Notes under the pieces: model-generated
The model's database searches: none
What the model saw: only the letters and a program-made list of their open reading frames with translations
What the model was told of the DNA's origin: nothing
In this document: in pieces, positions 1 to 64,000 of the stretch
Position numbering within the stretch: position 1 is the first letter of the stretch
Layout: each line of letters opens with the position of its first letter
Program-made: the position numbers and the translations under genes
Assembly: GCA_005888755.1 (NCBI GenBank)
Contig: VBBQ01000025.1
Span: 1 to 64,000, forward strand
Direction: 5' to 3'
Source: Candidatus Bathyarchaeota archaeon
GTDB taxonomy: Archaea; Thermoproteota; Bathyarchaeia; 40CM-2-53-6
DNA length: 64,000 nt

Positions 1-211
1 TGGGCCTGTCTGCGCAATCGTTCGAAAGTAGCCCAATCTTGCGCTTGCACGAAAGTATCAGGCGAAACGCCGCTATAAGTTGTCATAGAAACCGGCGAGA
101 AACGCGATCAATAGATCTAGCGAAGGTAATAGAGAAGATACTTTTATTCACGACAGAAAGATGAGGATTCGATTTCAAGGACTGAAAATTTCGCCTCTGG
201 CAGAAGTAAAA

Positions 212-393
212 TGGTGCGGGGGGTGGGATTCGAACCCACGAAGGCCTACGCCACGGGATAGCACACCCGCGTTTTGCCAAGGGCATCAATCGTATCGATA
301 CCTTTGCCATATTGGGTCTTGAGTGTAGCGCGCGCGTGCTAGGCGCGACCCGCCCATTTGGTCAGATATTTGACCTGACTCTGGTACCCCCGC
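212..393 (-). tRNA. tRNA-Leu(CAA), split by three putative introns; exons complement(370..393, 349..357, 318..324, 212..259); CCA encoded
   Basis: Acceptor GCGGGGG/CCCCCGC, A73, T-arm GUGGGUUCGAAUCCCAC and V-arm GGC-GUAG-GCC. Removing 358..369, 325..348 and 260..317 gives an 88-nt type II tRNA with D-stem CCA:UGG, anticodon stem CGGGA:UCCCG and loop CUCAAGA. Confidence 0.8.
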
Positions 394-540
394 AGGAAAA
401 ATCCAACATCAGCCTTCTCAAATATGCCTTAGTGCGCGTCACATCGAGGGACCTTTGTAGCGTCCTGACCCTCTCGTTTCGAGCCCGCGGGAAAGATATT
501 ATTGGACGAATGCAATTCTCTTGCATTGCAGGGATCTTCC

Positions 541-1134
541 ATGTCTCAAACACAGACGAGAAAACAGAGGATTCTGGGAGATGTCAAGAAGAAGCGTCGC
601 CAGGGAACAGTAATCACATACCTAATTGTGGCGATCCTTATCGCAGTGATAGTCGGAGGAGGCATTTATGTGCTCACCTTACCTAGGGACTACATACTCA
701 TACCTGGTGGTATTGGGTTTTCGAGCACTTGTGCACGACCGTTGCATACCCATGACACATCTGGGACAATCCATGTTGAAACGGATGTAAATCAGAACTA
801 TACAATTGGCGATTTCTTCTTGATCTGGGGAAAGGTTTTCAATAGCAGCGGAATATTTCCGTCGAACCAGCCCCTACCTTCCTATTTGGACCGCTGCGTA
901 ACAGGTAATCTGCTTTACCATTCCCACCCGTCAGTGACTATACAATACAGGAAGGACTTCCCGACTGTGATCAACATGACGGTAAATGGCGCACCAACAG
1001 TGCCTAACCCCAATCCAAACCTCCAGCTGCCTCGAAACGCTGCAACCTCGAGTGCAACCTGCAGCCCAGGACCTTCGTGCGTGCCTTTCAATATTGTCAT
1101 CATGTATGGTCCAGGGATACCCGCTAGTTTCTAG
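541..1134 (+). CDS. membrane-anchored secreted hypothetical protein
   Basis: ORF with basic N-terminus, one TM helix (VITYLIVAILIAVIVGGGIYVL) and an extracellular-type domain; start taken at internal Met. Confidence 0.6.
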   Translation: MSQTQTRKQRILGDVKKKRRQGTVITYLIVAILIAVIVGGGIYVLTLPRDYILIPGGIGFSSTCARPLHTHDTSGTIHVETDVNQNYTIGDFFLIWGKVFNSSGIFPSNQPLPSYLDRCVTGNLLYHSHPSVTIQYRKDFPTVINMTVNGAPTVPNPNPNLQLPRNAATSSATCSPGPSCVPFNIVIMYGPGIPASF

Positions 1135-1381
1135 AAAATACCGACTTCGAGTTGGAAGCAGACTCTATGCTCTAGACCATCCCAACAGTTCCTGTATAAG
1201 GAACGCCTTCTAATTTTTCTGAGAGAGAAAAATCTCCACCCAAACCGCTCGGAAACTGCGGGGAGGCACTAACCAGGCGTCTACACTGACACGGACCATA
1301 TGTGCCAAGACTCTTTTAGTTGCTTTTTCATGTGTCAGATCCGTCCGACTCGCCATCGAGCATGATTCGTGAGATGAGCTG

Positions 1382-1801
1382 TTGAGAACTAGCGAGATGA
1401 TCATAATCGCACTGGTCGCAGGGGTCCTTGCGACAGGCGGAGTCTTGGCGGTAGTGCTCACTCCTCCCCCGTCTCCCTGCACAGGAGTCACCGGAGCACT
1501 TCGCTCATTCACGATTATTGTAGACTCGACTGGCTACAACGGCAGTGTGTCCAAAACCGGATCTTGGCCGGTTGTCACGGTCCAACGTTGTGACAATGTG
1601 GTTTTCACCGTGATCAATAATGCCACCGAGTCTCATGGATTCGCTGTAGCCTACTACTCCAACGTCGGTTTGGAGCTTGTAGGAGGAGCGCACCAGACTC
1701 TAAAGTTTCAAGCTACGAGGGCCGGACAGTTCCAAATTTACTGCACGATTAATTGCTCAATTCACCGCCAGATGCAGAATGGCCTTCTGAACGTCACTTA
1801 G
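1382..1801 (+). CDS. membrane-anchored cupredoxin-like (type 1 copper) protein
   Basis: N-terminal TM; upstream His (ESHGF) and C-terminal C-S-I-H-R-Q-M (C-x2-H-x2-M) ligand pattern in a cupredoxin-like context. Confidence 0.7.
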   Translation: MRTSEMIIIALVAGVLATGGVLAVVLTPPPSPCTGVTGALRSFTIIVDSTGYNGSVSKTGSWPVVTVQRCDNVVFTVINNATESHGFAVAYYSNVGLELVGGAHQTLKFQATRAGQFQIYCTINCSIHRQMQNGLLNVT

Positions 1802-1822
1802 GCATCACTCGCGGAGACTATA

Positions 1823-3346
1823 ATGCGACTGTTATACGCGATCGCTCCAATCCTTATCCTCATTTTCCTCTCCCAGCTCGCCTTCTATGCGGCTTCCCCC
1901 ACCAATGTTGCTCACCAGCCAGATATTGTCCAATTCGGCCCGCAAACATATGTGACCTTCATGCAGAAACCGCTAGATCCTAGCCCCAGCCCGTGGGTCC
2001 TTTATCCAACTGATAATGCGGTGTGGGTCGCAGGAATATCCTCAGTAGCGCCCGCAACCTCTCAAATCCGGGAATATTTCTTAGTGAATGGAACTTCGAA
2101 GCCGGTAGTCAATCTCGCGAACGTAACAATCAGCTCCTTAGTTGCTGATACTCGGGGGCGAGTTTGGTTCACGGACAATTCGACACTTGCATATTACGAC
2201 AGCCAGCGCTTGACAGTGAATAAGACGATAACTTTTCCTAACCAAAGCCTGCAGTATTTGGCGCTAGACCATCAGGAGAGAATATGGATGACGGTGTTGG
2301 GTTCTGGTGGCGCCAGCAGCAGCCTCGTGATGCTCGACCCTTCTGATGGCTTGAACCGGACCTATCCAGTTCGGACAAGCAACGCGTTCATTCAAGGAGT
2401 CACCATAGCTCCTGACAATACGATATGGTTCGCAGAGGCTGGTTCGAGGAAGCTTGGTCGTCTTGCCTGTGACAGCTGCAGTATCACCGAGTTTTCTCCG
2501 CCTTCCTCTCTCAACCTCGCAGCGCTTACGCAAGTGGCGGTCGACAACTCTGGCAACGTTTGGTTCACCGACCACGAGGGGGATAATCAATTCGGAGTGT
2601 TTAACCTGCAAACCAATGTTTGGAAAACCTTTCCGATCGGTTATTGCCCTGACGCTTGTGTTTCCGGGCTTCCTAATGCGATCTTTGTTGACACCCGAAA
2701 TGAAATCTGGTTCTCAGAACACATTGCTGGGAGAATAGGACACTATGACCCCTCTAGTAATGTCCTAACAGAATATTTTGTCTCTCCCACTCCCACCACT
2801 TTCCCGTTGGTCTGGTGGGCAAGGCCCGGGCCCAACAATCTCGTATGGTTTGTCGCCAACGGGCTTGGCGAAGTGGGTTATGTCAACGCGAGTTTGCCTG
2901 TTCCGTTGACTCTTGCAGGTCCTGCAGGTGATGTTGTTATCCAGAAAGGAAGCTCAAAGAGTATTCCCGCTAGTGTCAGCTTTCAGGGCCCTGGGACAGT
3001 GTCCCTCGGCGTATTCCCCTTGACCCAAGACCAGCCGTCTTCTAATTCTCCTGCCCAGCTCTACGGGTCCGGGCCATCGGACATCGGGCCTAGTAACAGT
3101 CCTCAAACAGCCACAATAACTGTCTCAGCTTCTTGGAGCGCGATCCCTGGAGCCCGGTACGTGGCTATTACTGCCACTGAGAATAACGTGGCCGTGAGTG
3201 TTCATGTTAGAGTAGTAGTCGTGGAAGCTTCGGCACCGGTTGTTGCTCTGGGTTTCTCGTCCGCGATCGTTCTTGGAGGTTTCGCGGTCTATTTGCGAAG
3301 ACCCAGAAAGTCCAGGCTCCAGCCCGCGAAAAGAACAAGAAAATAG
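1823..3346 (+). CDS. streptogramin lyase (Vgb)-like beta-propeller protein with C-terminal TM
   Basis: Repeats of the type IWFAEAGSRKLGRL / VWFTDHEGDNQFGVFN; signal peptide and C-terminal TM followed by basic tail. Confidence 0.8.
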   Translation: MRLLYAIAPILILIFLSQLAFYAASPTNVAHQPDIVQFGPQTYVTFMQKPLDPSPSPWVLYPTDNAVWVAGISSVAPATSQIREYFLVNGTSKPVVNLANVTISSLVADTRGRVWFTDNSTLAYYDSQRLTVNKTITFPNQSLQYLALDHQERIWMTVLGSGGASSSLVMLDPSDGLNRTYPVRTSNAFIQGVTIAPDNTIWFAEAGSRKLGRLACDSCSITEFSPPSSLNLAALTQVAVDNSGNVWFTDHEGDNQFGVFNLQTNVWKTFPIGYCPDACVSGLPNAIFVDTRNEIWFSEHIAGRIGHYDPSSNVLTEYFVSPTPTTFPLVWWARPGPNNLVWFVANGLGEVGYVNASLPVPLTLAGPAGDVVIQKGSSKSIPASVSFQGPGTVSLGVFPLTQDQPSSNSPAQLYGSGPSDIGPSNSPQTATITVSASWSAIPGARYVAITATENNVAVSVHVRVVVVEASAPVVALGFSSAIVLGGFAVYLRRPRKSRLQPAKRTRK

Positions 3347-3354
3347 GTTGAGTG

Positions 3355-3663
3355 TTAGAGTAGTTCTATTTCGATGAAGACATCGTCGGGGGCTCTTATC
3401 CGCATCAGTCTCTTCAAGAATCGTTCGTTCGGATCCACGTCGATGAGGCGTTTGTGAATCCTCATCTCCCACTTATCGAAAGTGTGAGTTCCCTGACCCG
3501 CGGGTGATTTTCGAGACGGGACAATTAGCTTCTTGGTTGGCAGCGGAATCGGTCCTTTCAGCTTGACGCCTGTCTTGTCGGCTATGTCTTTGATCTCGGT
3601 GCAGATGGTGTTGATGTCCTGGGGGTCTGTGCTGGAGAGGCGAATTCTAGCTTTGGAAACCAA
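3355..3663 (-). CDS. rpsJ: 30S ribosomal protein uS10
   Basis: [14 protein letters not shown]...GPIPLPTK...[18 protein letters not shown] is the S10 signature. Confidence 0.95.
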
Positions 3664-3913
3664 CCCAAGACACCTTCATTGTCAACCTTTGTAGCGAAGA
3701 GTCAGGGCTGGTCCAGTGCGGTTAAAAACCTTGGTGTAAACTCTCGCGGAAATCTCGCTCCTGAACGCACGTGTTCCTCTAGCAACAAAGATCGTTCTGA
3801 GCCGGGCGAGTACGTTACGACCCGAAAAGAAGACGGTTCAGCGATTAGATGAGAGATCCGTTGACCCTTGTTAGGGCCTTGGAGTGTCCTTGGACTGTTA
3901 CTTCGGTGCCGAA

Positions 3914-5212
3914 CTAGCCTTTGGTGATGATCTCTTTGACTACGCCGACTCCGACGGTGCTCCCCATGTCCCGGATGGCAAATCTTCCAAGCTCGGGAAT
4001 ATCGGAGAACGCTTCCAAGACCATGTTGTGCAATGGTTTCATCTTCACCAAGGCGCTATCGCCGACCTTGAGGAAGCTAGGCTTCTCCTCGACCACCTGG
4101 CCTGTTCGCGGGTCAATCTTCTTGATGAGTTCCTCGAAAGTCACACCGACAGTAGCGGTGTGAGCGTGCAACACTGGGGTGTATCCTGCGGCGATGGCGG
4201 TCGGGTGGTAGATAATAATAATCTGTCCGATGAATTCCTTAGCGATCGTCGGCGGCTTGTCGGTGTGGCCCATGACTTCTCCCCGTCCGATCTCGTTCTT
4301 CGCGACGCCTCTGATGTTGAAGCCGATATTGTCTCCAGGCTCGGCCTTCGTCATCCGCACGTGATGGGTTTCGATCGATTTTACCTCGCCTAGTTTTCCG
4401 GAGGGATTGAAGATGACCTTGTCACCATCCCTCACAACACCCGTTTCGACACGTCCCACGGGAACAGTTCCAACACCGGTGATCGTGTACACGTCTTGTA
4501 TCGGTACGCGCAATGGTTTGTCCAATGGCTTCGGTGGCGGAATGAAATCGTTGAGCGCATCGAACACTGTAACCCCCTTGTACCACGGCGTGTTTGTGCT
4601 CTTTTTCGACAGGTTATCGCCCAGCCATCCGCTGGTCGGGACGAACGGGATCTTTGTAATGTCAAAGCCTACAGTCTTGAGCAATCCTTCGAGCTCTTTC
4701 CGGCATTCTTTGTATCGTTCCTCGGAGTACTTGACCGTCTGGTCATCCATCTTGTTGATAGCTACGACCAAGTTCTTCACTCCAAGAGTTCTAGCAAGGT
4801 AAGCGTGTTCTCTAGCTTGTCCCCCTGGTCCGACGGCGACTTCGAATTCACCCTTCTTACCCGAGATGACAAGGATGGCTACGTCTGCCTGGCTTGCACC
4901 AGTGATCATGTTCTTGATGAAGTCCCGGTGTCCGGGCGCGTCGATGATCGTGTAGAAATTCTTCGGTGTCTCAAACTTTTGAAAGGACAGATCGATGGTA
5001 ACTCCTCTTTCTCTCTCTTCCTTGATCGTGTCTAGGACCCAGGCGTACTTGAAAGTATCACCGGCTCCGGTCTTTTCGGATTCTTTCGCGTACTGCTCGA
5101 TCGTTTTCTGATCGATGTATCCTGCATCGAACAGAAGGTGACCTGTTAGCGTGCTCTTTCCATGGTCGACGTGACCCATCACAATCAGGTTGAGATGGGG
5201 CTTTGCGGACAT
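3914..5212 (-). CDS. tuf: elongation factor 1-alpha
   Basis: GHVDHGKST, DAPGHRDF, NKMD GTPase motifs; full-length EF-1A. Confidence 0.98.
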   Translation of the reverse strand: MSAKPHLNLIVMGHVDHGKSTLTGHLLFDAGYIDQKTIEQYAKESEKTGAGDTFKYAWVLDTIKEERERGVTIDLSFQKFETPKNFYTIIDAPGHRDFIKNMITGASQADVAILVISGKKGEFEVAVGPGGQAREHAYLARTLGVKNLVVAINKMDDQTVKYSEERYKECRKELEGLLKTVGFDITKIPFVPTSGWLGDNLSKKSTNTPWYKGVTVFDALNDFIPPPKPLDKPLRVPIQDVYTITGVGTVPVGRVETGVVRDGDKVIFNPSGKLGEVKSIETHHVRMTKAEPGDNIGFNIRGVAKNEIGRGEVMGHTDKPPTIAKEFIGQIIIIYHPTAIAAGYTPVLHAHTATVGVTFEELIKKIDPRTGQVVEEKPSFLKVGDSALVKMKPLHNMVLEAFSDIPELGRFAIRDMGSTVGVGVVKEIITKG

Positions 5213-5259
5213 TGTCTTAGTTCAAACTCCTTTCTCGAAACGGAGAGAGCAAACGCCGC

Positions 5260-5275
5260 GTTTCTTTATAAAAAG
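5260..5275 (-). promoter_or_regulatory. probable TATA box/promoter of the EF-1A gene
   Basis: TTTTTATAAAG on the minus strand, about 50 bp upstream of the EF-1A start. Confidence 0.5.
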
Positions 5276-5400
5276 CCTTGTTCTCCGGCTTCCACTCTTC
5301 TAACCGGAGAAAAATCTAGAACAGTGATTTTTCCCTGAATTCTGAAGAAAGGTCTAAATGGGAAGTTTCTCGCGGCTTGTTCGATTCGAAGGCATATTGA

Positions 5401-6690
5401 TTGCTAGAGACCACTTCTAAGCACGAAGCTGCTCCGTCAAGCCACGGCATGCAAAAGACCCAGTACGACATTGCCGTAGAACAGTTCCAGCGGGCAGCTG
5501 ACCTGATGAAGCTTGACCAGAATGTTCAGGAGATTCTTCGAAAACCTAGAAGAATTCTCAGCATAAACTTCCCTGTCAAAATGGACGACGGCAGAATCCT
5601 TCTGTACCAAGGATTCAGAAGCCAGCACAACAACGCCCTAGGACCCTACAAGGGCGGAATCAGATACCATCCTAACGTCACCATCGAAGAAGTAAAGGCG
5701 TTGTCAATGTGGATGACGTGGAAGTGCGCGGTCGCGGGCATACCTTTCGGAGGCGCGAAAGGAGGCGTCACGGTTAACCCGAAACTCCTGTCCAAACACG
5801 AACTGGAGAGACTCTCCAGAACATTCTTCTCTCTCATAAGCGAGATTGTCGGCCCGTTCCGGGACATCCCCGCTCCGGACGTCTACACTGATTCTCAAAC
5901 TATGGCCTGGTTCATGGATGAATACAGCAAAACCGAAAGGAACAACGCCAACGCGGTCGTGACAGGTAAGCCGATAATAATCGGAGGCTCCCTCGGAAGA
6001 GATTCGGCCACAGGGAAGGGAGTCGCGGTCAGCGTTGAGGAAGCGGCGAGACATCTCAAGATCGACCTGAAGAAGGCAACCTGCGCAGTCCAAGGCTGGG
6101 GAAACGTAGGCTCGTTCGCCCACCAATTCCTTGAAGAAGCCGGAGTCAAAGTTGTCGCCGTCTCCGACTCAAAGGGAGGAATTCACAAGAAAACAGGCCT
6201 ATGGTTCAACGAAGTAGCAGCCTACAAGAAGAAGAACAAGAGCATGGCGAACTTGCCCGGGACCGAGAACATCTCGAACGAGGAACTCCTCGAACTAGAC
6301 GTAGACATACTGGTACCGGCTGCGCTAGAGGATGTCATCACAGAAAATAACGCTCGAAACATCAAGGCTAAGCTGGTCGCCGAGGGCGCTAACGGCCCGA
6401 CGACACCTGAGGCCGATGACATACTCTTCAAGAACGACGTTACCCTGATCCCGGACATCCTAGCAAATTCTGGCGGTGTAAGCACAAGCTATCTTGAATG
6501 GGTGCAGAACCTCCAACACCTCTGGTGGACCGCTGAAGAAGTTGACCATCGCCTGACAGCGATCATGAAGAAGGCCTTCGCCGAGGTCTGGAAGACCAGT
6601 CAGGAGCAGAATGTCGACATGCGTACCGGAGCGTACGTCTACGCTATTGGCAAGGTTCGAGACGCTATGGAGATCCGAGGCTGGGTTTAG
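5401..6690 (+). CDS. gdhA: glutamate dehydrogenase
   Basis: PYKGGIRYHP, GGAKGG and AVQGWGNVGSFA motifs; TTG start. Confidence 0.95.
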   Translation: MLETTSKHEAAPSSHGMQKTQYDIAVEQFQRAADLMKLDQNVQEILRKPRRILSINFPVKMDDGRILLYQGFRSQHNNALGPYKGGIRYHPNVTIEEVKALSMWMTWKCAVAGIPFGGAKGGVTVNPKLLSKHELERLSRTFFSLISEIVGPFRDIPAPDVYTDSQTMAWFMDEYSKTERNNANAVVTGKPIIIGGSLGRDSATGKGVAVSVEEAARHLKIDLKKATCAVQGWGNVGSFAHQFLEEAGVKVVAVSDSKGGIHKKTGLWFNEVAAYKKKNKSMANLPGTENISNEELLELDVDILVPAALEDVITENNARNIKAKLVAEGANGPTTPEADDILFKNDVTLIPDILANSGGVSTSYLEWVQNLQHLWWTAEEVDHRLTAIMKKAFAEVWKTSQEQNVDMRTGAYVYAIGKVRDAMEIRGWV

Positions 6691-6705
6691 AAGACTTCGA
6701 AGCGG

Positions 6706-7161
6706 TCAGTCTAGCAACGCGGTAAGCTTTCGTTCCTCGCGTGCCTCATCGGCCATAGCATCCATCGCCATCTTGTGAGTAACCATGTCAGTGTCTCGCG
6801 TCTTAGTGGCGAGTCGCTGGTAGAATTCGAGTGAAGACCTTTCAAGTTTCAAACTTTCCTTGATCATCGCCTTCAGATCGTTTCCTCTGCGCGGCGGCTC
6901 CGAGTAAGAAAAGAAGGCTTTCTTCTCCCATTCGACCGGTTTTGACACTGGCACTCCTCCTAGCTGGATGATTCTCTCCATGAATCTTGACGCGTGGTCC
7001 CATTCTCCGTCAGCCATTTCCTTGAAGAGCTTCGAGAGGGGCAGTGAGCTTATTCCGGTCGCTATCTTGCTCAAGTATAGGTATCGGAAGGCAGCCAAGG
7101 TCTCTCCGGCAAGAGCTTGGTTGAGGTCATCGAGAAGCGTCGGTTCTTTCTTGACTGACAA
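6706..7161 (-). CDS. ferritin-like/rubrerythrin-domain protein
   Basis: Four-helix pattern with E...EWDHA...E...EREE-type Fe ligands; TTG start. Confidence 0.65.
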   Translation of the reverse strand: MSVKKEPTLLDDLNQALAGETLAAFRYLYLSKIATGISSLPLSKLFKEMADGEWDHASRFMERIIQLGGVPVSKPVEWEKKAFFSYSEPPRRGNDLKAMIKESLKLERSSLEFYQRLATKTRDTDMVTHKMAMDAMADEAREERKLTALLD

Positions 7162-7272
7162 GACAGGTCAAACCACTGCGTAGGCTCCGAGAGTCTTTTT
7201 AGCCTTATTCCAAGAGCTGGATGTTGTGGAAATCACAAGGCCAAGGACCCTGCAAGGGACGAGATCCTGAGT

Positions 7273-8139
7273 ATGTCGAGCCGCACCATGTCGACTCACT
7301 TGAACGCGTACTTGGCGCTGATACGACCCCCAAATACCATAATGATCGGGCTCGCGGTGGCTATCGGTGAAGCGATTGGACTTGGCAAGCTCCCAGGACT
7401 CAGAGAGGCCGTTTTCGGGTTCCTGACCGCCTCGCTGATGATGGCGGGGACAATGGTGGCCAATGACGTTTACGATGTCGAAATTGACCGAGTGAACAGT
7501 CCAGGGCGGCCTCTCCCTTCCGGAAGGGTGAATACCCGAGAAGTCATTGTCCTAGCAGTAGTTCTTTCAGTAGCTGCGATAGGGTTCTCCACCCTCCTCG
7601 GTCTATGGACCTTCTTGACTGCACTTCTAGCTCTCGCTCTGATGATTTACTATAACACGAGGGGAAAAAAGACAGGGCTTATAGGAAATGCGGTTGTTAG
7701 CTTCAACGTCGCCTTGCCTTTCTTCTTTGGAGGGCTCGCGGTGAGTAAGATCAGTCCTCTGCTCTTCATCTTTTCAGTCGTCGCGTTTCTTGCAAACTTT
7801 GGGCGAGAGGTTGCGAAGGGAATCGCTGATGTAAAGGGCGATAGCCTCCGTCAAGTCCGGACCCTAGCAGTGGTCAGGGGGACCAAGGTTGCAGCACTTG
7901 CGTCTGCAGGATTGTTTGTCACCGCGGTTTTGCTTAGCTTCCTCCCGCCGTTTCTCGAAAGTATTTCCCTCTTGTATTTTCCTCCGGTGATAGTCGCGGA
8001 TGTCGGCTTTCTCTATTCAGCATACAGACTGATGAGTAATCAGACACCTGAGAACATCCGAGCTGTCAAGGGTCATGTTCTGGTGTGGATGCTGTTAGGC
8101 CTTGTGGGTTTTCTTCTGGGCAGCGCGGCTCTCCTTTGA
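7273..8139 (+). CDS. UbiA-family prenyltransferase, probable digeranylgeranylglyceryl phosphate synthase
   Basis: NDVYDVEIDRVNSPGRPLPSG and AKGIADVKGD motifs, multiple TMs. Confidence 0.85.
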   Translation: MSSRTMSTHLNAYLALIRPPNTIMIGLAVAIGEAIGLGKLPGLREAVFGFLTASLMMAGTMVANDVYDVEIDRVNSPGRPLPSGRVNTREVIVLAVVLSVAAIGFSTLLGLWTFLTALLALALMIYYNTRGKKTGLIGNAVVSFNVALPFFFGGLAVSKISPLLFIFSVVAFLANFGREVAKGIADVKGDSLRQVRTLAVVRGTKVAALASAGLFVTAVLLSFLPPFLESISLLYFPPVIVADVGFLYSAYRLMSNQTPENIRAVKGHVLVWMLLGLVGFLLGSAALL

Positions 8140-9414
8140 CTTTGACGTTTCGAGCAGCAATTCTCTAGCCCTGTCCAAGCGAATCTTCCGTTCGGCGACC
8201 ATCTTGTCCGCCAACAAGTCGATCAGATCACCTTGAGCGCCGGCCATAGCGGCGATATTTCTCGCGTGCAGGGACATGTGTCCCTTCTGAATCCCTTCCG
8301 CGGCCAAGGCTCGTAGAGCAGCCATGTTCTGGGCTAAGCCCACCGAGGCCATGACCTCGCCAAGTTCGCGTGCCGTCTTGACGCCAAGAATCTTCAGGGA
8401 TATCTTGGCGATAGGGTGAACCGCGGTCACTCCCCCGATTATCCCGACCGCAGCGGGGATCTCGATCGTCCCAACCAAGTTTCCTTTCGAGTCCTTCTTC
8501 CATATTGTGAGCGGAGAGTAATGTCCAGATCGCGCCGCGTAAGCATGGGCCCCTGCCTCTATCGCCCTGGTGTCATTCCCAGTGGCTAAGCAGACGGCTG
8601 TTACGCCGTTCATTACTCCTTTGTTGTGGGTTGCGCATCTGTAAGGGTCGGCCGCTGCAAACGCGTAAGCCTCCACGATCCCATCAACAATATCCTCACC
8701 TCCGAGGGCATCTTTCGAAACTGTCACAGTGGCTCTGGCAATTCTCTTGTCTGCAAGGTTTGAGATGATCCGCAGTCGGGCTTGACCCTTGGAGACATTC
8801 TCAAGCATCGGTGCGACCGCTTCTGCCATCGTGTTGGCGACATTGGCCCCCATGGCATCGCGGCAGTCGACCAGAAGCTCTGCGATGACCATTATCCCAA
8901 CTTGGCTGGGCAGGATTCTGACGCGGAGGTCTTTTGCCCCTCCGCCCAAAGAGAGCAGGGTCGGGTCCTGCTGGTTGGCTTTCTCAAGGATCTCTTTTCT
9001 CGCTGAGAGGATCGCCTTCTCAGCATCTTTCGGCGAGGGACATTTCACTATCTGAATCTGGCTGATCATGACAGGTTCCGTGCTGGTGGCTGTGAAGCCG
9101 CCTGTTGGTCTAGCCATCTTGGCCGCATTGCTAGCCGCAGCGACGACCGACGGTTCCTCGATGGCCATCGGTACCAGGTAGTCTCTTCCGTTAACTAGGA
9201 AGTTCGTCGCGATTCCGAGAGGGATCGGAAATATGCTGATGACGTTCTCGATCATTCGTTGAGCGGTCGCGATGGGCATTGATCCGTTTGCTAGGGTCTG
9301 GGCTTCCTCTGAGGTCAAGCTTGCGAACTCTTTGACCATTCTGAGCCTCTCTTCCAAGGGAAGCTTGTAGAACGAGGCAATGGTTGATCTTCTGTTTAGA
9401 ACCGGCGTTTCCAA
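8095..9414 (-). CDS. mvaA: hydroxymethylglutaryl-CoA reductase, class II type
   Basis: IGIATNF..NG, DAMGANVANTM, CATHNKGVMNG; start taken as TTG 3 bp after idi. The ORF track's upstream Met lies inside idi. Confidence 0.9.
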   Translation of the reverse strand: METPVLNRRSTIASFYKLPLEERLRMVKEFASLTSEEAQTLANGSMPIATAQRMIENVISIFPIPLGIATNFLVNGRDYLVPMAIEEPSVVAAASNAAKMARPTGGFTATSTEPVMISQIQIVKCPSPKDAEKAILSARKEILEKANQQDPTLLSLGGGAKDLRVRILPSQVGIMVIAELLVDCRDAMGANVANTMAEAVAPMLENVSKGQARLRIISNLADKRIARATVTVSKDALGGEDIVDGIVEAYAFAAADPYRCATHNKGVMNGVTAVCLATGNDTRAIEAGAHAYAARSGHYSPLTIWKKDSKGNLVGTIEIPAAVGIIGGVTAVHPIAKISLKILGVKTARELGEVMASVGLAQNMAALRALAAEGIQKGHMSLHARNIAAMAGAQGDLIDLLADKMVAERKIRLDRARELLLETSKSKESRAAQKKTHKA

Positions 9415-9416
9415 AG

Positions 9417-9950
9417 CTAAGCCCCGGGTGGACCGAGGTTTTCCTTTCTCAGTCTGTTGAATGCGATCGGGAACCAGGGAGTATATTTCTTGGGGTCTTT
9501 CTCCAAGTCTTTTTGGAGGTCGGTGAGGGTGATCCATTTCCAGTCGTCTACCTCTTCGGGATTCGGTTTTGGGTCTCTATCGTATTGCCCGACAAAGACA
9601 TGATCAAACTCGTGCTCTGTCAAGCCGCTCTTCGGGTCGGTCGCTTTGTAAACGAAGCTAAAGGTCTCTTTCAACGGCGTATCAAAGCCCAACTCTTGCT
9701 TCAGCTTTCTGTGAACTGCAGCCTCTAGTTTCTCGCCTTTTGTCGGATGACTGCAGCACGGGTTGCTCCAGAGGCTTTGAAAGTGATGCTTAGCCTTCGA
9801 CCTAAGTTGGAGAAGCGCCTCGTTCTTGGAATTGAAAATGAAGATGGAAAAGGCGCGGTGCAGCTTTCCACCATCGCGATGAGCTGCTAGTTTTTCTTCG
9901 TATCCAATGGGGTTGTCTTTCTCGTCGACTAGAACAATGATCTCGGGCAT
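9417..9950 (-). CDS. idi: isopentenyl-diphosphate delta-isomerase, type I (Nudix)
   Basis: LHRAFSIFIFN, SLWSNPCCSHP, EFDHVFVGQ motifs of type I IDI. Confidence 0.92.
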   Translation of the reverse strand: MPEIIVLVDEKDNPIGYEEKLAAHRDGGKLHRAFSIFIFNSKNEALLQLRSKAKHHFQSLWSNPCCSHPTKGEKLEAAVHRKLKQELGFDTPLKETFSFVYKATDPKSGLTEHEFDHVFVGQYDRDPKPNPEEVDDWKWITLTDLQKDLEKDPKKYTPWFPIAFNRLRKENLGPPGA

Positions 9951-10018
9951 TTTCTCTATCCGTTTATCGGGATGTGAGCCGCTCTTTTTCTGCCTTTCCG
10001 ACCCGAAGTCATCTCAGA

Positions 10019-11011
10019 TTAGTATACTCCCTGCTTGTCGAGGGACACGTTGTAGATCGTTCCTCCCTCTCTTCGCAGTTCTCTCGCTATGCGGGATTGA
10101 GTCTTCTTGTCAGGGCATAGCGCTATTATGCATCCGCCGCCTCCAGCGCCTGTGAGTTTGGCGCCGAGAGCTCCTGCTTCCCTCGCCCTAGCCACAAGCC
10201 TGTCCAGCCTAGGAATTGAGACACCGATCTGACGAAGTAACTCGTGATTTCTGTTCATCAGAGACCCCAGCTCGCTGTCGCCCTCGGTTTTTAGTGCCTT
10301 GACCACCGCATTCGACATTGTAGTGATCTCCTCTAGATGCGTTTGAAACCTATCGGTTTGTTTCCGCGATCGCTTCACAACCGACCCTACCAAGGCTTTG
10401 GTTGACCGGTGAATTCCTGAGTCGCAAACAAGAATCGTGGGTGGTCGTTTGACGTTGATCGGATTGATCTTTGAGGGCTTTCTGAACTGGATAATTCCAC
10501 CGAAGGTGCAAGTTGCTTGGTCGACCCCCGAAGGATGCCCGTGAAGGTAGTTCTCTGGAATGAAAGCGAGCTTGAAGATTTCTCGTCGGTCAAGTCGAAT
10601 CCCTCTTGACTTGGCTACTGCTGAGATGGTTGCGACTGTGGTGGACGCAGAGGATCCCAGGCCCGCGCCGATTGGAATCTCGCAATTCGCATCTACATGG
10701 AGGCCCCGTTCTTTGCTTGCTAAGTGGTCGAGTGTAGCGTTCGCTGCGAGACGTAGTGGCTCTAGAAGCTCTTGGTTGTTTGCGGCTGACGCCCCCTTGT
10801 CGACGTCACTGACTAGATGTAGTGGAATGTCAGCTGTTACCTCGATCTCCCCACTCTGGGAGGGCCTCACATCAATCTCTGAGTAGAGATTGACAGCCAT
10901 GGCAACTGCCGGCGCGCCGAGGACGACGAATTGTTCCCCTGATAGAATGATCTTTCCAGGCGCTCTGGACGATACGGTCGCTGGAGAAGTTCTCGGCGAG
11001 AACGATCTCAC
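10019..11011 (-). CDS. mvk: mevalonate kinase
   Basis: GHMP motifs APGKIILSGEQFVV, PIGAGLGSSAS, GAKLTGAGGGG; GTG start overlapping the MEMO stop (GTGA). Confidence 0.92.
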   Translation of the reverse strand: MRSFSPRTSPATVSSRAPGKIILSGEQFVVLGAPAVAMAVNLYSEIDVRPSQSGEIEVTADIPLHLVSDVDKGASAANNQELLEPLRLAANATLDHLASKERGLHVDANCEIPIGAGLGSSASTTVATISAVAKSRGIRLDRREIFKLAFIPENYLHGHPSGVDQATCTFGGIIQFRKPSKINPINVKRPPTILVCDSGIHRSTKALVGSVVKRSRKQTDRFQTHLEEITTMSNAVVKALKTEGDSELGSLMNRNHELLRQIGVSIPRLDRLVARAREAGALGAKLTGAGGGGCIIALCPDKKTQSRIARELRREGGTIYNVSLDKQGVY

Positions 11012-11856
11012 TTCGTAAATGCGATCGCCGCGTAACCAACAACTGACCGCTTGTCTCCAGCCGTGTCTCCGCTCGTCTGATACGAAAGCAATTTTGCATG
11101 TCTTGCCCCGAGGATCTTGGACGCGTGTAGAACGGCCGTGACGGGACCGTATCCGCAAGCCGAGACATTTTTCTCTTCGATCACGTCCTGGAATTTTTTC
11201 TCGTCCATTTCGAGCACGGCCTCGATGGCTTCCAAGTCCTTCTTCTTCGCCGATTCGTAGGGTTCGTAGTGACTCCAATCTGAAGAGGCGATGAGCACCG
11301 CTCCCGTCTCTGCGGACGCCTTGGCGAGGGCGTCGCCTATTTGCATGCTCGTTTCAAGATCCTGAAGCATCATACAGATCGGTACGAACTTGAAGCGTCT
11401 TGGATAGATGAATTGTAGGAAGGGAAGTTGAACTTCTATCGAGTGTTCTCTCTTGTGGGCTTCCTCTTCAACGTCGATCAGACCTGAGAATTTCGCAATC
11501 GAAGAGGCCAAGGGGTTGTCCACGGGAACTTCACCGAGCGGAGTTGCCCACTGCCCCTCCGTCATTGTTGAGACGCCGCTACCATAACCGGTATGGTTAG
11601 GTCCCAGAATTATCATAGATCCCCGCAAGCCCGACGAGGCAAGTTGAAAGTAGCTGTGGGCAGCTACAGGTCCGGAATAATCGTATCCCGCGTGGGGCAC
11701 GACAAACCCCACTAGCCTGTCGTCTGGTGTTGCTGGAATGGAGGGTACCGATCTTGGTCCGAGCGGGTGCAGGAAGCAGTTGTGTATCTGGGTTCGAAGT
11801 GCGCCTTCAGTGTCGGGGTAGAAGGTGCCAGCCTGTGCGGGCGGGCGTGTTTTCAC
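11008..11856 (-). CDS. MEMO family (AmmeMemoRadiSam system protein B) protein
   Basis: PPAQAGTFYP, VVPHAGYDYSGPVAAHSY, LGPNHTGYGSGVS motifs. Confidence 0.92.
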   Translation of the reverse strand: MKTRPPAQAGTFYPDTEGALRTQIHNCFLHPLGPRSVPSIPATPDDRLVGFVVPHAGYDYSGPVAAHSYFQLASSGLRGSMIILGPNHTGYGSGVSTMTEGQWATPLGEVPVDNPLASSIAKFSGLIDVEEEAHKREHSIEVQLPFLQFIYPRRFKFVPICMMLQDLETSMQIGDALAKASAETGAVLIASSDWSHYEPYESAKKKDLEAIEAVLEMDEKKFQDVIEEKNVSACGYGPVTAVLHASKILGARHAKLLSYQTSGDTAGDKRSVVGYAAIAFTK

Positions 11857-12533
11857 GCCTCTCCACCAGAAGCTCGTCCCATGGGCATGGCGGCAAGCTT
11901 CGTTTCAAAGTCATCCACGGTCAGGGGGATTGTTCCGTCTTGGGGAAGTTCTCCCCTCTCGCGGAGCACTTGTCTGGCGAGCAACCAGTAGACCACAGCG
12001 AGAGCTCTCCTTCCCTTGTTGTTTACCGGGATAACGAAATCAACCCCGGAAAAGACGTTGTCAGTATCGCACAAGGCAATGACCGGCACGCCTACGGAGG
12101 TGGCTTCTTTGATTGCTTGCCAGTCGGCTCGGGGATCAGTGACAAGGACGACTTGTGGCTCTGCGTGGTGGGGCTGGAGAGGATTGGATATGAGTCCTGG
12201 CATGAATCGGCCGACTATTGGAACTGTACGCGTGATCTCTGCGAACTTCTCCACAGGAGTCTTACCGTAGAGTCTCGAAGACACGGCCAGCACTCTTCCC
12301 GGGTCGAATCGACCCATGAATCTGGCGGCGATCCTGATCTTTTCGTTGGTCTCGCCGATGTTGAGGATGAACAGGCCATCAGGGCGGACTCTGAAAATGT
12401 ACTTTTCCATGTCCACCGTTTTGATCCGCGTGCCAATGTGCAGTCCCGCAGCCAACAGCTCTTCAAGAGAGAGAAGCAGGTTTTCTGCTCTCGGTATCGC
12501 TTCTCTATCCTCGATGTCTTGGCTTTCCAACAA
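11853..12533 (-). CDS. rpsB: 30S ribosomal protein uS2
   Basis: HIGTRIKTVDM, PGLISNP, VVLVTDPRADWQAIKEA motifs. Confidence 0.93.
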   Translation of the reverse strand: MLESQDIEDREAIPRAENLLLSLEELLAAGLHIGTRIKTVDMEKYIFRVRPDGLFILNIGETNEKIRIAARFMGRFDPGRVLAVSSRLYGKTPVEKFAEITRTVPIVGRFMPGLISNPLQPHHAEPQVVLVTDPRADWQAIKEATSVGVPVIALCDTDNVFSGVDFVIPVNNKGRRALAVVYWLLARQVLRERGELPQDGTIPLTVDDFETKLAAMPMGRASGGEA

Positions 12534-12543
12534 GGTTCCTCGT

Positions 12544-12768
12544 CTAGATGATCTCGGCTCGCTTCTTGGCAGAGACTTGCGGGTACTTCAGGAACTCGTC
12601 GATTATTTCAACGTGGGTTATGAGCATTCTTCGGCAGCAGTATCGTCGGATCCCTAGCTCGTCTAGTACCTTGATGGGCCGATCGCCAGCCCGGACCCGT
12701 AGGCTAAACGTTTCCCATTTGTCGGCTATCTGTTTGCCGCAGGTAAAGCATCTTACTGGTATGATCAT
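12544..12768 (-). CDS. rpoN: DNA-directed RNA polymerase subunit N (Rpb10)
   Basis: [18 protein letters not shown]...[17 protein letters not shown]-terminal ORF extension rejected. Confidence 0.97.
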
Positions 12769-12782
12769 TTTTCTTTTCTCTC

Positions 12783-13193
12783 TTACCTGTACGATTTCTG
12801 TTTTCTTCTTCGTGCACTTGGCCCGCCGAACTTTTTCGGTTCGGTTACTCGTTGATCCCCGGCTAACATTACTCTGTCGAAGGCGATGAAGTTCTTCCTT
12901 AGCTCGCTGCTCTTGGTCCACGAGGCGAGTGATCGTGCGATGGCGATTCTGGCCGCCTCAGCCTGACCCATGAAACCTCCGCCGTTGACTGATACCCGGA
13001 TGTCGACGCCTTTGGCCCGGTCTCCGGCGATAATTAGTGGTTCTTGAATTTTCATCCGAACAACCTCTGGACTAACATAGTCCAGGGCTATATCGTTGAA
13101 GTAGATTCGGCCTTTTCCAGGTTTTACAACAGCTCGCGCTATCGCGGTCTTTCGCTTACCTGTCTCGAGTACAGGCTTCTTCTTCTCACTCAG
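12783..13193 (-). CDS. rpsI: 30S ribosomal protein uS9 (apparent CTG start)
   Basis: Continuous frame (L)[33 protein letters not shown]...[13 protein letters not shown]...[12 protein letters not shown]; no ATG/GTG/TTG upstream of the conserved N-terminus. Confidence 0.93.
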
Positions 13194-13651
13194 GCGGGAA
13201 TGCCCCCGATCTCTTCTGCCAGTTGAGCAACGGTGATGAAGGGAACTCTCAGCTTTGACGCGTTTGCATGGGACACGGTGTTGTAGGTTTTTCCCTCGTA
13301 CTCTTTGGGAACCCCAACGTACACGATAACTCTGTGGAACGCCTGTTTTCCATGACTCTTCTTCCAGGGAAGCATTCCCCTGATGACTCTCCGGACATAG
13401 TTGTCAGGCCTCCTAGGATGAGTTGGGGCTTTTTCCTGGTTGCCGAGCGTTCGTGTTTTCAGTTTTGTCTTGGCCCGGGCGACAACTCTGGCCTTTGTAC
13501 CGGAAATAATAGCTCGTTCAGCATTCAGCACAACCATCTTTTTTCCTTCGAGGGCTTGCTTCGCAACATAGCTCGCCATTCTTCCAAGAATCAGATTTGA
13601 CGCGTCAACAACCTCTTCCTCCGGCGAGAGACTTGCAACTATTTTTTTCAA
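13190..13651 (-). CDS. rplM: 50S ribosomal protein uL13
   Basis: VVDASNLILGRMASYVAKQALEGKKMVVLNAE motif. Confidence 0.95.
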   Translation of the reverse strand: MKKIVASLSPEEEVVDASNLILGRMASYVAKQALEGKKMVVLNAERAIISGTKARVVARAKTKLKTRTLGNQEKAPTHPRRPDNYVRRVIRGMLPWKKSHGKQAFHRVIVYVGVPKEYEGKTYNTVSHANASKLRVPFITVAQLAEEIGGIPA

Positions 13652-14283
13652 CTCTCGGTCATTCCTCCAAGCCCTTCGCCGAAGCTAACGGATTTCGCGT
13701 TGATTATCCGTGCGGCCTCAAGGACGATCTTTTCGGGAGGCATCGTTCCAGTCGACTCGACAAGGAAAGTGAAGGTCCGAGCCTTTTCGTCATAGTTGTA
13801 GGTCGCGGCTGAGACAGATTGCCATTTCGCGTGGACGTTCCCTCTCCCTAGCCGAGCGTAGGCTTCTAGCTTGATCTTTTGGCCAGCTGTAAGTTTCACG
13901 ATGGGGATCCTGTCGGAGACCGGCTTGACCTCCGGGTTCTCAGGCTTAAGCTGGGAGGAATAGACTACCTCAACCGGTTCGGAGGCCTCTATCTCTAGAG
14001 AGAATGACGCTCGACACTTTTCGCAGCCCAGCTCACTCTTACAGGTGCATTCTTCAGGCAGGTTGTAAGAGGTGTCAGTTGTAACCGGGATCAGTCCGAG
14101 ACGGTGCGCGAGGATCTCATCATACATAACAGAGTTGTTTTCAAGGATCATGACATCGTCGATCGCCATCACCGGGATCTCCGAGATCATTATCCGGCGC
14201 AGGGCATTAGCGAAGGCAGGTGATACGTCTGAAAGCACGAAGCGGAGAGTCTCTTGTTCCTTGCTCAGGAGTTTAATGTCCAT
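13648..14283 (-). CDS. rpoD: DNA-directed RNA polymerase subunit D
   Basis: LSDVSPAFANALRRIMISEIPVMAIDDV; Cys cluster CTC..CEKC. Confidence 0.95.
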   Translation of the reverse strand: MDIKLLSKEQETLRFVLSDVSPAFANALRRIMISEIPVMAIDDVMILENNSVMYDEILAHRLGLIPVTTDTSYNLPEECTCKSELGCEKCRASFSLEIEASEPVEVVYSSQLKPENPEVKPVSDRIPIVKLTAGQKIKLEAYARLGRGNVHAKWQSVSAATYNYDEKARTFTFLVESTGTMPPEKIVLEAARIINAKSVSFGEGLGGMTES

Positions 14284-14329
14284 CTAGCTATCATACTTCC
14301 AGGATGAAGGTGACCCGGGCAAGCGGTCC

Positions 14330-14345
14330 GGACTTTATTTAAAGC
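14330..14345 (-). promoter_or_regulatory. probable TATA box upstream of the rpoD-led operon
   Basis: CTTTAAATAAAG on the minus strand about 50 bp upstream of rpoD. Confidence 0.4.
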
Positions 14346-14451
14346 TGACGAGAAAATGAGCCCGAAAAACCGCAACCGCCACGAAAACAGCCCCAGCGAC
14401 CGACTCTGGCAGCTTGGTCAGACTGTGAATTGCTATATAGAGAAGGAATTG

Positions 14452-14997
14452 CTAGATAGAGAAGAATAGGATTCCGAAGTAGATATTGACCAGCCCGATG
14501 CCGATTGCTATCGGCGGGAAGGCCAGCACCGAGCCTATGAACTCAAAGAGGTCCTCCACAAATCTCAGCAGGGTATAGATCGCGAGAGTTGCGATTAGGA
14601 AGACAATCACGAGAACGGTGGTGCTCGTAAATAGTGATGGGAGAAATGTTCTGAGAAAGTATGCAATTAGCAACCCCAACGCTAGGGAGATTATAGATGC
14701 CCACCGAACGTTTCGAACGGGACGGGATATGAGCAGGATCCCGAGCAGAATCATGGCCGGCAAGAAATACTTCAGATAAGGCGAACTTGTCGACGCGCCC
14801 GCGACCGCTTCAGAAATCGCGCTTGAGAGAAATCCTAGGCCAAGAGCATAGTCAACTGAGACTATGAGCACTAGAATTCCGACAAGGAACCCTAGAACAG
14901 ATAGCGCGCGTCCGAGCCCCTGCGAAATGCGTTTGAAGAGGGGCGCGCAGGCACAGAGTCCTCCTACGACCAGTATTATGCCTGCGGATAAGACCAT
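14452..14997 (-). CDS. multi-pass membrane protein, hypothetical
   Basis: Several hydrophobic helices; no recognised family. Confidence 0.6.
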   Translation of the reverse strand: MVLSAGIILVVGGLCACAPLFKRISQGLGRALSVLGFLVGILVLIVSVDYALGLGFLSSAISEAVAGASTSSPYLKYFLPAMILLGILLISRPVRNVRWASIISLALGLLIAYFLRTFLPSLFTSTTVLVIVFLIATLAIYTLLRFVEDLFEFIGSVLAFPPIAIGIGLVNIYFGILFFSI

Positions 14998-15045
14998 GAC
15001 CTGTCCTGGTCTCGAATGGAGTACGAGTTTAGTTTAAGTGGCTTG

Positions 15046-15732
15046 TTACTTTTTCTCTGGTTCGGGCTCCGCCGTGAGTTCTTCCTCCGGCTCGACGAGC
15101 TCCAAGGGTTGTTCCGCCTGAACCTCTTCTTTGATCTCAGGTGAAACCGGGAGCACGGGCATAGCTGGTCCCGCGACTATCGGCGCTTCTTCAATGACCC
15201 TAGCGAGTCTTTTTCCCCCGGGAGCCGCTCTCGCGGGATGCTGAGCATTGGTCAGTGGGCTTCTCTGATCGAACGCGATTCTCGACTCTTCATCACGTTT
15301 GACAATGTAGCTCGGCACTGACACGATCTCGTTTGCTACGCTGATGTGACCGTGACTGACGAACTGGCGGGCTTGGTGGATGCTTCTTGCCAATCCCGAC
15401 CTGTAAACGATCGTCTGCAGGCGCCGCTCCATCAAGTCCTTGACATTGAGATCGAGAATGTTGTCAACGCTCGCGGATTCGGGAAGGATGCCGAGCCGTG
15501 CAAGACGCTTAAGGTATTGACTTTCAATCTGGGACTTTGCATCTTCAGAGGCACCGAGGAGAGTTCTTGCTATGCCCCTTATCTTCGAAAGCATCGTCTC
15601 GTGACGTCTAAGTTCCCGCTTGTTTCTAAGACCATACTCGCCGAGAAGATGGAGCTCGGCTTCAAGCTGTTCCTTTCGCCATGGATGGCGAGGAGTCTCG
15701 TATGTCTTTCTCGGCTTTCTAGGGTCTCCCAA
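15046..15732 (-). CDS. rpsD: 30S ribosomal protein uS4 with acidic C-terminal tail
   Basis: GDPRKPRKTYETPRHPW...RRLQTIVYRSGLARSIHQARQFVSHGHI; tail VQAEQPLELVEPEEELTAEPEPEKK. Confidence 0.95.
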   Translation of the reverse strand: MGDPRKPRKTYETPRHPWRKEQLEAELHLLGEYGLRNKRELRRHETMLSKIRGIARTLLGASEDAKSQIESQYLKRLARLGILPESASVDNILDLNVKDLMERRLQTIVYRSGLARSIHQARQFVSHGHISVANEIVSVPSYIVKRDEESRIAFDQRSPLTNAQHPARAAPGGKRLARVIEEAPIVAGPAMPVLPVSPEIKEEVQAEQPLELVEPEEELTAEPEPEKK

Positions 15733-15735
15733 GGC

Positions 15736-16236
15736 CTACTCCTTCTTCTCTTCCTTTTTCCCTGTAGCCGCAGCGCGTGCCGCTTCCATGAGAACTTTCT
15801 TCTTGACTCCTACAGCTTTTCCTGAGCGCCCCGTAGTTCTTGTGCGCTGGCCCCTCACTTTCAGTCCCAAAGAGTGTCGGATTCCCTTCCAGCTCTTGAT
15901 GTCCTTCATCAGATCGATATCGGCCTTGTTTCTGAGAGCGAGATCTGGCCCGACCAAGTGCATGTCTCGTCCGCTCTCGATATCCTTTCTTCGATTGAAC
16001 AGTCGTGAGGGTATTCCGTGTTTTGCAGGATCCTTGATGATGTCTTCTAATCTTGAAATCTCCGCCTCGCTGAGGCTTCCTATTCTCGCTTCAGGGCTTA
16101 TCCGGGCTACTTTCACGACGGCTTGGGCGAAATTTGGCCCAACTCCTCGTATCCTGCTCAGCCCGAACGGCACTTTCTTGGTCCCATCGACGTCCGCGCC
16201 GAGTACGCGGAGGATGAGCCTAAACTCTCTTGACAT
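15736..16236 (-). CDS. rpsM: 30S ribosomal protein uS13
   Basis: FRLILRVLGADVDGTKKV..L..IRGVGPNFA...RHSLGLKVRGQRTRTTGR. Confidence 0.95.
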   Translation of the reverse strand: MSREFRLILRVLGADVDGTKKVPFGLSRIRGVGPNFAQAVVKVARISPEARIGSLSEAEISRLEDIIKDPAKHGIPSRLFNRRKDIESGRDMHLVGPDLALRNKADIDLMKDIKSWKGIRHSLGLKVRGQRTRTTGRSGKAVGVKKKVLMEAARAAATGKKEEKKE

Positions 16237-16404
16237 CGCGCTTACACGAGGAAGAGGAAGCTTCCCTTATCGCTTAATTTAACGTTTCGACTTTGCGACA
16301 GCTTTGCGCCTCACGTTACAAGCACTTAACACGTCTTTGCGTGATCCGTTTTTGATCTCGCCGACTGGAAACTCATTCCCTTCCACTGGAAATTTCTGAG
16401 TTTG

Positions 16405-16490
16405 CGAAAATTTTTTTCGGTGAAAAAGTTCGTGCAACAAATATTTTCTACGACAGCGGATTTTTTTCTCACCGGAAAAAATTTACCAAC
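16405..16490. repeat. inverted repeat with A/T-rich arms between the S13 operon and speH
   Basis: AAATTTTTTTCGGTGA(A) near 16407-16428 versus reverse complement of TTTCTCACCGGAAAAAATTT at 16464-16483. Confidence 0.6.
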
Positions 16491-16587
16491 GAACTCGGTT
16501 GATGTGTAAACAATTCTTAAATACGCCACGCGCCTTGTTGATCATTCATCCGAAAAATATTCGCAAGAAGAGAAATCAACTCCAGAA

Positions 16588-17010
16588 ATGTTCGGACCAC
16601 ATCTTACACTGGATTTGTCGGAGTGTAATCCTGAAAAGCTCTCCGACCTTTCTTACATCTACGATCTCCTAGACGAGCTTCCGGACGTGATCCACATGCA
16701 CAAGATCACGGCGCCATACGTGTTCGTCTACAAACCCAACGAGAATCCAACCGAGTGGGGAATCAGTGGCTTCGTGATCATCGCCGAGAGCCACATCAGC
16801 ATTCACACCTTCCCCGACAACAAGCACGCCTTTATGGACATTTTCAGCTGCAAACAATTCGACATTCACAAAGCCGTCAACTACATCACATCGAAGCTTG
16901 AGGCCCAGAAGGCCGACAAGAGACTCTCCGGAAGAGGAAAAGAGTACCCACGCCAAGTCATGGCAGCGAGAGAGATCGTGGCAAGATCGCGACCAGCTCT
17001 AAAACACTAG
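16588..17010 (+). CDS. speH: S-adenosylmethionine decarboxylase proenzyme
   Basis: ESHISIHTFPDNKHAFMDIFSC pyruvoyl-processing region. Confidence 0.93.
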   Translation: MFGPHLTLDLSECNPEKLSDLSYIYDLLDELPDVIHMHKITAPYVFVYKPNENPTEWGISGFVIIAESHISIHTFPDNKHAFMDIFSCKQFDIHKAVNYITSKLEAQKADKRLSGRGKEYPRQVMAAREIVARSRPALKH

Positions 17011-17132
17011 AGCGCCCGAGAACGGCTCTTCCTCCCAAAATCACGACTCTATCTGCTTCCCTGCTACGTACCACAACGAAACCTTAAATGACGAATTCTA
17101 CCGACCGATGACGAAGCTCTAGAAGTGAGACT

Positions 17133-17429
17133 GTGCCAACTATCGAAGTCGGACGCGTCTGCGTCAAGCTCAACGGTAGAGAAGCCGGACGCAAGTGCGT
17201 CATAGTCGACGTTATCGACAAGAACTTTGTTCTAATCACCGGACCCAAGAAATTAAACGGAGTCCGCCGCCGTCGAACCAACGTCAAACACGTCGAACCG
17301 ACATCCGAGACAATAGAGATCAAGAAGGGCGCAGCCGACGAGGACGTCGCGAAAGTAGCTGAAAAGGCGAAGAAGACAAGCTATCTGAAAGAGATAGTCA
17401 CAATCAAAGAGATCAGCGTAGCAGCCTAG
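17133..17429 (+). CDS. rpl14e: 50S ribosomal protein eL14
   Basis: IEVGRVCVKLNGREAGRKCVIVDVIDKNFVLITGPK..GVRRRR; GTG start. Confidence 0.93.
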   Translation: MPTIEVGRVCVKLNGREAGRKCVIVDVIDKNFVLITGPKKLNGVRRRRTNVKHVEPTSETIEIKKGAADEDVAKVAEKAKKTSYLKEIVTIKEISVAA

Positions 17430-17511
17430 CCGTAACCAGAACGACCACCATCTCATGTTGTCCAGCACTTTTTCTATGACAGTTTAAGAACCAGAAACTC
17501 CTCTGTCTCTA

Positions 17512-18569
17512 TTGGAGAAAAATCGGATGTCACAACAGGCTCCCTGGAATAGGCCACAGAAACTGCTCACCAAGATCGACGAGGAAACAGACCCGGCTTT
17601 AGGCTGTCCACCGGAGAAGAGGACGATTGATCAACACATCAGGTTCGGTTTGATCAACTTGGACAAGCCTTCAGGGCCGTCAAGCCACGAAGTCGTTGCC
17701 TGGGTCAAACGTCTACTGCGGCTGCATCACGCTGGCCATGGTGGAACTCTAGAGGTCCCGTTCAGGGCCGGAGTAATCCAATGGTCACAGGCGTGCTCCC
17801 GTTAGCTCTAGAAGACGCTACCAAGACCATCCAGGCATTCCTCCTCACTGGCAAGGAGTACGTCTGCCTAATGACAATGCACGGCGACGTAGACGAGACC
17901 AAACTCCGCGGAGTCTTGAAGGAGTTTGTCGGCGACATATTTCAGAAACCTCCTGTGAGAGCCGCGGTAAAGAGGGAGGTCCGGAAAAGAACAATCTACT
18001 ACATCGATGAGGTAGAGATTGATGGACGACATGTTCTCTTCCGCGTCGCCTGTCAAGCAGGTACTTACATCCGCAAACTAGTTTACGATGTCGGAGAAGT
18101 CCTGGAAGTAGGAGCCCACATGCGAGAGCTTCGGAGGACGAGATCAGGATCTTTCACTGAGGGAGACATACACTCCCTCTACGACATCCTCAAGATCTCC
18201 CAGGCCTCCGAGGACGAGAGAGATGAAATGGTCAGGCAGATCGTGAGACCGATGGAGGATGCCTTCGCCTATGTTCCGCGAATCTATATTCGCGACTCCG
18301 CGGTCAGTTCGATATGCCACGGCGCCGATCTTGCTGTTCCAGGCATAGTCAAGCTGAGCGAGGGAATACGTCCGAAGACCGCGATTGCGCTCTTCACGCT
18401 CAAAGGAGAACTTGTCGCTCTATCAAAGGCCCTCATGGGAACTGAACAGATGATGAAGGATGAACGTGGACTCGCTGCAAAAACCGTCAGGGTGATCATG
18501 CCGACCGACACTTATCCAAAGCTGTGGAAGCCAAAGCACTCGCACACAGTAGTGAGGCAGTTCAATTGA
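17512..18569 (+). CDS. cbf5: tRNA/rRNA pseudouridine synthase Cbf5 (TruB family); join(17512..17752,17776..18569)
   Basis: N-part ...LINLDKPSGPSSHEVVAWVKRLL...GHGGTL in one frame and MVTGVLPLALEDATK... plus PUA-like C-part in another; joining after removal of 17753..17775 gives GGTLDPMVTGVLPLAL. Confidence 0.93.
17753..17775 (+). other. putative 23-nt pre-mRNA BHB intron in cbf5
   Basis: AGGTCCCGTTCAGGGCCGGAGTA. H helix CUCU:GGAG, bulges AG^A and UA^A, inner helix GGUCC:GGGCC, outer UGGA:UCCA with one extra A. Confidence 0.88.
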
Positions 18570-18745
18570 CAAGCCTGAGCCAGAGCAAAGTCACTTTTGT
18601 CTGCAACTGTGGAGACGAGATCACGGTAGAAGTCAAACCCGACCAGGAGAACGAGGTGGTTTGTTCAAAGTGTGGCCAGGAATACCGGTTCTTTGGACAG
18701 AGCGTATTGAGATTTAGAACTGGCTCAGAAGACACGGAACACTGA
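18524..18745 (+). CDS. small zinc-ribbon protein
   Basis: FVCNCGDEI...VVCSKCGQEYRF; true start may be downstream (TTG, 18566). Confidence 0.6.
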   Translation: MEAKALAHSSEAVQLTSLSQSKVTFVCNCGDEITVEVKPDQENEVVCSKCGQEYRFFGQSVLRFRTGSEDTEH

Positions 18746-19570
18746 GACCGCGACCGCTATCCAAAGCGGGATCGCGACTGCCGCCCAGACTCTGCGATCC
18801 CAAGTGAAGACCTTCTGCCCATCCAGAATGAAGAAGGGAATCATGTTGAATGCGGCGAGCACCAGATTGATCTGAACGCCCTTTTGAAGAAAATAGAAGC
18901 TACCACCGACTACGATGTCTCCGAAACCGAAAGCTGTGGAGACCACGAGGGCAACCCCGAATATTGCAGCAGCACCTATGTTGACGAGGGGTCCGACGAG
19001 CGATATTATTCCGTTGGCCTTCCGGTCGATTCCTTCGCCGAAGTAGCTTGACCGGGAGGCGATGTAAACGGCGCCCGGAGCGGCGAAGATGAAGGTTCCT
19101 TGGGAGATTACTGCGAATAGTAAGGCCATTATTGCACCGACAGTCCACAGCTTGAATTCTGCCCAGCATCCATATCGTTGAGCACTGAACTTGTGCGCAA
19201 GTTCGTGACCGAGGAACCCCGTTCCTATCACGAGGATAGTGAGCAGGAAAACTTCTAGAATCTCGACTGGTCTTAGGCCGCCGAACACGTATCTCATCGA
19301 GAAGCTGAGGCCCAGGACTAGTAGAGCCGCGCTCAGAGCGTAGAGTTCTCGGCTCGAGATTGATGCTAGTTTCGGTGCTCTGATCAGTCTCAGGTTTGTC
19401 CCTGATGAACGCCGCTCGACTCGGATGATGGGTTTTGGAGCTCGCGCCTGTTGGATATTCGGGCATTCGTGGTTTTCGGGCAGTCGATGGTAGACGCAGT
19501 GAACGCGACCGCAGTATCTGCAAGTGTAGGGGATGAATTCTTCCGCCCCGCAGACGGCGCAGCGTTCCAT
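18725..19570 (-). CDS. AN1-type zinc finger fused to an M50 site-2 protease-like membrane metalloprotease
   Basis: CAVCGAEEFIPYTCRYCGRVHCVYHRLPENHEC followed by FLGHELAHKFSAQRYGCWAEFKLW (HExxH) and NMIPFFILDGQKV. Confidence 0.85.
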   Translation of the reverse strand: MERCAVCGAEEFIPYTCRYCGRVHCVYHRLPENHECPNIQQARAPKPIIRVERRSSGTNLRLIRAPKLASISSRELYALSAALLVLGLSFSMRYVFGGLRPVEILEVFLLTILVIGTGFLGHELAHKFSAQRYGCWAEFKLWTVGAIMALLFAVISQGTFIFAAPGAVYIASRSSYFGEGIDRKANGIISLVGPLVNIGAAAIFGVALVVSTAFGFGDIVVGGSFYFLQKGVQINLVLAAFNMIPFFILDGQKVFTWDRRVWAAVAIPLWIAVAVSVFRVF

Positions 19571-19649
19571 GAGGGTCGCGTGAACATTTACTGTTGCCCC
19601 CTTAAAATCGTGCCTGCAAGAGGGAATACTTCCCAGTAACGAATGCGTG

Positions 19650-19780
19650 TGTTGGTCGGTTACGCGAGGCTTAGAATCGCATCTCGTGAAATGGCCGACT
19701 CAAGGGTGGCGTCCCCCGGATGCGGACACTGCCATTCGCCCGTTAAGGGTTGACGGCTGGCCCGCACCCACCGCCACTCT
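19650..19780 (+). ncRNA. candidate structured non-coding RNA (strand uncertain)
   Basis: Two adjacent stem-loops: GGUCGG/CCGACU with inner CGCGAG/CUCGUG (19654-19700), and GUGGCG/CGCCAC enclosing UGCGG/CCGCA, GCC/GGC and CCGU/ACGG (19706-19777). Confidence 0.4.
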
Positions 19781-19871
19781 AGTTCCTACTTCTACAACGA
19801 TCAATTGTCTCTCGGGTCTTTTCGTATGTATCCCAAAGGGGAAAATAGCTCTTGTCAATGGCATAAGCTGG

Positions 19872-20000
19872 GCCGGGATTCCTGAGCCTGGTACAGGGCA
19901 GTCCACGCCGAGAAGTGTGGGCCTAGGCCTGGAAAAATAGGCTCCTGTCAGCCTGTGGTCCTTGCGGGCCGCGTGGGTTCAAATCCCACTCCCGGCGCCA
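19872..20000 (+). tRNA. tRNA-Ser(GGA) with two putative introns; join(19872..19901,19927..19934,19950..20000); CCA encoded
   Basis: GCCGGGA/UCCCGGC acceptor, G73, T-arm GUGGGUUCAAAUCCCAC; spliced anticodon arm CAGGC-CUGGAAA-GCCUG is perfectly paired. Confidence 0.88.
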
Positions 20001-20097
20001 GTACAAACCCGGTCTCGGCTGGAGAAATCTTAGGTAACGTTCGGGCTTCTCTCCTGCGAATATAGCATCTAACCTGCTGATTACATCGATTCCCGAC

Positions 20098-20457
20098 TTG
20101 ACAAGTGCTGGCTCCGATCCTGAAGAGGATCAGTACTTGACCATATCGCGTTGGCGTGAGACCGAGAGGGCTCATATGATAAGCGCGATTCATGAGATGA
20201 TAGAAGAGGCAAGGAAAAAGGCAAAGTCCAAGCCCGCTCCAGCGAACGAGAGAATTAGATGGACACGTCTTGCGGGTCAGCTAATTTGGTACAAGGATTC
20301 TATTCTAAGGAGCATGACCCAAGAGGCGATGGAGAAGGAACTCATAGTCTTGAAAAAGAAGGTTCTAGAGAAGAAACCCGAGGAAAAACCTCCACCTGGC
20401 TACATGTGGTTTGGACAGCCACCCGTCAAACAAGACCACACGATCAAGCCGAAGTAG
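20098..20457 (+). CDS. hypothetical charged protein
   Basis: Continuous ORF with lysine/glutamate-rich helical sequence. Confidence 0.5.
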   Translation: MTSAGSDPEEDQYLTISRWRETERAHMISAIHEMIEEARKKAKSKPAPANERIRWTRLAGQLIWYKDSILRSMTQEAMEKELIVLKKKVLEKKPEEKPPPGYMWFGQPPVKQDHTIKPK

Positions 20458-20735
20458 TCGTCAATTCTGCGCCGAACAAGGCGAGACGAAGCTACAACCA
20501 GCCCCGATCCCGATTCTAGACAATCGATATTTTGGAGCACGACATTTCACGCTTGTCGCTACAGGAATACGCACACTTCGAAAAACAACAGACAAGCCGA
20601 TAATGCGCCAGTCCTCCGAGAACAAGCCCAGAATCCAGCCCAGACAGAAATGGGTCTCGACAAGAAAAAATTCTAGATTTCAGAAAGTCCCCCGCGCCGC
20701 AGAGTGCATGAGTAGGAGGACTAGAACTGATTGTT

Positions 20736-20850
20736 TGGTGCGGGAGGTGGGATTCGAACCCACGAACCCCTACGGGACAGGCGCCTCAGGCCTGCGCTTC
20801 CACGACCCTTGATCGAAAGGGTCTCTTTGACCTGGCTTGGCAACTCCCGC
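20736..20850 (-). tRNA. tRNA-Leu(GAG) with D-arm intron; complement(join(20736..20797,20825..20850)); CCA encoded
   Basis: GCGGGAG/CUCCCGC, A73, anticodon arm CAGGC-CUGAGGC-GCCUG, T-arm GUGGGUUCGAAUCCCAC; 27-nt insert with hairpin GACCCUU/AAGGGUC interrupts the D-stem. Confidence 0.9.
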
Positions 20851-21036
20851 ATACCAAGTCCCTTCCCGTATTACAACTCCGCAGATAGAAGGCCCTAATT
20901 GGCTTTCCCCGCTCTATCCAAAATCCCGTCTGGATCGACAGTACTGGAAAAACGTTTAATTCCGCCGCGACCGGTCCCACCGAACACTCAGACTAGAGCA
21001 TGCTCTAGCAGCCAAAATCATAAGCGTGAACCCGAC

Positions 21037-21483
21037 ATGACCACAGCAAAGAGAAAGACCCGAAAGCTCCGCGGATCTAGATGTCACGGCTGGGGACGTT
21101 CCGGCCAGCACCGAGATTCAGGAATGCTCGGGGGTCATGGCAACGCAGGCTGGAAACGCCACAAATGGTCCGCGGTCATACGCTACGACTTGCAGATGGG
21201 AAGTAGAGGCTTCCACCCGGTCAGGCAAAAAATCACGAACGCGATCAACGTAAGCGACCTGGTCCTGCAATTAGACCGGCTGATAGAGGAGGGCTCTGCG
21301 AAACAGGCTGGCAACATGCTCGAAGTTGACCTTGGAAAAGCAGGCTACCAGAAGCTTCTGGGAAACGGCGTAGTAAGCCAGCCGCTAAGAATAATTGTTG
21401 CGAAGACCTCCGAACGTGCCCAAGAGAAAATTGGAAGGGCAGGTGGAGAAGTCGTCCTCCCAACAAAGAACAAACAGGACTGA
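21037..21483 (+). CDS. rpl15: 50S ribosomal protein uL15
   Basis: TRKLRGSRCHGWGRSGQHRDSGMLGGHGNAGWKRHKW; start at internal ATG. Confidence 0.94.
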   Translation: MTTAKRKTRKLRGSRCHGWGRSGQHRDSGMLGGHGNAGWKRHKWSAVIRYDLQMGSRGFHPVRQKITNAINVSDLVLQLDRLIEEGSAKQAGNMLEVDLGKAGYQKLLGNGVVSQPLRIIVAKTSERAQEKIGRAGGEVVLPTKNKQD

Positions 21484-22986
21484 TCACTAACGGTCAGGTT
21501 CATAGAACTATTCCAACCCCTGACCAGAATCCTCCCCGGAGTCAGATCACCAACGAGAGACGTTGGTTTTACAGAGAAGCTGATCTGGACAGCCATCACT
21601 CTCGTCGTTTATCTGATAATGGCCGAGACTCCAATCTACGGAATCACACATACCGGGAATATTAACGACCAGTTCGGACCTCTTCGAGTCATCTTCGCGT
21701 CAAACCGCGGAACACTTGTCGAGTTGGGAATCGGGCCTATAGTCACAGCCGGACTAATCCTGCAAGTACTCTCCGGCTCAAAGATGATCAATGTCGACTT
21801 CACAAATCCAGCAGACAGGGCCTTGTTCACCGGCGCGAGCAAGGTACTATCGGTGTTCATGACAATCTTCGAAGGAATAGCCTTCCTGATAGGAGGGGCA
21901 TACAATGTCACAAACACAGCCGGACAACTTATCACACCTAGCTTACAAGCTCAATTTCTAATCCTCGTCCAGCTGGTGGTCGCAGGAGTAGTGATCATCC
22001 TCCTAGACGAGATGCTGCAGAAAAAATGGGGCTTTGGCAGCGGAATCAGCCTGTTCATAGCTGCAGGAGTCTGCCTCTCCATAGTATGGAGCACCATCGG
22101 ACCAATATCGCCCGTCGCAGATGGCAAATACTTCGGCGCGATCTTCGCCTTCGCCCAATCCATTGGACCCGTGCTCTCCAGCCCTGGAAGCTTCTCCGCA
22201 TGGCAGGGCGCGCTCTACAGGGGAGGAAGCGGGCTTCCTGACATGGTCGGACTCTTCACCACCCTAGGCGTATTCATCCTCATAATCTACCTCAACGGAC
22301 TCCGCGTCGAAGTCCCAGTCTCCTACGCACGATACCGAGGCTTCCGAGGACGCTTCCCCATCAAATTCTTCTACGTATCCAACATACCCGTCATCTTCGC
22401 CGCCGCACTCTTCGGAAACATCTTTTTCATAGGACAACTCCTCTTCCAAAGATACAATCCAACTTGTTCTAGCACAGGTCTAAACTTCTGGCTCAGCCTC
22501 TTCCCCGGCTGCTTCGTCCCTACAAGCTCGACAAACGCGCAACTCGTACCTAGCAAGGGACTTGCATACTACACGTTCGCCCCGAGATCCATCACCGTCG
22601 TTCTCCAGGATCCGATCAGAGCCGCCGTCTACATGGGCATATTCGTCCTCGCATGCGTCTTCTTCGCCGTGACATGGGTCGAGGTGGGCGGAATGGATTC
22701 GAAGACCGTAGCAAAACAGCTGATCGACTCTGGAATGCAAGTAGAAGGATTCAGACGTTCCGGCACCACGATCAGACAGATTCTCGACCGCTACATACCC
22801 ACGGTAACAATCATGGGAGGAATCGTCATAGGCACCATTGCAGCGGGCGCCGACTTCTTGGGCGCTTTCGGAACGGGAACGGGGATTCTACTGACAGTAG
22901 GCATCATCGAACAATACTACGAGATACTGGTCAAAGAGAGAATCACCGAAATATACCCTGGAGTAAAGGGATTCCTCGGACAGTGA
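21484..22986 (+). CDS. secY: preprotein translocase subunit SecY (5' end uncertain; track ORF begins 21619)
   Basis: In-frame upstream residues VRFIELFQPLTRILPGVRSPTRDVGFTEKLIWTAITLVVYLIMAETPIYGI match the archaeal SecY N-terminus; no ATG/GTG/TTG between the L15 stop and 21619. Confidence 0.93.
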   Translation, partial: SLTVRFIELFQPLTRILPGVRSPTRDVGFTEKLIWTAITLVVYLIMAETPIYGITHTGNINDQFGPLRVIFASNRGTLVELGIGPIVTAGLILQVLSGSKMINVDFTNPADRALFTGASKVLSVFMTIFEGIAFLIGGAYNVTNTAGQLITPSLQAQFLILVQLVVAGVVIILLDEMLQKKWGFGSGISLFIAAGVCLSIVWSTIGPISPVADGKYFGAIFAFAQSIGPVLSSPGSFSAWQGALYRGGSGLPDMVGLFTTLGVFILIIYLNGLRVEVPVSYARYRGFRGRFPIKFFYVSNIPVIFAAALFGNIFFIGQLLFQRYNPTCSSTGLNFWLSLFPGCFVPTSSTNAQLVPSKGLAYYTFAPRSITVVLQDPIRAAVYMGIFVLACVFFAVTWVEVGGMDSKTVAKQLIDSGMQVEGFRRSGTTIRQILDRYIPTVTIMGGIVIGTIAAGADFLGAFGTGTGILLTVGIIEQYYEILVKERITEIYPGVKGFLGQ

Positions 22987-22995
22987 CCCAGGAAC

Positions 22996-23586
22996 TTGTC
23001 CCGCACCATCATAGTAGCAGGCATACCCGGGGTCGGCAAAACCACGGTTCTACAAGAACTGGAGACCGTCGCTCGCGAAAAGAACATTCCATTGAAGATA
23101 GTGAACTTTGGAAACGTGATGAACGAACTCTTCAAGAAACGTGGAAAAACCGTCCATCGGGACCACATGCGACGCCAGGATCTTGAGCTCCAGGCTAAGG
23201 TCCAGGAACAAGCTGCACGCGAGATCGGAAAGACCGGCGGCAAATCAGCACTAGTCGTTGACACCCACATGTTCGTCCGAACCAAGGATGGAATCTGGCC
23301 GGGAACGCCCCGAAGAGTCTTAGACCAGCTTGACCCTGGCCTCATCATTCTGATCGAAGCGGACCCCGAGGACATTGCGAGGAGAAGGAATGCAGACAGA
23401 ACACGTGAGAGGGACAGCAAGACCGTAGACGAGGCACGCACAGACCTCGAATGGTCAAGGTACATGGCAAGCGCCAACGCTGTTCTAGCTGGCGCGCCTA
23501 TCCAGATAGTTCTGAATCCAGATGGGCATCAGAGACGAGCGGCGGAGGACCTATTAGCGCTAATCCAGAAGAGGACACTACAATGA
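22996..23586 (+). CDS. adkA: archaeal-type adenylate kinase
   Basis: IIVAGIPGVGKTTVL Walker A; AdkA layout; TTG start. Confidence 0.92.
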   Translation: MSRTIIVAGIPGVGKTTVLQELETVAREKNIPLKIVNFGNVMNELFKKRGKTVHRDHMRRQDLELQAKVQEQAAREIGKTGGKSALVVDTHMFVRTKDGIWPGTPRRVLDQLDPGLIILIEADPEDIARRRNADRTRERDSKTVDEARTDLEWSRYMASANAVLAGAPIQIVLNPDGHQRRAAEDLLALIQKRTLQ

Positions 23587-24137
23587 GTTTCATCGACGAC
23601 ATTCTGAACACCCTGGCCGCACCGCTCAGCCAATACAGTCATCCGCCCTCTGCTACTCTCCTGGTTCTGGCCGCAGCAATCGTTCTCTCACTGATCACAA
23701 TGTCTGCTAACAGGTTCCTCGTTAACTACAAGATGATCGCAAACTCAAGACGAGAGTATATGACTTGGACGAGCGCGGTGCGTAAAGCCAAGAAAGATGG
23801 AGACGAGAAAGCGCTCGAGAAGCTGATGAGACGCCAGTCGGCGATGATGAAGATGAGCTCGCGATCGACCTTCGAGCAGTTTAAGACATACCCGATCACA
23901 ATCGTACCTTTTCTCTTGATCTACTATACCGTAGTAAGGGCGATCGGCTCGATCCCAGTAGCTTACGCGCCCCTAGTCCTTCCGTTTACCACGACGACGG
24001 GTAATGACATGTTTTCTGTACTGTCCTTGTTCTACTGGTATCTCATCTGCTCATTTACTCTGAGCATTCCACTGTCAAGGTTGTTTGGAGTCCAATCTTC
24101 GTTCTCGATGACTCCAACAACGGGAGATTCTAGTTGA
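23583..24137 (+). CDS. EMC3/TMCO1 family (DUF106) membrane protein
   Basis: Position after adkA, TM layout and RRQSAMMKMSS..FEQFKTYPIT. Confidence 0.8.
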   Translation: MSFIDDILNTLAAPLSQYSHPPSATLLVLAAAIVLSLITMSANRFLVNYKMIANSRREYMTWTSAVRKAKKDGDEKALEKLMRRQSAMMKMSSRSTFEQFKTYPITIVPFLLIYYTVVRAIGSIPVAYAPLVLPFTTTTGNDMFSVLSLFYWYLICSFTLSIPLSRLFGVQSSFSMTPTTGDSS

Positions 24138-24406
24138 CGCGTCCCTCGCAGAGGACGAGTGGACGCCGGAAGAAAGTGCTTACTCTCCCATCGGGCATTC
24201 GAACTATCCATTTTAGCGCCAAGGCGCACAAGAGTGCGCAATGTTCCCGATGCGGAGCACAGCTGCATGGAGTAGTGACAGGGAGGCCAGTCGGAGTGGC
24301 AAAGAGTTCGCGCGTTCCCTCGCGTCCGTTCGCTGGAGTGCTGTGTGGCAACTGTCTCGCGTCTGAGATTAGACGAGTTGCTCGCGCGTCAGGTTCTATC
24401 GATTGA
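24134..24406 (+). CDS. rpl34e: 50S ribosomal protein eL34
   Basis: TPS-like N-terminus, CSRCGAQLHGV...RPFAGVLCGNCL; TTG start. Confidence 0.88.
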   Translation: MTRPSQRTSGRRKKVLTLPSGIRTIHFSAKAHKSAQCSRCGAQLHGVVTGRPVGVAKSSRVPSRPFAGVLCGNCLASEIRRVARASGSID

Positions 24407-24999
24407 TTGTGACAGTTAGCGGGCCGCACGGGTCAGGCAAATCTACGTACGCAGAGAAGCTCGCCGGATCGCTCGGTCTCCGTCATGTATCAGCTGGGCT
24501 AATGTTCAGAAAACTAGCCGAGGAGAGGAAGATGCCGTTGGAAAAATTTCAGGAGATGGCTGCCGCTGATCCGAGTATTGACCGGTTGGTAGATGAGAGG
24601 ACGATGCTAGAGGCGGAGAGGGGGGATGTGGTGGTTGATGGACAACTTGCAGGGTGGGTTTTGAAGGAGATTTCTGACCTCAGAGTCCTACTAACCGCTC
24701 CATTAGTGGTGCGTCTGGAGAGGATTGCCGCAAGAGACCATATTGCTCTGGAGGAGGCGAGGAGGCAGACACTACACAGGGAAGGAGTACAGGCGGAGAG
24801 ATATCGCAAACATTACGGATTCAGCGTGGATGACTGGTCCATATACCAACTAATCCTCGATACCAGTTTCGGCTCGATTGAGGATACCGCAAAGATCCTT
24901 CTCGCCGCCGCTCTTACAGCGAAGAAAGCGAAGATCGGGAATGCTCCAGACAAGATCCCCGGAGTCCAGACTATTCCAGCTGATACCGCTCACCCATAA
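24403..24999 (+). CDS. cmk: cytidylate kinase
   Basis: MIVTVSGPHGSGKSTYAEKLAGSLGLRHVSAGLMFR. Confidence 0.92.
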   Translation: MIVTVSGPHGSGKSTYAEKLAGSLGLRHVSAGLMFRKLAEERKMPLEKFQEMAAADPSIDRLVDERTMLEAERGDVVVDGQLAGWVLKEISDLRVLLTAPLVVRLERIAARDHIALEEARRQTLHREGVQAERYRKHYGFSVDDWSIYQLILDTSFGSIEDTAKILLAAALTAKKAKIGNAPDKIPGVQTIPADTAHP

Positions 25000-25155
25000 A
25001 CCATACACGGACCGCGACAAAGTAGTGAGCAGGTCCGACATCATATCTGGATAGCCCCAGCAACGATTCTCTATCGGAACCATCGTCCAGTAACAACATG
25101 CTCATTCCGGAGAATCTGGTCATGATCGTGCATGTCCCTCCGGGGTTGACCTCTT

Positions 25156-25788
25156 CTGGCAGTCCAGAGCACAGAACTAGTAGTTCAAGAGACAGGGAGT
25201 CGAAGCGCTGAACTCGTCTTTGGCTCCATAGACGGCCTATTTTCCGTCCTCGGCATCATTTCAGCAGCAGGTTCAGCAGCACTCATACCAATACAGATCT
25301 TCGCAACAGGTGTAGGAGGAGCGGTCGCGGGTGCACTCTCCGTCTTTGCCGCAACCTATCTAGCCGAGACACACGAAAAGAAAACTCAACTACTTGAGGC
25401 AATGACACGGACGAACCGCCAGCGGTCAAGACAGACCAACGGCAACAAGAAAAAACCAGTTCCCCTCACAACGGAACATCCGAAGATCCATCGACTGTTA
25501 GGAAAAATCAATCGAAGAGCGTTAGGCTCCGGAATAGTCACAGCCATAACGTCCGCTCTCGCATCCTTGGTTTTGCTGTTTCCCCTTGTCCTATTCCCTG
25601 ACACATATGCCGTAACCGCATCAATAGTCATCGGGGTCGTGTTGCTCTTCTTGCTAGGAGCCTTCCGAGGAGTCACTCTCAAACAGTCAGCTGCGAAATC
25701 CGCCGTGAAAATGGTCGTTCTAGGAATTCTGGTAATCTTGGCGAGTAAAGTCCTCGGGTCCTACGTTCTGAAGCTCGTAACCCAGTAG
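25156..25788 (+). CDS. VIT1/CCC1 family (DUF125-like) membrane transporter; start unclear
   Basis: ELVFGSIDGLFSVLGIISAAGS...GGAVAGALSVFAATYLAE..., C-terminal TMs; coding extends upstream of the track ORF (25402). Confidence 0.75.
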   Translation: MAVQSTELVVQETGSRSAELVFGSIDGLFSVLGIISAAGSAALIPIQIFATGVGGAVAGALSVFAATYLAETHEKKTQLLEAMTRTNRQRSRQTNGNKKKPVPLTTEHPKIHRLLGKINRRALGSGIVTAITSALASLVLLFPLVLFPDTYAVTASIVIGVVLLFLLGAFRGVTLKQSAAKSAVKMVVLGILVILASKVLGSYVLKLVTQ

Positions 25789-26775
25789 CTAAGGAATGCC
25801 ACCGGCAAGAATCTTCACCAATTTTGAGGAATCGATGTTTCCACCGGACACTACGCATACAATTTTCCCTGGCCCAGCTTTACCTGTAGTGGCAGCAGCG
25901 ACAGATGCCGCTCCAGCACCTTCGGCAACAACTCTATTGCGTTCTATCAAGAGCTTGATGACGGTGGCGATCTCTGAGAGAGAAACGACCAGGGGCAGAA
26001 GCAGGTTTCTTGCTCGTTCCCACATCTCGGGCAGAACGCTTTTTCCACCGATGCCATCAACGAAACTGGGAGTTCTATTGATCTCTTGGGCTGAACCGGC
26101 GGCGAATGACGCGGACAATGGTGCGGCGGTTTCCGGCTCGACAGCGTAGACTCGAGTCTGGGGACTCTTCGCGCGGATGGCTGATGCGATCCCTACAGAT
26201 AGTCCTCCACCGCCAAATGGTATCACAACTGACTGGACGTCGGGTAAGTCTTCGAGGATTTCCAGGCCCGCGGTTCCGTTTCCTGCCATCATTCGGACAT
26301 CTGCGAAAGGGTGGATGAATACGGAACTGTCAAGTGGAGGATATCGATGAGTAACGACAACCTTCCAGACTTCGTCAAAGGAGACTTGGATGATTTTTGC
26401 GCCGAACCTTCTGATCGCTTCTAGCTTCGTCTCCGGAGCATTGTCTGGAACGATCACTGTACATGGAATCTTGTTTTGAAGTGCTTGCCAGGCGAGGGCC
26501 TGGGCCATGTTTCCCGCGCTGCAGGTGTAGACTCCACGCTTCCTTGCGTCTGGACCCGCGAGGGCGATGGCGTTGCTGGCGCCTCGGACTTTGAAGGAGC
26601 CGGTCGGCTGTAAGTTCTCCAGTTTCAGAAAGATATCTGCAGGCGCATCTTCAACGTTCAAACGGACGAGTGGAGTTCGTAGAACTGTCCCCTTGATCCG
26701 TTCTCTGGCCTCTTCGATGAGTTTCAGGGGTATCGCACCGCGGGTTTCCGAGCCTGGAATGGTCTTCTCTAGCAT
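25789..26775 (-). CDS. threonine/serine dehydratase-like PLP fold type II enzyme
   Basis: LENLQPTGSFKVRGA (PLP Lys), GGGGLSVGIA. Confidence 0.88.
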   Translation of the reverse strand: MLEKTIPGSETRGAIPLKLIEEARERIKGTVLRTPLVRLNVEDAPADIFLKLENLQPTGSFKVRGASNAIALAGPDARKRGVYTCSAGNMAQALAWQALQNKIPCTVIVPDNAPETKLEAIRRFGAKIIQVSFDEVWKVVVTHRYPPLDSSVFIHPFADVRMMAGNGTAGLEILEDLPDVQSVVIPFGGGGLSVGIASAIRAKSPQTRVYAVEPETAAPLSASFAAGSAQEINRTPSFVDGIGGKSVLPEMWERARNLLLPLVVSLSEIATVIKLLIERNRVVAEGAGAASVAAATTGKAGPGKIVCVVSGGNIDSSKLVKILAGGIP

Positions 26776-26846
26776 TAGTGACCAGCAGGCTGATGCTGGG
26801 TCTCAACTCTTAAACACCAACGGAGCAGGCCGACCAGCTGGGTCTC

Positions 26847-27239
26847 ATGAAAAAGGAAGCTGTGAAAACGGGTCCCGCGCCGCTCGGCCTCCCATTCTCG
26901 CCCGCTCTGAAGTATGGAGAGTTATTGTTTGTTTCCGGGCAAGGACCAATCGACAAAAACGGGAAGGCAATTTCTGGAGATATCAAAGCACAAACAAAGG
27001 CTACTCTAGAGAATTTCAAGAGGATCATGGACGCTGCAGGGTCCAGTATGGACTGTGTCCTCCAGACGACGATCTATCTCAAGGATCTAGCCGAATATTC
27101 TGCGATGAACGAGACCTACTCCAGTTTCTTCAATGACCCAAAGCCCGCGAGGACGACTATCCAGGTGGGCGACCTGCTCTTTGGGATGAAGGTGGAGATT
27201 CAGGGCATTGCTTATGTCCCTGACAGACAGAAGAAATAG
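26847..27239 (+). CDS. RidA/YjgF family protein
   Basis: PFSPALKYGELLFVSGQGPID...VLQTTIYLKDL...ARTTIQVG. Confidence 0.92.
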   Translation: MKKEAVKTGPAPLGLPFSPALKYGELLFVSGQGPIDKNGKAISGDIKAQTKATLENFKRIMDAAGSSMDCVLQTTIYLKDLAEYSAMNETYSSFFNDPKPARTTIQVGDLLFGMKVEIQGIAYVPDRQKK

Positions 27240-27606
27240 CATCAGCAATCCTTCTCGGAGAAGGCGGTTCCTGAAGGACAGCAAACACCAGTTCCTCTAT
27301 CTCACTACCGAAGGGTGGAAGACCAAGACACTCCACAGAATAGAAATCTGGTACGTCCGACACCGAGGACGATTCTACCTCATATCACAATACCGTGACG
27401 AGGCTCACTGGGTACAAAACATCAAGAACCATCCGCGAATCTCTTTCGAGGTGGACGGCGACAAGTACGTGGGACTGGGCCGAGTCGTGGATGCTGGTGC
27501 TGAGCGGGAACTGGCCAAGATTGTAACGGAACTCATGGACGCCAAGTACCAATGGAACGATGGACTGATCATAGAACTCCGGCCAGAGCCAGGCAGTCAG
27601 CAATGA
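27208..27606 (+). CDS. deazaflavin (F420)-dependent nitroreductase family-like protein
   Basis: LYLTTEGWKTKTLHRIEIWYVRHRGRFYLIS split-barrel motif. Confidence 0.65.
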   Translation: MLMSLTDRRNSISNPSRRRRFLKDSKHQFLYLTTEGWKTKTLHRIEIWYVRHRGRFYLISQYRDEAHWVQNIKNHPRISFEVDGDKYVGLGRVVDAGAERELAKIVTELMDAKYQWNDGLIIELRPEPGSQQ

Positions 27607-27672
27607 CCAATCTCCACATTCGAGAGTTTACTCTTATATCGAGCATCCAGCTCGCTTTCTAGAGGAGTACAG

Positions 27673-28122
27673 TTGACGGTTTCAAGCCAGCTTTCAGTTG
27701 ACAAGAACGTTGAGTTTGTCGAATTTCAGCGCCTGAAGGATTTGTCGGACAGCGGCGCGGTTGAAGCTCTCGCGAAAGAATTGGGGGTGGTTTATGTTAC
27801 CGCGATCACGCGGGACGGCTGTTCAGGATGCATGGAACAGAAGCCACTGTTCCGAGAGCTCGCGCAAAAGATGAACTCCGATCTTGGCGGGAGGGTTCAT
27901 TTCGCAAATGTTCATGTTCGCTATTCTGAGAACGATCGAGCCGAGTCCTGGGGTAGCAAGAGAATCTTTCGACATGCCGCTTATCCAACGTACATAGTTC
28001 ACGTGAGATCCAAGAATGGCGTCCTTGAGGTTTACAGGGCGATCTATCCCAGTATGGAGGAGCTGGAGAAGCAGACAAGGGAATCTCTGGACCTGGCGAA
28101 GTTCTACAAGGAAGCCGCTTAG
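27673..28122 (+). CDS. thioredoxin-fold protein
   Basis: TAITRDGCSGCMEQKPLFREL (CSGC) and YPTYIV. Confidence 0.65.
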   Translation: MTVSSQLSVDKNVEFVEFQRLKDLSDSGAVEALAKELGVVYVTAITRDGCSGCMEQKPLFRELAQKMNSDLGGRVHFANVHVRYSENDRAESWGSKRIFRHAAYPTYIVHVRSKNGVLEVYRAIYPSMEELEKQTRESLDLAKFYKEAA

Positions 28123-28139
28123 AAGAAGCTGGAAAACAT

Positions 28140-28355
28140 CTAGGTCGCAGCTGCTTCGAGATTGTAGAGGCCTGCGAGAGCGTCTTGGATACCATTGTTG
28201 TCGAACAACCGGAAGAATCCGCCTAGGACGAGAAATAGGCCGCCGAGTTGTAAGCTGAGGACTGCTCGCTCGTAGCCGAGTGTCCGGGAACCTAGGAGTA
28301 GCGACGAGAGCGTCAGTGCCAGGCCGAGGAAGGCTACAAGCTTGGTCTTTAACAT
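28140..28355 (-). CDS. small membrane protein, hypothetical
   Basis: 71-aa ORF with two hydrophobic segments. Confidence 0.45.
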   Translation of the reverse strand: MLKTKLVAFLGLALTLSSLLLGSRTLGYERAVLSLQLGGLFLVLGGFFRLFDNNGIQDALAGLYNLEAAAT

Positions 28356-28807
28356 ACCAGCACTACAGCATCAATCACAAGATAGGGAATGCAAGATTCA
28401 GCTATAATGCTGACCCAACCTTCTCACGGAACAATAGTAAAAGCAAAGAATGGAGATGAGCACTTTCACGTCGCGTGTTGCTCTGTGCAATACTCCCCTT
28501 TCCGGCGAGAGGATTTGCTGGTCTGGCAGGGTTTCCGGGCGAGTCCCGCGATTCAGGGCGTGATTCTGGCGTAGATGCCAGGGCGAAACTAGCGGTCTTA
28601 TCGCCCTGTCACGAACGATCTCTCGGGCAGTGAAGGGAAGGCGTCCCAGATTCGACATCAGGGCTGATAACGGGCGACTTTTTCCATGTATTAGGCGACT
28701 TCTTGCATCTCTTGTAGAGGGATCATGTACTATGGCGCGTTGTATGCCTCGGAATAAGAGAGCGTCCAAGAAGGCGATTCGGTCGTGGGCGTTTCTTCAG
28801 GTATGTC

Positions 28808-29362
28808 TTACCGGAACTTGTCAGGAAAATGTTTGACAATACCCTTGTAGAGTGCATCCGCGAGAGTCAATATCTCAGTGTAAATATCGTCAAAGGCTAA
28901 GATTGCGTCCTTCCATTTCTTGCCGAGTACTGCTACAGCCTCCTTCTTCGTCAGATCAAGGTGCTGTTTCAACAAGTCGGAAACGTCGCGCCTTGGCCAG
29001 TTAGGGTTTGCACCGCTCAGGAATTTGGCAATCTCTTCTGCGTTATCAGACCATTGCTTGTCTTCTTCCTGGAATTTCTGCTGGTTTCCATTCTTTGCAG
29101 CTCCGACGAGCTCGACAGCGATCTTGATGTGCTGTTTCAATAAACCAGTGAGCTTGTTTCCGGCATCCTTTCCATAGTACTGGGAGACCGCGTCCCCTAT
29201 GTGCTCCTGATTCTTGAGCAATCTCTCCGCAACGGCATCAGCATTTGACGCGCCAAGCCCAGCAGCAATAATGTACTCGCGCGTATAGAATACATGGTCA
29301 GACCAGAGCTTCCGCATCCCAACTGCAAGCGAGTGCTCCTTTTCATTCATAGTAGTCTGCAT
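28808..29362 (-). CDS. conserved helical hypothetical protein
   Basis: Long helical ORF (KLWSDHVFYTREYIIAAG...). Confidence 0.65.
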   Translation of the reverse strand: MQTTMNEKEHSLAVGMRKLWSDHVFYTREYIIAAGLGASNADAVAERLLKNQEHIGDAVSQYYGKDAGNKLTGLLKQHIKIAVELVGAAKNGNQQKFQEEDKQWSDNAEEIAKFLSGANPNWPRRDVSDLLKQHLDLTKKEAVAVLGKKWKDAILAFDDIYTEILTLADALYKGIVKHFPDKFR

Positions 29363-29518
29363 AATCCGAACCGCTTCCGAATTTCACGATCCCGCGTATT
29401 TAAGCGCGAAACATGCAAGAACCCTGAGTCGTGGGTGCGCAAGTCCCACCGTGCAATTTGAGAACGAGAGACCAATTGTCTATAGGCTTAAACCAGCAAG
29501 ACGCGTTTTGTTTCTGTA

Positions 29519-29896
29519 ATGTCGAAACCTGTGCTGACTGTCGAGCTGAAAGCTTTGCAGGACCGCTCGAGCGAAGCGGCTCAATTTCTAAAATCCAAGG
29601 TCGAAGGGAAAATGAAGACCAAAGGAACGCAGCTCCAGATCGAAGGCGCAAAAACCAAAGAAGTCAAACTGCTACTCCACAAGTTCCTCCACCACCAAGG
29701 GCTAAGCCACTACAGGGTCCTCAGCCAGAGCGGGGTCCTAGAAGTTACGCCGCCAGAGAAGCATGTAGTGCATGAACCGGAACGCGTAGGGTCCCCACCA
29801 ACTGCACCTCAAACGACCCCATACTATTTCCCGCAAACACCAGTTCTAACGCCGGAGAAAAAGAAGAAGGCCAAGCCCAAACACAAGCACGAATAA
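29519..29896 (+). CDS. hypothetical basic protein
   Basis: ORF with ordered N-terminal domain and P/K-rich tail. Confidence 0.55.
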   Translation: MSKPVLTVELKALQDRSSEAAQFLKSKVEGKMKTKGTQLQIEGAKTKEVKLLLHKFLHHQGLSHYRVLSQSGVLEVTPPEKHVVHEPERVGSPPTAPQTTPYYFPQTPVLTPEKKKKAKPKHKHE

Positions 29897-29906
29897 CGCA
29901 GGAGCA

Positions 29907-30329
29907 CTAGTCGCCTTTTGCAGGCTCGCCTGCTTTCGATGGACCCACAATCTCCACCACATACCCTTCAGGATCTCTGAAGCCAGCCGACCGCGTCCCC
30001 CACGGCCGATTCGCCGGAGGACCGTCGAACTTCACACCTTTAGACTTGAGAGACGAGTAAACCTCATCGACATCATGAACCTCCAGGTGCACCTCGATCG
30101 TTGAACGGGAGAGAGGCGGGGCCTTGGTGAGCCTATGAAAGGCGAGCCGGGACCCTTTAGTGTCAAACATGATGAAGTTCTCGTTCTCCTCGGCAACTGG
30201 AAGACCGAGAGTATCCTTGTAGAGCTTCTTCACCTGATCGAAATGGACTGCCCAAAGTGTCAGGTAAGACAGCTTGCTAAGCCTCATGAAACGGGTCCTA
30301 ACTTGTCTAGCGAGATTGCGATTTAGCAC
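29907..30329 (-). CDS. VOC/glyoxalase family protein
   Basis: VKKLYKDTLGLPV...GTRSAGFRDPEGYVVEIVGP. Confidence 0.85.
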   Translation of the reverse strand: MLNRNLARQVRTRFMRLSKLSYLTLWAVHFDQVKKLYKDTLGLPVAEENENFIMFDTKGSRLAFHRLTKAPPLSRSTIEVHLEVHDVDEVYSSLKSKGVKFDGPPANRPWGTRSAGFRDPEGYVVEIVGPSKAGEPAKGD

Positions 30330-30358
30330 ATTCGGGAGCTAATCGAGGATTCCAGAAC

Positions 30359-30580
30359 ATGACTCTATTAGGAGCGGCGACAGTGGTAGGTGGTATTAGT
30401 TTGACAAAATTTATGATGTCGCTTCGCGACGAGAACTATCGCGTCCTAACAGGCGCCGCAATAGACCGAGGAATTTCCGTGCAAGAACTCCTCCGAGCCG
30501 TGATCATACCCGACTGGGTCAAAGAGACCCCCCAAGGAATAGTCGCCAACACCTGGCCCTCTATCAGGCCGCGTCGTTAA
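30359..30580 (+). CDS. small hypothetical protein
   Basis: 73-aa ORF (GISVQELLRAVIIPDWV). Confidence 0.45.
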   Translation: MTLLGAATVVGGISLTKFMMSLRDENYRVLTGAAIDRGISVQELLRAVIIPDWVKETPQGIVANTWPSIRPRR

Positions 30581-30658
30581 CCAAGGCAACGCCGCCAACT
30601 CGGTCTTCCTTATTACCATCTTATTAGGGACGACTACGAACGAGCCGGAGGAAGAAAC

Positions 30659-30820
30659 ATGGCGAAACAGGTAACATGCGACTGCGGCTTCATGCTACGC
30701 ACACCATCTGATGATGAACTAGTGAAACATGTCCAACTTCACGCAAAAGACACTCACAGCATGGATCTCACTCCAGAACAAGCCCTAGCACGGGCCGCTT
30801 CAGTAGAAGCAACAATATAG
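30659..30820 (+). CDS. DUF1059-like small protein (53 aa, missing from the ORF track)
   Basis: MAKQVTCDCGFMLRTPSDDELVKHVQLHAKDTHSMDLTPEQALARAASVEATI. Confidence 0.75.
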   Translation: MAKQVTCDCGFMLRTPSDDELVKHVQLHAKDTHSMDLTPEQALARAASVEATI

Positions 30821-31008
30821 GCCTAAAAGTTCGGGGAACCCCGCCGGAAACCTCCTTCTTTATTTCACTGGTCAGCTAGCGAACCGACCTCTAAAGCATC
30901 ACGTTAGCCACAAAGTATTGAACTTGGCCCAGTCACTTAGTCGGATCTAAACCCGGTCAGGGAACGATTTTCTTATCAGCGAGAATCTGCAGACTTGGTC
31001 TGAGCGCT

Positions 31009-31443
31009 TTGGACGTGGGAAATAGTGAATCGTTTCTTGGCGGATTCGCAAGCGGATTTCTCGCGAGAGGCCTCACTCATATCGGATATGGAATTTACTT
31101 CACAACGAGCAGACTGATCGGCATAGACCTAGGCGCGAACGGCGGTAGTGCCTTGGGCGGCACAATGGCCGGCTTTATTCACGGGGAGCTCATGCCACAG
31201 CTCTCTCCAGAAGAGAGCGCCAAGACGATTACAGATCTCGAACGGATGAGGGACTTCGAGATGGAGAAGAATCAGATAAGTCGAATAGAACTCAAGAAAC
31301 CGGGACTACTCGGAACCGGCCATATCGTAATTACGCCGAAAGAGGGGAAACCGGAGAAGATTACTCTGCGGCACCGGATAGCCTACGATAGACTAATGAC
31401 ACTCAGGCAAGCGTTCAGCCCTGAACTAGTGAGATCGTCTTAG
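31009..31443 (+). CDS. hypothetical membrane-associated protein
   Basis: 144-aa ORF with glycine-rich hydrophobic segments. Confidence 0.5.
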   Translation: MDVGNSESFLGGFASGFLARGLTHIGYGIYFTTSRLIGIDLGANGGSALGGTMAGFIHGELMPQLSPEESAKTITDLERMRDFEMEKNQISRIELKKPGLLGTGHIVITPKEGKPEKITLRHRIAYDRLMTLRQAFSPELVRSS

Positions 31444-31502
31444 AACCTTTGTTCATAGCAAGCGGATCGTTTGCAACTCCTCGTAAGTCTTAAGACAGTG
31501 CC

Positions 31503-31570
31503 ACCGTAGGGGTTAGAATCAACGGGCGCGTGAGTGGTGCCTTCCACCCGTTGCGCCATACAAACCCCGG
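31503..31570 (+). promoter_or_regulatory. structured 5' leader upstream of an ECF-like transporter gene
   Basis: Nested stems GGGGTT/AACCCC (31509-31514/31563-31568), CAACGGG/CCCGTTG (31520-31526/31547-31553), GTGG/CCAC; followed by GGAGTAGGGAGG and ATG at 31587. Confidence 0.5.
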
Positions 31571-31586
31571 AGTAGGGAGGCAAAAA

Positions 31587-32285
31587 ATGCACGCATGGAA
31601 TAGAACAGGTCAGACTCGTGTCACAACAATAGAACTAGCGCTAACCTCGACTCTCGCCGCTGTCTACATTGTTTCAGCATTCTTCGCCCTTACCCCGTTT
31701 ATCGGTGGCCCGGGTTTTATCACACTAGAAATCGTTATGCTCCCGATCGTAGCTTTCCTACTCAGGCCAATTCTCGCCACGGTTGCCGTCCTCGTCGGTA
31801 GCATAGGGTCAGCATTCATCCAGACAGGCTTCTACTCTACCTTTGGGTTTGCAGGACTATTGATTCCACTACTGGCCGTTGCGCTAGGGAGCATTGCCTT
31901 CCACTACGAATGGGGAGCAATCATTCCATGGGGGTACGTCTTGGCAGGCGCCGTCTACTATGTCCTATTCTCAAAAGGAGGAACTCTCTTTTGGCTAGCA
32001 CCATATACCCTCGTGATAGCCTCCCTGCCAGCGGCGCTAAGAGTCAGAGAACCATACCGGCTAGGTCTACTCGCCCTTTACACAGCAATGTCCGAGCAGG
32101 TGACATTGAATGTCCTCAGCATTTCGCTTCTGAATCTCACAGGAGCCTTTTGGACGGGCGTTACACCCCTCATGTTCCTTGAACGAACAATAGCGACCCT
32201 TGGAGCCTTCGCGGTCATCGTCGCCCTTAAATCCCGACTTGGAACAAGACTCGAACTAGGACACGTCCTGAGGGAGGTGAAGTAG
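31587..32285 (+). CDS. ECF transporter S-component-like membrane protein
   Basis: Six-TM pattern with ELALTSTLAAVYIV... and GFAGLLIPLLAVALG; start set after SD-like GGGAGG. Confidence 0.6.
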   Translation: MHAWNRTGQTRVTTIELALTSTLAAVYIVSAFFALTPFIGGPGFITLEIVMLPIVAFLLRPILATVAVLVGSIGSAFIQTGFYSTFGFAGLLIPLLAVALGSIAFHYEWGAIIPWGYVLAGAVYYVLFSKGGTLFWLAPYTLVIASLPAALRVREPYRLGLLALYTAMSEQVTLNVLSISLLNLTGAFWTGVTPLMFLERTIATLGAFAVIVALKSRLGTRLELGHVLREVK

Positions 32286-32290
32286 AAGGC

Positions 32291-32491
32291 ATGTGCGTTA
32301 CAGCAGTAGTGAAATGTTGGCACTGTGGAGAATGGTTCGCAAAACAGGCTGACCGTGGTGAGTTCGAAAACTGCCCGTTCTGTGGAAAGGGCTTCGAACA
32401 ACTCAGCGTTGAGGCACAACGGGCTGTAAAAGCGACCCTTGCGCCATTCTTCGAAGTGCCTCATCTGAAAGAGAGACCCCTCACTGCATAA
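32291..32491 (+). CDS. small zinc-finger protein
   Basis: CWHCGEWF...FENCPFCGKGF. Confidence 0.6.
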   Translation: MCVTAVVKCWHCGEWFAKQADRGEFENCPFCGKGFEQLSVEAQRAVKATLAPFFEVPHLKERPLTA

Positions 32492-32515
32492 GGTGAACGT
32501 TTTCTGGTCAAAATC

Positions 32516-32545
32516 GAGGCCCTTTTTTCGAAGGCCTCCTTTCCC
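32516..32545. terminator. bidirectional terminator-like hairpin between convergent genes
   Basis: GAGGCC-cttttttcgaa-GGCCTC with T/C-rich tract, between convergent 32291..32491 and dinB. Confidence 0.45.
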
Positions 32546-32570
32546 TAATTTGAATCGGTCAAAAATATTT

Positions 32571-33653
32571 CTAGGCGAGTTTTACCTGCTTACCTTCCGC
32601 AGGCTTTAGATCAGATAGCCTAACTCCAACTAGTCTCATCTTACGTCGATCTTTCTCGAACTCTCTGAATAACAACGTCACATATTCCCGGATGACTCCC
32701 AAGTCATCGACATATCCGGTGTGAGTTTTTTCCCGTGTAAACGTTACGAACCCTTCGAACCGGACCTTGATCCCAACAGTCCGATACCACAAACCTTCAC
32801 CCAAGAGTCTGTCGTGAACCTCGTGACTCAGAGACTCTAACGCGTCACGGACCATAGTCTTGTTCTGAATATCTCTCTCAAAAGTCTGCTCAACACTAAT
32901 CGATTTCCGCAGACCCCTTTCTTCCACCGGTGTCTCCTCGATTCCGTTCGCTATGGCCCAAAGCCAGATACCACCTTTTCCAAACCAATCTGTGAGCTTC
33001 TTCGCCTCTACCTCGCGCAATTGACCTATAGTTTCGATCCCCTTTTCATGCAGAAATTCAGTTGTCTTCTTTCCCACGCCGCTGATCCTACTAACGGGTA
33101 GCGGTTCGAGAAATTTGTCGACCTGTTCTGGCTGAACCGCGGTAAGTCCGTCTGGCTTCTGCATGTCCGAGGCCATCTTCGAAATGGACTTGCTTGGAGA
33201 TATCCCGACGCTGACGGTAAGACCTTCTCGTTCTTTCAAGGCATCTTTCAGTTTGGAAGCTAGCAGTTTCGCGTCATCGTAGGTCTTGCATCTCTCGCTG
33301 ACGTCCATGTATGCTTCGTCGATGCTGGTCTGTTCGAAAATATCCGCAAAGCCCCGCATGATATTCATCACTCTCTCCGAGGTTTCGCCATAGAGTTCGA
33401 AGTCGGGCGGGACATAGATTCCCCGAGGACATAGCTTCCAGGCCATACTGATCGGCATACCGGATCGAACCCCAAACTTTCGGGCCTCGTAAGAACAGGA
33501 GGTTACGACTCCGCGGCCCTTGCCATTTTTCGGGTCTGCACCCACAATCAATGGCTTGCCTTTTAGTGAAGGGTCCCGATGGATCTCGCAGGACGGATAG
33601 AAAGCGTCCAGATCGCAGTGAAGAATTATTCTCGACCTAGAGTTGGTAGACAT
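32571..33653 (-). CDS. dinB: DNA polymerase IV (Y-family)
   Basis: ILHCDLDAFYPSCE, SSYEARKFGVRSGMP-like, QTSIDEAYMDVS, SGVGKKT motifs. Confidence 0.95.
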   Translation of the reverse strand: MSTNSRSRIILHCDLDAFYPSCEIHRDPSLKGKPLIVGADPKNGKGRGVVTSCSYEARKFGVRSGMPISMAWKLCPRGIYVPPDFELYGETSERVMNIMRGFADIFEQTSIDEAYMDVSERCKTYDDAKLLASKLKDALKEREGLTVSVGISPSKSISKMASDMQKPDGLTAVQPEQVDKFLEPLPVSRISGVGKKTTEFLHEKGIETIGQLREVEAKKLTDWFGKGGIWLWAIANGIEETPVEERGLRKSISVEQTFERDIQNKTMVRDALESLSHEVHDRLLGEGLWYRTVGIKVRFEGFVTFTREKTHTGYVDDLGVIREYVTLLFREFEKDRRKMRLVGVRLSDLKPAEGKQVKLA

Positions 33654-33656
33654 TTT

Positions 33657-34046
33657 CTAGCTTTCGAAGTTGTAGGCAAAGCCCAGGTGTCTCGTGGGCT
33701 TCAACAAACCAGTTTCCGAATCGACTTTGAGCCCAAAGTCTTCGAGGAACTTCGCTCCCAATACGGGGGAGGCACCCTCGTAGGCCGCGGCTAGAGTTAC
33801 GTTCTCGCGGCCGTGAGCCGAGACTATTATCGAATAGATTGGAGCCTCAACAATGCTACCGCCTTCCAGTTCCAGCTTCGCCTTCAGAGATTCTGATAAA
33901 GCACCCACCTCAAACAAGATATTAGCTGGCAGAATCGTGAAGAAGACCGTCGGGTCAATTGAAACTCCGGAAATATCTCTCTGGCCTTTCTCGCCTTTGA
34001 CCGAAGCTCTCGTGAAAGCCGCGGACACAGCTCCAACCTGCAGCAT
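33657..34046 (-). CDS. retropepsin-like (clan AA) aspartic protease-like fold protein
   Basis: VSIDPTVFFTILPANIL ... GREN..L..AYEGASPVLGAKFLEDFGLKVD; C-terminal LG half recognisable. Confidence 0.5.
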   Translation of the reverse strand: MLQVGAVSAAFTRASVKGEKGQRDISGVSIDPTVFFTILPANILFEVGALSESLKAKLELEGGSIVEAPIYSIIVSAHGRENVTLAAAYEGASPVLGAKFLEDFGLKVDSETGLLKPTRHLGFAYNFES

Positions 34047-34147
34047 AGTAATGGTTTCCCTGCCAGATAAGCTTCAGAGTAGGCCGTGGCCTCGAAAACA
34101 GTCAAGTCCAGCCTGCTTCTGTTCTGCCCTTTTGAGATTTGGGCCTA

Positions 34148-34621
34148 TCATCTCATGATAGAAGTGCCAATATACGCATAGGTTTCAGGTAAGCCCATTT
34201 CTTGCAGCGTCGAGTGACGACAATATCCATCGACAAGAAGATTTTCTTCACGCAACAAAACTATCGGCCAAATAACTGCCCTGCGTGCCTCCAACGCTCT
34301 ACGCAACTCCGACCGGCGTTCTTCCAGTCGCTCCGCGAACTTTCGACCAGTCTTGACGTCAGAAGAGTTCAGGATCAGAGGATTCAGTCGCACATCGTTG
34401 ATGTTGACAACTTCCAGCCTCCACTTCCGTTTTGGAAGCGAGTTAAGCAAGGCGTCGTCTCGTAGGTCCCATCCCATGCTCTCCAGATCTGCTTCGAGTT
34501 CCCGCCGGACCTCCGTGTTGATGAGATCATGGATATCATCTGAATCCTCAAACACTCGATATTCGATGCTGCCAAGTCGACGCACCGTTGTCAGGTTCTC
34601 CATTATAGGACGAACTATCAT
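34148..34621 (-). CDS. ParB/sulfiredoxin-like domain protein
   Basis: VNINDVRLNPLILN...LLREENLLVDGYCRHSTLQEMG (DGxxR-type motif). Confidence 0.6.
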   Translation of the reverse strand: MIVRPIMENLTTVRRLGSIEYRVFEDSDDIHDLINTEVRRELEADLESMGWDLRDDALLNSLPKRKWRLEVVNINDVRLNPLILNSSDVKTGRKFAERLEERRSELRRALEARRAVIWPIVLLREENLLVDGYCRHSTLQEMGLPETYAYIGTSIMR

Positions 34622-34807
34622 AGTGTCGAGGCGCCTTCGACAGGGGAACAGTCGGCCATTGTTGCATCTCTAACTGCTCCGGTCCCACTCTTAAGACTCG
34701 CTCCTCAGACAAGCTATGCGATCGCCTAGCCTAGAAACAGTTTCGGTCATCTCAACAAGAAATCGACCGTTAACCCTTTTACGGTAGCCGAGGGTCGAAG
34801 GTCCGTC

Positions 34808-37800
34808 GTGCAAGTTCTAGAGAACAGGCCCAACCAAACCTATCCGGAAAAGATCGAGGAAGAATACCATCGGCAATACAGAATCGCCTCAGAGGCCCGG
34901 TCGAAAGGACTTGACCCTTCGTGGAAGGTTGAATCACAAACAACCTATGATCTAGCTGAGCGTGTGGAGAAATCAGTCGGGCCAATCGGAGTCGCAACTC
35001 GAATCCGAGAATTGAGCAAACTAATCTCCCGTGAAGAGACAGCGCTGAAGATTAGCGAAGACATAGTTCTGGGCCACTTCGGAAGCCTTGAGCCTGAAGA
35101 CGCCGCCGAACAGGCAATTCGTACAGCGCTAGCGGTGTTGGACGAGGCCGTGACTGTGGCGCCAATTCAAGGAATCCACGACGTCAAGATCCGAACAAAC
35201 GTGGATGGATCGAAGCACCTAGCCGTCTACTTTGCAGGCCCAATGCGGGCGGCCGGTGGGACGGAGATGGGCTTGACCATGATCGTCGCCGACTACGTAC
35301 GTCGACAACTGAACATTCCACCTTATCATGCCTCAGAACAGGAAGCGATGAGATTCGTCGAAGAACTACGTTTGTACGAGCGATCTATCGCCCGTTTCCA
35401 GTATCGAAACCCCGATAGCGTGCTCAAAGACGCGATCATGCGTCTAACCGTCGAGCCAAACGGAGTGGAAACAGACCCCGTCGAGGTGACAGTCAACCGG
35501 AATCTGATGAGGATAGAGACCAACCGGGTCAGGGGCGGAACACTGCGAGTGGTAAATGATGGACTGCTAGGAAGATCAACCAAGGTTCTGAAGATTGTTG
35601 AGAAGCTTGGCTTGGAAGGCTGGGGATGGCTGGCTGTGATGAAGACCTCGTCATCAGAAGGAGAAGAAGCGAAGGAGTTCATGTTCATGGAGGATGTTGT
35701 CGGTGGCCGCCCAATCTTCGCTTTTCCTGGAGCGGCGGGGGGTTTCAGAATTCGATATGGCCGTTCGCGAAACACTGGAATGGCATCCGTTGGTGTTCAC
35801 CCGGCCACGATGGAGGTTCTAGGGGGCTTTCTGGCGATAGGGGTCCAGATGAGACTGGAAAGGCCGGGAAAGGCAGGCATCGTCAACGCAGTTGATAGTA
35901 TCGAGCCTCCTGTTGTGAAGCTCATCGATGGTTCAGTGATGAGGATAGATTCACCTCAAGAAGCAAAGGCGCTGCGGGACAAGATTCAGAAGATACTATT
36001 CCTCGGCGACCTAATGGTAGGATATGGGGAATTTCTTGAGAACAATCGGGCGCTGGTCCCGTCAGGGTTTGTCGAGTCGTGGTGGGCGCAGTTATTAGAA
36101 GAGAAGCTCTTGGAACAGGAAAATAGGAACAAAGCACAACAATTGCTGAATATTTCGGCAGAACGATTGCAGGACTTCGCTAAGAGCCCGTTCTCCGTTA
36201 GACCACGGGCGAGCGAAGCAATTGGACTATCTCAGACCCTCGGGATTCCTCTGCACCCGGCGTACATACACTTCTGGAGTCAGGTTACCGTTGAAGACAT
36301 ACACTATCTCCGCGAGAAACTAATCCACTACCTAGACGACTCCTGCGTTCTTCCGTATGATGAAAAGCTGAAGGACATTCTCGAACAGGCTCGAATGCCC
36401 CACAAGATGGTTGCCGGTGCAATCCAGCTCCTAGACGATGATGCCCTAGTTCTCCAAACGATTCTGAATCTCGGGGCCCCATCGACAACGGTCAAAGGAG
36501 AAAACTCGCTAGAAGCGTTGAGCATGCTAGCAGGATTCCCAATCAAGAACAAAGCGCCCATCTTTGTCGGGGCACGCATGGGACGCCCAGAGAAGGCGAA
36601 GGAAAGGATCATGACTCCAAGGGTCCACGGCCTATTTCCAACCGGCCAAGCAGGCGGCCCACGCCGTGATGTGATTGAAGCATCGAGGAAATCGGTCGTA
36701 ACCTTGGAACTAGTAGACCGAAATTGCTCGCAGTGTGGTCGGTGGGAATCGAAGCTCAGATGCCCAAGCTGCGGACACGAAACGCGGATGAGTGTAAACT
36801 GTTCAAAATGCGGCCAACCATCGCACGATTCCTCCTCCAATTGCAACGGATCGCTCGTCGCCTACCGGAGCGTCAACCTAAACCTAGTCGAAATGCTGGA
36901 AGAAGCAGTCAGGAGGCTCAAGCTGGGAAAAATGGAAGGATTGGTAAAAGGAGTGAAGGGTCTCATCAACAAGACGCGAATGCCCGAGCCCCTGGAGAAG
37001 GCGCTGCTACGTGCCAAATCAGATGTCTCCGTGTTCAAGGACGGAACCCTGCGGTTTGACGCATCAAACGCAGTCTTAACCCAGTTCAAACCCGGGGAAA
37101 TTGGGCTGAGCCTTGAGAAAGCCCACGAGATAGGTTACGCGAAGGACACGGACGGTTACGAACTCTCAGACTCGAAACAGTTGTGCGCTTTGGAGATACA
37201 AGACCTCGTTGTCTCGGAGGCTTGCGGCGAGTACCTGTTGAAGGTCTCCCGGTTCCTAGATGACCTCCTCAGCTCTTACTATGGAATGGACAAGCTCTAC
37301 AAGGCGTCGAAAAGAGAGGACCTCATCGGGCATCTGGTCGTCGGGCTATCACCTCATACATCCGTCGGCGCAGTGGGAAGAATTGTCGGATTCACCAAAG
37401 CAAGCGTCTGCTACGCCCACCCGCTATACCATGCTGCGAAACGGAGAGACTGCGACGGAGACGAAGACTCCGTGTCCCTTTTGCTCGATGTGCTGTTGAA
37501 CTTCTCCAGGGAATACCTTCCAGACAGGATTGGGGGGTTAATGGACGCCCCACTACTCCTCGCTCCACTCCTAAACGCGACCGAGGTGGCGCGGCAAGCA
37601 TTCAACATCGAAACAATCACCGCTTTCCCCATCGCTTTCTACGAAAAAACACTGGTCGGAGCGAACCCTAAGGAGATCGAGGATCTCGTCCCAACCCTCA
37701 ACAACGCCCGGGAGTCTTCGTCGGGCAACTGGAACATTGGATTTACCCATCCGACGGAAGATCTAGACCGAGCGCGGTTGACAAGCGCCTACAAGGAACT

Positions 37801-38215
37801 ACCGACGATGCTGGAGAAGGTCAAAGAGCAGCTCGACCTCGCGGACAAGATCGTGGCTGTGAAGGGAGAAGAGGTAGCGAGGAAGGTCCTTGGCACGCAT
37901 ATTCTACGAGACTTAGTAGGGAACTTGCGAACGTTCACGTCGCAGAGATCGCGATGCTCAAAGTGTAACTGGAAACCGCGTCGCGCACCATTGAAAGGAG
38001 TCTGCGTGAAGTGCGGAGGCAAGCTGGGACCCACCGTATTCAAAGCAGGGGTCGAGAAATACCTCCAAGTCGCCTTTGACATGGTCAAACGGTACAATGT
38101 CGGTGAATACTACCGTCAGAGACTCGACCTGATCAAAGTCGAACTGGACGAGACATTCAGACCGGCTGTGGAAGATAGGACGCAAACGAAGCTCTTGGTG
38201 GGAGATTTCGCTTAG
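34808..38215 (+). CDS. polC: DNA polymerase II (PolD) large subunit DP2
   Basis: 1135 aa; YFAGPMRAAGGTEMG, AKRRDCDGDEDSVSLLLD; Zn-finger CSQCGRWESKLRCPSC; GTG start; no intein insert seen. Confidence 0.97.
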   Translation: MQVLENRPNQTYPEKIEEEYHRQYRIASEARSKGLDPSWKVESQTTYDLAERVEKSVGPIGVATRIRELSKLISREETALKISEDIVLGHFGSLEPEDAAEQAIRTALAVLDEAVTVAPIQGIHDVKIRTNVDGSKHLAVYFAGPMRAAGGTEMGLTMIVADYVRRQLNIPPYHASEQEAMRFVEELRLYERSIARFQYRNPDSVLKDAIMRLTVEPNGVETDPVEVTVNRNLMRIETNRVRGGTLRVVNDGLLGRSTKVLKIVEKLGLEGWGWLAVMKTSSSEGEEAKEFMFMEDVVGGRPIFAFPGAAGGFRIRYGRSRNTGMASVGVHPATMEVLGGFLAIGVQMRLERPGKAGIVNAVDSIEPPVVKLIDGSVMRIDSPQEAKALRDKIQKILFLGDLMVGYGEFLENNRALVPSGFVESWWAQLLEEKLLEQENRNKAQQLLNISAERLQDFAKSPFSVRPRASEAIGLSQTLGIPLHPAYIHFWSQVTVEDIHYLREKLIHYLDDSCVLPYDEKLKDILEQARMPHKMVAGAIQLLDDDALVLQTILNLGAPSTTVKGENSLEALSMLAGFPIKNKAPIFVGARMGRPEKAKERIMTPRVHGLFPTGQAGGPRRDVIEASRKSVVTLELVDRNCSQCGRWESKLRCPSCGHETRMSVNCSKCGQPSHDSSSNCNGSLVAYRSVNLNLVEMLEEAVRRLKLGKMEGLVKGVKGLINKTRMPEPLEKALLRAKSDVSVFKDGTLRFDASNAVLTQFKPGEIGLSLEKAHEIGYAKDTDGYELSDSKQLCALEIQDLVVSEACGEYLLKVSRFLDDLLSSYYGMDKLYKASKREDLIGHLVVGLSPHTSVGAVGRIVGFTKASVCYAHPLYHAAKRRDCDGDEDSVSLLLDVLLNFSREYLPDRIGGLMDAPLLLAPLLNATEVARQAFNIETITAFPIAFYEKTLVGANPKEIEDLVPTLNNARESSSGNWNIGFTHPTEDLDRARLTSAYKELPTMLEKVKEQLDLADKIVAVKGEEVARKVLGTHILRDLVGNLRTFTSQRSRCSKCNWKPRRAPLKGVCVKCGGKLGPTVFKAGVEKYLQVAFDMVKRYNVGEYYRQRLDLIKVELDETFRPAVEDRTQTKLLVGDFA

Positions 38216-38230
38216 AAAAGGGCTGGAAGC

Positions 38231-38494
38231 GTGACACCGCCCTACCATCCACGTGCCTACATCTCCGGAATGAGAAACGTCAACCGAGGGCTAGCATCGA
38301 GATCAAAGATTATTGAGACCATGGAGAAAGGAAAGACACGAGTCATCGAGATTAGCGAGAAGACTGGCCTTACTGAAAGCTGTGTTAGTCATCACCTGAA
38401 GCTTCTCCTCAAACAAAGAGTCGTCTCAGCTGCGGCCGTTGGGCGGGGAAACCGGTGGACCCTGACAAAGTACGGACAGGAAAAACTGGGTTGA
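38231..38494 (+). CDS. winged helix-turn-helix transcriptional regulator
   Basis: EISEKTGLTESCVSHHLKLLLKQRVVS. Confidence 0.75.
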   Translation: MTPPYHPRAYISGMRNVNRGLASRSKIIETMEKGKTRVIEISEKTGLTESCVSHHLKLLLKQRVVSAAAVGRGNRWTLTKYGQEKLG

Positions 38495-38559
38495 ATGCCC
38501 GCTTACTATGAAGCCCACTCACCAAAAAAAAGGGGATGGTCGATCCTGTACGATTGGGG

Positions 38560-39198
38560 CTAATCGTCGCCTTGGTCGTTCTCGCTCTCGTTCTCGTGCT
38601 CGTGTACTAGCTGGCCTCTGATCTCGCCCATTGGATTTGCTTTGGTGTGGACGTTGACGTACGTATTGTCTGAGAGGAGGGCTTTGACGAAGTCGTCCCA
38701 GCTCGTGATCGTTGGACTGGCTTTGGTGTTGAGGTCAGCTGCGGTCCTAGTCCCTTCAGCCAGGGTCTTGCAACCGTGCGGCGAGGAGAAGAGCGGTTGG
38801 CTAGTGAAGAAGGGAATGATTACAGGCCCATTAGTTCCTGCCGCGCCTACGTGGATGTGCGATGCTGTCACGTTGACGATGTCGCAGACTATCACGCGGA
38901 AGTCGATCGCGGTGCCATTGTCAACAAGTCTGACGGTCGCCATTCCGAATGCCTCTGTGGTTACGGGACCTACCTGCTGGTTCCCAGTGAGGTCGATGTG
39001 GAATGTGACTTGATGGACCTTGTTGTGTTCGTCGGACGTTTCATGCCCCTGGTGTTCCGCAATTGCTGGGGCTATTTGGAGCGTGGCTACGAAGACCGCT
39101 AGAGAGACGAGGAGAACTATCGATAATGCTTTTTTCAAACTAAAACCTCCGTAGCTCCCGTATCTTCCAGGATAAGGATTTATGATTTTTCTAGTCAA
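38560..39198 (-). CDS. secreted CHRD-domain protein
   Basis: LTGNQQVGPVTTEAFGMATVRL...ASHIHVGAAGTNGPVI...YVNVHTKANPMGEIRGQL. Confidence 0.9.
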   Translation of the reverse strand: MTRKIINPYPGRYGSYGGFSLKKALSIVLLVSLAVFVATLQIAPAIAEHQGHETSDEHNKVHQVTFHIDLTGNQQVGPVTTEAFGMATVRLVDNGTAIDFRVIVCDIVNVTASHIHVGAAGTNGPVIIPFFTSQPLFSSPHGCKTLAEGTRTAADLNTKASPTITSWDDFVKALLSDNTYVNVHTKANPMGEIRGQLVHEHENESENDQGDD

Positions 39199-39285
39199 AG
39201 CGACTCCAGGATAGACAAGGATAGAAAAGGCTGTTCATAGAATCCTAGTAATGAGCCAATGTTCTCGCGAGGAATGCTTGGTCCA

Positions 39286-40047
39286 TTACTGAGCTGGCAC
39301 TATGGAAGCTGGTTCCTTCTGGATCTTCACGGTGGCAGAGACAGCTCGGTCGTCAGCATTCTCCACGACGAAGAACCATTTCCCCTTCGAAGTCGCAGTA
39401 AATTCCAGCGTCGCTTTTTCGACGCCCTCCTCGCCTGTCTCGCTCCAGAATTCCTCGCCCTGATCTAGGTTGTCCAGATTGTCTTCATCGAGGAGATAGA
39501 CGCTGACAAGGCCGGTTGCAGTGACCTCGCCTGAGAAATCCTCCCCAGCGTCCAGCTCTACATCATACTCCGTATAATCGCCCTTGGCAATTGTCGGGTT
39601 GAAGTTTGGACCCTCCTTGACAGGCAGGGGTCTTGGCGTAGGCGCTACCTTTGGCAAACCGGGTTTCGGTGTGCTAACTGTAGGAGCTGAGAGTTTAGGG
39701 CCAACTTTCGGTCCGAGAGTCCTAGCTGGCTCTGATTTGGGCGGCGTCATTTGATCGATTCTTGCGGATGACGAATGGCTTGGAGGAGAGTGTTTCTCTG
39801 CAGTTCGATGTTGTGGAACCTCGGCCTCAGTTTGGGAACGATGCGTTGTCGCAGGAATCTTCGGGGAGAGGCGCGATGTCATAGGCCCCCTAGGCGGGCT
39901 GATATTGGCCAGCAACGGGAGCACCAACGAGAGAAGGATCAGAACACCCGCAATCGGCCATGATATCACCTGAACAAAGGCCACAATTGTCACGACTATC
40001 GCGACCACATTGCCGAGGAGTAGCAGGGGTCTAGAGCCCATGGCCAT
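39286..40047 (-). CDS. membrane protein with C-terminal beta-rich extracytoplasmic domain
   Basis: Two N-terminal TMs, P-rich linker, DYTEYDVELDAGEDFSGEV domain. Confidence 0.55.
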   Translation of the reverse strand: MAMGSRPLLLLGNVVAIVVTIVAFVQVISWPIAGVLILLSLVLPLLANISPPRGPMTSRLSPKIPATTHRSQTEAEVPQHRTAEKHSPPSHSSSARIDQMTPPKSEPARTLGPKVGPKLSAPTVSTPKPGLPKVAPTPRPLPVKEGPNFNPTIAKGDYTEYDVELDAGEDFSGEVTATGLVSVYLLDEDNLDNLDQGEEFWSETGEEGVEKATLEFTATSKGKWFFVVENADDRAVSATVKIQKEPASIVPAQ

Positions 40048-40174
40048 TACCGGAATGACCTGAGGTATCTTGGCCGGTTCAAAATGGAATTGTAACCCGG
40101 AAAGCTCGAGGGTGGGGGTGCGGGATTCTTCTATTTCAGTAATTCTTCGCGTCGAGTTCCCTAACTTGGTCCCA

Positions 40175-40558
40175 TCACTCTAGCGGGACAAAGCCCTGAT
40201 CTCCTAGCTTTGCCTTCGCCTGCTTGAGGGTCCAGGCTCTTGCGAAATATGACAAGGCGATAGCCGGAAGCAGAACCAAGCTGACAAGCACTAACAGAGA
40301 ACTGAGCGTAATCTCGCTGGAAGCTCCGGTGGGCTGTTTGTTCATCGTATCTGGTTGGGTTGATTGGATTGATGAGGTGGTTCCCCTAGGATTGGAGCCA
40401 GAAGTTGTCGGAGTCTGAGTCGAAGGTGCGAGAACCCCGGGCAGAATGACCAGCCCAAGGCCGATCAGCAAACCCAGCGTCAGACTTAGTCCAGCTCTCG
40501 TCCGTCTCCCGAGCCTCAAATTTCGAACCCTCTGCTCCCCTTCTTCCATGATACTCAT
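40175..40558 (-). CDS. membrane protein, hypothetical
   Basis: Two TM segments; start set at internal Met to avoid overlap. Confidence 0.5.
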   Translation of the reverse strand: MSIMEEGEQRVRNLRLGRRTRAGLSLTLGLLIGLGLVILPGVLAPSTQTPTTSGSNPRGTTSSIQSTQPDTMNKQPTGASSEITLSSLLVLVSLVLLPAIALSYFARAWTLKQAKAKLGDQGFVPLE

Positions 40559-40607
40559 GGGCTTTGGCTCCGCATAATCCCACGGGTTAGAACAGCCCGA
40601 TCCGCTA

Positions 40608-41054
40608 TCAGAACGGCCTCGACCTCCACGCCCGCAAGGTCTCGCTCCACGAAACCGCAACCGCGGAGATGCCGAAGACAAATGCCATGATATTGTGTGT
40701 GGAAAAATCTGGTGGATAGATGATAGGGTACAAGGCGAGCATGACCGTGAACATGGTAGAGTAGAACAGGTATCGTGGAAGCATAAATCCCAAAACCCCG
40801 ACAAAGTTCTGCAAAACCCCGACCTTGACCAGCTCGATCAGATGATATTCGCCGGTCGAGTCCTTCTCTAGGAGTCCCAGATCCTTCAGTTTTTCCAGAT
40901 GATGCAGGGCAACACTGGGGCTACTCAAACCCAAGGCTCTCTGAACAAGCCTAACACCGACAACCTGCTTCTTTGACCCGAGAATATGCCAGTAGACACG
41001 CAAAGTCACGCCTTTCAGCTCGGACTCGATAACTCTCTCTCGTTCTTCCGCCAT
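40608..41054 (-). CDS. winged-HTH regulator with C-terminal TM helices
   Basis: VQRALGLSSPSVALHHLEKLKDLGLLEKD then two hydrophobic helices. Confidence 0.75.
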   Translation of the reverse strand: MAEERERVIESELKGVTLRVYWHILGSKKQVVGVRLVQRALGLSSPSVALHHLEKLKDLGLLEKDSTGEYHLIELVKVGVLQNFVGVLGFMLPRYLFYSTMFTVMLALYPIIYPPDFSTHNIMAFVFGISAVAVSWSETLRAWRSRPF

Positions 41055-41200
41055 GAATCCTCGATCCTCCTGAGGGTGAGGGAACTCCTTTGGTTCAATT
41101 CAAGCTTACCCGTGAAAACGAGGGCGTTCGGGTTTCCGAACACCATGTTCTAAACACTGGGATTAAGCCCACGTCCCACCCTACCATATGACGAACAAGC

Positions 41201-43093
41201 ATGATACTCCGCAAAGCAACAACAGCATACCTACTCATCCTCACCAGCCTCACACTCATCCCGGTCTCCGTCTATCTCACAACTCCAACAGCCCATGCAA
41301 TGATCCCGTTCACTTCTTACCAAGACCTGCAGGAATTCGTTCACGGGGGCGGATGCCGCACCACCGCGCCTAGCCTGGACAATCGAGGCGGTCTTACTAC
41401 CGGTCTAGCAACAACGGGCCCCGCCTCCCAATCGAACGGTGCTTCAAGTCAGAGTCCGACCCATTCTGAAACGAATCAGCAGGTGTCTGGCGTTGATGAA
41501 CTAGACACAGTCAAGAACGACGGCCAGTACATTTACACGATAACAAACAACACCGTCGCCATAGTCCAAGCGTACCCCGCAACAGATGCAACCCTTGTCT
41601 CGAAGGTCACTGTCAACGGAACTTTGCAAGGAATATTTGTAGTCGGCAACAAGCTTGTTATCGTAAGCGAAATTCCAGGATTCCCATATCCGTATTATGG
41701 AGGAGGCGCAAAGGTTCCTGCACTAGGCATTGGTGCTCCTCAACCCAGCAACATTGCAACGATATACCCTATTCAATTCTCAGGGACCACTTCGCTCTTC
41801 GTTTTCGACATCAGCGACCATGCCGGCCCGGTGCTCACGACCAGGGTTGAGGTAAACGGGACCTTAGCCGGTGCTCGTCTTATCGGAAATTACGTCTATG
41901 TTGTCGCAACACAGCCTGTTTTCTGCTACGGCGAGATCTTGCTCCCGGAGCAGATCATCAATGGTCAAGCGGTAAAAGCTATGCCTGTACAAGTCTATCA
42001 CTCGGACATCATCGACCAAGGGTACAGCTTCACCACGATCCTCGGGTTTGATACGACAGAGAACAACCCCCATCCTGCTGCGAAGATCTATCTGATCGGA
42101 ACGACTAGCACGATCTACGTTTCTCTGCACGACGTCTACCTCACACAGCCAGTGTGGAGCCAGAGCCAGCAAACAATAGTTCACCGTATCAGCATCGACG
42201 GCCTCGCAATCAACTACCAGGCTACAGGCGCAGTACCCGGACACGTTTTGAACCAGTTCTCCATGGACGAATACAATGGATACCTCCGCATCGCAACAAC
42301 CAACTGTTGCAGCCAGAGTGGCGATCCCACGCCCCTCGCATACACGCCAGTCAACCAGCAAGAGACAAACGTGTACGTTCTCGACAAGAGCCTCCACACC
42401 ACCGGAAAACTCGAGGGACTCTCTCCGGGCGAACAGATCTATTCTGCCCGGTTCACGGGCGACAAAGCGTACCTTGTCACCTTCAAGCGAACAGACCCAC
42501 TCTTTGTCATTGGCCTCCGGGACCCCGCGAAACCCACGGTGCTCGGCCAACTCAACGTGACAGGCGTCTCAGACTACCTACAACCATACGACGAGACACA
42601 TCTTATCGGAATCGGCCAGTCAGGCACGGACGTCGTGTGGGAGAACGCGGTCCGGTTCACAGGTCTCAAGATCAGCCTCTTCAATGTCACAGACCCCAAA
42701 CAGCCAACTGAGACAAGTCGATACCTGATCGGTGGTCCCGGAACCAGCTCGCCTGCAATCACGGACCACAAAGCAGTCCTATTTGACAAGACACTCAACC
42801 TCCTCGTGATCCCAGTCGAGATAACCGCACAACCGCAGGACGCAACGTACTGGTACTCTTACCAGCCTATCTGGCAAGGAGCCTACGTCTTCAATATCAC
42901 ACCCGACAAAGGCTTCGTCTTCAAGGGCGGAATAACACAACTGCAAAGCGGCCAACTACCAACATGGCAGGACAACAACCTCTTCATCACCAGAACACTC
43001 TACATTGGAAACGTGCTATACACCATCTCAAACAACATGGTGCAAATGAACAGTCTCACAGACCTGTCAGAACTAGGCTCAGTCAGCCTATAG
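41201..43093 (+). CDS. secreted beta-propeller domain protein (PF09826-like)
   Basis: Signal peptide; QVSGVDELDTVKNDGQYIYTITNNTVAIVQAYPA; propeller repeats. Confidence 0.85.
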   Translation: MILRKATTAYLLILTSLTLIPVSVYLTTPTAHAMIPFTSYQDLQEFVHGGGCRTTAPSLDNRGGLTTGLATTGPASQSNGASSQSPTHSETNQQVSGVDELDTVKNDGQYIYTITNNTVAIVQAYPATDATLVSKVTVNGTLQGIFVVGNKLVIVSEIPGFPYPYYGGGAKVPALGIGAPQPSNIATIYPIQFSGTTSLFVFDISDHAGPVLTTRVEVNGTLAGARLIGNYVYVVATQPVFCYGEILLPEQIINGQAVKAMPVQVYHSDIIDQGYSFTTILGFDTTENNPHPAAKIYLIGTTSTIYVSLHDVYLTQPVWSQSQQTIVHRISIDGLAINYQATGAVPGHVLNQFSMDEYNGYLRIATTNCCSQSGDPTPLAYTPVNQQETNVYVLDKSLHTTGKLEGLSPGEQIYSARFTGDKAYLVTFKRTDPLFVIGLRDPAKPTVLGQLNVTGVSDYLQPYDETHLIGIGQSGTDVVWENAVRFTGLKISLFNVTDPKQPTETSRYLIGGPGTSSPAITDHKAVLFDKTLNLLVIPVEITAQPQDATYWYSYQPIWQGAYVFNITPDKGFVFKGGITQLQSGQLPTWQDNNLFITRTLYIGNVLYTISNNMVQMNSLTDLSELGSVSL

Positions 43094-43104
43094 CATAACG
43101 ACCA

Positions 43105-43140
43105 AAAAACCCCTTCCAGTTTTTCTTTTTTTCTCTCTTA
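43105..43140 (+). terminator. T-rich archaeal-type terminator after the beta-propeller gene
   Basis: CAGTTTTTCTTTTTTTCTCTCTT immediately after the stop. Confidence 0.5.
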
Positions 43141-43210
43141 GCCAGTTGCTGGTCTCACATGGACCAGTTAGGCAGTACGGGTTCGAGAATCGAGGACGAG
43201 TTCTGACTTA

Positions 43211-43555
43211 CTAGATGTTCCAGCTTCGTTTAAGGACAGGCTTGATCCGGATATAGGTTCCGGGTCCCATGTATCCGGTATGCTTGACGATGTCCGCTTT
43301 TCCTTGTATCTTAATCCCGCGCGGCGCCCAGGGTTTCATCGTCTTGAGATCATCCACAACGAACGAGGCTCGAGGATTCTCAAGTACGTTCTTGTACTTC
43401 ATGGTGTTCATGACGTCCCGGCCGCTGACATAGACGTACTCACCATCGGTATCGAAGCTGACAGCGGCAACATCCGGCCTTCCTGACTTGGACGATGTTC
43501 CGATTCTGGCTAGCGGCTGAGATTTCAGATACGCAATCTCTTTCTCACTGAACAA
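43211..43555 (-). CDS. PPOX-class flavin/F420-dependent oxidoreductase
   Basis: LKSQPLARIGTSSKSGRPDVAAVSFDTDGEYVYVSGRD. Confidence 0.8.
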   Translation of the reverse strand: MFSEKEIAYLKSQPLARIGTSSKSGRPDVAAVSFDTDGEYVYVSGRDVMNTMKYKNVLENPRASFVVDDLKTMKPWAPRGIKIQGKADIVKHTGYMGPGTYIRIKPVLKRSWNI

Positions 43556-43650
43556 TAGTCACAGCTCTTGATAGGAGATCATCTTCGTCTTCGTATAAGG
43601 CTGTCTCGCTGTCATCAAGCTTGCGGACGTTTGTGACAGGGAAGTCTGAA

Positions 43651-44478
43651 TTATTTCTGGAACTGTGCCATGCTGCTTTGTAAAGGTCCGGGTTCCTTGG
43701 ACAATTCTTTCCAGTCAAGTTCGGCGAGTCCTGCGAGCCGTCGGAATTCGTTCACAGACCCGGGCCCGAAACCGGCGAAATGGTTGTTGAAGAAGATGAA
43801 GCCCTGTTTGAACAGACTCGACTTTTCCTCTAGAGCAGTGTACCATTTCCGCATCGTCTCCCCCTGGTCCCTCTGTTTCTCGCCAAAATTTGTTATCGAA
43901 CGATCGCCCACCATCCGCAAATACGCCACATTAGAGGTGGCCTCAGGTGGAGCAGAAGCATACTGGTTCTCGGACCAGACTAGGCTGACTTTGTTTTTCT
44001 TCAGCAGCTCGTAGGTGTCGGGCTTGAACCACGATTTGTTACGGAATTCAATAGCATGGACATAGCTCTTGTCAGTTAGTGCGAGAAAGGTCTCCAGAGC
44101 CTCCTTGTCTTTCTTGTAGTTGAACGAGGGCGGGAGCTGAATCACCAATGCTCCGAGTTTTTCTCTCAACTCGGACATTGCCTTGTAAAACCGTTCTAGT
44201 TGCGCCTGACTGTCTCGCAGTTTCAGCTCGTGCGTTATTTTCTTTGGAAATTTCGCCGTGAAGAGGAAACCCTCAGGGGTCATACGTTTCCAATTGGCGA
44301 CCATGAAAGGAGAAGGCGTCCGATAGTAACTCGAATCAATTTCGACGGCATTGAAAACTTGTGAATACATCCGAAGATAATCAGCAGGCTTCGTGTCCCT
44401 AGGATAGAAGGGGCCGACCCAGTCCTGGTAGGACCAGCCGCTGCACCCGATTCTCAGCTTCTTTGGATCAAAAGACAA
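43651..44478 (-). CDS. DUF72 family protein
   Basis: RIGCSGWSYQDWVGPFYP...NAVEIDSSYYRTPS...EFRNKSW. Confidence 0.92.
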   Translation of the reverse strand: MSFDPKKLRIGCSGWSYQDWVGPFYPRDTKPADYLRMYSQVFNAVEIDSSYYRTPSPFMVANWKRMTPEGFLFTAKFPKKITHELKLRDSQAQLERFYKAMSELREKLGALVIQLPPSFNYKKDKEALETFLALTDKSYVHAIEFRNKSWFKPDTYELLKKNKVSLVWSENQYASAPPEATSNVAYLRMVGDRSITNFGEKQRDQGETMRKWYTALEEKSSLFKQGFIFFNNHFAGFGPGSVNEFRRLAGLAELDWKELSKEPGPLQSSMAQFQK

Positions 44479-44531
44479 AGGGTCCTGACAGTGCTCTAGG
44501 AGGTTGTTAAAAGACTCTTGACCGCCAACAC

Positions 44532-45356
44532 CTAGAACATAGGTGTGTTAGAGAACACGATACCCTGCTGCGTGATCTGGTAGAAGTATCCTCGTGAAGG
44601 TGTCGGATTACGCCCGATTCTCAAAACCTTCAACGTGCCCCCTTTCAACAAGACCTCTCCCTGTCGTTTCCTCATCTCGATTACGCCGTCCGCCAGGTTC
44701 GCGGTCGCGTTTTCCACGTTTACATCTACGACCTCCGTATGTAAGACCGAGATCGTTACTGCTCTCGCGATCTGTGTTGCAAAACGCATCACCTGAACAT
44801 ACTGGTAGACACGTCTTGCTTCCGCTAGAAGGAAAAATGGTGTGATGGAGTCCATCACGATTACCTTAGGCCCGACGCTTGGCTTCATCGCAAAGCTTCT
44901 CCCGAGGGCGAGGAGATCCTGAAACTTCAACGTCTCTTCCAAGATATCACCCGGCTCCATTTTGGGAAGCGACTCGGCTAGCTTCTGAGCTCCGAGCGAG
45001 AACATGTCGACAAATTCGAGACGTCCTTCCTCTTCGATCTTCGTCACCGCGATGTGATGGTCCTCGAGACCTAGCTTGACCACATCAGCGGGATCGTCTA
45101 TGCAGTAGTAGAGGAGCTGGCACCCTTGACGAAGGAAATTCGCAACTAGTTCTCGGACGAGAGCAGATTTGCCGCTTCCAATCGGGCCCATCAGCGCTAC
45201 ACTGGACGGCCGAGGGAAACCTCCTCCGCTGACCTTGTCAAGAATAGGGATGCCCGTTGGCTGCACTGCCTCTATTCTATGATCAACTGGGGACGGTTTC
45301 AAAGGTCGCTGTTTTCCTTGTCCACCAGACAAGTGCTCTAGTTCGAAAGGGGCCAT
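44532..45356 (-). CDS. RecA-superfamily/KaiC-like ATPase
   Basis: SVALMGPIGSGKSALVRELVANFLRQG (Walker A), VIVMDSITPFF (Walker B). Confidence 0.85.
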   Translation of the reverse strand: MAPFELEHLSGGQGKQRPLKPSPVDHRIEAVQPTGIPILDKVSGGGFPRPSSVALMGPIGSGKSALVRELVANFLRQGCQLLYYCIDDPADVVKLGLEDHHIAVTKIEEEGRLEFVDMFSLGAQKLAESLPKMEPGDILEETLKFQDLLALGRSFAMKPSVGPKVIVMDSITPFFLLAEARRVYQYVQVMRFATQIARAVTISVLHTEVVDVNVENATANLADGVIEMRKRQGEVLLKGGTLKVLRIGRNPTPSRGYFYQITQQGIVFSNTPMF

Positions 45357-45388
45357 GTAACTTGGACCTGTATCCTAAAGTGACAGTA

Positions 45389-46039
45389 TCATTTGCTCGA
45401 CCGGAGTTTCGCCAGGCCCAGAACGAACGTCCCGCAGAATATTCCCAGAAAGACTCCGCCGAGAACGTCACTTGGGAAGTGCAATCCCAAGATTACCATT
45501 GAGACCCCTGTAGAGATCGCGAGGACAATGAAGGGAATACGCCAAGCTGCATACCTAGACCATATCACGGTGGCGACCGTAAAGGCGTTTGTCGTATGTC
45601 CCGAAGGGAATCCAGGATTGGTAGGAATTTCACCGCGCGCAGATATTCCGAGTGAAGGTATCTGGAATGGTCTTGGAAGGTTGAACGCCGCTTTCAACAG
45701 GTCCGTCAGAGCCATTGCTGTAACGATCGCCACGGCCAGTATCAGCGAACTGGTCCATTCATTGCTATCTTTGCGGAAGACATAGAGCCAGAAAACCAGT
45801 GGGACCCAGATGAGATCACCCACTGTCGCTATTCCATAGATTAGAGGTACAAGGGTATTACCGGATATGAGATTGTAGAGGGCATTAGAGAGGTACATGT
45901 CTGCAGATGTTCCGAGTATCCGGAGACCAAGCAACGCAACGACGAATCCTATGATACAAGCTAGGATTACTCGTTCTGCGGCCCGCAGGCTCTTGACCCA
46001 GGACCTTAGGTCCAGCCCTGCTCTTCCTAGTAGAGACAT
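45389..46039 (-). CDS. PAP2-family phosphatase
   Basis: KAAFNLPRPF...GFPSGHTTNAFTVATV...LGLHFPSDVLGGVFLG. Confidence 0.9.
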   Translation of the reverse strand: MSLLGRAGLDLRSWVKSLRAAERVILACIIGFVVALLGLRILGTSADMYLSNALYNLISGNTLVPLIYGIATVGDLIWVPLVFWLYVFRKDSNEWTSSLILAVAIVTAMALTDLLKAAFNLPRPFQIPSLGISARGEIPTNPGFPSGHTTNAFTVATVIWSRYAAWRIPFIVLAISTGVSMVILGLHFPSDVLGGVFLGIFCGTFVLGLAKLRSSK

Positions 46040-46127
46040 CTGGAAGAGCCTAGTTGATCAGTTGTCATAATGTGAGTGGCCTGAGCCCTCACTTTTATTA
46101 GCACCGCACGGGCGGTCTCGTTCTCCC

Positions 46128-47024
46128 ATGCTCATACTAGGCGGCTCCGCGAGCCAACCGCTCGCGGAGAAAGTCGCAAAGGAACTCGGCCAAGAAGCTG
46201 GGCAGTTGGAAATCAAACGTTTTCCGGACGGCGAAAAATATCTCCGAATTCATGGTGACGTCAAGGATCAGGACGTCGTAGCGGTTCAGTCTCTCTATCG
46301 AACACCTGATGAGTACATATTCGAACTTCTCCTGTTGATCGATACGCTCAGAGACATGGGGGCCCACTCTATCACGGTCGTAGCCCCATACCTCGCCTAC
46401 GCTCGGCAAGACTCTCGATTCTATCCGGGGGAAGCAGTCAGCTCTGCATCGGTAGCTAGGCTTCTAGAAGCTGCGGGAACAACATCGTTCCTTACAATTG
46501 ACTGCCACCTTCACAGGCTGGGAGATGTTGCGAAGGTCTTCAAGATCCCGGCCCGCAACCTCACCGCAATGCATGAACTGGGAAAGTACGCACGAGATCA
46601 TTTCAAACCACACAACCCTATCGTGATCGGGCCCGATGAGGAGGCTGGCCAGTGGGCTGCGGTCGTGGCGAAGGAGCTGGACGCTGAGCACACGGCGTTT
46701 CGGAAAGTACGAGTTCGAAAAGAGGGCATGACTGCTTCAAAGGTGGAAGTTGATACGGGAGGTGTGGAGTTGAAGGGCCGAGACGCAGTTTTCGCTGACG
46801 ACATCATCAGCACGGGTGGAACTATAGCGGAGGCGGCGAAGGCTTGTAAGAAAAAGGGAGCGAGACGCGTCTTCGTGCTCTGTACCCACCCTGTTCTCGC
46901 AGACGGTGCCCTCGACCGGATCAAGAAAGCTGGAGCGGTGAAAGTGATCGGCACTGATACGATGCCGAGCCCGATAAGCAAGGTGTCGGTCGCACCTGTC
47001 ATCGCTGCAGCGCTGAAGAGCTAA
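46128..47024 (+). CDS. prs: ribose-phosphate pyrophosphokinase
   Basis: FPDGEKYLRI, YLAYARQDSRFYPGEAVSSASVA, VFADDIISTGGTIAEAA. Confidence 0.95.
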   Translation: MLILGGSASQPLAEKVAKELGQEAGQLEIKRFPDGEKYLRIHGDVKDQDVVAVQSLYRTPDEYIFELLLLIDTLRDMGAHSITVVAPYLAYARQDSRFYPGEAVSSASVARLLEAAGTTSFLTIDCHLHRLGDVAKVFKIPARNLTAMHELGKYARDHFKPHNPIVIGPDEEAGQWAAVVAKELDAEHTAFRKVRVRKEGMTASKVEVDTGGVELKGRDAVFADDIISTGGTIAEAAKACKKKGARRVFVLCTHPVLADGALDRIKKAGAVKVIGTDTMPSPISKVSVAPVIAAALKS

Positions 47025-47085
47025 AAGCACATTTCCACCTGCGATGACGCGGCGTTGTCCACTGTGACGGGGAGAGAGGCATAGT

Positions 47086-48033
47086 TTGCTGCCGGACCTC
47101 GTTGTTACTGGAGCCTTAAACTGGGACGTCAACCTCTTCGTCAAGCGTCTTCCCCGACCCGGAGAAGAAGTGGTCGTGGAGAAGGTTGACCGGGTCCCGG
47201 GAGGAAAAGGCGGGAATGTCTCGGTTGCAGCATCTCGAATCCTCGGCCAGAGAAAAGTGGCCTTGCTGGCCTGTGTCGGAAAGGATGAGATCGGCAAGAG
47301 ACAGTTGTCGATTCTCAAACAGGACGGAGTGGACACGTCTGCAGTCCAGACGTTGATCAAACTTGAGTCGGGACAAGCATACATTACAGTTGACGAGAAG
47401 GGTAGGAACAATATTGAGACCCATTTCGGGGCAAATGCTGGGCTGAAGCGGGACCACATCATGCTCCCAGAGGTCCAGAATCTCTTCGGTAATTGCCGGA
47501 TGATGGTCGTCATAGACCCACCGCGACACGTCGCCGGGAGAATCCTCTCGGAAGGACGCCGCCTCCGACGATCCGTCCTCTGGCATCCAGGCGTCTTGAC
47601 AAGATTCGGAATGGAAGAGTTTACTGGCGAAATGGAGGGTTTGGACTATTTGGTCCTCAATGAACATGAGGCGCTGGCATTTTCCGGAACACGCACTCTA
47701 GCAGAATCTGTCTCCGCTTTCAATAAGGTCGCGCCGAAAATGAGGATTATCGTTACGTTAGGAGGCAAGGGGTTCGCGTTTTATGATAAGGGGAAGCAGT
47801 TGAGGATGAAGAGTGTCGATCTAGCGAAAATGGGACGGAAGATCGTTAACACAACAGGTTGTGGAGACGCGTTTGTCGGAGCGTTCGCAGCCTACAAGGT
47901 CCTAGGCCTTGCAGACATCGAGGCGCTGAAGCACGGAAACATGGCAGCAGCCCTCAAGGCGGGTAAACCAGAAACCAGGGGAAGCCCGACCCGGAAAGAG
48001 CTTGAAGAGTTCTACCAGAAATATCCGGCCTAG
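47086..48033 (+). CDS. PfkB-family carbohydrate kinase
   Basis: VPGGKGGNVSVAASRILGQ and NTTGCGDAFVGAFAA; TTG start. Confidence 0.92.
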   Translation: MLPDLVVTGALNWDVNLFVKRLPRPGEEVVVEKVDRVPGGKGGNVSVAASRILGQRKVALLACVGKDEIGKRQLSILKQDGVDTSAVQTLIKLESGQAYITVDEKGRNNIETHFGANAGLKRDHIMLPEVQNLFGNCRMMVVIDPPRHVAGRILSEGRRLRRSVLWHPGVLTRFGMEEFTGEMEGLDYLVLNEHEALAFSGTRTLAESVSAFNKVAPKMRIIVTLGGKGFAFYDKGKQLRMKSVDLAKMGRKIVNTTGCGDAFVGAFAAYKVLGLADIEALKHGNMAAALKAGKPETRGSPTRKELEEFYQKYPA

Positions 48034-48145
48034 CTTTCCATCTCAACGGACGGTTCTGATCATATGTTTAGTTCCAATAAGAGTCTGTAGGGTTCACTTT
48101 AATTGGCAGAATGGCAATCGCTCCCTAACGGAGTATCGATGTGTT

Positions 48146-49252
48146 GTGAGTACTGTCGAGGTCGCAAAGTGGGATCAGGCTGTCGCATGGCTGTTAAAGA
48201 ATGAGAATCCGAGCGTTCGATACTGGGCGCTCAAGGATATTCTCGGAAGATCCAAGACAGATACCGATGTTGTAGCAGCGTTGAATGGGATCCCATCTTG
48301 GGGTCCCGTTGCCGAATACTTGAGCGAACAACACCCAGCAGGATACTGGGGCGATGCGGAAGACGTGTACTGGCCCAAGTGGAGGGCAACTGTTTGGGCG
48401 CTGATATTGTTGGCTGAAATGGGTGTCCCAGGGACGAATCCCTCGATCAAGAAAGGCAGCGAGTATTTTCTGCGGGTCATGGATGGGCAGGACCGTTCTT
48501 GGCCCCCACCGAAGTATCCGGACGAGGATTTGCGAGGATGGCGTTTAGTCTGGGAGCCCTGTGTAACGGGCAACATGGCACGGACGCTCGCTGAGTTCGG
48601 GTTTGAGAATGATCCTCGGGTGCGCGAGATGTTCGAATGGCTTGTAAAGCACCAGCGTGATGATGGAGGATGGAACTGCGACACGGAGGGACGAGACGGT
48701 AAGACGGTTCACCATAGCTCGTTCATGTCGACGATCGAACCCTTGTGGGCGTTTTCTTCCCTCGATCCTCAGAAATGGCCACGTGGCGGACGGGAAGCGG
48801 TGGAAAGAGGCGTGGAATTCATGCTTATGCACCACCTATTCAAGAGCGACAAGTCCGGCAAGGTGATTCAGCCGGAATGGACCGAATTGCATTTCCCTCT
48901 ATTCTACTTCTATGACATTCTCCATGGATTACGAGTTGTGACAGCGCTTGGATTTGGTCGACAAGAGAGGACCAAAGATGCCGGGGAGTTGTTGCTGTCG
49001 AAACGGTTGCCGGATGGGACTTGGCCGATGGAAGCCACATACATTCGATCGCTGCGACGGAATTTCGTGAAGGACGCGAAGACGGGACAATGGAGTTCCG
49101 TGCAGGAGGAGGGCATTGACCGCTCCAACGTGTACAAGAGCACTGGAAAAGGAGTGGAGGTTCCGAGCATTTACGCAAGCTTGGGCGAGGTGGGCAAGGC
49201 CAATCCCTGGGTGACCCTGAACGCCCTTCGAGCCCTTAAGGGCCGCGAATAA
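48146..49252 (+). CDS. squalene cyclase/prenyltransferase-like alpha-alpha toroid protein
   Basis: WLVKHQRDDGGWNCD, LLLSKRLPDGTWPME repeats; GTG start (track ORF start 48002 overlaps pfkB). Confidence 0.7.
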   Translation: MSTVEVAKWDQAVAWLLKNENPSVRYWALKDILGRSKTDTDVVAALNGIPSWGPVAEYLSEQHPAGYWGDAEDVYWPKWRATVWALILLAEMGVPGTNPSIKKGSEYFLRVMDGQDRSWPPPKYPDEDLRGWRLVWEPCVTGNMARTLAEFGFENDPRVREMFEWLVKHQRDDGGWNCDTEGRDGKTVHHSSFMSTIEPLWAFSSLDPQKWPRGGREAVERGVEFMLMHHLFKSDKSGKVIQPEWTELHFPLFYFYDILHGLRVVTALGFGRQERTKDAGELLLSKRLPDGTWPMEATYIRSLRRNFVKDAKTGQWSSVQEEGIDRSNVYKSTGKGVEVPSIYASLGEVGKANPWVTLNALRALKGRE

Positions 49253-49271
49253 CGGATCACACAGCACAGCG

Positions 49272-49385
49272 ACCGGTTGAATCGCGGATTGTTAGAATCG
49301 GCGGTTTTCACGAAGGAAGGAGGAACTGGGATGAGCCGGTGAACGTGGGAAACTCGGCGTTTCACGAAGGGCGGGGCGCGGGAAA
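49272..49385. repeat. imperfect direct repeat plus GC-rich hairpin, intergenic
   Basis: CGGCGGTTTTCACGAAGG (49299-) and CGGCGTTTCACGAAGG (49355-); hairpin GGGCGG...CCGCCC near 49370-49395. Confidence 0.5.
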
Positions 49386-49410
49386 AAACCGCCCCAGGGG
49401 GTCACATAAT

Positions 49411-49490
49411 AGTTATCAGAAAAAAATAGTTACAGAAAAGAAAAGCTACGTAAGAACAAAAGTTACGAGAAAAGAAATGTTTCGAAAAAG
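49411..49490. repeat. degenerate 16-17 bp tandem repeat, consensus AGTTACgAgAAaAgAAA
   Basis: agttatcagaaaaaaat / agttacagaaaagaaa / agctacgtaagaacaaa / agttacgagaaaagaaa / tgtttcgaaaaag. Confidence 0.75.
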
Positions 49491-49623
49491 ATTGTGCTGT
49501 ATGGTCCTTTCAAATCGGCACTAGCGTCGAACGTGTCCAAGCATATCGATGGATGTGTGCATCTAGCTACCCTGCTAGATAACGACTCGATTGTGTCTCG
49601 GACGGCCCGAAGTGGGCTCTGCC

Positions 49624-49905
49624 ATGGGCTTCCTGGTAAGGTTCGAGAGAATCGTCAAGTCGTTGATGAGCCTCGTCTTAATCGTAGGCTTTGCCGGCAC
49701 CCTCTTCCTTCTATTCATCTTCCTCACCACGCCTCCAATAACGACGATTACGGAAACGGGTGTTGGGGTCCAAGGCATCTACACCTACAAGATTACGAAT
49801 ATCCCCGTTCAGGGGGTTCCTTTCTTCTGGGTCTTTACAAGCCTGATCTCATTGTCTGCAGGGCACACGTACAAGTCTTGCCAAGCATCTCTTCCTCCAC
49901 GCTAA
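49624..49905 (+). CDS. small membrane protein, hypothetical
   Basis: Two TM segments (SLMSLVLIVGFAGTLFLLFIFLTT; FFWVFTSLISLSAG). Confidence 0.45.
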   Translation: MGFLVRFERIVKSLMSLVLIVGFAGTLFLLFIFLTTPPITTITETGVGVQGIYTYKITNIPVQGVPFFWVFTSLISLSAGHTYKSCQASLPPR

Positions 49906-49983
49906 GGGCAATCATCCGCCCACGGCGGTAGCAGACCCGAACTATACTTAGAAAGCACCACTGGAGTGCAGATACAGGACAGT

Positions 49984-50148
49984 CTAGCTCTTCATTTCCG
50001 ATTTCGCGGTGGACGGGACTTTCTGCTCCTTCCAAGTCGATCCGCAAACGTGGCAGTTGTGATACCTAAACTCGTCCGTTTCTCCAGATGAACGGCTGCA
50101 AGGACCCGTGGTGCTGCAGACGGGACACGTGTGGGTTGTCTGCTCCAA
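49984..50148 (-). CDS. small zinc-ribbon protein (54 aa; missing from the ORF track; TTG start)
   Basis: (M)EQTTHTCPVCSTTGPCSRSSGETDEFRYHNCHVCGSTWKEQKVPSTAKSEMKS. Confidence 0.6.
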   Translation of the reverse strand: MEQTTHTCPVCSTTGPCSRSSGETDEFRYHNCHVCGSTWKEQKVPSTAKSEMKS

Positions 50149-50169
50149 CGTATTGGTCGATTCCGAGTG

Positions 50170-51366
50170 TTATCCGACCCTGATTATGTCTTCCTGTGGC
50201 TTAGATAGTTGTCGGTAGCCGCTCGCCGTGACCAGGACATCCTGTTCCAGATTGCATGTTCCAAGCTTGCTTGTGACTGAAGGTTCGATCGTAAAGACCA
50301 TGTCCTTCTGAACCGGCTTCTCCACCTGCTTACCGTACCTGTTCGGCCACCTTGGACCGAGTAGCGGCCCGATCTCATGGGTACTCCGGCCCAATACGTG
50401 TCCCAGAGCATGCTTGTACTCCGGATAGCCTTTCTTGACGATTAGTTTTCTGCCGGCACTATCGATCTTGTAACCTACAGTCCCTGGCTTCAGGGTTGCG
50501 AGAGCGGCATCGTTTGCAGCTCTAGCAGTCTCGAACATGCGCTTCACCGAGCTAGGAATATTTCCGGGCCCAACGAAGTAGACTCGCTGGATGTCACTAC
50601 AATAGCCTTCATAGTTGACTCCGAAATCGAGTTTGACGAAATCGCCGTTCCGAATAGTGGTGTTGTGATAGCCTATGTGGCCCATGGGATCGCCTCCAAC
50701 GTTCACGGATGGACAACGGTCAAAAGCCCAGGCGGTCGATAGCCCCCTTTGGGCGAGAAGTTTGTGCGCGAACTCGTGTACATACCTGTCCTTCTTGCCG
50801 GGTCTGATAGCACTCTCGACCTCGTCATAGACCTTCTCGCACTCGACTATCGCTTTCTTTAACAGTTCAACTTCCTCAGGGACAAGCCTCGCACGCAACG
50901 CAATAGCCAAGTCCTCCCCTGACACGAACCGTTTGGAATATCCCTTCAGTGCCCGTTTGAGATATGCTTCCATGCCGCTCGTTATACCATCTGCAGCGCC
51001 TTCGTCGTAACTTGAGTTGACGGCGATGCTCTTCGGCTTCCTTCTTCCGATTATCTGTTTCAGTTTGGGAGCGGCGCCCTCGCTTGCGTATCCAACGACC
51101 TCGTCGTAGAACTTGTTCTGCTTGATCGTGTCGACCTCCAGGCTTCCGACAACAGCGGTCTTTGTTCCATCTTGGTCGATTATCGCCGCGGACCTCCATG
51201 TCAGATCGCTGAACCTAAGATCCTGAGCTAGTGGATCCTCATTCCCTTCCCGGGTGAACGTGATCCAGATGTCTATTCCCTGTTCCCTCATTGTTTGCTG
51301 AATCCATTTCAGCTTCTTCCGGAGAAATTCCATCTTGAGGGGGACTTTGTCGAGCTTCACGAGCAA
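50170..51366 (-). CDS. Xaa-Pro aminopeptidase/creatinase family (M24) metallopeptidase
   Basis: MGHIGYHNTTIRNGDFVKLDFGVNYEGYCSDIQR, HALGHVLGRSTHEIGP, MVFTIEPSV. Confidence 0.92.
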   Translation of the reverse strand: MLVKLDKVPLKMEFLRKKLKWIQQTMREQGIDIWITFTREGNEDPLAQDLRFSDLTWRSAAIIDQDGTKTAVVGSLEVDTIKQNKFYDEVVGYASEGAAPKLKQIIGRRKPKSIAVNSSYDEGAADGITSGMEAYLKRALKGYSKRFVSGEDLAIALRARLVPEEVELLKKAIVECEKVYDEVESAIRPGKKDRYVHEFAHKLLAQRGLSTAWAFDRCPSVNVGGDPMGHIGYHNTTIRNGDFVKLDFGVNYEGYCSDIQRVYFVGPGNIPSSVKRMFETARAANDAALATLKPGTVGYKIDSAGRKLIVKKGYPEYKHALGHVLGRSTHEIGPLLGPRWPNRYGKQVEKPVQKDMVFTIEPSVTSKLGTCNLEQDVLVTASGYRQLSKPQEDIIRVG

Positions 51367-51523
51367 TCACCCTCACGAGAGTCGACTTATTGCTTTCTGT
51401 TCCGACGACTTTTACACGCGTCACCCGTGAGGATAGAACTCCAACCATGGGACCTCTTTACCGTGGAGTCAAGCTCGACCGAACGCCAAGGCTATTAGTA
51501 CTGGACTCCTGAAATCAACACGA

Positions 51524-52109
51524 TGCAAACGGAGCACTACTCGACCAGCCAATTCGCCAAGGACGTCGACACGATCTTCCGGAATACTCAAACGAGTCAG
51601 AAGTTCTGAGACATATCAAACTGCTTCTTGAGAAACTCATCCAGAGCCCCGGATCGATTCCATCCGAAGCCTTCACGCCGAGAAAGGACAGATTCGCGAT
51701 GAACCTCATTCATATGCCAAGGGACGAGGCGTTCTCCATAATTGGAGGAGTCTGGCATCCTGGCCAGACAACTCCAATCCACGACCACCTCACATGGGCG
51801 CTTATCGGGGTCTATGATGGCGAAGAGCGGGAAGCGCTGTTCCGCAGAACCGACGATGGTTCAAATTCCAAGATTGCGAAGATCGAGAAGGTTAGCGAGA
51901 AGATCAACACCAAAGGACACGTGACAGTTCTGGGCCACCGTGGCATCCACAGAGTCGACAATATTTCAGGAAAATCCACAACGAGCATTCACGTCTATGG
52001 CCGTGATATCGGCTATGCGGAACGACACAGCTACGACCCGGTTACCGGAGAGATAGGTAGGTTTGTTTCTGGATACTGCAACGTCCTCCGAGACACAGAA
52101 CGATTCTAG
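51524..52109 (+). CDS. cysteine dioxygenase-like cupin, apparent frameshift near 51575-51605
   Basis: N-part MQTEHYSTSQFAKDVDTIFRN in one frame, then ESEVLRHIKLLLEKLIQ...MNLIHMPRDEAFSIIGGVWHPGQTTPIHDHLTW in the next. Confidence 0.65.
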
Positions 52110-52330
52110 AAGTTCTCCGCAGACGTCAACTCCTTGAAACCAAGACTTCGTTGCTTCTCAGTCTCATGACTTGACGTTGTGCCTCAAGCTCGCCGGGGAA
52201 CTGTCCGAGCAGAAAACGTTTGAGGGGCCATGGCATCCGCAAGGTCGTTTTTTCATATACGATGAATAGTGCCCAGCTGAACGAGAAGACAAATCCCGTT
52301 AGCTCTTCACGCTCCTAGTTCCGTGGTAGA

Positions 52331-52918
52331 CTATTCTAGTTTCTCACTTATCTCCATAGCGTCTTTGGTAGTGTCCGAGAATTCTAGGAGAGTTTCAATT
52401 GTCCGGCTCTTAAAGAGACCCTTGTTTCTGACATATTCTAGATAGTCTTGCATTTGATCCTTGAATATGCCCACGTTGTCTGCGACGATGACGCTGCCCT
52501 TGTGAAGATTTTTCTCGACTGCTTTCAGATAGGCTAGATATTCTGTCTTCTCAGCGTCCAAGAAGACGAGATCGAAGGTTCCCGAAAGCTTCCTCAATTC
52601 TGCTGTTCCATCTCCTTCTATCATCTTGATCCTCTCTTCCATGTTTGCCCGCTTGATGTTCTTCGTGGTTATGCGCACATGTTCCGGGCTCTTCTCGACC
52701 GATATGATCTCGACTCCAGGGTGCGAGTTCTTGGCCATAAGTACGGCAGAATAACCATAGAGAGCTCCGACCTCCAGAATTCGTTTCGGCCGAGTCTTCT
52801 TCACGATTTCCGCAAGAATCTTTCCCTTGACGGGGCCGATAGATGGGATGAACGAACGTTGTCCAATCGCCTCGATTTCTTTGAGGACAGCGTCCGCGGG
52901 GTCCAACTGCTTCTTCAA
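52331..52918 (-). CDS. class I SAM O-methyltransferase (catechol/caffeoyl-CoA OMT-like)
   Basis: RILEVGALYGYSAVLMAK...FDLVFLDAEKTEYLAYLKAVE. Confidence 0.88.
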   Translation of the reverse strand: MKKQLDPADAVLKEIEAIGQRSFIPSIGPVKGKILAEIVKKTRPKRILEVGALYGYSAVLMAKNSHPGVEIISVEKSPEHVRITTKNIKRANMEERIKMIEGDGTAELRKLSGTFDLVFLDAEKTEYLAYLKAVEKNLHKGSVIVADNVGIFKDQMQDYLEYVRNKGLFKSRTIETLLEFSDTTKDAMEISEKLE

Positions 52919-53013
52919 TGCCTAAACTCTCCTACCAAATTGGCAAGCTATACTCTACGAAAACACACCAAGGTCTCGCCCTTAAATGGGCTTCTCGTTA
53001 GGCTCTCTTTCCT

Positions 53014-53478
53014 TCAGAGAAACAGTTCTTTGTAACCAGAGTGCCCGGTTTCCATGTGGTGTTCGTCAAGCTCGAACTTCTTACCGGGAGAGCTACGAAA
53101 ATCGCACTCAGCGCATTCGAAGATGTGAAGTAGCTGGCCTTCTACATTCTGCCTACTCCCACCTTGAGAGCTTTTCTCGGCTGTTTTTGACTGGCGTTTC
53201 CGAACTTCCTCTAGCTTCTTGACCGCCTCAGGTCCACCGATTTCTTCTATCATCTGAAGCAAGAGTTTCCGTTCTACTATCTTGTCGTGCACCGTAGCTG
53301 TAGATGTGAATTTGTCGAAAGCTGACTTACCGGGAGCGGAATCACCTGGATGCTCGATCTCGAACATCTCTTGCTCTACCTCTAGAATTTCCCGTATGAA
53401 GAGGTCCACCTCTCGTTCCTTCGCTTTCTCTTCAATCAGCTTCGCGATTTCGTCTTTGTCGAGGCGGGCCTTGGTCAT
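53014..53478 (-). CDS. hypothetical with C-terminal C2H2-like zinc finger
   Basis: FECAECDFRSSPGKKFELDEHHMETGH. Confidence 0.6.
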   Translation of the reverse strand: MTKARLDKDEIAKLIEEKAKEREVDLFIREILEVEQEMFEIEHPGDSAPGKSAFDKFTSTATVHDKIVERKLLLQMIEEIGGPEAVKKLEEVRKRQSKTAEKSSQGGSRQNVEGQLLHIFECAECDFRSSPGKKFELDEHHMETGHSGYKELFL

Positions 53479-53994
53479 AGCCCCGTCCTTAGACGAATCG
53501 GGGACTTCAACATTCAGTAACCCCTCTGCTTTATGAGAGAGAACTCATGCTCCGAACCCAGGTTGCGAAAGAGCAGGCTCGAGTCTCCCCGACATGCCTT
53601 CGTTAACTACCAGTTTGTGGTTACGACCTTTGCTGCGGCAGTAGCGACCATTATCATAGGTTTGTTCGGTGCCTTGGACAAACCTACACCGAATCTCGCG
53701 TCTCAGAGTCTTATTGCTATAGCTGCTTTTTCTTGCAGGGGCTTCTATTGTAATGACTTCGACATGAGACAAGCGCTGAAGGGGGTTCCCGAGATGGCGA
53801 ACAAACTCGCGGTCATTTTGTAGGCGCTGCGTGAAATACTACTGCGAGAAGCACCACCACGAGCATAGGGAAGGGAAGTTTGACGGTTAGGGAGACTAAT
53901 GGAACCCTTCAGCCAGTCAAGTACCGGTCTCTCGGGGCAAATCGATACAACAACCGAAGAGGTGTACTACCGCCTGCGGATAACTCTAGGTTTG

Positions 53995-54055
53995 TGATGA
54001 TTGCTAGAAGAATTGCTATAATCTGATGTTTTGTGTGAAGGGAAAACGACCTGAA
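53995..54055 (+). ncRNA. candidate C/D box sRNA
   Basis: GTGATGA ... CTGA ... TGTGAAG ... CTGA with flanking TTT/AAA and AGGT/ACCT pairing; the C-to-D' spacer (22 nt) is long. Confidence 0.3.
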
Positions 54056-54215
54056 AAGACCTCTTTCCCCGCCTTTCCTATGTTCAAGCCATTGATTGAC
54101 AGCCTTGTAAAGTCATATCCGGTGCCTACCTAGTTCTCTAGAGAGACAGTAGCCCCGGTTCAAATCTAGCGAGTCATAAGGGTCTTCATAGGAAAAGACA
54201 GGGGAAACGGCAAGA

Positions 54216-54614
54216 TTGCAGCTGAGAATGCTCAAGGGCAAGATTCACAGAGCACGAGTGACAGGTTCGGATCTCAACTACGAGGGAAGCATCGAGATAG
54301 ACTCGTCTCTAATGGAAGCGGCTGGCATTCTCCCGTTCGAGAAAGTCGATATCTGGAGCATTACAACCGGCGAAAGGTTCTCCACCTACGCGCTCCCCGC
54401 CGACCCGCGAAGCGGAATAATCGCGCTCAACGGAGCCGCTGCCCGAAAAGTACAGCCGGGAGACGAGATCATTATCACAGCCTTCGTATCGATGAACGAG
54501 AAAGAGGCCGAACAATGGAGTCCGAAGATCGTCTTTGTCGACGAGAAGAACAGGTTCAAACCTATTACTCATGCTCTCAGAACGCTAGCCCACCCGCGAA
54601 AACTAGCCCACTAA
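54216..54614 (+). CDS. panD: aspartate 1-decarboxylase (pyruvoyl type)
   Basis: MLKGKIHRARVTGSDLNYEGSIEIDSSLMEAAGILPFEKVDI...LNGAAARKVQPGDEIIITAF. Confidence 0.93.
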   Translation: MQLRMLKGKIHRARVTGSDLNYEGSIEIDSSLMEAAGILPFEKVDIWSITTGERFSTYALPADPRSGIIALNGAAARKVQPGDEIIITAFVSMNEKEAEQWSPKIVFVDEKNRFKPITHALRTLAHPRKLAH

Positions 54615-54651
54615 GCACGTCGAACAGGCAGCCGGAAAAACTCCCGCTCCG

Positions 54652-55278
54652 TTAATCTTGTTTCTGTGCAGACGCTAGGAACATCGGGATCTTCACCGCC
54701 TTATCGTCTTGCGTGCTAGAGCAGCAAGAAGACAACGCATCAACATTTACCTTCTCTAGTCCCATGTCTTTCAACATAGCGGCAATGTCCTCCATTTTGA
54801 ACCCAAGCCATAGGTCTGCGTGCTCCTTCCGGAGCCATTCGTGGGTATGTTCTTGGAGGTCGGAGAAGGCGATTCTCCCTCCCGGTTTGAGCACTCTGGA
54901 CATCTCTGCGACCGCTGCCTTTGGGTGAGGGCAGTGGTGCAATACCATGTTGCCGATCACCACATTGACGGACGAACCTAGCAACTGCATACGTTCCACA
55001 TTTCCAATTCGAAATTCCACTTTTCCTTTCCCCAGTTTCGCAATTGCTTCATCGCTCATCCCCCTTGAGAAGTCGAGGGCGATGACTTTTCGGGCGATCA
55101 TCGCAGCTGCTTCCGTCAGAAACCCCGTTCCAGCGCCTACGTCTAGAACGGTGTCGTCAGGACTGATTCGAGCCGCGTTCAACACAGCGTCCCGTACCTC
55201 TTCGCCATAGAAGCTCTTTCTCATCACATCCCATTGAGGAGAGACAAGTTCGAAGTAATCCCGCACTCTACGCGACAT
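54652..55278 (-). CDS. class I SAM-dependent methyltransferase
   Basis: DTVLDVGAGTGFLTEAAA...MVLHHCPHPKAAVAEMSRVLKPGGR. Confidence 0.9.
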   Translation of the reverse strand: MSRRVRDYFELVSPQWDVMRKSFYGEEVRDAVLNAARISPDDTVLDVGAGTGFLTEAAAMIARKVIALDFSRGMSDEAIAKLGKGKVEFRIGNVERMQLLGSSVNVVIGNMVLHHCPHPKAAVAEMSRVLKPGGRIAFSDLQEHTHEWLRKEHADLWLGFKMEDIAAMLKDMGLEKVNVDALSSCCSSTQDDKAVKIPMFLASAQKQD

Positions 55279-55365
55279 GGACGTCTAGACCGTCCAGCTA
55301 GAATCAGTTAAAGAATGCGCAAGCGTACATTTGTTTTCCAAGATACGATGTTTGGCTGATGAAGC

Positions 55366-56055
55366 GTGGTGGTTGAATCTGATTTCTACAGGGTCCGGCT
55401 TCGATTCAAACGCCTCTTCGCCGACCCCACAATCTTCGAGGACCAGAAGAACGCCGTCCGACGGTTTCTCATATCCCCACATCTCCCAAGCAGCCAGGAT
55501 GCCATCTATCAGATAACAGACTATATTTCGCCCTCTGATAATGTCGGGAAGTCCCCTGACATTGCCGGGACCGCCAGGTACATTCACCGCGGAAGGGTCA
55601 TTCGTTCAGAGTACCTAGAAAACGCGAACGTGACATTGGAGTATGCAGATTTCGGCAGCGGTCTCTCGCCCAGTGATCATCAGAGACTGTGGAAGAGACA
55701 GAAGTGGGGACGAATGAACTTCGACCTCGAGGAATTTCACCATGAGCACTTGATGATCGAGATACCTGCTGTTGCTGAGCTCTATGAAATGCTGCGCACT
55801 AGAGCTGACCCGACTGCGCTTGTAGATGTAGAGCTTCCAGATCTTCCAGACAACTTTTTCCGCTCAGCAGTCGGCTACTTGGAAACTCGATTGAAACAAC
55901 TTGCCGAACTGGAACACCTGACGATCGACATCTATGTTGCCCGAGACCTGCTTGCTGAGGAGAAGGCGGCCTTGGAGAAGAGACTGACTCGTCCGTCGAC
56001 GCAGTCTACGATCTACATCATGTTGTCGAAAGCCGAAGCAACCGCGCAGCTCTAG
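55366..56055 (+). CDS. hypothetical protein
   Basis: Continuous 229-aa ORF with coding-like composition. Confidence 0.5.
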   Translation: MVVESDFYRVRLRFKRLFADPTIFEDQKNAVRRFLISPHLPSSQDAIYQITDYISPSDNVGKSPDIAGTARYIHRGRVIRSEYLENANVTLEYADFGSGLSPSDHQRLWKRQKWGRMNFDLEEFHHEHLMIEIPAVAELYEMLRTRADPTALVDVELPDLPDNFFRSAVGYLETRLKQLAELEHLTIDIYVARDLLAEEKAALEKRLTRPSTQSTIYIMLSKAEATAQL

Positions 56056-56079
56056 CGTTGTTTGCTCAAGGCAGAAAAT

Positions 56080-56478
56080 CTATGCGACTTGCTTGTAGGA
56101 TTCGACGAACTCTGGATCGATTACTCCCGAAATAACTTTCTCCGAACCGTCGGGAAGTATTACCGGCGTACCTGCAGCGTGGTAGGGGAGCTCGAATCTT
56201 TCCAGTTTCTCGGGAGATTCGACTTCGAAGAGTTTTCGGCAGGCTCCGTTCTGGTAATGGAAGCAGTAGATTTTCTCGACACGTCTCTCTCCAAATCCGC
56301 CTGCTCTCCCTCCGGCGGCATGGCCTTCTTCAGGAAGTTGGAGAATGTAAACGGAATTTTCTCCTTGAAGCGTTTTCAGATCGACCGGGCTTTGGGCGAC
56401 CAGTATCCGACGGCCTTTCTCGGAAATGAGATGCGAGAGCTCTTCCAGAGGGGTCATGCTAACCTGAACCTCTTCCAC
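56080..56478 (-). CDS. hypothetical protein
   Basis: Continuous 132-aa ORF. Confidence 0.5.
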   Translation of the reverse strand: MEEVQVSMTPLEELSHLISEKGRRILVAQSPVDLKTLQGENSVYILQLPEEGHAAGGRAGGFGERRVEKIYCFHYQNGACRKLFEVESPEKLERFELPYHAAGTPVILPDGSEKVISGVIDPEFVESYKQVA

Positions 56479-56863
56479 ATGTAGAGATAAGCTCTGTTAA
56501 TTTGTCGTCGGGCGTCTCTCTGACGTATTAGTCAGGTTTAAGCCCTTGAATCCCTTGTGCTGGCTGTTAAGTCTGACTGGCAATACTGTGTTCCATCATG
56601 CGAGGTGCTTCGTTTGCTGGAGTTGTTCAGGAGGATGGTTAATGAGTCTCTGCGGATAGGTATAGCCAACGATGCATCGTCGCTGAGAGCTCTCGCTACT
56701 CTCCTACAACCAGCTCGCCCAGTACGATTCTCCAAGCTACTACAAGCTCTGCGCAATATCAGGCGCCGCTGGAATACTAGCGGCTAGGAAGAAGTCTATC
56801 CGGAGAGGTTACTCCACTAGGACCCACGAAGAGTTAACAGAATCTAGAAGTATCTATGCGCGC

Positions 56864-57127
56864 TCAGAGGAAGCTGATCGTCGCGTCCTTTCTGCCGATT
56901 CGGACCAGTTTTTCGATCTCTTTGCTGTCTTCCTCGTTGAGTGGGGTGTAGAGCCGGTTGTCGTTGTCGTTGCCTGAGTATCTGCCGGCTATGAGATATG
57001 CGTCCTTGTTCGATTCTTTCAGTACAGTGACACGGTTCAGCGCGTCCCTCGCAGTGTAGAGATAGAGAGGGCTTGGATCGAACTTCTGAACGTCCTTCTT
57101 GGAAAGCTGCTTTTTTTCAATAGGCAC
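56864..57127 (-). CDS. hypothetical protein
   Basis: 87-aa ORF. Confidence 0.45.
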   Translation of the reverse strand: MPIEKKQLSKKDVQKFDPSPLYLYTARDALNRVTVLKESNKDAYLIAGRYSGNDNDNRLYTPLNEEDSKEIEKLVRIGRKDATISFL

Positions 57128-57215
57128 TGATTGAGTCGCCCGCGGCCTACCACGACCGTGATCTTAGTTAAGTCTTCACGACAAAGGGTGCCCCCTATAT
57201 CGAAGCGCTATTGGT

Positions 57216-57536
57216 ATGGCTCAAATGTCGAACGTCGACCCGAGTCGCTCTGATCGAAAAATGAAAATGCCCATGCTCGTATTGGGAGTGGTAGTACTAG
57301 TCGCAGGTCTCGGAACCTGGGGCTACCTTTACTCAATGAACATACACCATACAATTCAGCTCGGAGGCTTAGGCCTGGCAGTCTTGGGCGCGATTATCGC
57401 TGTTGGAGGCGCTATGAAGACGGTAAGTGTCGGAGCTACCACAGGTGCAGGACAGTTCGCCTGTGCAAAGTGCGGTGCCAAGTTCGGCTCGGAAGCCGCT
57501 CTGAACCAGCAGACCAAAGACAAACACGGAATGTAG
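57216..57536 (+). CDS. two-TM membrane protein with C-terminal C2H2-like zinc finger
   Basis: FACAKCGAKFGSEAALNQQTKDKHGM. Confidence 0.65.
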   Translation: MAQMSNVDPSRSDRKMKMPMLVLGVVVLVAGLGTWGYLYSMNIHHTIQLGGLGLAVLGAIIAVGGAMKTVSVGATTGAGQFACAKCGAKFGSEAALNQQTKDKHGM

Positions 57537-57628
57537 CCCACTCAAGCCGCCTCCCTGCAGAAAAGACGACTTCAGCAAGCTTCTCTCGAATTGTCCCTCA
57601 TTTTCTTAGGGTTCTAGCATTCAAGAGT

Positions 57629-58108
57629 TCACCGAATTTTGGCTAGGCGTTCCAAATCTTCGCCGGTAATCTGCATTACACGCCAGTGCTCTCGGAATCT
57701 GGCACCTTGGCGCTGGTATGCTTGGATGGCCAACGCGTTCCAGTCAAGCACTTCCCATCGTATGCCATAGCAGTCTTCATCGAGCGCGATGCGGGCGAGC
57801 TGGATCATGAGCGCTTTGCCGATGCCTCTGCCGCGGAACTCTGGTCGAACGTAGAGATCTTCAAGGTAGATTCCTGCCTTTCCCTGCCAGGTCGAATAGT
57901 GGTGGAAGAAGAAGGCCATTCCCACAGGCACACCGTTCCACTCTGAGATTATCACTCGAAACTTGGGATTAGAGGTGAATCCATCGCGACGCAGGTCATC
58001 TTCGGTGGCATGGACGGCATTAGGCTCCCGCTCATATTCAGCTAGTTCTCGTATGAATGAGAGAATGGTAGGTATGTCTTGAGGATCTGCCTTTCGAATA
58101 TGCAGCAT
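57629..58108 (-). CDS. GNAT family N-acetyltransferase
   Basis: LEDLYVRPEFRGRGIGKALMIQLARIALDEDCYGIRWEVLDWN. Confidence 0.93.
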   Translation of the reverse strand: MLHIRKADPQDIPTILSFIRELAEYEREPNAVHATEDDLRRDGFTSNPKFRVIISEWNGVPVGMAFFFHHYSTWQGKAGIYLEDLYVRPEFRGRGIGKALMIQLARIALDEDCYGIRWEVLDWNALAIQAYQRQGARFREHWRVMQITGEDLERLAKIR

Positions 58109-58242
58109 GGCGATTAGGAGTTGGACTCTAAGATTTCAATCATTTTCTGGAGAATGATTTAAGCACCGAGCGGGCAGACCCCTTCATAGCCTCAGCTAGA
58201 GTTGGTCAGAGAATCGAAGATTCGAGAAGTTTCAGTCTCTTG

Positions 58243-58545
58243 TTAGACCTTGAGCTGGCCTGATCTTCGGAGAGATTCAACTTGTCCTTGGGTGTACCTG
58301 AACATGATGTCACCGCGCTCTGGTTGGAAGTCCCAAGGAGCGACCAGGACTGTATCGCCCATCTTGATCCAGACACGGCGTTTCATTTTTCCCCGAATTC
58401 GACACACTCGGGTGACGCCGTCCGCGCATTCGACCAGTACTCTGTCATAGCCCAGGAGATTCTTGACGGTCCCGTAGAGCTGGCCTGGACCAGGTGTGAG
58501 CATCTCGCTGAGGTTGGCCTCGCTGAGGACCTTTCGCTTACCCAT
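58243..58545 (-). CDS. translation initiation factor aIF-1A
   Basis: YGTVKNLLGYDRVLVECADGVTRVCRIRGKMKRRVWIKMGDTVLV. Confidence 0.93.
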   Translation of the reverse strand: MGKRKVLSEANLSEMLTPGPGQLYGTVKNLLGYDRVLVECADGVTRVCRIRGKMKRRVWIKMGDTVLVAPWDFQPERGDIMFRYTQGQVESLRRSGQLKV

Positions 58546-58614
58546 ACTATCATCCTGCTAGAGCGTAGCGGTAATATTAAAGGTCAAAATGGAGAATCGT
58601 AATCCTAGGACCTC

Positions 58615-59175
58615 CTAGTTTTTCCATTTGACTGAGCAGCCGAAGGGTCTTGTCTCCTGGACTGAAGGCTTGTGGCCTGCGAGGATCGCGTCCAATGCGT
58701 CCCTGAGATCCTTGGTTTTCACCGATTCAGGGTTTCGGTTGTCATCGATTCTACCCTTGTATCGAAGTCGCCTTTGCTGGTCAAACGCGAAAACGTGCGG
58801 CGTACAAATTGCGCCGTATTTCTTGGCGATTTCTTGCGTATCGTCTCTCAAGTAGGGAAAGTTGAAGCCACGTTCTTTAGCCCTCTTGATCATGTTCGGA
58901 TAGCTGTCTTCCGGATAGCCGGTGTCGTCGTTACTGTTTATCGCCACTAGGGTGACTCCTTTCGCTGAATAATCCTTCTGGATCTGAACCATCCGGTCTT
59001 CGTAGGCTTGGACGTAGGGGCAGTGATTGCAGCTGAAGACGACTACCACCGCTTGCTTGTCTGAGAGGCTCTTCAAGCTGTGAGTCTTGCCATCCACTCC
59101 CTTCAATTGAAAATCGACAGCCGACGACCCAAGTGGAAGTCCGACTGATTCAAGGGTTGTAGGTAACGTAGGCAT
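58615..59175 (-). CDS. thioredoxin/AhpC-TSA family protein
   Basis: VVVFSCNHCPYVQAYEDRMVQI (CNHC). Confidence 0.88.
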   Translation of the reverse strand: MPTLPTTLESVGLPLGSSAVDFQLKGVDGKTHSLKSLSDKQAVVVVFSCNHCPYVQAYEDRMVQIQKDYSAKGVTLVAINSNDDTGYPEDSYPNMIKRAKERGFNFPYLRDDTQEIAKKYGAICTPHVFAFDQQRRLRYKGRIDDNRNPESVKTKDLRDALDAILAGHKPSVQETRPFGCSVKWKN

Positions 59176-59241
59176 AGTCGGATTGGAACGAGGAAGGCCT
59201 TAGAAACCTTTCCGACTGTGATTCATTGAGGCCCGGCCGAA

Positions 59242-59952
59242 TTGAAAACACAGGCGATGGTAGGCGTTTCAGGTTTCAGCTATGCTGGGTGGAAAGGAAA
59301 CTTCTACCCGCAGAACCTGAAGAGTGAAGATTTCCTGTCCTATTACGGTCAACGGCTCAACAGTGTGGAAATCAACAGTTCCTTCTACGCTCCTCCGAGC
59401 GTTTCGATGGTAAAATCGTGGGCTGGCAGGACCGGCGACAATTTCCGGTTCTCTTTCAAAGCGCCAAGACAGATCACGCATATCCTGAAACTCGGGAAAG
59501 GATCGGTTGAAGCGACAGAGAGACTTGGGGTGACATTGAGATCTCTTGGAGAGAAGAACGGTCCGGTTCTGTTCCAGCTTCCGCCATATTCGAAACAGGA
59601 CTTGAAGCTGCTGGAAGATTTCCTCGCGAACACTTCCAAAATGCGAGAGAGAGTGTTCGAGTTCAGACATGAATCTTGGCTGAACGATCTCACATATTCA
59701 ACTCTAGAGAAACACGACGCCGATTTCTGCATTGCAGAGACCGAGGATATGAAACCAGTCTTCAAAGTGACAGGAAAAACGCCGTATTTCAGGCTGCGAA
59801 GAGAATCATACGATGAGAAAATGATTGATGACTGGACTGAGCAGATTAGGGAAACGAGTCGGGGGAGCGAGTCTGTCTATGTCTATCTGCGCCACGACGA
59901 AACTGGAGACAATGCCGCTAGGGCGTTGAAGATTCTAGAATCGTTAGCTTGA
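59242..59952 (+). CDS. DUF72 family protein (second copy)
   Basis: VGVSGFSYAGWKGNFYP...NSVEINSSFYAPPS...EFRHESW. Confidence 0.9.
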   Translation: MKTQAMVGVSGFSYAGWKGNFYPQNLKSEDFLSYYGQRLNSVEINSSFYAPPSVSMVKSWAGRTGDNFRFSFKAPRQITHILKLGKGSVEATERLGVTLRSLGEKNGPVLFQLPPYSKQDLKLLEDFLANTSKMRERVFEFRHESWLNDLTYSTLEKHDADFCIAETEDMKPVFKVTGKTPYFRLRRESYDEKMIDDWTEQIRETSRGSESVYVYLRHDETGDNAARALKILESLA

Positions 59953-59999
59953 AAAGAAAGACTCGTAGTCGCCCCACGCAATCGGCTTGAAAGATTATC

Positions 60000-60476
60000 T
60001 TAGGTCGTCTTTGCAGCTGCTTTCTTGAGTTCTTCGTAGTTGGGTTCCTTGGTCGGGTCGTCGCTGACCCATTTGTAGACAACGACTCCATTGTGATCTA
60101 GTATGAAGACGGATCTCTTTGCGACCGTGTATCCTTTGAGGTTGCCGAAGTTTTCGTGGTAGACATTGTAGAGTTTTACAACTTCTCTGTTGTAGTCAGA
60201 GAGGATTGGGAAGTTGAGGTTGTTGTTCTGTGCGAAGGCTTTGTTCGTGAATGGATCGTTGACGCTTATTCCCACGACCTGTGCGTTGATCTTGTTCAGC
60301 TCTTGCATGTTGTCCCGCAAGGTGCACATTTCACGGGTACATACCGAGGTAAATGCTCCCGGAAAGAATGCGAGAACTGTCGCACTATTGGGTTTCAGAA
60401 ACTCGTTAACGCTGCGAGGTTTCCGGTCGGTGTCTGGGAGTGTGAAGGTTGGAGCTTTTTCGCCCTGGCTGACCAT
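60000..60476 (-). CDS. peroxiredoxin
   Basis: FFPGAFTSVCTREMCTLRD...NFPILSDYNREVVKLYNV. Confidence 0.93.
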   Translation of the reverse strand: MVSQGEKAPTFTLPDTDRKPRSVNEFLKPNSATVLAFFPGAFTSVCTREMCTLRDNMQELNKINAQVVGISVNDPFTNKAFAQNNNLNFPILSDYNREVVKLYNVYHENFGNLKGYTVAKRSVFILDHNGVVVYKWVSDDPTKEPNYEELKKAAAKTT

Positions 60477-60618
60477 TCTCAGTCGAGTTGGCCAAGTGTT
60501 TGTGGACGTTTCTAAACCTTACAATCTGTGACAGGAAGGTTGAGTCCAGAAAGGGCAAGAGGGGTCTGGTGAGCTCTAAAAATAAAGTTGGGGAGCCTAG
60601 GAGTGTCTTCTAGGCCCA

Positions 60619-61134
60619 CTAGTCGCCGTTGCCTTGATCGTCCGAGTTGTCCTTATCTTTGTCGTCCGCGCAACCGCTAGCATCATCGGTGTCGTGGCCG
60701 TGAGAGTGAAGCCCGTGACTGTTGGCTGTGTCGTTATCGGTCTTGGTGGAGTGAGTTGCGTCGTGCAACGGGTTGTGTTTGCCTAGAGCTGCCATGAACC
60801 CATGCGCTTTCGCAACAATTGACTTGTCTTGTTTGTCCTGTTTGTCATGTCCTTTTGCAAGATGTTTGCCTTCGTTAGTGTGGCCGCCCGGCCCTGTGCT
60901 GTCCTCAGAAGTACACGTTGTCGGGCTGGTGTCAGTTGAACAGTTACTGGTACAAGTCGAAGCTGGGGTTGTCGTCGTGGTCCCCCCGTTGTTGTTATTG
61001 CCGTTTGTGTTGCCGCCGTTGCTGCTTGAAGCTTGTAACGCTGGACCGTGTAGAAGGAAGGGCACGAGGAAAGCGCCAATTCCCGCGACGATTAGGGCGA
61101 TAGCGCCCACTTTGCGTTTGGTCGATGAATCCAT
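60619..61134 (-). CDS. secreted low-complexity protein (N/G/T-rich, then H/D-rich)
   Basis: Signal peptide plus GGNTNGNNNNGGTTTTTP and GHDTDDASGCADDKDKDNSDDQGN. Confidence 0.6.
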   Translation of the reverse strand: MDSSTKRKVGAIALIVAGIGAFLVPFLLHGPALQASSSNGGNTNGNNNNGGTTTTTPASTCTSNCSTDTSPTTCTSEDSTGPGGHTNEGKHLAKGHDKQDKQDKSIVAKAHGFMAALGKHNPLHDATHSTKTDNDTANSHGLHSHGHDTDDASGCADDKDKDNSDDQGNGD

Positions 61135-61281
61135 TTTTTTCCTATCTCCCTTTTCTTGGAGTTGAAAGCCCGATTGAGAGGGCCGAGTATATGATACAAC
61201 GATTTGAACACCCAGAAAGGTGTCAAACTGTAGCGGCTGCTCTAATTGATCTTTGGGTGTTTGGGAGTGTGAGATTTCGAC

Positions 61282-62565
61282 CTATAGTACTCGGAGAAAG
61301 AGATAGAGGATGATAAGGTTCGGAATCGTTACGAGAAGTCCGACCTTTGAGAATTCAACGAATCCGAATCCTGACCCTCGACTCTCCGCTTCTTCTAATA
61401 CAATCACATTGCTGGCTGCGCCTAGGAGGCTGATGCCTCCAGCCAGCGTGCTGGCACCGGCCAGCGCCATCCAAGGTTTGACATCGGCCCCGGTGAAGCC
61501 TGCGGCTTGCATAGCTTTGATGTAAACTGCGACAAACGGAACGTTGCTCAAGAGCTGGCTGAAGAATGCGCTCGCCAAAATTATCGTGACGATCGAGAGC
61601 CCGGGATCCGATTTGCTGAGAACTGGCAAGTAGATCATTAGGCTTTGGAGAGCGTTTGATTCCCAGAACGCTTGCATCACGATGAAGAGGGAAATGAAGA
61701 AGAGGATAATTCCCCAGTCAACTGATCTTAGGATCTCGCTTCGTCTTCCACTGCCGAGGAATACGATCGTGGCGCCGAGGAGTGAGATGGTTCCGAGGTT
61801 GAAATTTCCCTGAACCCCAAACAGCCCGGCGATGCCGACTAGGAAGAAGCCTAGCACAACTATTCCTGCAGCCCATCCAGAAAGCTTTGCCAGCTTCCGA
61901 TCTTTGATCGCTTCTCTAGGATTAGCCTGGAGTTGTGTTAATGTCGAGTTTGCGAATTCTTTTCTATAGTACCATCTGAGAATTAGATAGGTCGCTCCGA
62001 GCCCTGCCAAGGTCGGCGGGGCAAGATAGTAGAGAAAATCCAGCATGGGGTTTGGAATTCCTGTTGACAGGGCGATCAGAAGGTTCTGCGGATTACCGAT
62101 GGCGGTCATTGTGCTTCCAATGGTTACTCCGAGGGCGAGCGTGATGAGAAAGACTCCAGGTCTGATCCGCAATTGCTTGGCCACACTCAGCATGATTGGT
62201 GTGGCCATTAGCGCCAACGTGTCGTTCACCAGGAACGCCGACATCATGCTTATTCCGACTAGCACCAGGCCGAAGGCTTTCTGCGGCGACTTTGCAACGC
62301 GCAGCAGTCTTAAGGTAAGGTACTCTAGGAGTCCGGAGAGATCCATCGCGGCAACCACCGAGAACATTCCGAGGAGGAAGAAGATCACGTTGAGATTGAT
62401 TGATGCGTAGGCGTCTCCTAGCGGAATTGACCCTGAGAAGATCATTGCGACGGCTCCTGTCATCATGATGGTCCAGACGGGGATGCGAAACCACCGGAGG
62501 TTTCGTAAGACTATCAGGACGTAAACTGCTACGAAGATAGCGATTGGGAGATAGAAGAGGGTCAA
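61282..62565 (-). CDS. ArsB/NhaD-type (ion transporter superfamily) anion permease
   Basis: 12-TM-like sequence with DTLALMATPIMLS, SNVPFVAVYIKAM. Confidence 0.85.
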   Translation of the reverse strand: MTLFYLPIAIFVAVYVLIVLRNLRWFRIPVWTIMMTGAVAMIFSGSIPLGDAYASINLNVIFFLLGMFSVVAAMDLSGLLEYLTLRLLRVAKSPQKAFGLVLVGISMMSAFLVNDTLALMATPIMLSVAKQLRIRPGVFLITLALGVTIGSTMTAIGNPQNLLIALSTGIPNPMLDFLYYLAPPTLAGLGATYLILRWYYRKEFANSTLTQLQANPREAIKDRKLAKLSGWAAGIVVLGFFLVGIAGLFGVQGNFNLGTISLLGATIVFLGSGRRSEILRSVDWGIILFFISLFIVMQAFWESNALQSLMIYLPVLSKSDPGLSIVTIILASAFFSQLLSNVPFVAVYIKAMQAAGFTGADVKPWMALAGASTLAGGISLLGAASNVIVLEEAESRGSGFGFVEFSKVGLLVTIPNLIILYLFLRVL

Positions 62566-62708
62566 CTCAGGCAGAGATCCGACGGGATTCCTTCCAGTCT
62601 AAACAGTGTGGAGCTGCTACGAATTTCTCATCAAGCCGGACTCTCTACGAGAGGTGAGATTCAAATCTAGGCTCTTTTCAGGCCGGGCTCCACTCTGCGC
62701 CAGATGCC

Positions 62709-63104
62709 TTACAGTTCTTCGAGCATCTTCTGGGACCAGAGGAGTGAAGCCTCCGGTTTCTTCGGGGAATCCTTGTCCTTTTTGACTTTCGGCCTGGTAG
62801 GAGGTTTCTCTGGTATGGATGCCTCTGGAATCAGGCCTTTGTTGGGAAGAACTGGTTTGGGGCCTGCAGGGTCTTGGCCCTGTCCGATAACAGCGCCTGC
62901 TGGATCGCGTAGGATACCGTTCTCGTAATAGGCCTTGTAGTGGCCGTTGTAATCGTAGATGAACCCGTCATCGTCCATCCAGGCGATGTTGTGGCCATCA
63001 AAGTCCACAATTCGATGGTCTTTCAGTAGCCTATACCTTGCTGTCCCATTCTCATCCCATATCACATCGATTTCTTCTTCTTCGGCTTCTGGTCCTAGTT
63101 CCAA
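62709..63104 (-). CDS. hypothetical acidic protein
   Basis: 131-aa ORF. Confidence 0.45.
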   Translation of the reverse strand: MELGPEAEEEEIDVIWDENGTARYRLLKDHRIVDFDGHNIAWMDDDGFIYDYNGHYKAYYENGILRDPAGAVIGQGQDPAGPKPVLPNKGLIPEASIPEKPPTRPKVKKDKDSPKKPEASLLWSQKMLEEL

Positions 63105-63445
63105 GTTCGTCTCCTCAACCGGTTATGTGTCAACCTAAGAAGGTTACCGATGATATTGATAGCAAAGTAAAGAACTTGGTGTGATGCGACATTGACTATC
63201 TGAGCACTTCGCTGTCTAACCCGATCACGGTCCAACGTAGATATACTAGTCCAGACGCAAGATCGCACTGAACAGGATTGCCGCGTCAGTCAAGGACTTT
63301 CCGTATTAGGAATCGGCAGAAGAAGACGAACAGGTCTAGAAAGCGTACTGGTTCTAGTCGAAAGATAAGCAACCCTTTCAAGAGCAAACTCAAGAGCACA
63401 CATTAGCCGAAGAATCACTCCCTTGGCGAGAGGGACACGAATGTG

Positions 63446-64000
63446 TTAGCTACCCATTTTGCTAAAGTTGTCCAAGAACGTAACGAAGGACTTCTCCATT
63501 GAAGCCAGGCCACCTGTCGGCCCTTTTTCGTCTATGACAATGTACTCGTTAGGTGAGTGTTGCAGAGCTCCGTGGCCGAGTCCTCCGATCACCACTGGAA
63601 GGTTGAGGGGTTTTCGGTTGAAAAGTGCAAAGGGTGCGCTTCCCGCGATCGTAGGCCACAACTCCGGATCTTTTCCCAATTCCTTGTAGGATTTGATTAC
63701 GGCTTGGGCGGCTGGGCTTTGATAGCTTGTCCGCGACCATCCGTACCCTGATTCCACGACGCGTATCTGGATATCCTTGAAGCCGTAGGCGTCCAGATGG
63801 TTTCTGATCATCGGCATCACGTCATCCTTCCTCATGTTCGGTACAAGTCGAACATCGATTTTGACCGTGATCTTGTAGGGGAGCAGAGTCTTTGTTTCCG
63901 GTCCCGTGTAGCCGCTCACTATGCCGTTGATGTTGAGGGTTGGATCGAAAAGATACTTCTTCAACGCCTCTATTCCGTGGCTGTCGCCGATGAACCTGTC
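63446..64000 (-). CDS. M20 family peptidase, truncated by the window edge
   Basis: VKIDVRLVPNMRKDDVMPMIRNHLDAYG ... GGLGHGALQHSPNEYIVIDE; frame open to 64000. Confidence 0.85.
   Translation of the reverse strand, partial: DRFIGDSHGIEALKKYLFDPTLNINGIVSGYTGPETKTLLPYKITVKIDVRLVPNMRKDDVMPMIRNHLDAYGFKDIQIRVVESGYGWSRTSYQSPAAQAVIKSYKELGKDPELWPTIAGSAPFALFNRKPLNLPVVIGGLGHGALQHSPNEYIVIDEKGPTGGLASMEKSFVTFLDNFSKMGS

Follow-up and report, generated by a model that had tools for sequence, protein, structure and literature searches.

The window analysed here, a stretch of 64,000 nucleotides from contig VBBQ01000025.1 of Candidatus Bathyarchaeota archaeon, carries on its minus strand (393→212) a tRNA-Leu(CAA) gene whose 182-nt body is composed of four exons and three introns (Table 1). 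It is the only tRNA-Leu(CAA) gene detected in the genome and is very probably functional. A single 182-nt body would be transcribed from the minus strand, EndA would cut all three introns out of the precursor, and RtcB would then ligate the exons to an 88-nt tRNA-Leu(CAA), whose CCA is encoded. The ends of the body pair as a perfect 7-bp acceptor stem and a 5-bp T-arm. The original prediction had proposed the identity of this tRNA, its anticodon, the three introns and their junctions. Every coordinate of its segments, with their lengths and junctions, was reproduced exactly, and the comparison with relatives described below upheld the gene model. Exons 2 and 3 had been regarded as unusually short; however, their lengths of 9 and 7 nt are dictated by the spacing of the sites 21/22, 30/31 and 37/38. 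An AT-rich element (AUAUUU) at about window positions 421–426 of the minus strand, 28–33 nt upstream of the gene, is a possible archaeal TATA box.

Table 1: Segments of the tRNA-Leu(CAA) gene in the window, and the tRNA-Leu(UAA) gene of the same genome. Site and nucleotide numbers follow the usual tRNA numbering and are our own assignment on the cloverleaf. H, central helix; h', inner helix; ^, splice site.
Feature	Position	Strand	Location in the tRNA	Motif or conservation
Exon 1, 24 nt	370..393	(-)	nucleotides 1-21, acceptor 5' strand and most of D-arm	22/24 columns invariant, 18 family loci
Intron a, 12 nt	358..369	(-)	D-loop site 21/22	H GGUC:GACC; sites AA^A / AA^A; no inner helix
Exon 2, 9 nt, AUGGGCGGG	349..357	(-)	nucleotides 22-30	invariant, 18 loci
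Intron b, 24 nt	325..348	(-)	anticodon-stem site 30/31	H GGCG:CGCU; h' CGCGC:GCGCG; sites GG^U / AC^A
Exon 3, 7 nt, ACUCAAG	318..324	(-)	nucleotides 31-37, anticodon CAA	identical in 33/33 loci
Intron c, 58 nt	260..317	(-)	canonical site 37/38	H CUCA:UGUG, one U-U mismatch; h' CCC:GGG; sites AG^A / CU^A
Exon 4, 48 nt	212..259	(-)	nucleotide 38 to CCA: anticodon stem 3', long variable arm, T-arm, acceptor 3', CCA	48/48 columns invariant
tRNA-Leu(UAA)	G000:C35:8785-8943 (L115)		introns of 33, 25 and 17 nt at 15/16, 30/31 and 37/38	spliced form recognised

Without its introns, the gene reads as a standard tRNA. ARAGORN in its default mode identified the spliced 88-mer as tRNA-Leu(caa) of 88 bases, and among the eight possible splice states the fully spliced form was the only one called. 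When introns were allowed, ARAGORN made no call for any splice state that retained the D-loop intron, and on the native window it called no tRNA. The Rfam model RF00005 missed the locus in the window as well as in the whole genome. The expectation that the gene would defeat tRNA finders is thus confirmed for ARAGORN and Rfam, the two that were run, and annotation by either of them would list tRNA-Leu(CAA) as missing. Of the tRNA genes of the window, only tRNA-Leu(GAG) on the minus strand (20739–20850), whose D-arm region holds an insert of about 27 nt, was detected by Rfam. An apparent interrupted tRNA-Ser gene with the probable anticodon GGA (plus strand, 19872–19996, 125 nt to the acceptor end) was missed by both programs.

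BLAST revealed the orthologous gene in 17 other genomes of the same family (f1), with 77–98% identity over its length. One splice rule, which places every cut behind the second bulge base, was applied to 19 loci from 18 genomes. It gave the same 88-nt RNA from 18 loci, and the product of the remaining one contained a single change, A9 to U. Column identity of the exons was 99–100% over 18 family loci, with no variable column in exons 2, 3 and 4. The mean identity of the f1 loci amounted to 0.66 for introns a and c, 0.94 for intron b, and 0.40 and 0.27 for the two flanks. With near-invariant exons next to diverged flanks and diverged introns a and c, the structure is not a product of chance, and the locus has the conservation of a real, essential-looking gene.

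A census of the tRNA genes was performed with a T-arm pattern search and targeted retrieval around the matches, its exhaustiveness being limited by the pattern and by gaps in the assembly, which is a MAG of 2.0 Mb in 48 contigs and about 95% complete. It recovered all five Leu isoacceptors with one gene each, namely CAA in the window, UAA (contig C35), UAG (C13), CAG (C27) and GAG (C4). An intact second copy of tRNA-Leu(CAA), for which a check had been proposed together with the gene model, was not found by this pattern search in the approximately 95% complete MAG. The failure of ARAGORN and Rfam to recognise the gene in place could also be expected of a decayed pseudogene with accumulated insertions. 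Such an origin is extremely improbable, since 87 of the 88 exon positions are identical over 19 loci in species with dissimilar flanks, the CCA is encoded, and the four other Leu isoacceptors were found in the census, yet no other Leu(CAA).

All three junction pairs had been described as BHBs. Each of them indeed lies in a BHB or in a relaxed variant of it, but the inner helix is absent from intron a, which hence is not a full BHB. It possesses the 4-bp central helix only; the 5' splice site falls within a hairpin loop of 8 nt and the 3' splice site within an asymmetric internal loop. This predicted pairing makes it a relaxed motif. Within family f1 its length ranges from 11 to 17 nt. The bases of the bulges vary freely on the intron side and are constant (AA and A) on the exon side, and GACC, or GACU with a G-U pair, faces GGUC at all 19 loci. 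The central helix thus retains four pairs in f1, and three to four in the outgroups; its changes are one-sided, none being compensatory. Other helix registers in the D-loop (UCAG:CUGA and GUCA:UGAC) were followed by hand on the alignment and led to products that differ between species and deviate from the D-loop consensus; they were therefore discarded.

The exact position of intron a is obscured in the window by a CAAAT direct repeat on both of its sides, which permits six junction placements with an identical product. Where relatives have a disrupted repeat, a single placement remains, GGUCAA^...^AUGG, and this settles the cut. The same repeat might be taken as the trace of a tandem D-loop duplication by which the intron was born in this lineage. 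This origin is unlikely, as most other members of the family have lost an intact repeat (CCAGAU, CCACAU, CCAUAU) and introns at the same site in other orders are devoid of it. The repeat looks recent and incidental.

The minimum-energy fold calculated for the window precursor favours a competing 7-bp D-loop hairpin, which would sequester part of the central helix; most relatives could form it with 5 bp. A possible hindrance of splicing by this hairpin is the main weakness of the model. Its stability and the missing inner helix would suit a tRNA that loses introns b and c but keeps the 12-nt segment in the mature molecule as an enlarged D-loop hairpin. However, the insert varies in sequence and between 11 and 17 nt in length while the flanking exon bases are fixed, and the hairpin is lost in two genomes (G018 and G020), while GGUC pairs with GACC or GACU at all 19 f1 loci. 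Moreover, eight genomes of families f3 and f6 contain introns b and c and wholly lack the insert; their uninterrupted D-loop GAGCCAGGUCAAAUGC is the predicted spliced loop (with single-base variants in three of them). In families f2, f4 and f5 the D-loop intron sits at 17/17a (L135, for instance, has H AGAG:CUCU and sites CC^A/AA^A), and its splicing likewise restores the same loop. Retention of the segment is therefore very unlikely. The D-loop CAGGUCAAA is common to the other Leu tRNAs of the genome.

Excision of intron a as a discrete element is also indicated by three genomes of the same class outside the order. In G052 and G055 an intron at 21/22, of 18 and 19 nt, respectively, is the sole intron, and G047 combines a 21/22 intron with one near 29/30. 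Removal of the introns gave a recognised Leu(CAA) in each case, and for G052 and G055 a perfect 88-nt one. Of all the evidence, the finding of a in the absence of b and c, and of b and c in the absence of a, argues most strongly for three discrete introns.

Introns b and c were compared across 33 loci from 32 genomes and six families. The central helix of intron b is fully paired (4/4) at all 33 loci. Its first pair is G-U at 22 loci, C-G at eight and G-C at three, and the C-G form co-occurs with a change of the D-stem from CCA:UGG to GCA:UGC, an exchange that is compensatory. Intron b has an inner helix of 5 bp and acquires an outer helix only after the other introns have been handled; by this predicted structure it is a relaxed motif. 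Intron c has the anticodon stem as outer helix and CCC:GGG as inner helix, and is canonical except for a U-U mismatch. This mismatch (UGUG), which leaves three pairs in the central helix, is fixed in family f1 and does not occur in the others; the helix is fully paired as UGGG or UGAG in families f2, f4 and f5 and at four of the seven f3 loci; a different single mismatch occurs at some f3 and f6 loci. Changes in the intron c helix are one-sided only. Intron c measures 54–61 nt in f1, whereas the order's other families have one of 16–24 nt.

The genome encodes two EndA proteins of 189 and 176 amino acids, the former on contig C46 and the latter on C32. The 189-aa protein is closest to the α subunit of Aeropyrum pernix (3p1z, 3ajv), has kept the Tyr, His and Lys triad, and contains a lysine (K42) that aligns with K44 of the crenarchaea-specific loop of A. 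pernix. The 176-aa protein is without the triad residues in the alignment, as expected for a putative structural subunit. RtcB is encoded as well. Efficient cutting of relaxed motifs has been reported only for α/β and ε-type EndAs, and the loop matters for it (PMC6379350, PMC12397907); at the level of genes, an EndA predicted to accept such motifs and the ligase are thus present. We infer that these proteins act on the Leu(CAA) precursor. The predicted enzyme is a heterotetramer built from a single type of catalytic subunit and a single type of structural subunit, and its crenarchaeal-type loop would permit the relaxed motifs. Intron b is probably removed before intron c, because its excision would assemble the anticodon stem and thereby give the canonical intron c motif its full outer helix.

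In order to place the host, the large subunit of DNA polymerase D (DP2, window 34808–38215) was compared with its relatives. It was 91–93% identical to proteins from soil MAGs, and the closest named relatives belong to soil Candidatus Bathyarchaeota and Crenarchaeota 13_1_40CM MAGs. DP2 thus assigns the host to the soil Bathyarchaeia and not to the order Thermoproteales. The Thermoproteales had been cited as precedent for multi-intron tRNA genes. Three introns per tRNA gene are known there, but for a member of the Bathyarchaeia this precedent is an analogy only. Pyrobaculum calidifontis tRNA-Glu(UUC) and P. islandicum tRNA-Pro(UGG) resemble the Leu(CAA) gene in having three BHB-type introns at canonical and non-canonical sites, and the Thermoproteales systems, as here, involve an α/β EndA (PMC4390854, PMC4090602, PMC4033280). 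The gene described here differs from them in its soil Bathyarchaeia host and in the site combination 21/22, 30/31 and 37/38.

The census yielded 31 tRNA genes with pairable acceptor ends, at least 28 of which exceed the mature length of their class; they are counted as interrupted by this length criterion, their splice sites not all having been worked out singly. The longest measures 202 nt (L083). A tRNA-Thr(UGU) gene (G000:C41:13790-13872, L001) has an apparent 11-nt intron in the anticodon loop, which equals the published lower size limit. The soil Asgard archaea Atabeyarchaeia and Freyarchaeia, which inhabit wetland soil, likewise have 92–95% of their tRNA genes interrupted, more than half of them by multiple introns (PMC11291895); the present genome represents a different lineage. 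In our literature search, whose coverage was incomplete and does not prove absence, no paper on tRNA introns of Bathyarchaeia was found.

Archaeal tRNA introns range from 11 to 129 nt with a median of 15 nt (PMC3218864), occur at many sites in the D-arm and elsewhere (PMC4090602), and number up to three per gene (PMC8450103, PMC4390854). The 12-nt D-loop intron, which the original prediction considered unusual, is ordinary within this size range. Its size, the number of three introns, the D-loop location and the short exons each stay within known bounds, and we do not claim site 21/22 as new. The Leu(CAA) gene adds a good example to a familiar class of archaeal genes and does not found a new one.

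Of greatest interest are the differing sites that the D-loop intron occupies in orthologous genes, and its minimal splice motif there. The tRNA-Leu(UAA) gene of the same genome resembles Leu(CAA) in its three introns, the shared sites 30/31 and 37/38 and a matching motif layout, and its spliced D-loop matches that of Leu(CAA) from nucleotide 13 to 22; it differs in its D-loop intron, which is located at 15/16, has 33 nt and forms H CCCG:CGGG. We tentatively consider it possible, though not the likelier case, that the D-loop of Bathyarchaeia leucine tRNAs is a recurrent insertion hotspot. It would be occupied at 21/22, at 17/17a or not at all in Leu(CAA) and at 15/16 in Leu(UAA), with the same loop always restored, and the 21/22 form would be cut from a minimal 4-bp helix without inner helix. 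The order's families branch as an unresolved fan in a DP2 tree built from 24 genomes, so that the direction of these changes is not readable. If the hotspot exists, one order would suffice to follow how an intron moves from site to site in the same gene.

The useful aspects of the Leu(CAA) gene are its host group, an architecture that defeats the search programs, and the variation of its D-loop site. As its three introns have independent phyletic patterns, it offers a compact set of natural cases in which intron gain, loss and relocation can be studied, and it also bears on the lower limit of size and structure of an EndA substrate. Heavily interrupted tRNA sets, which are best known from hyperthermophiles of the Thermoproteales and have lately been described in soil Asgard archaea, extend to soil Bathyarchaeia, for which a full intron census would be worthwhile.
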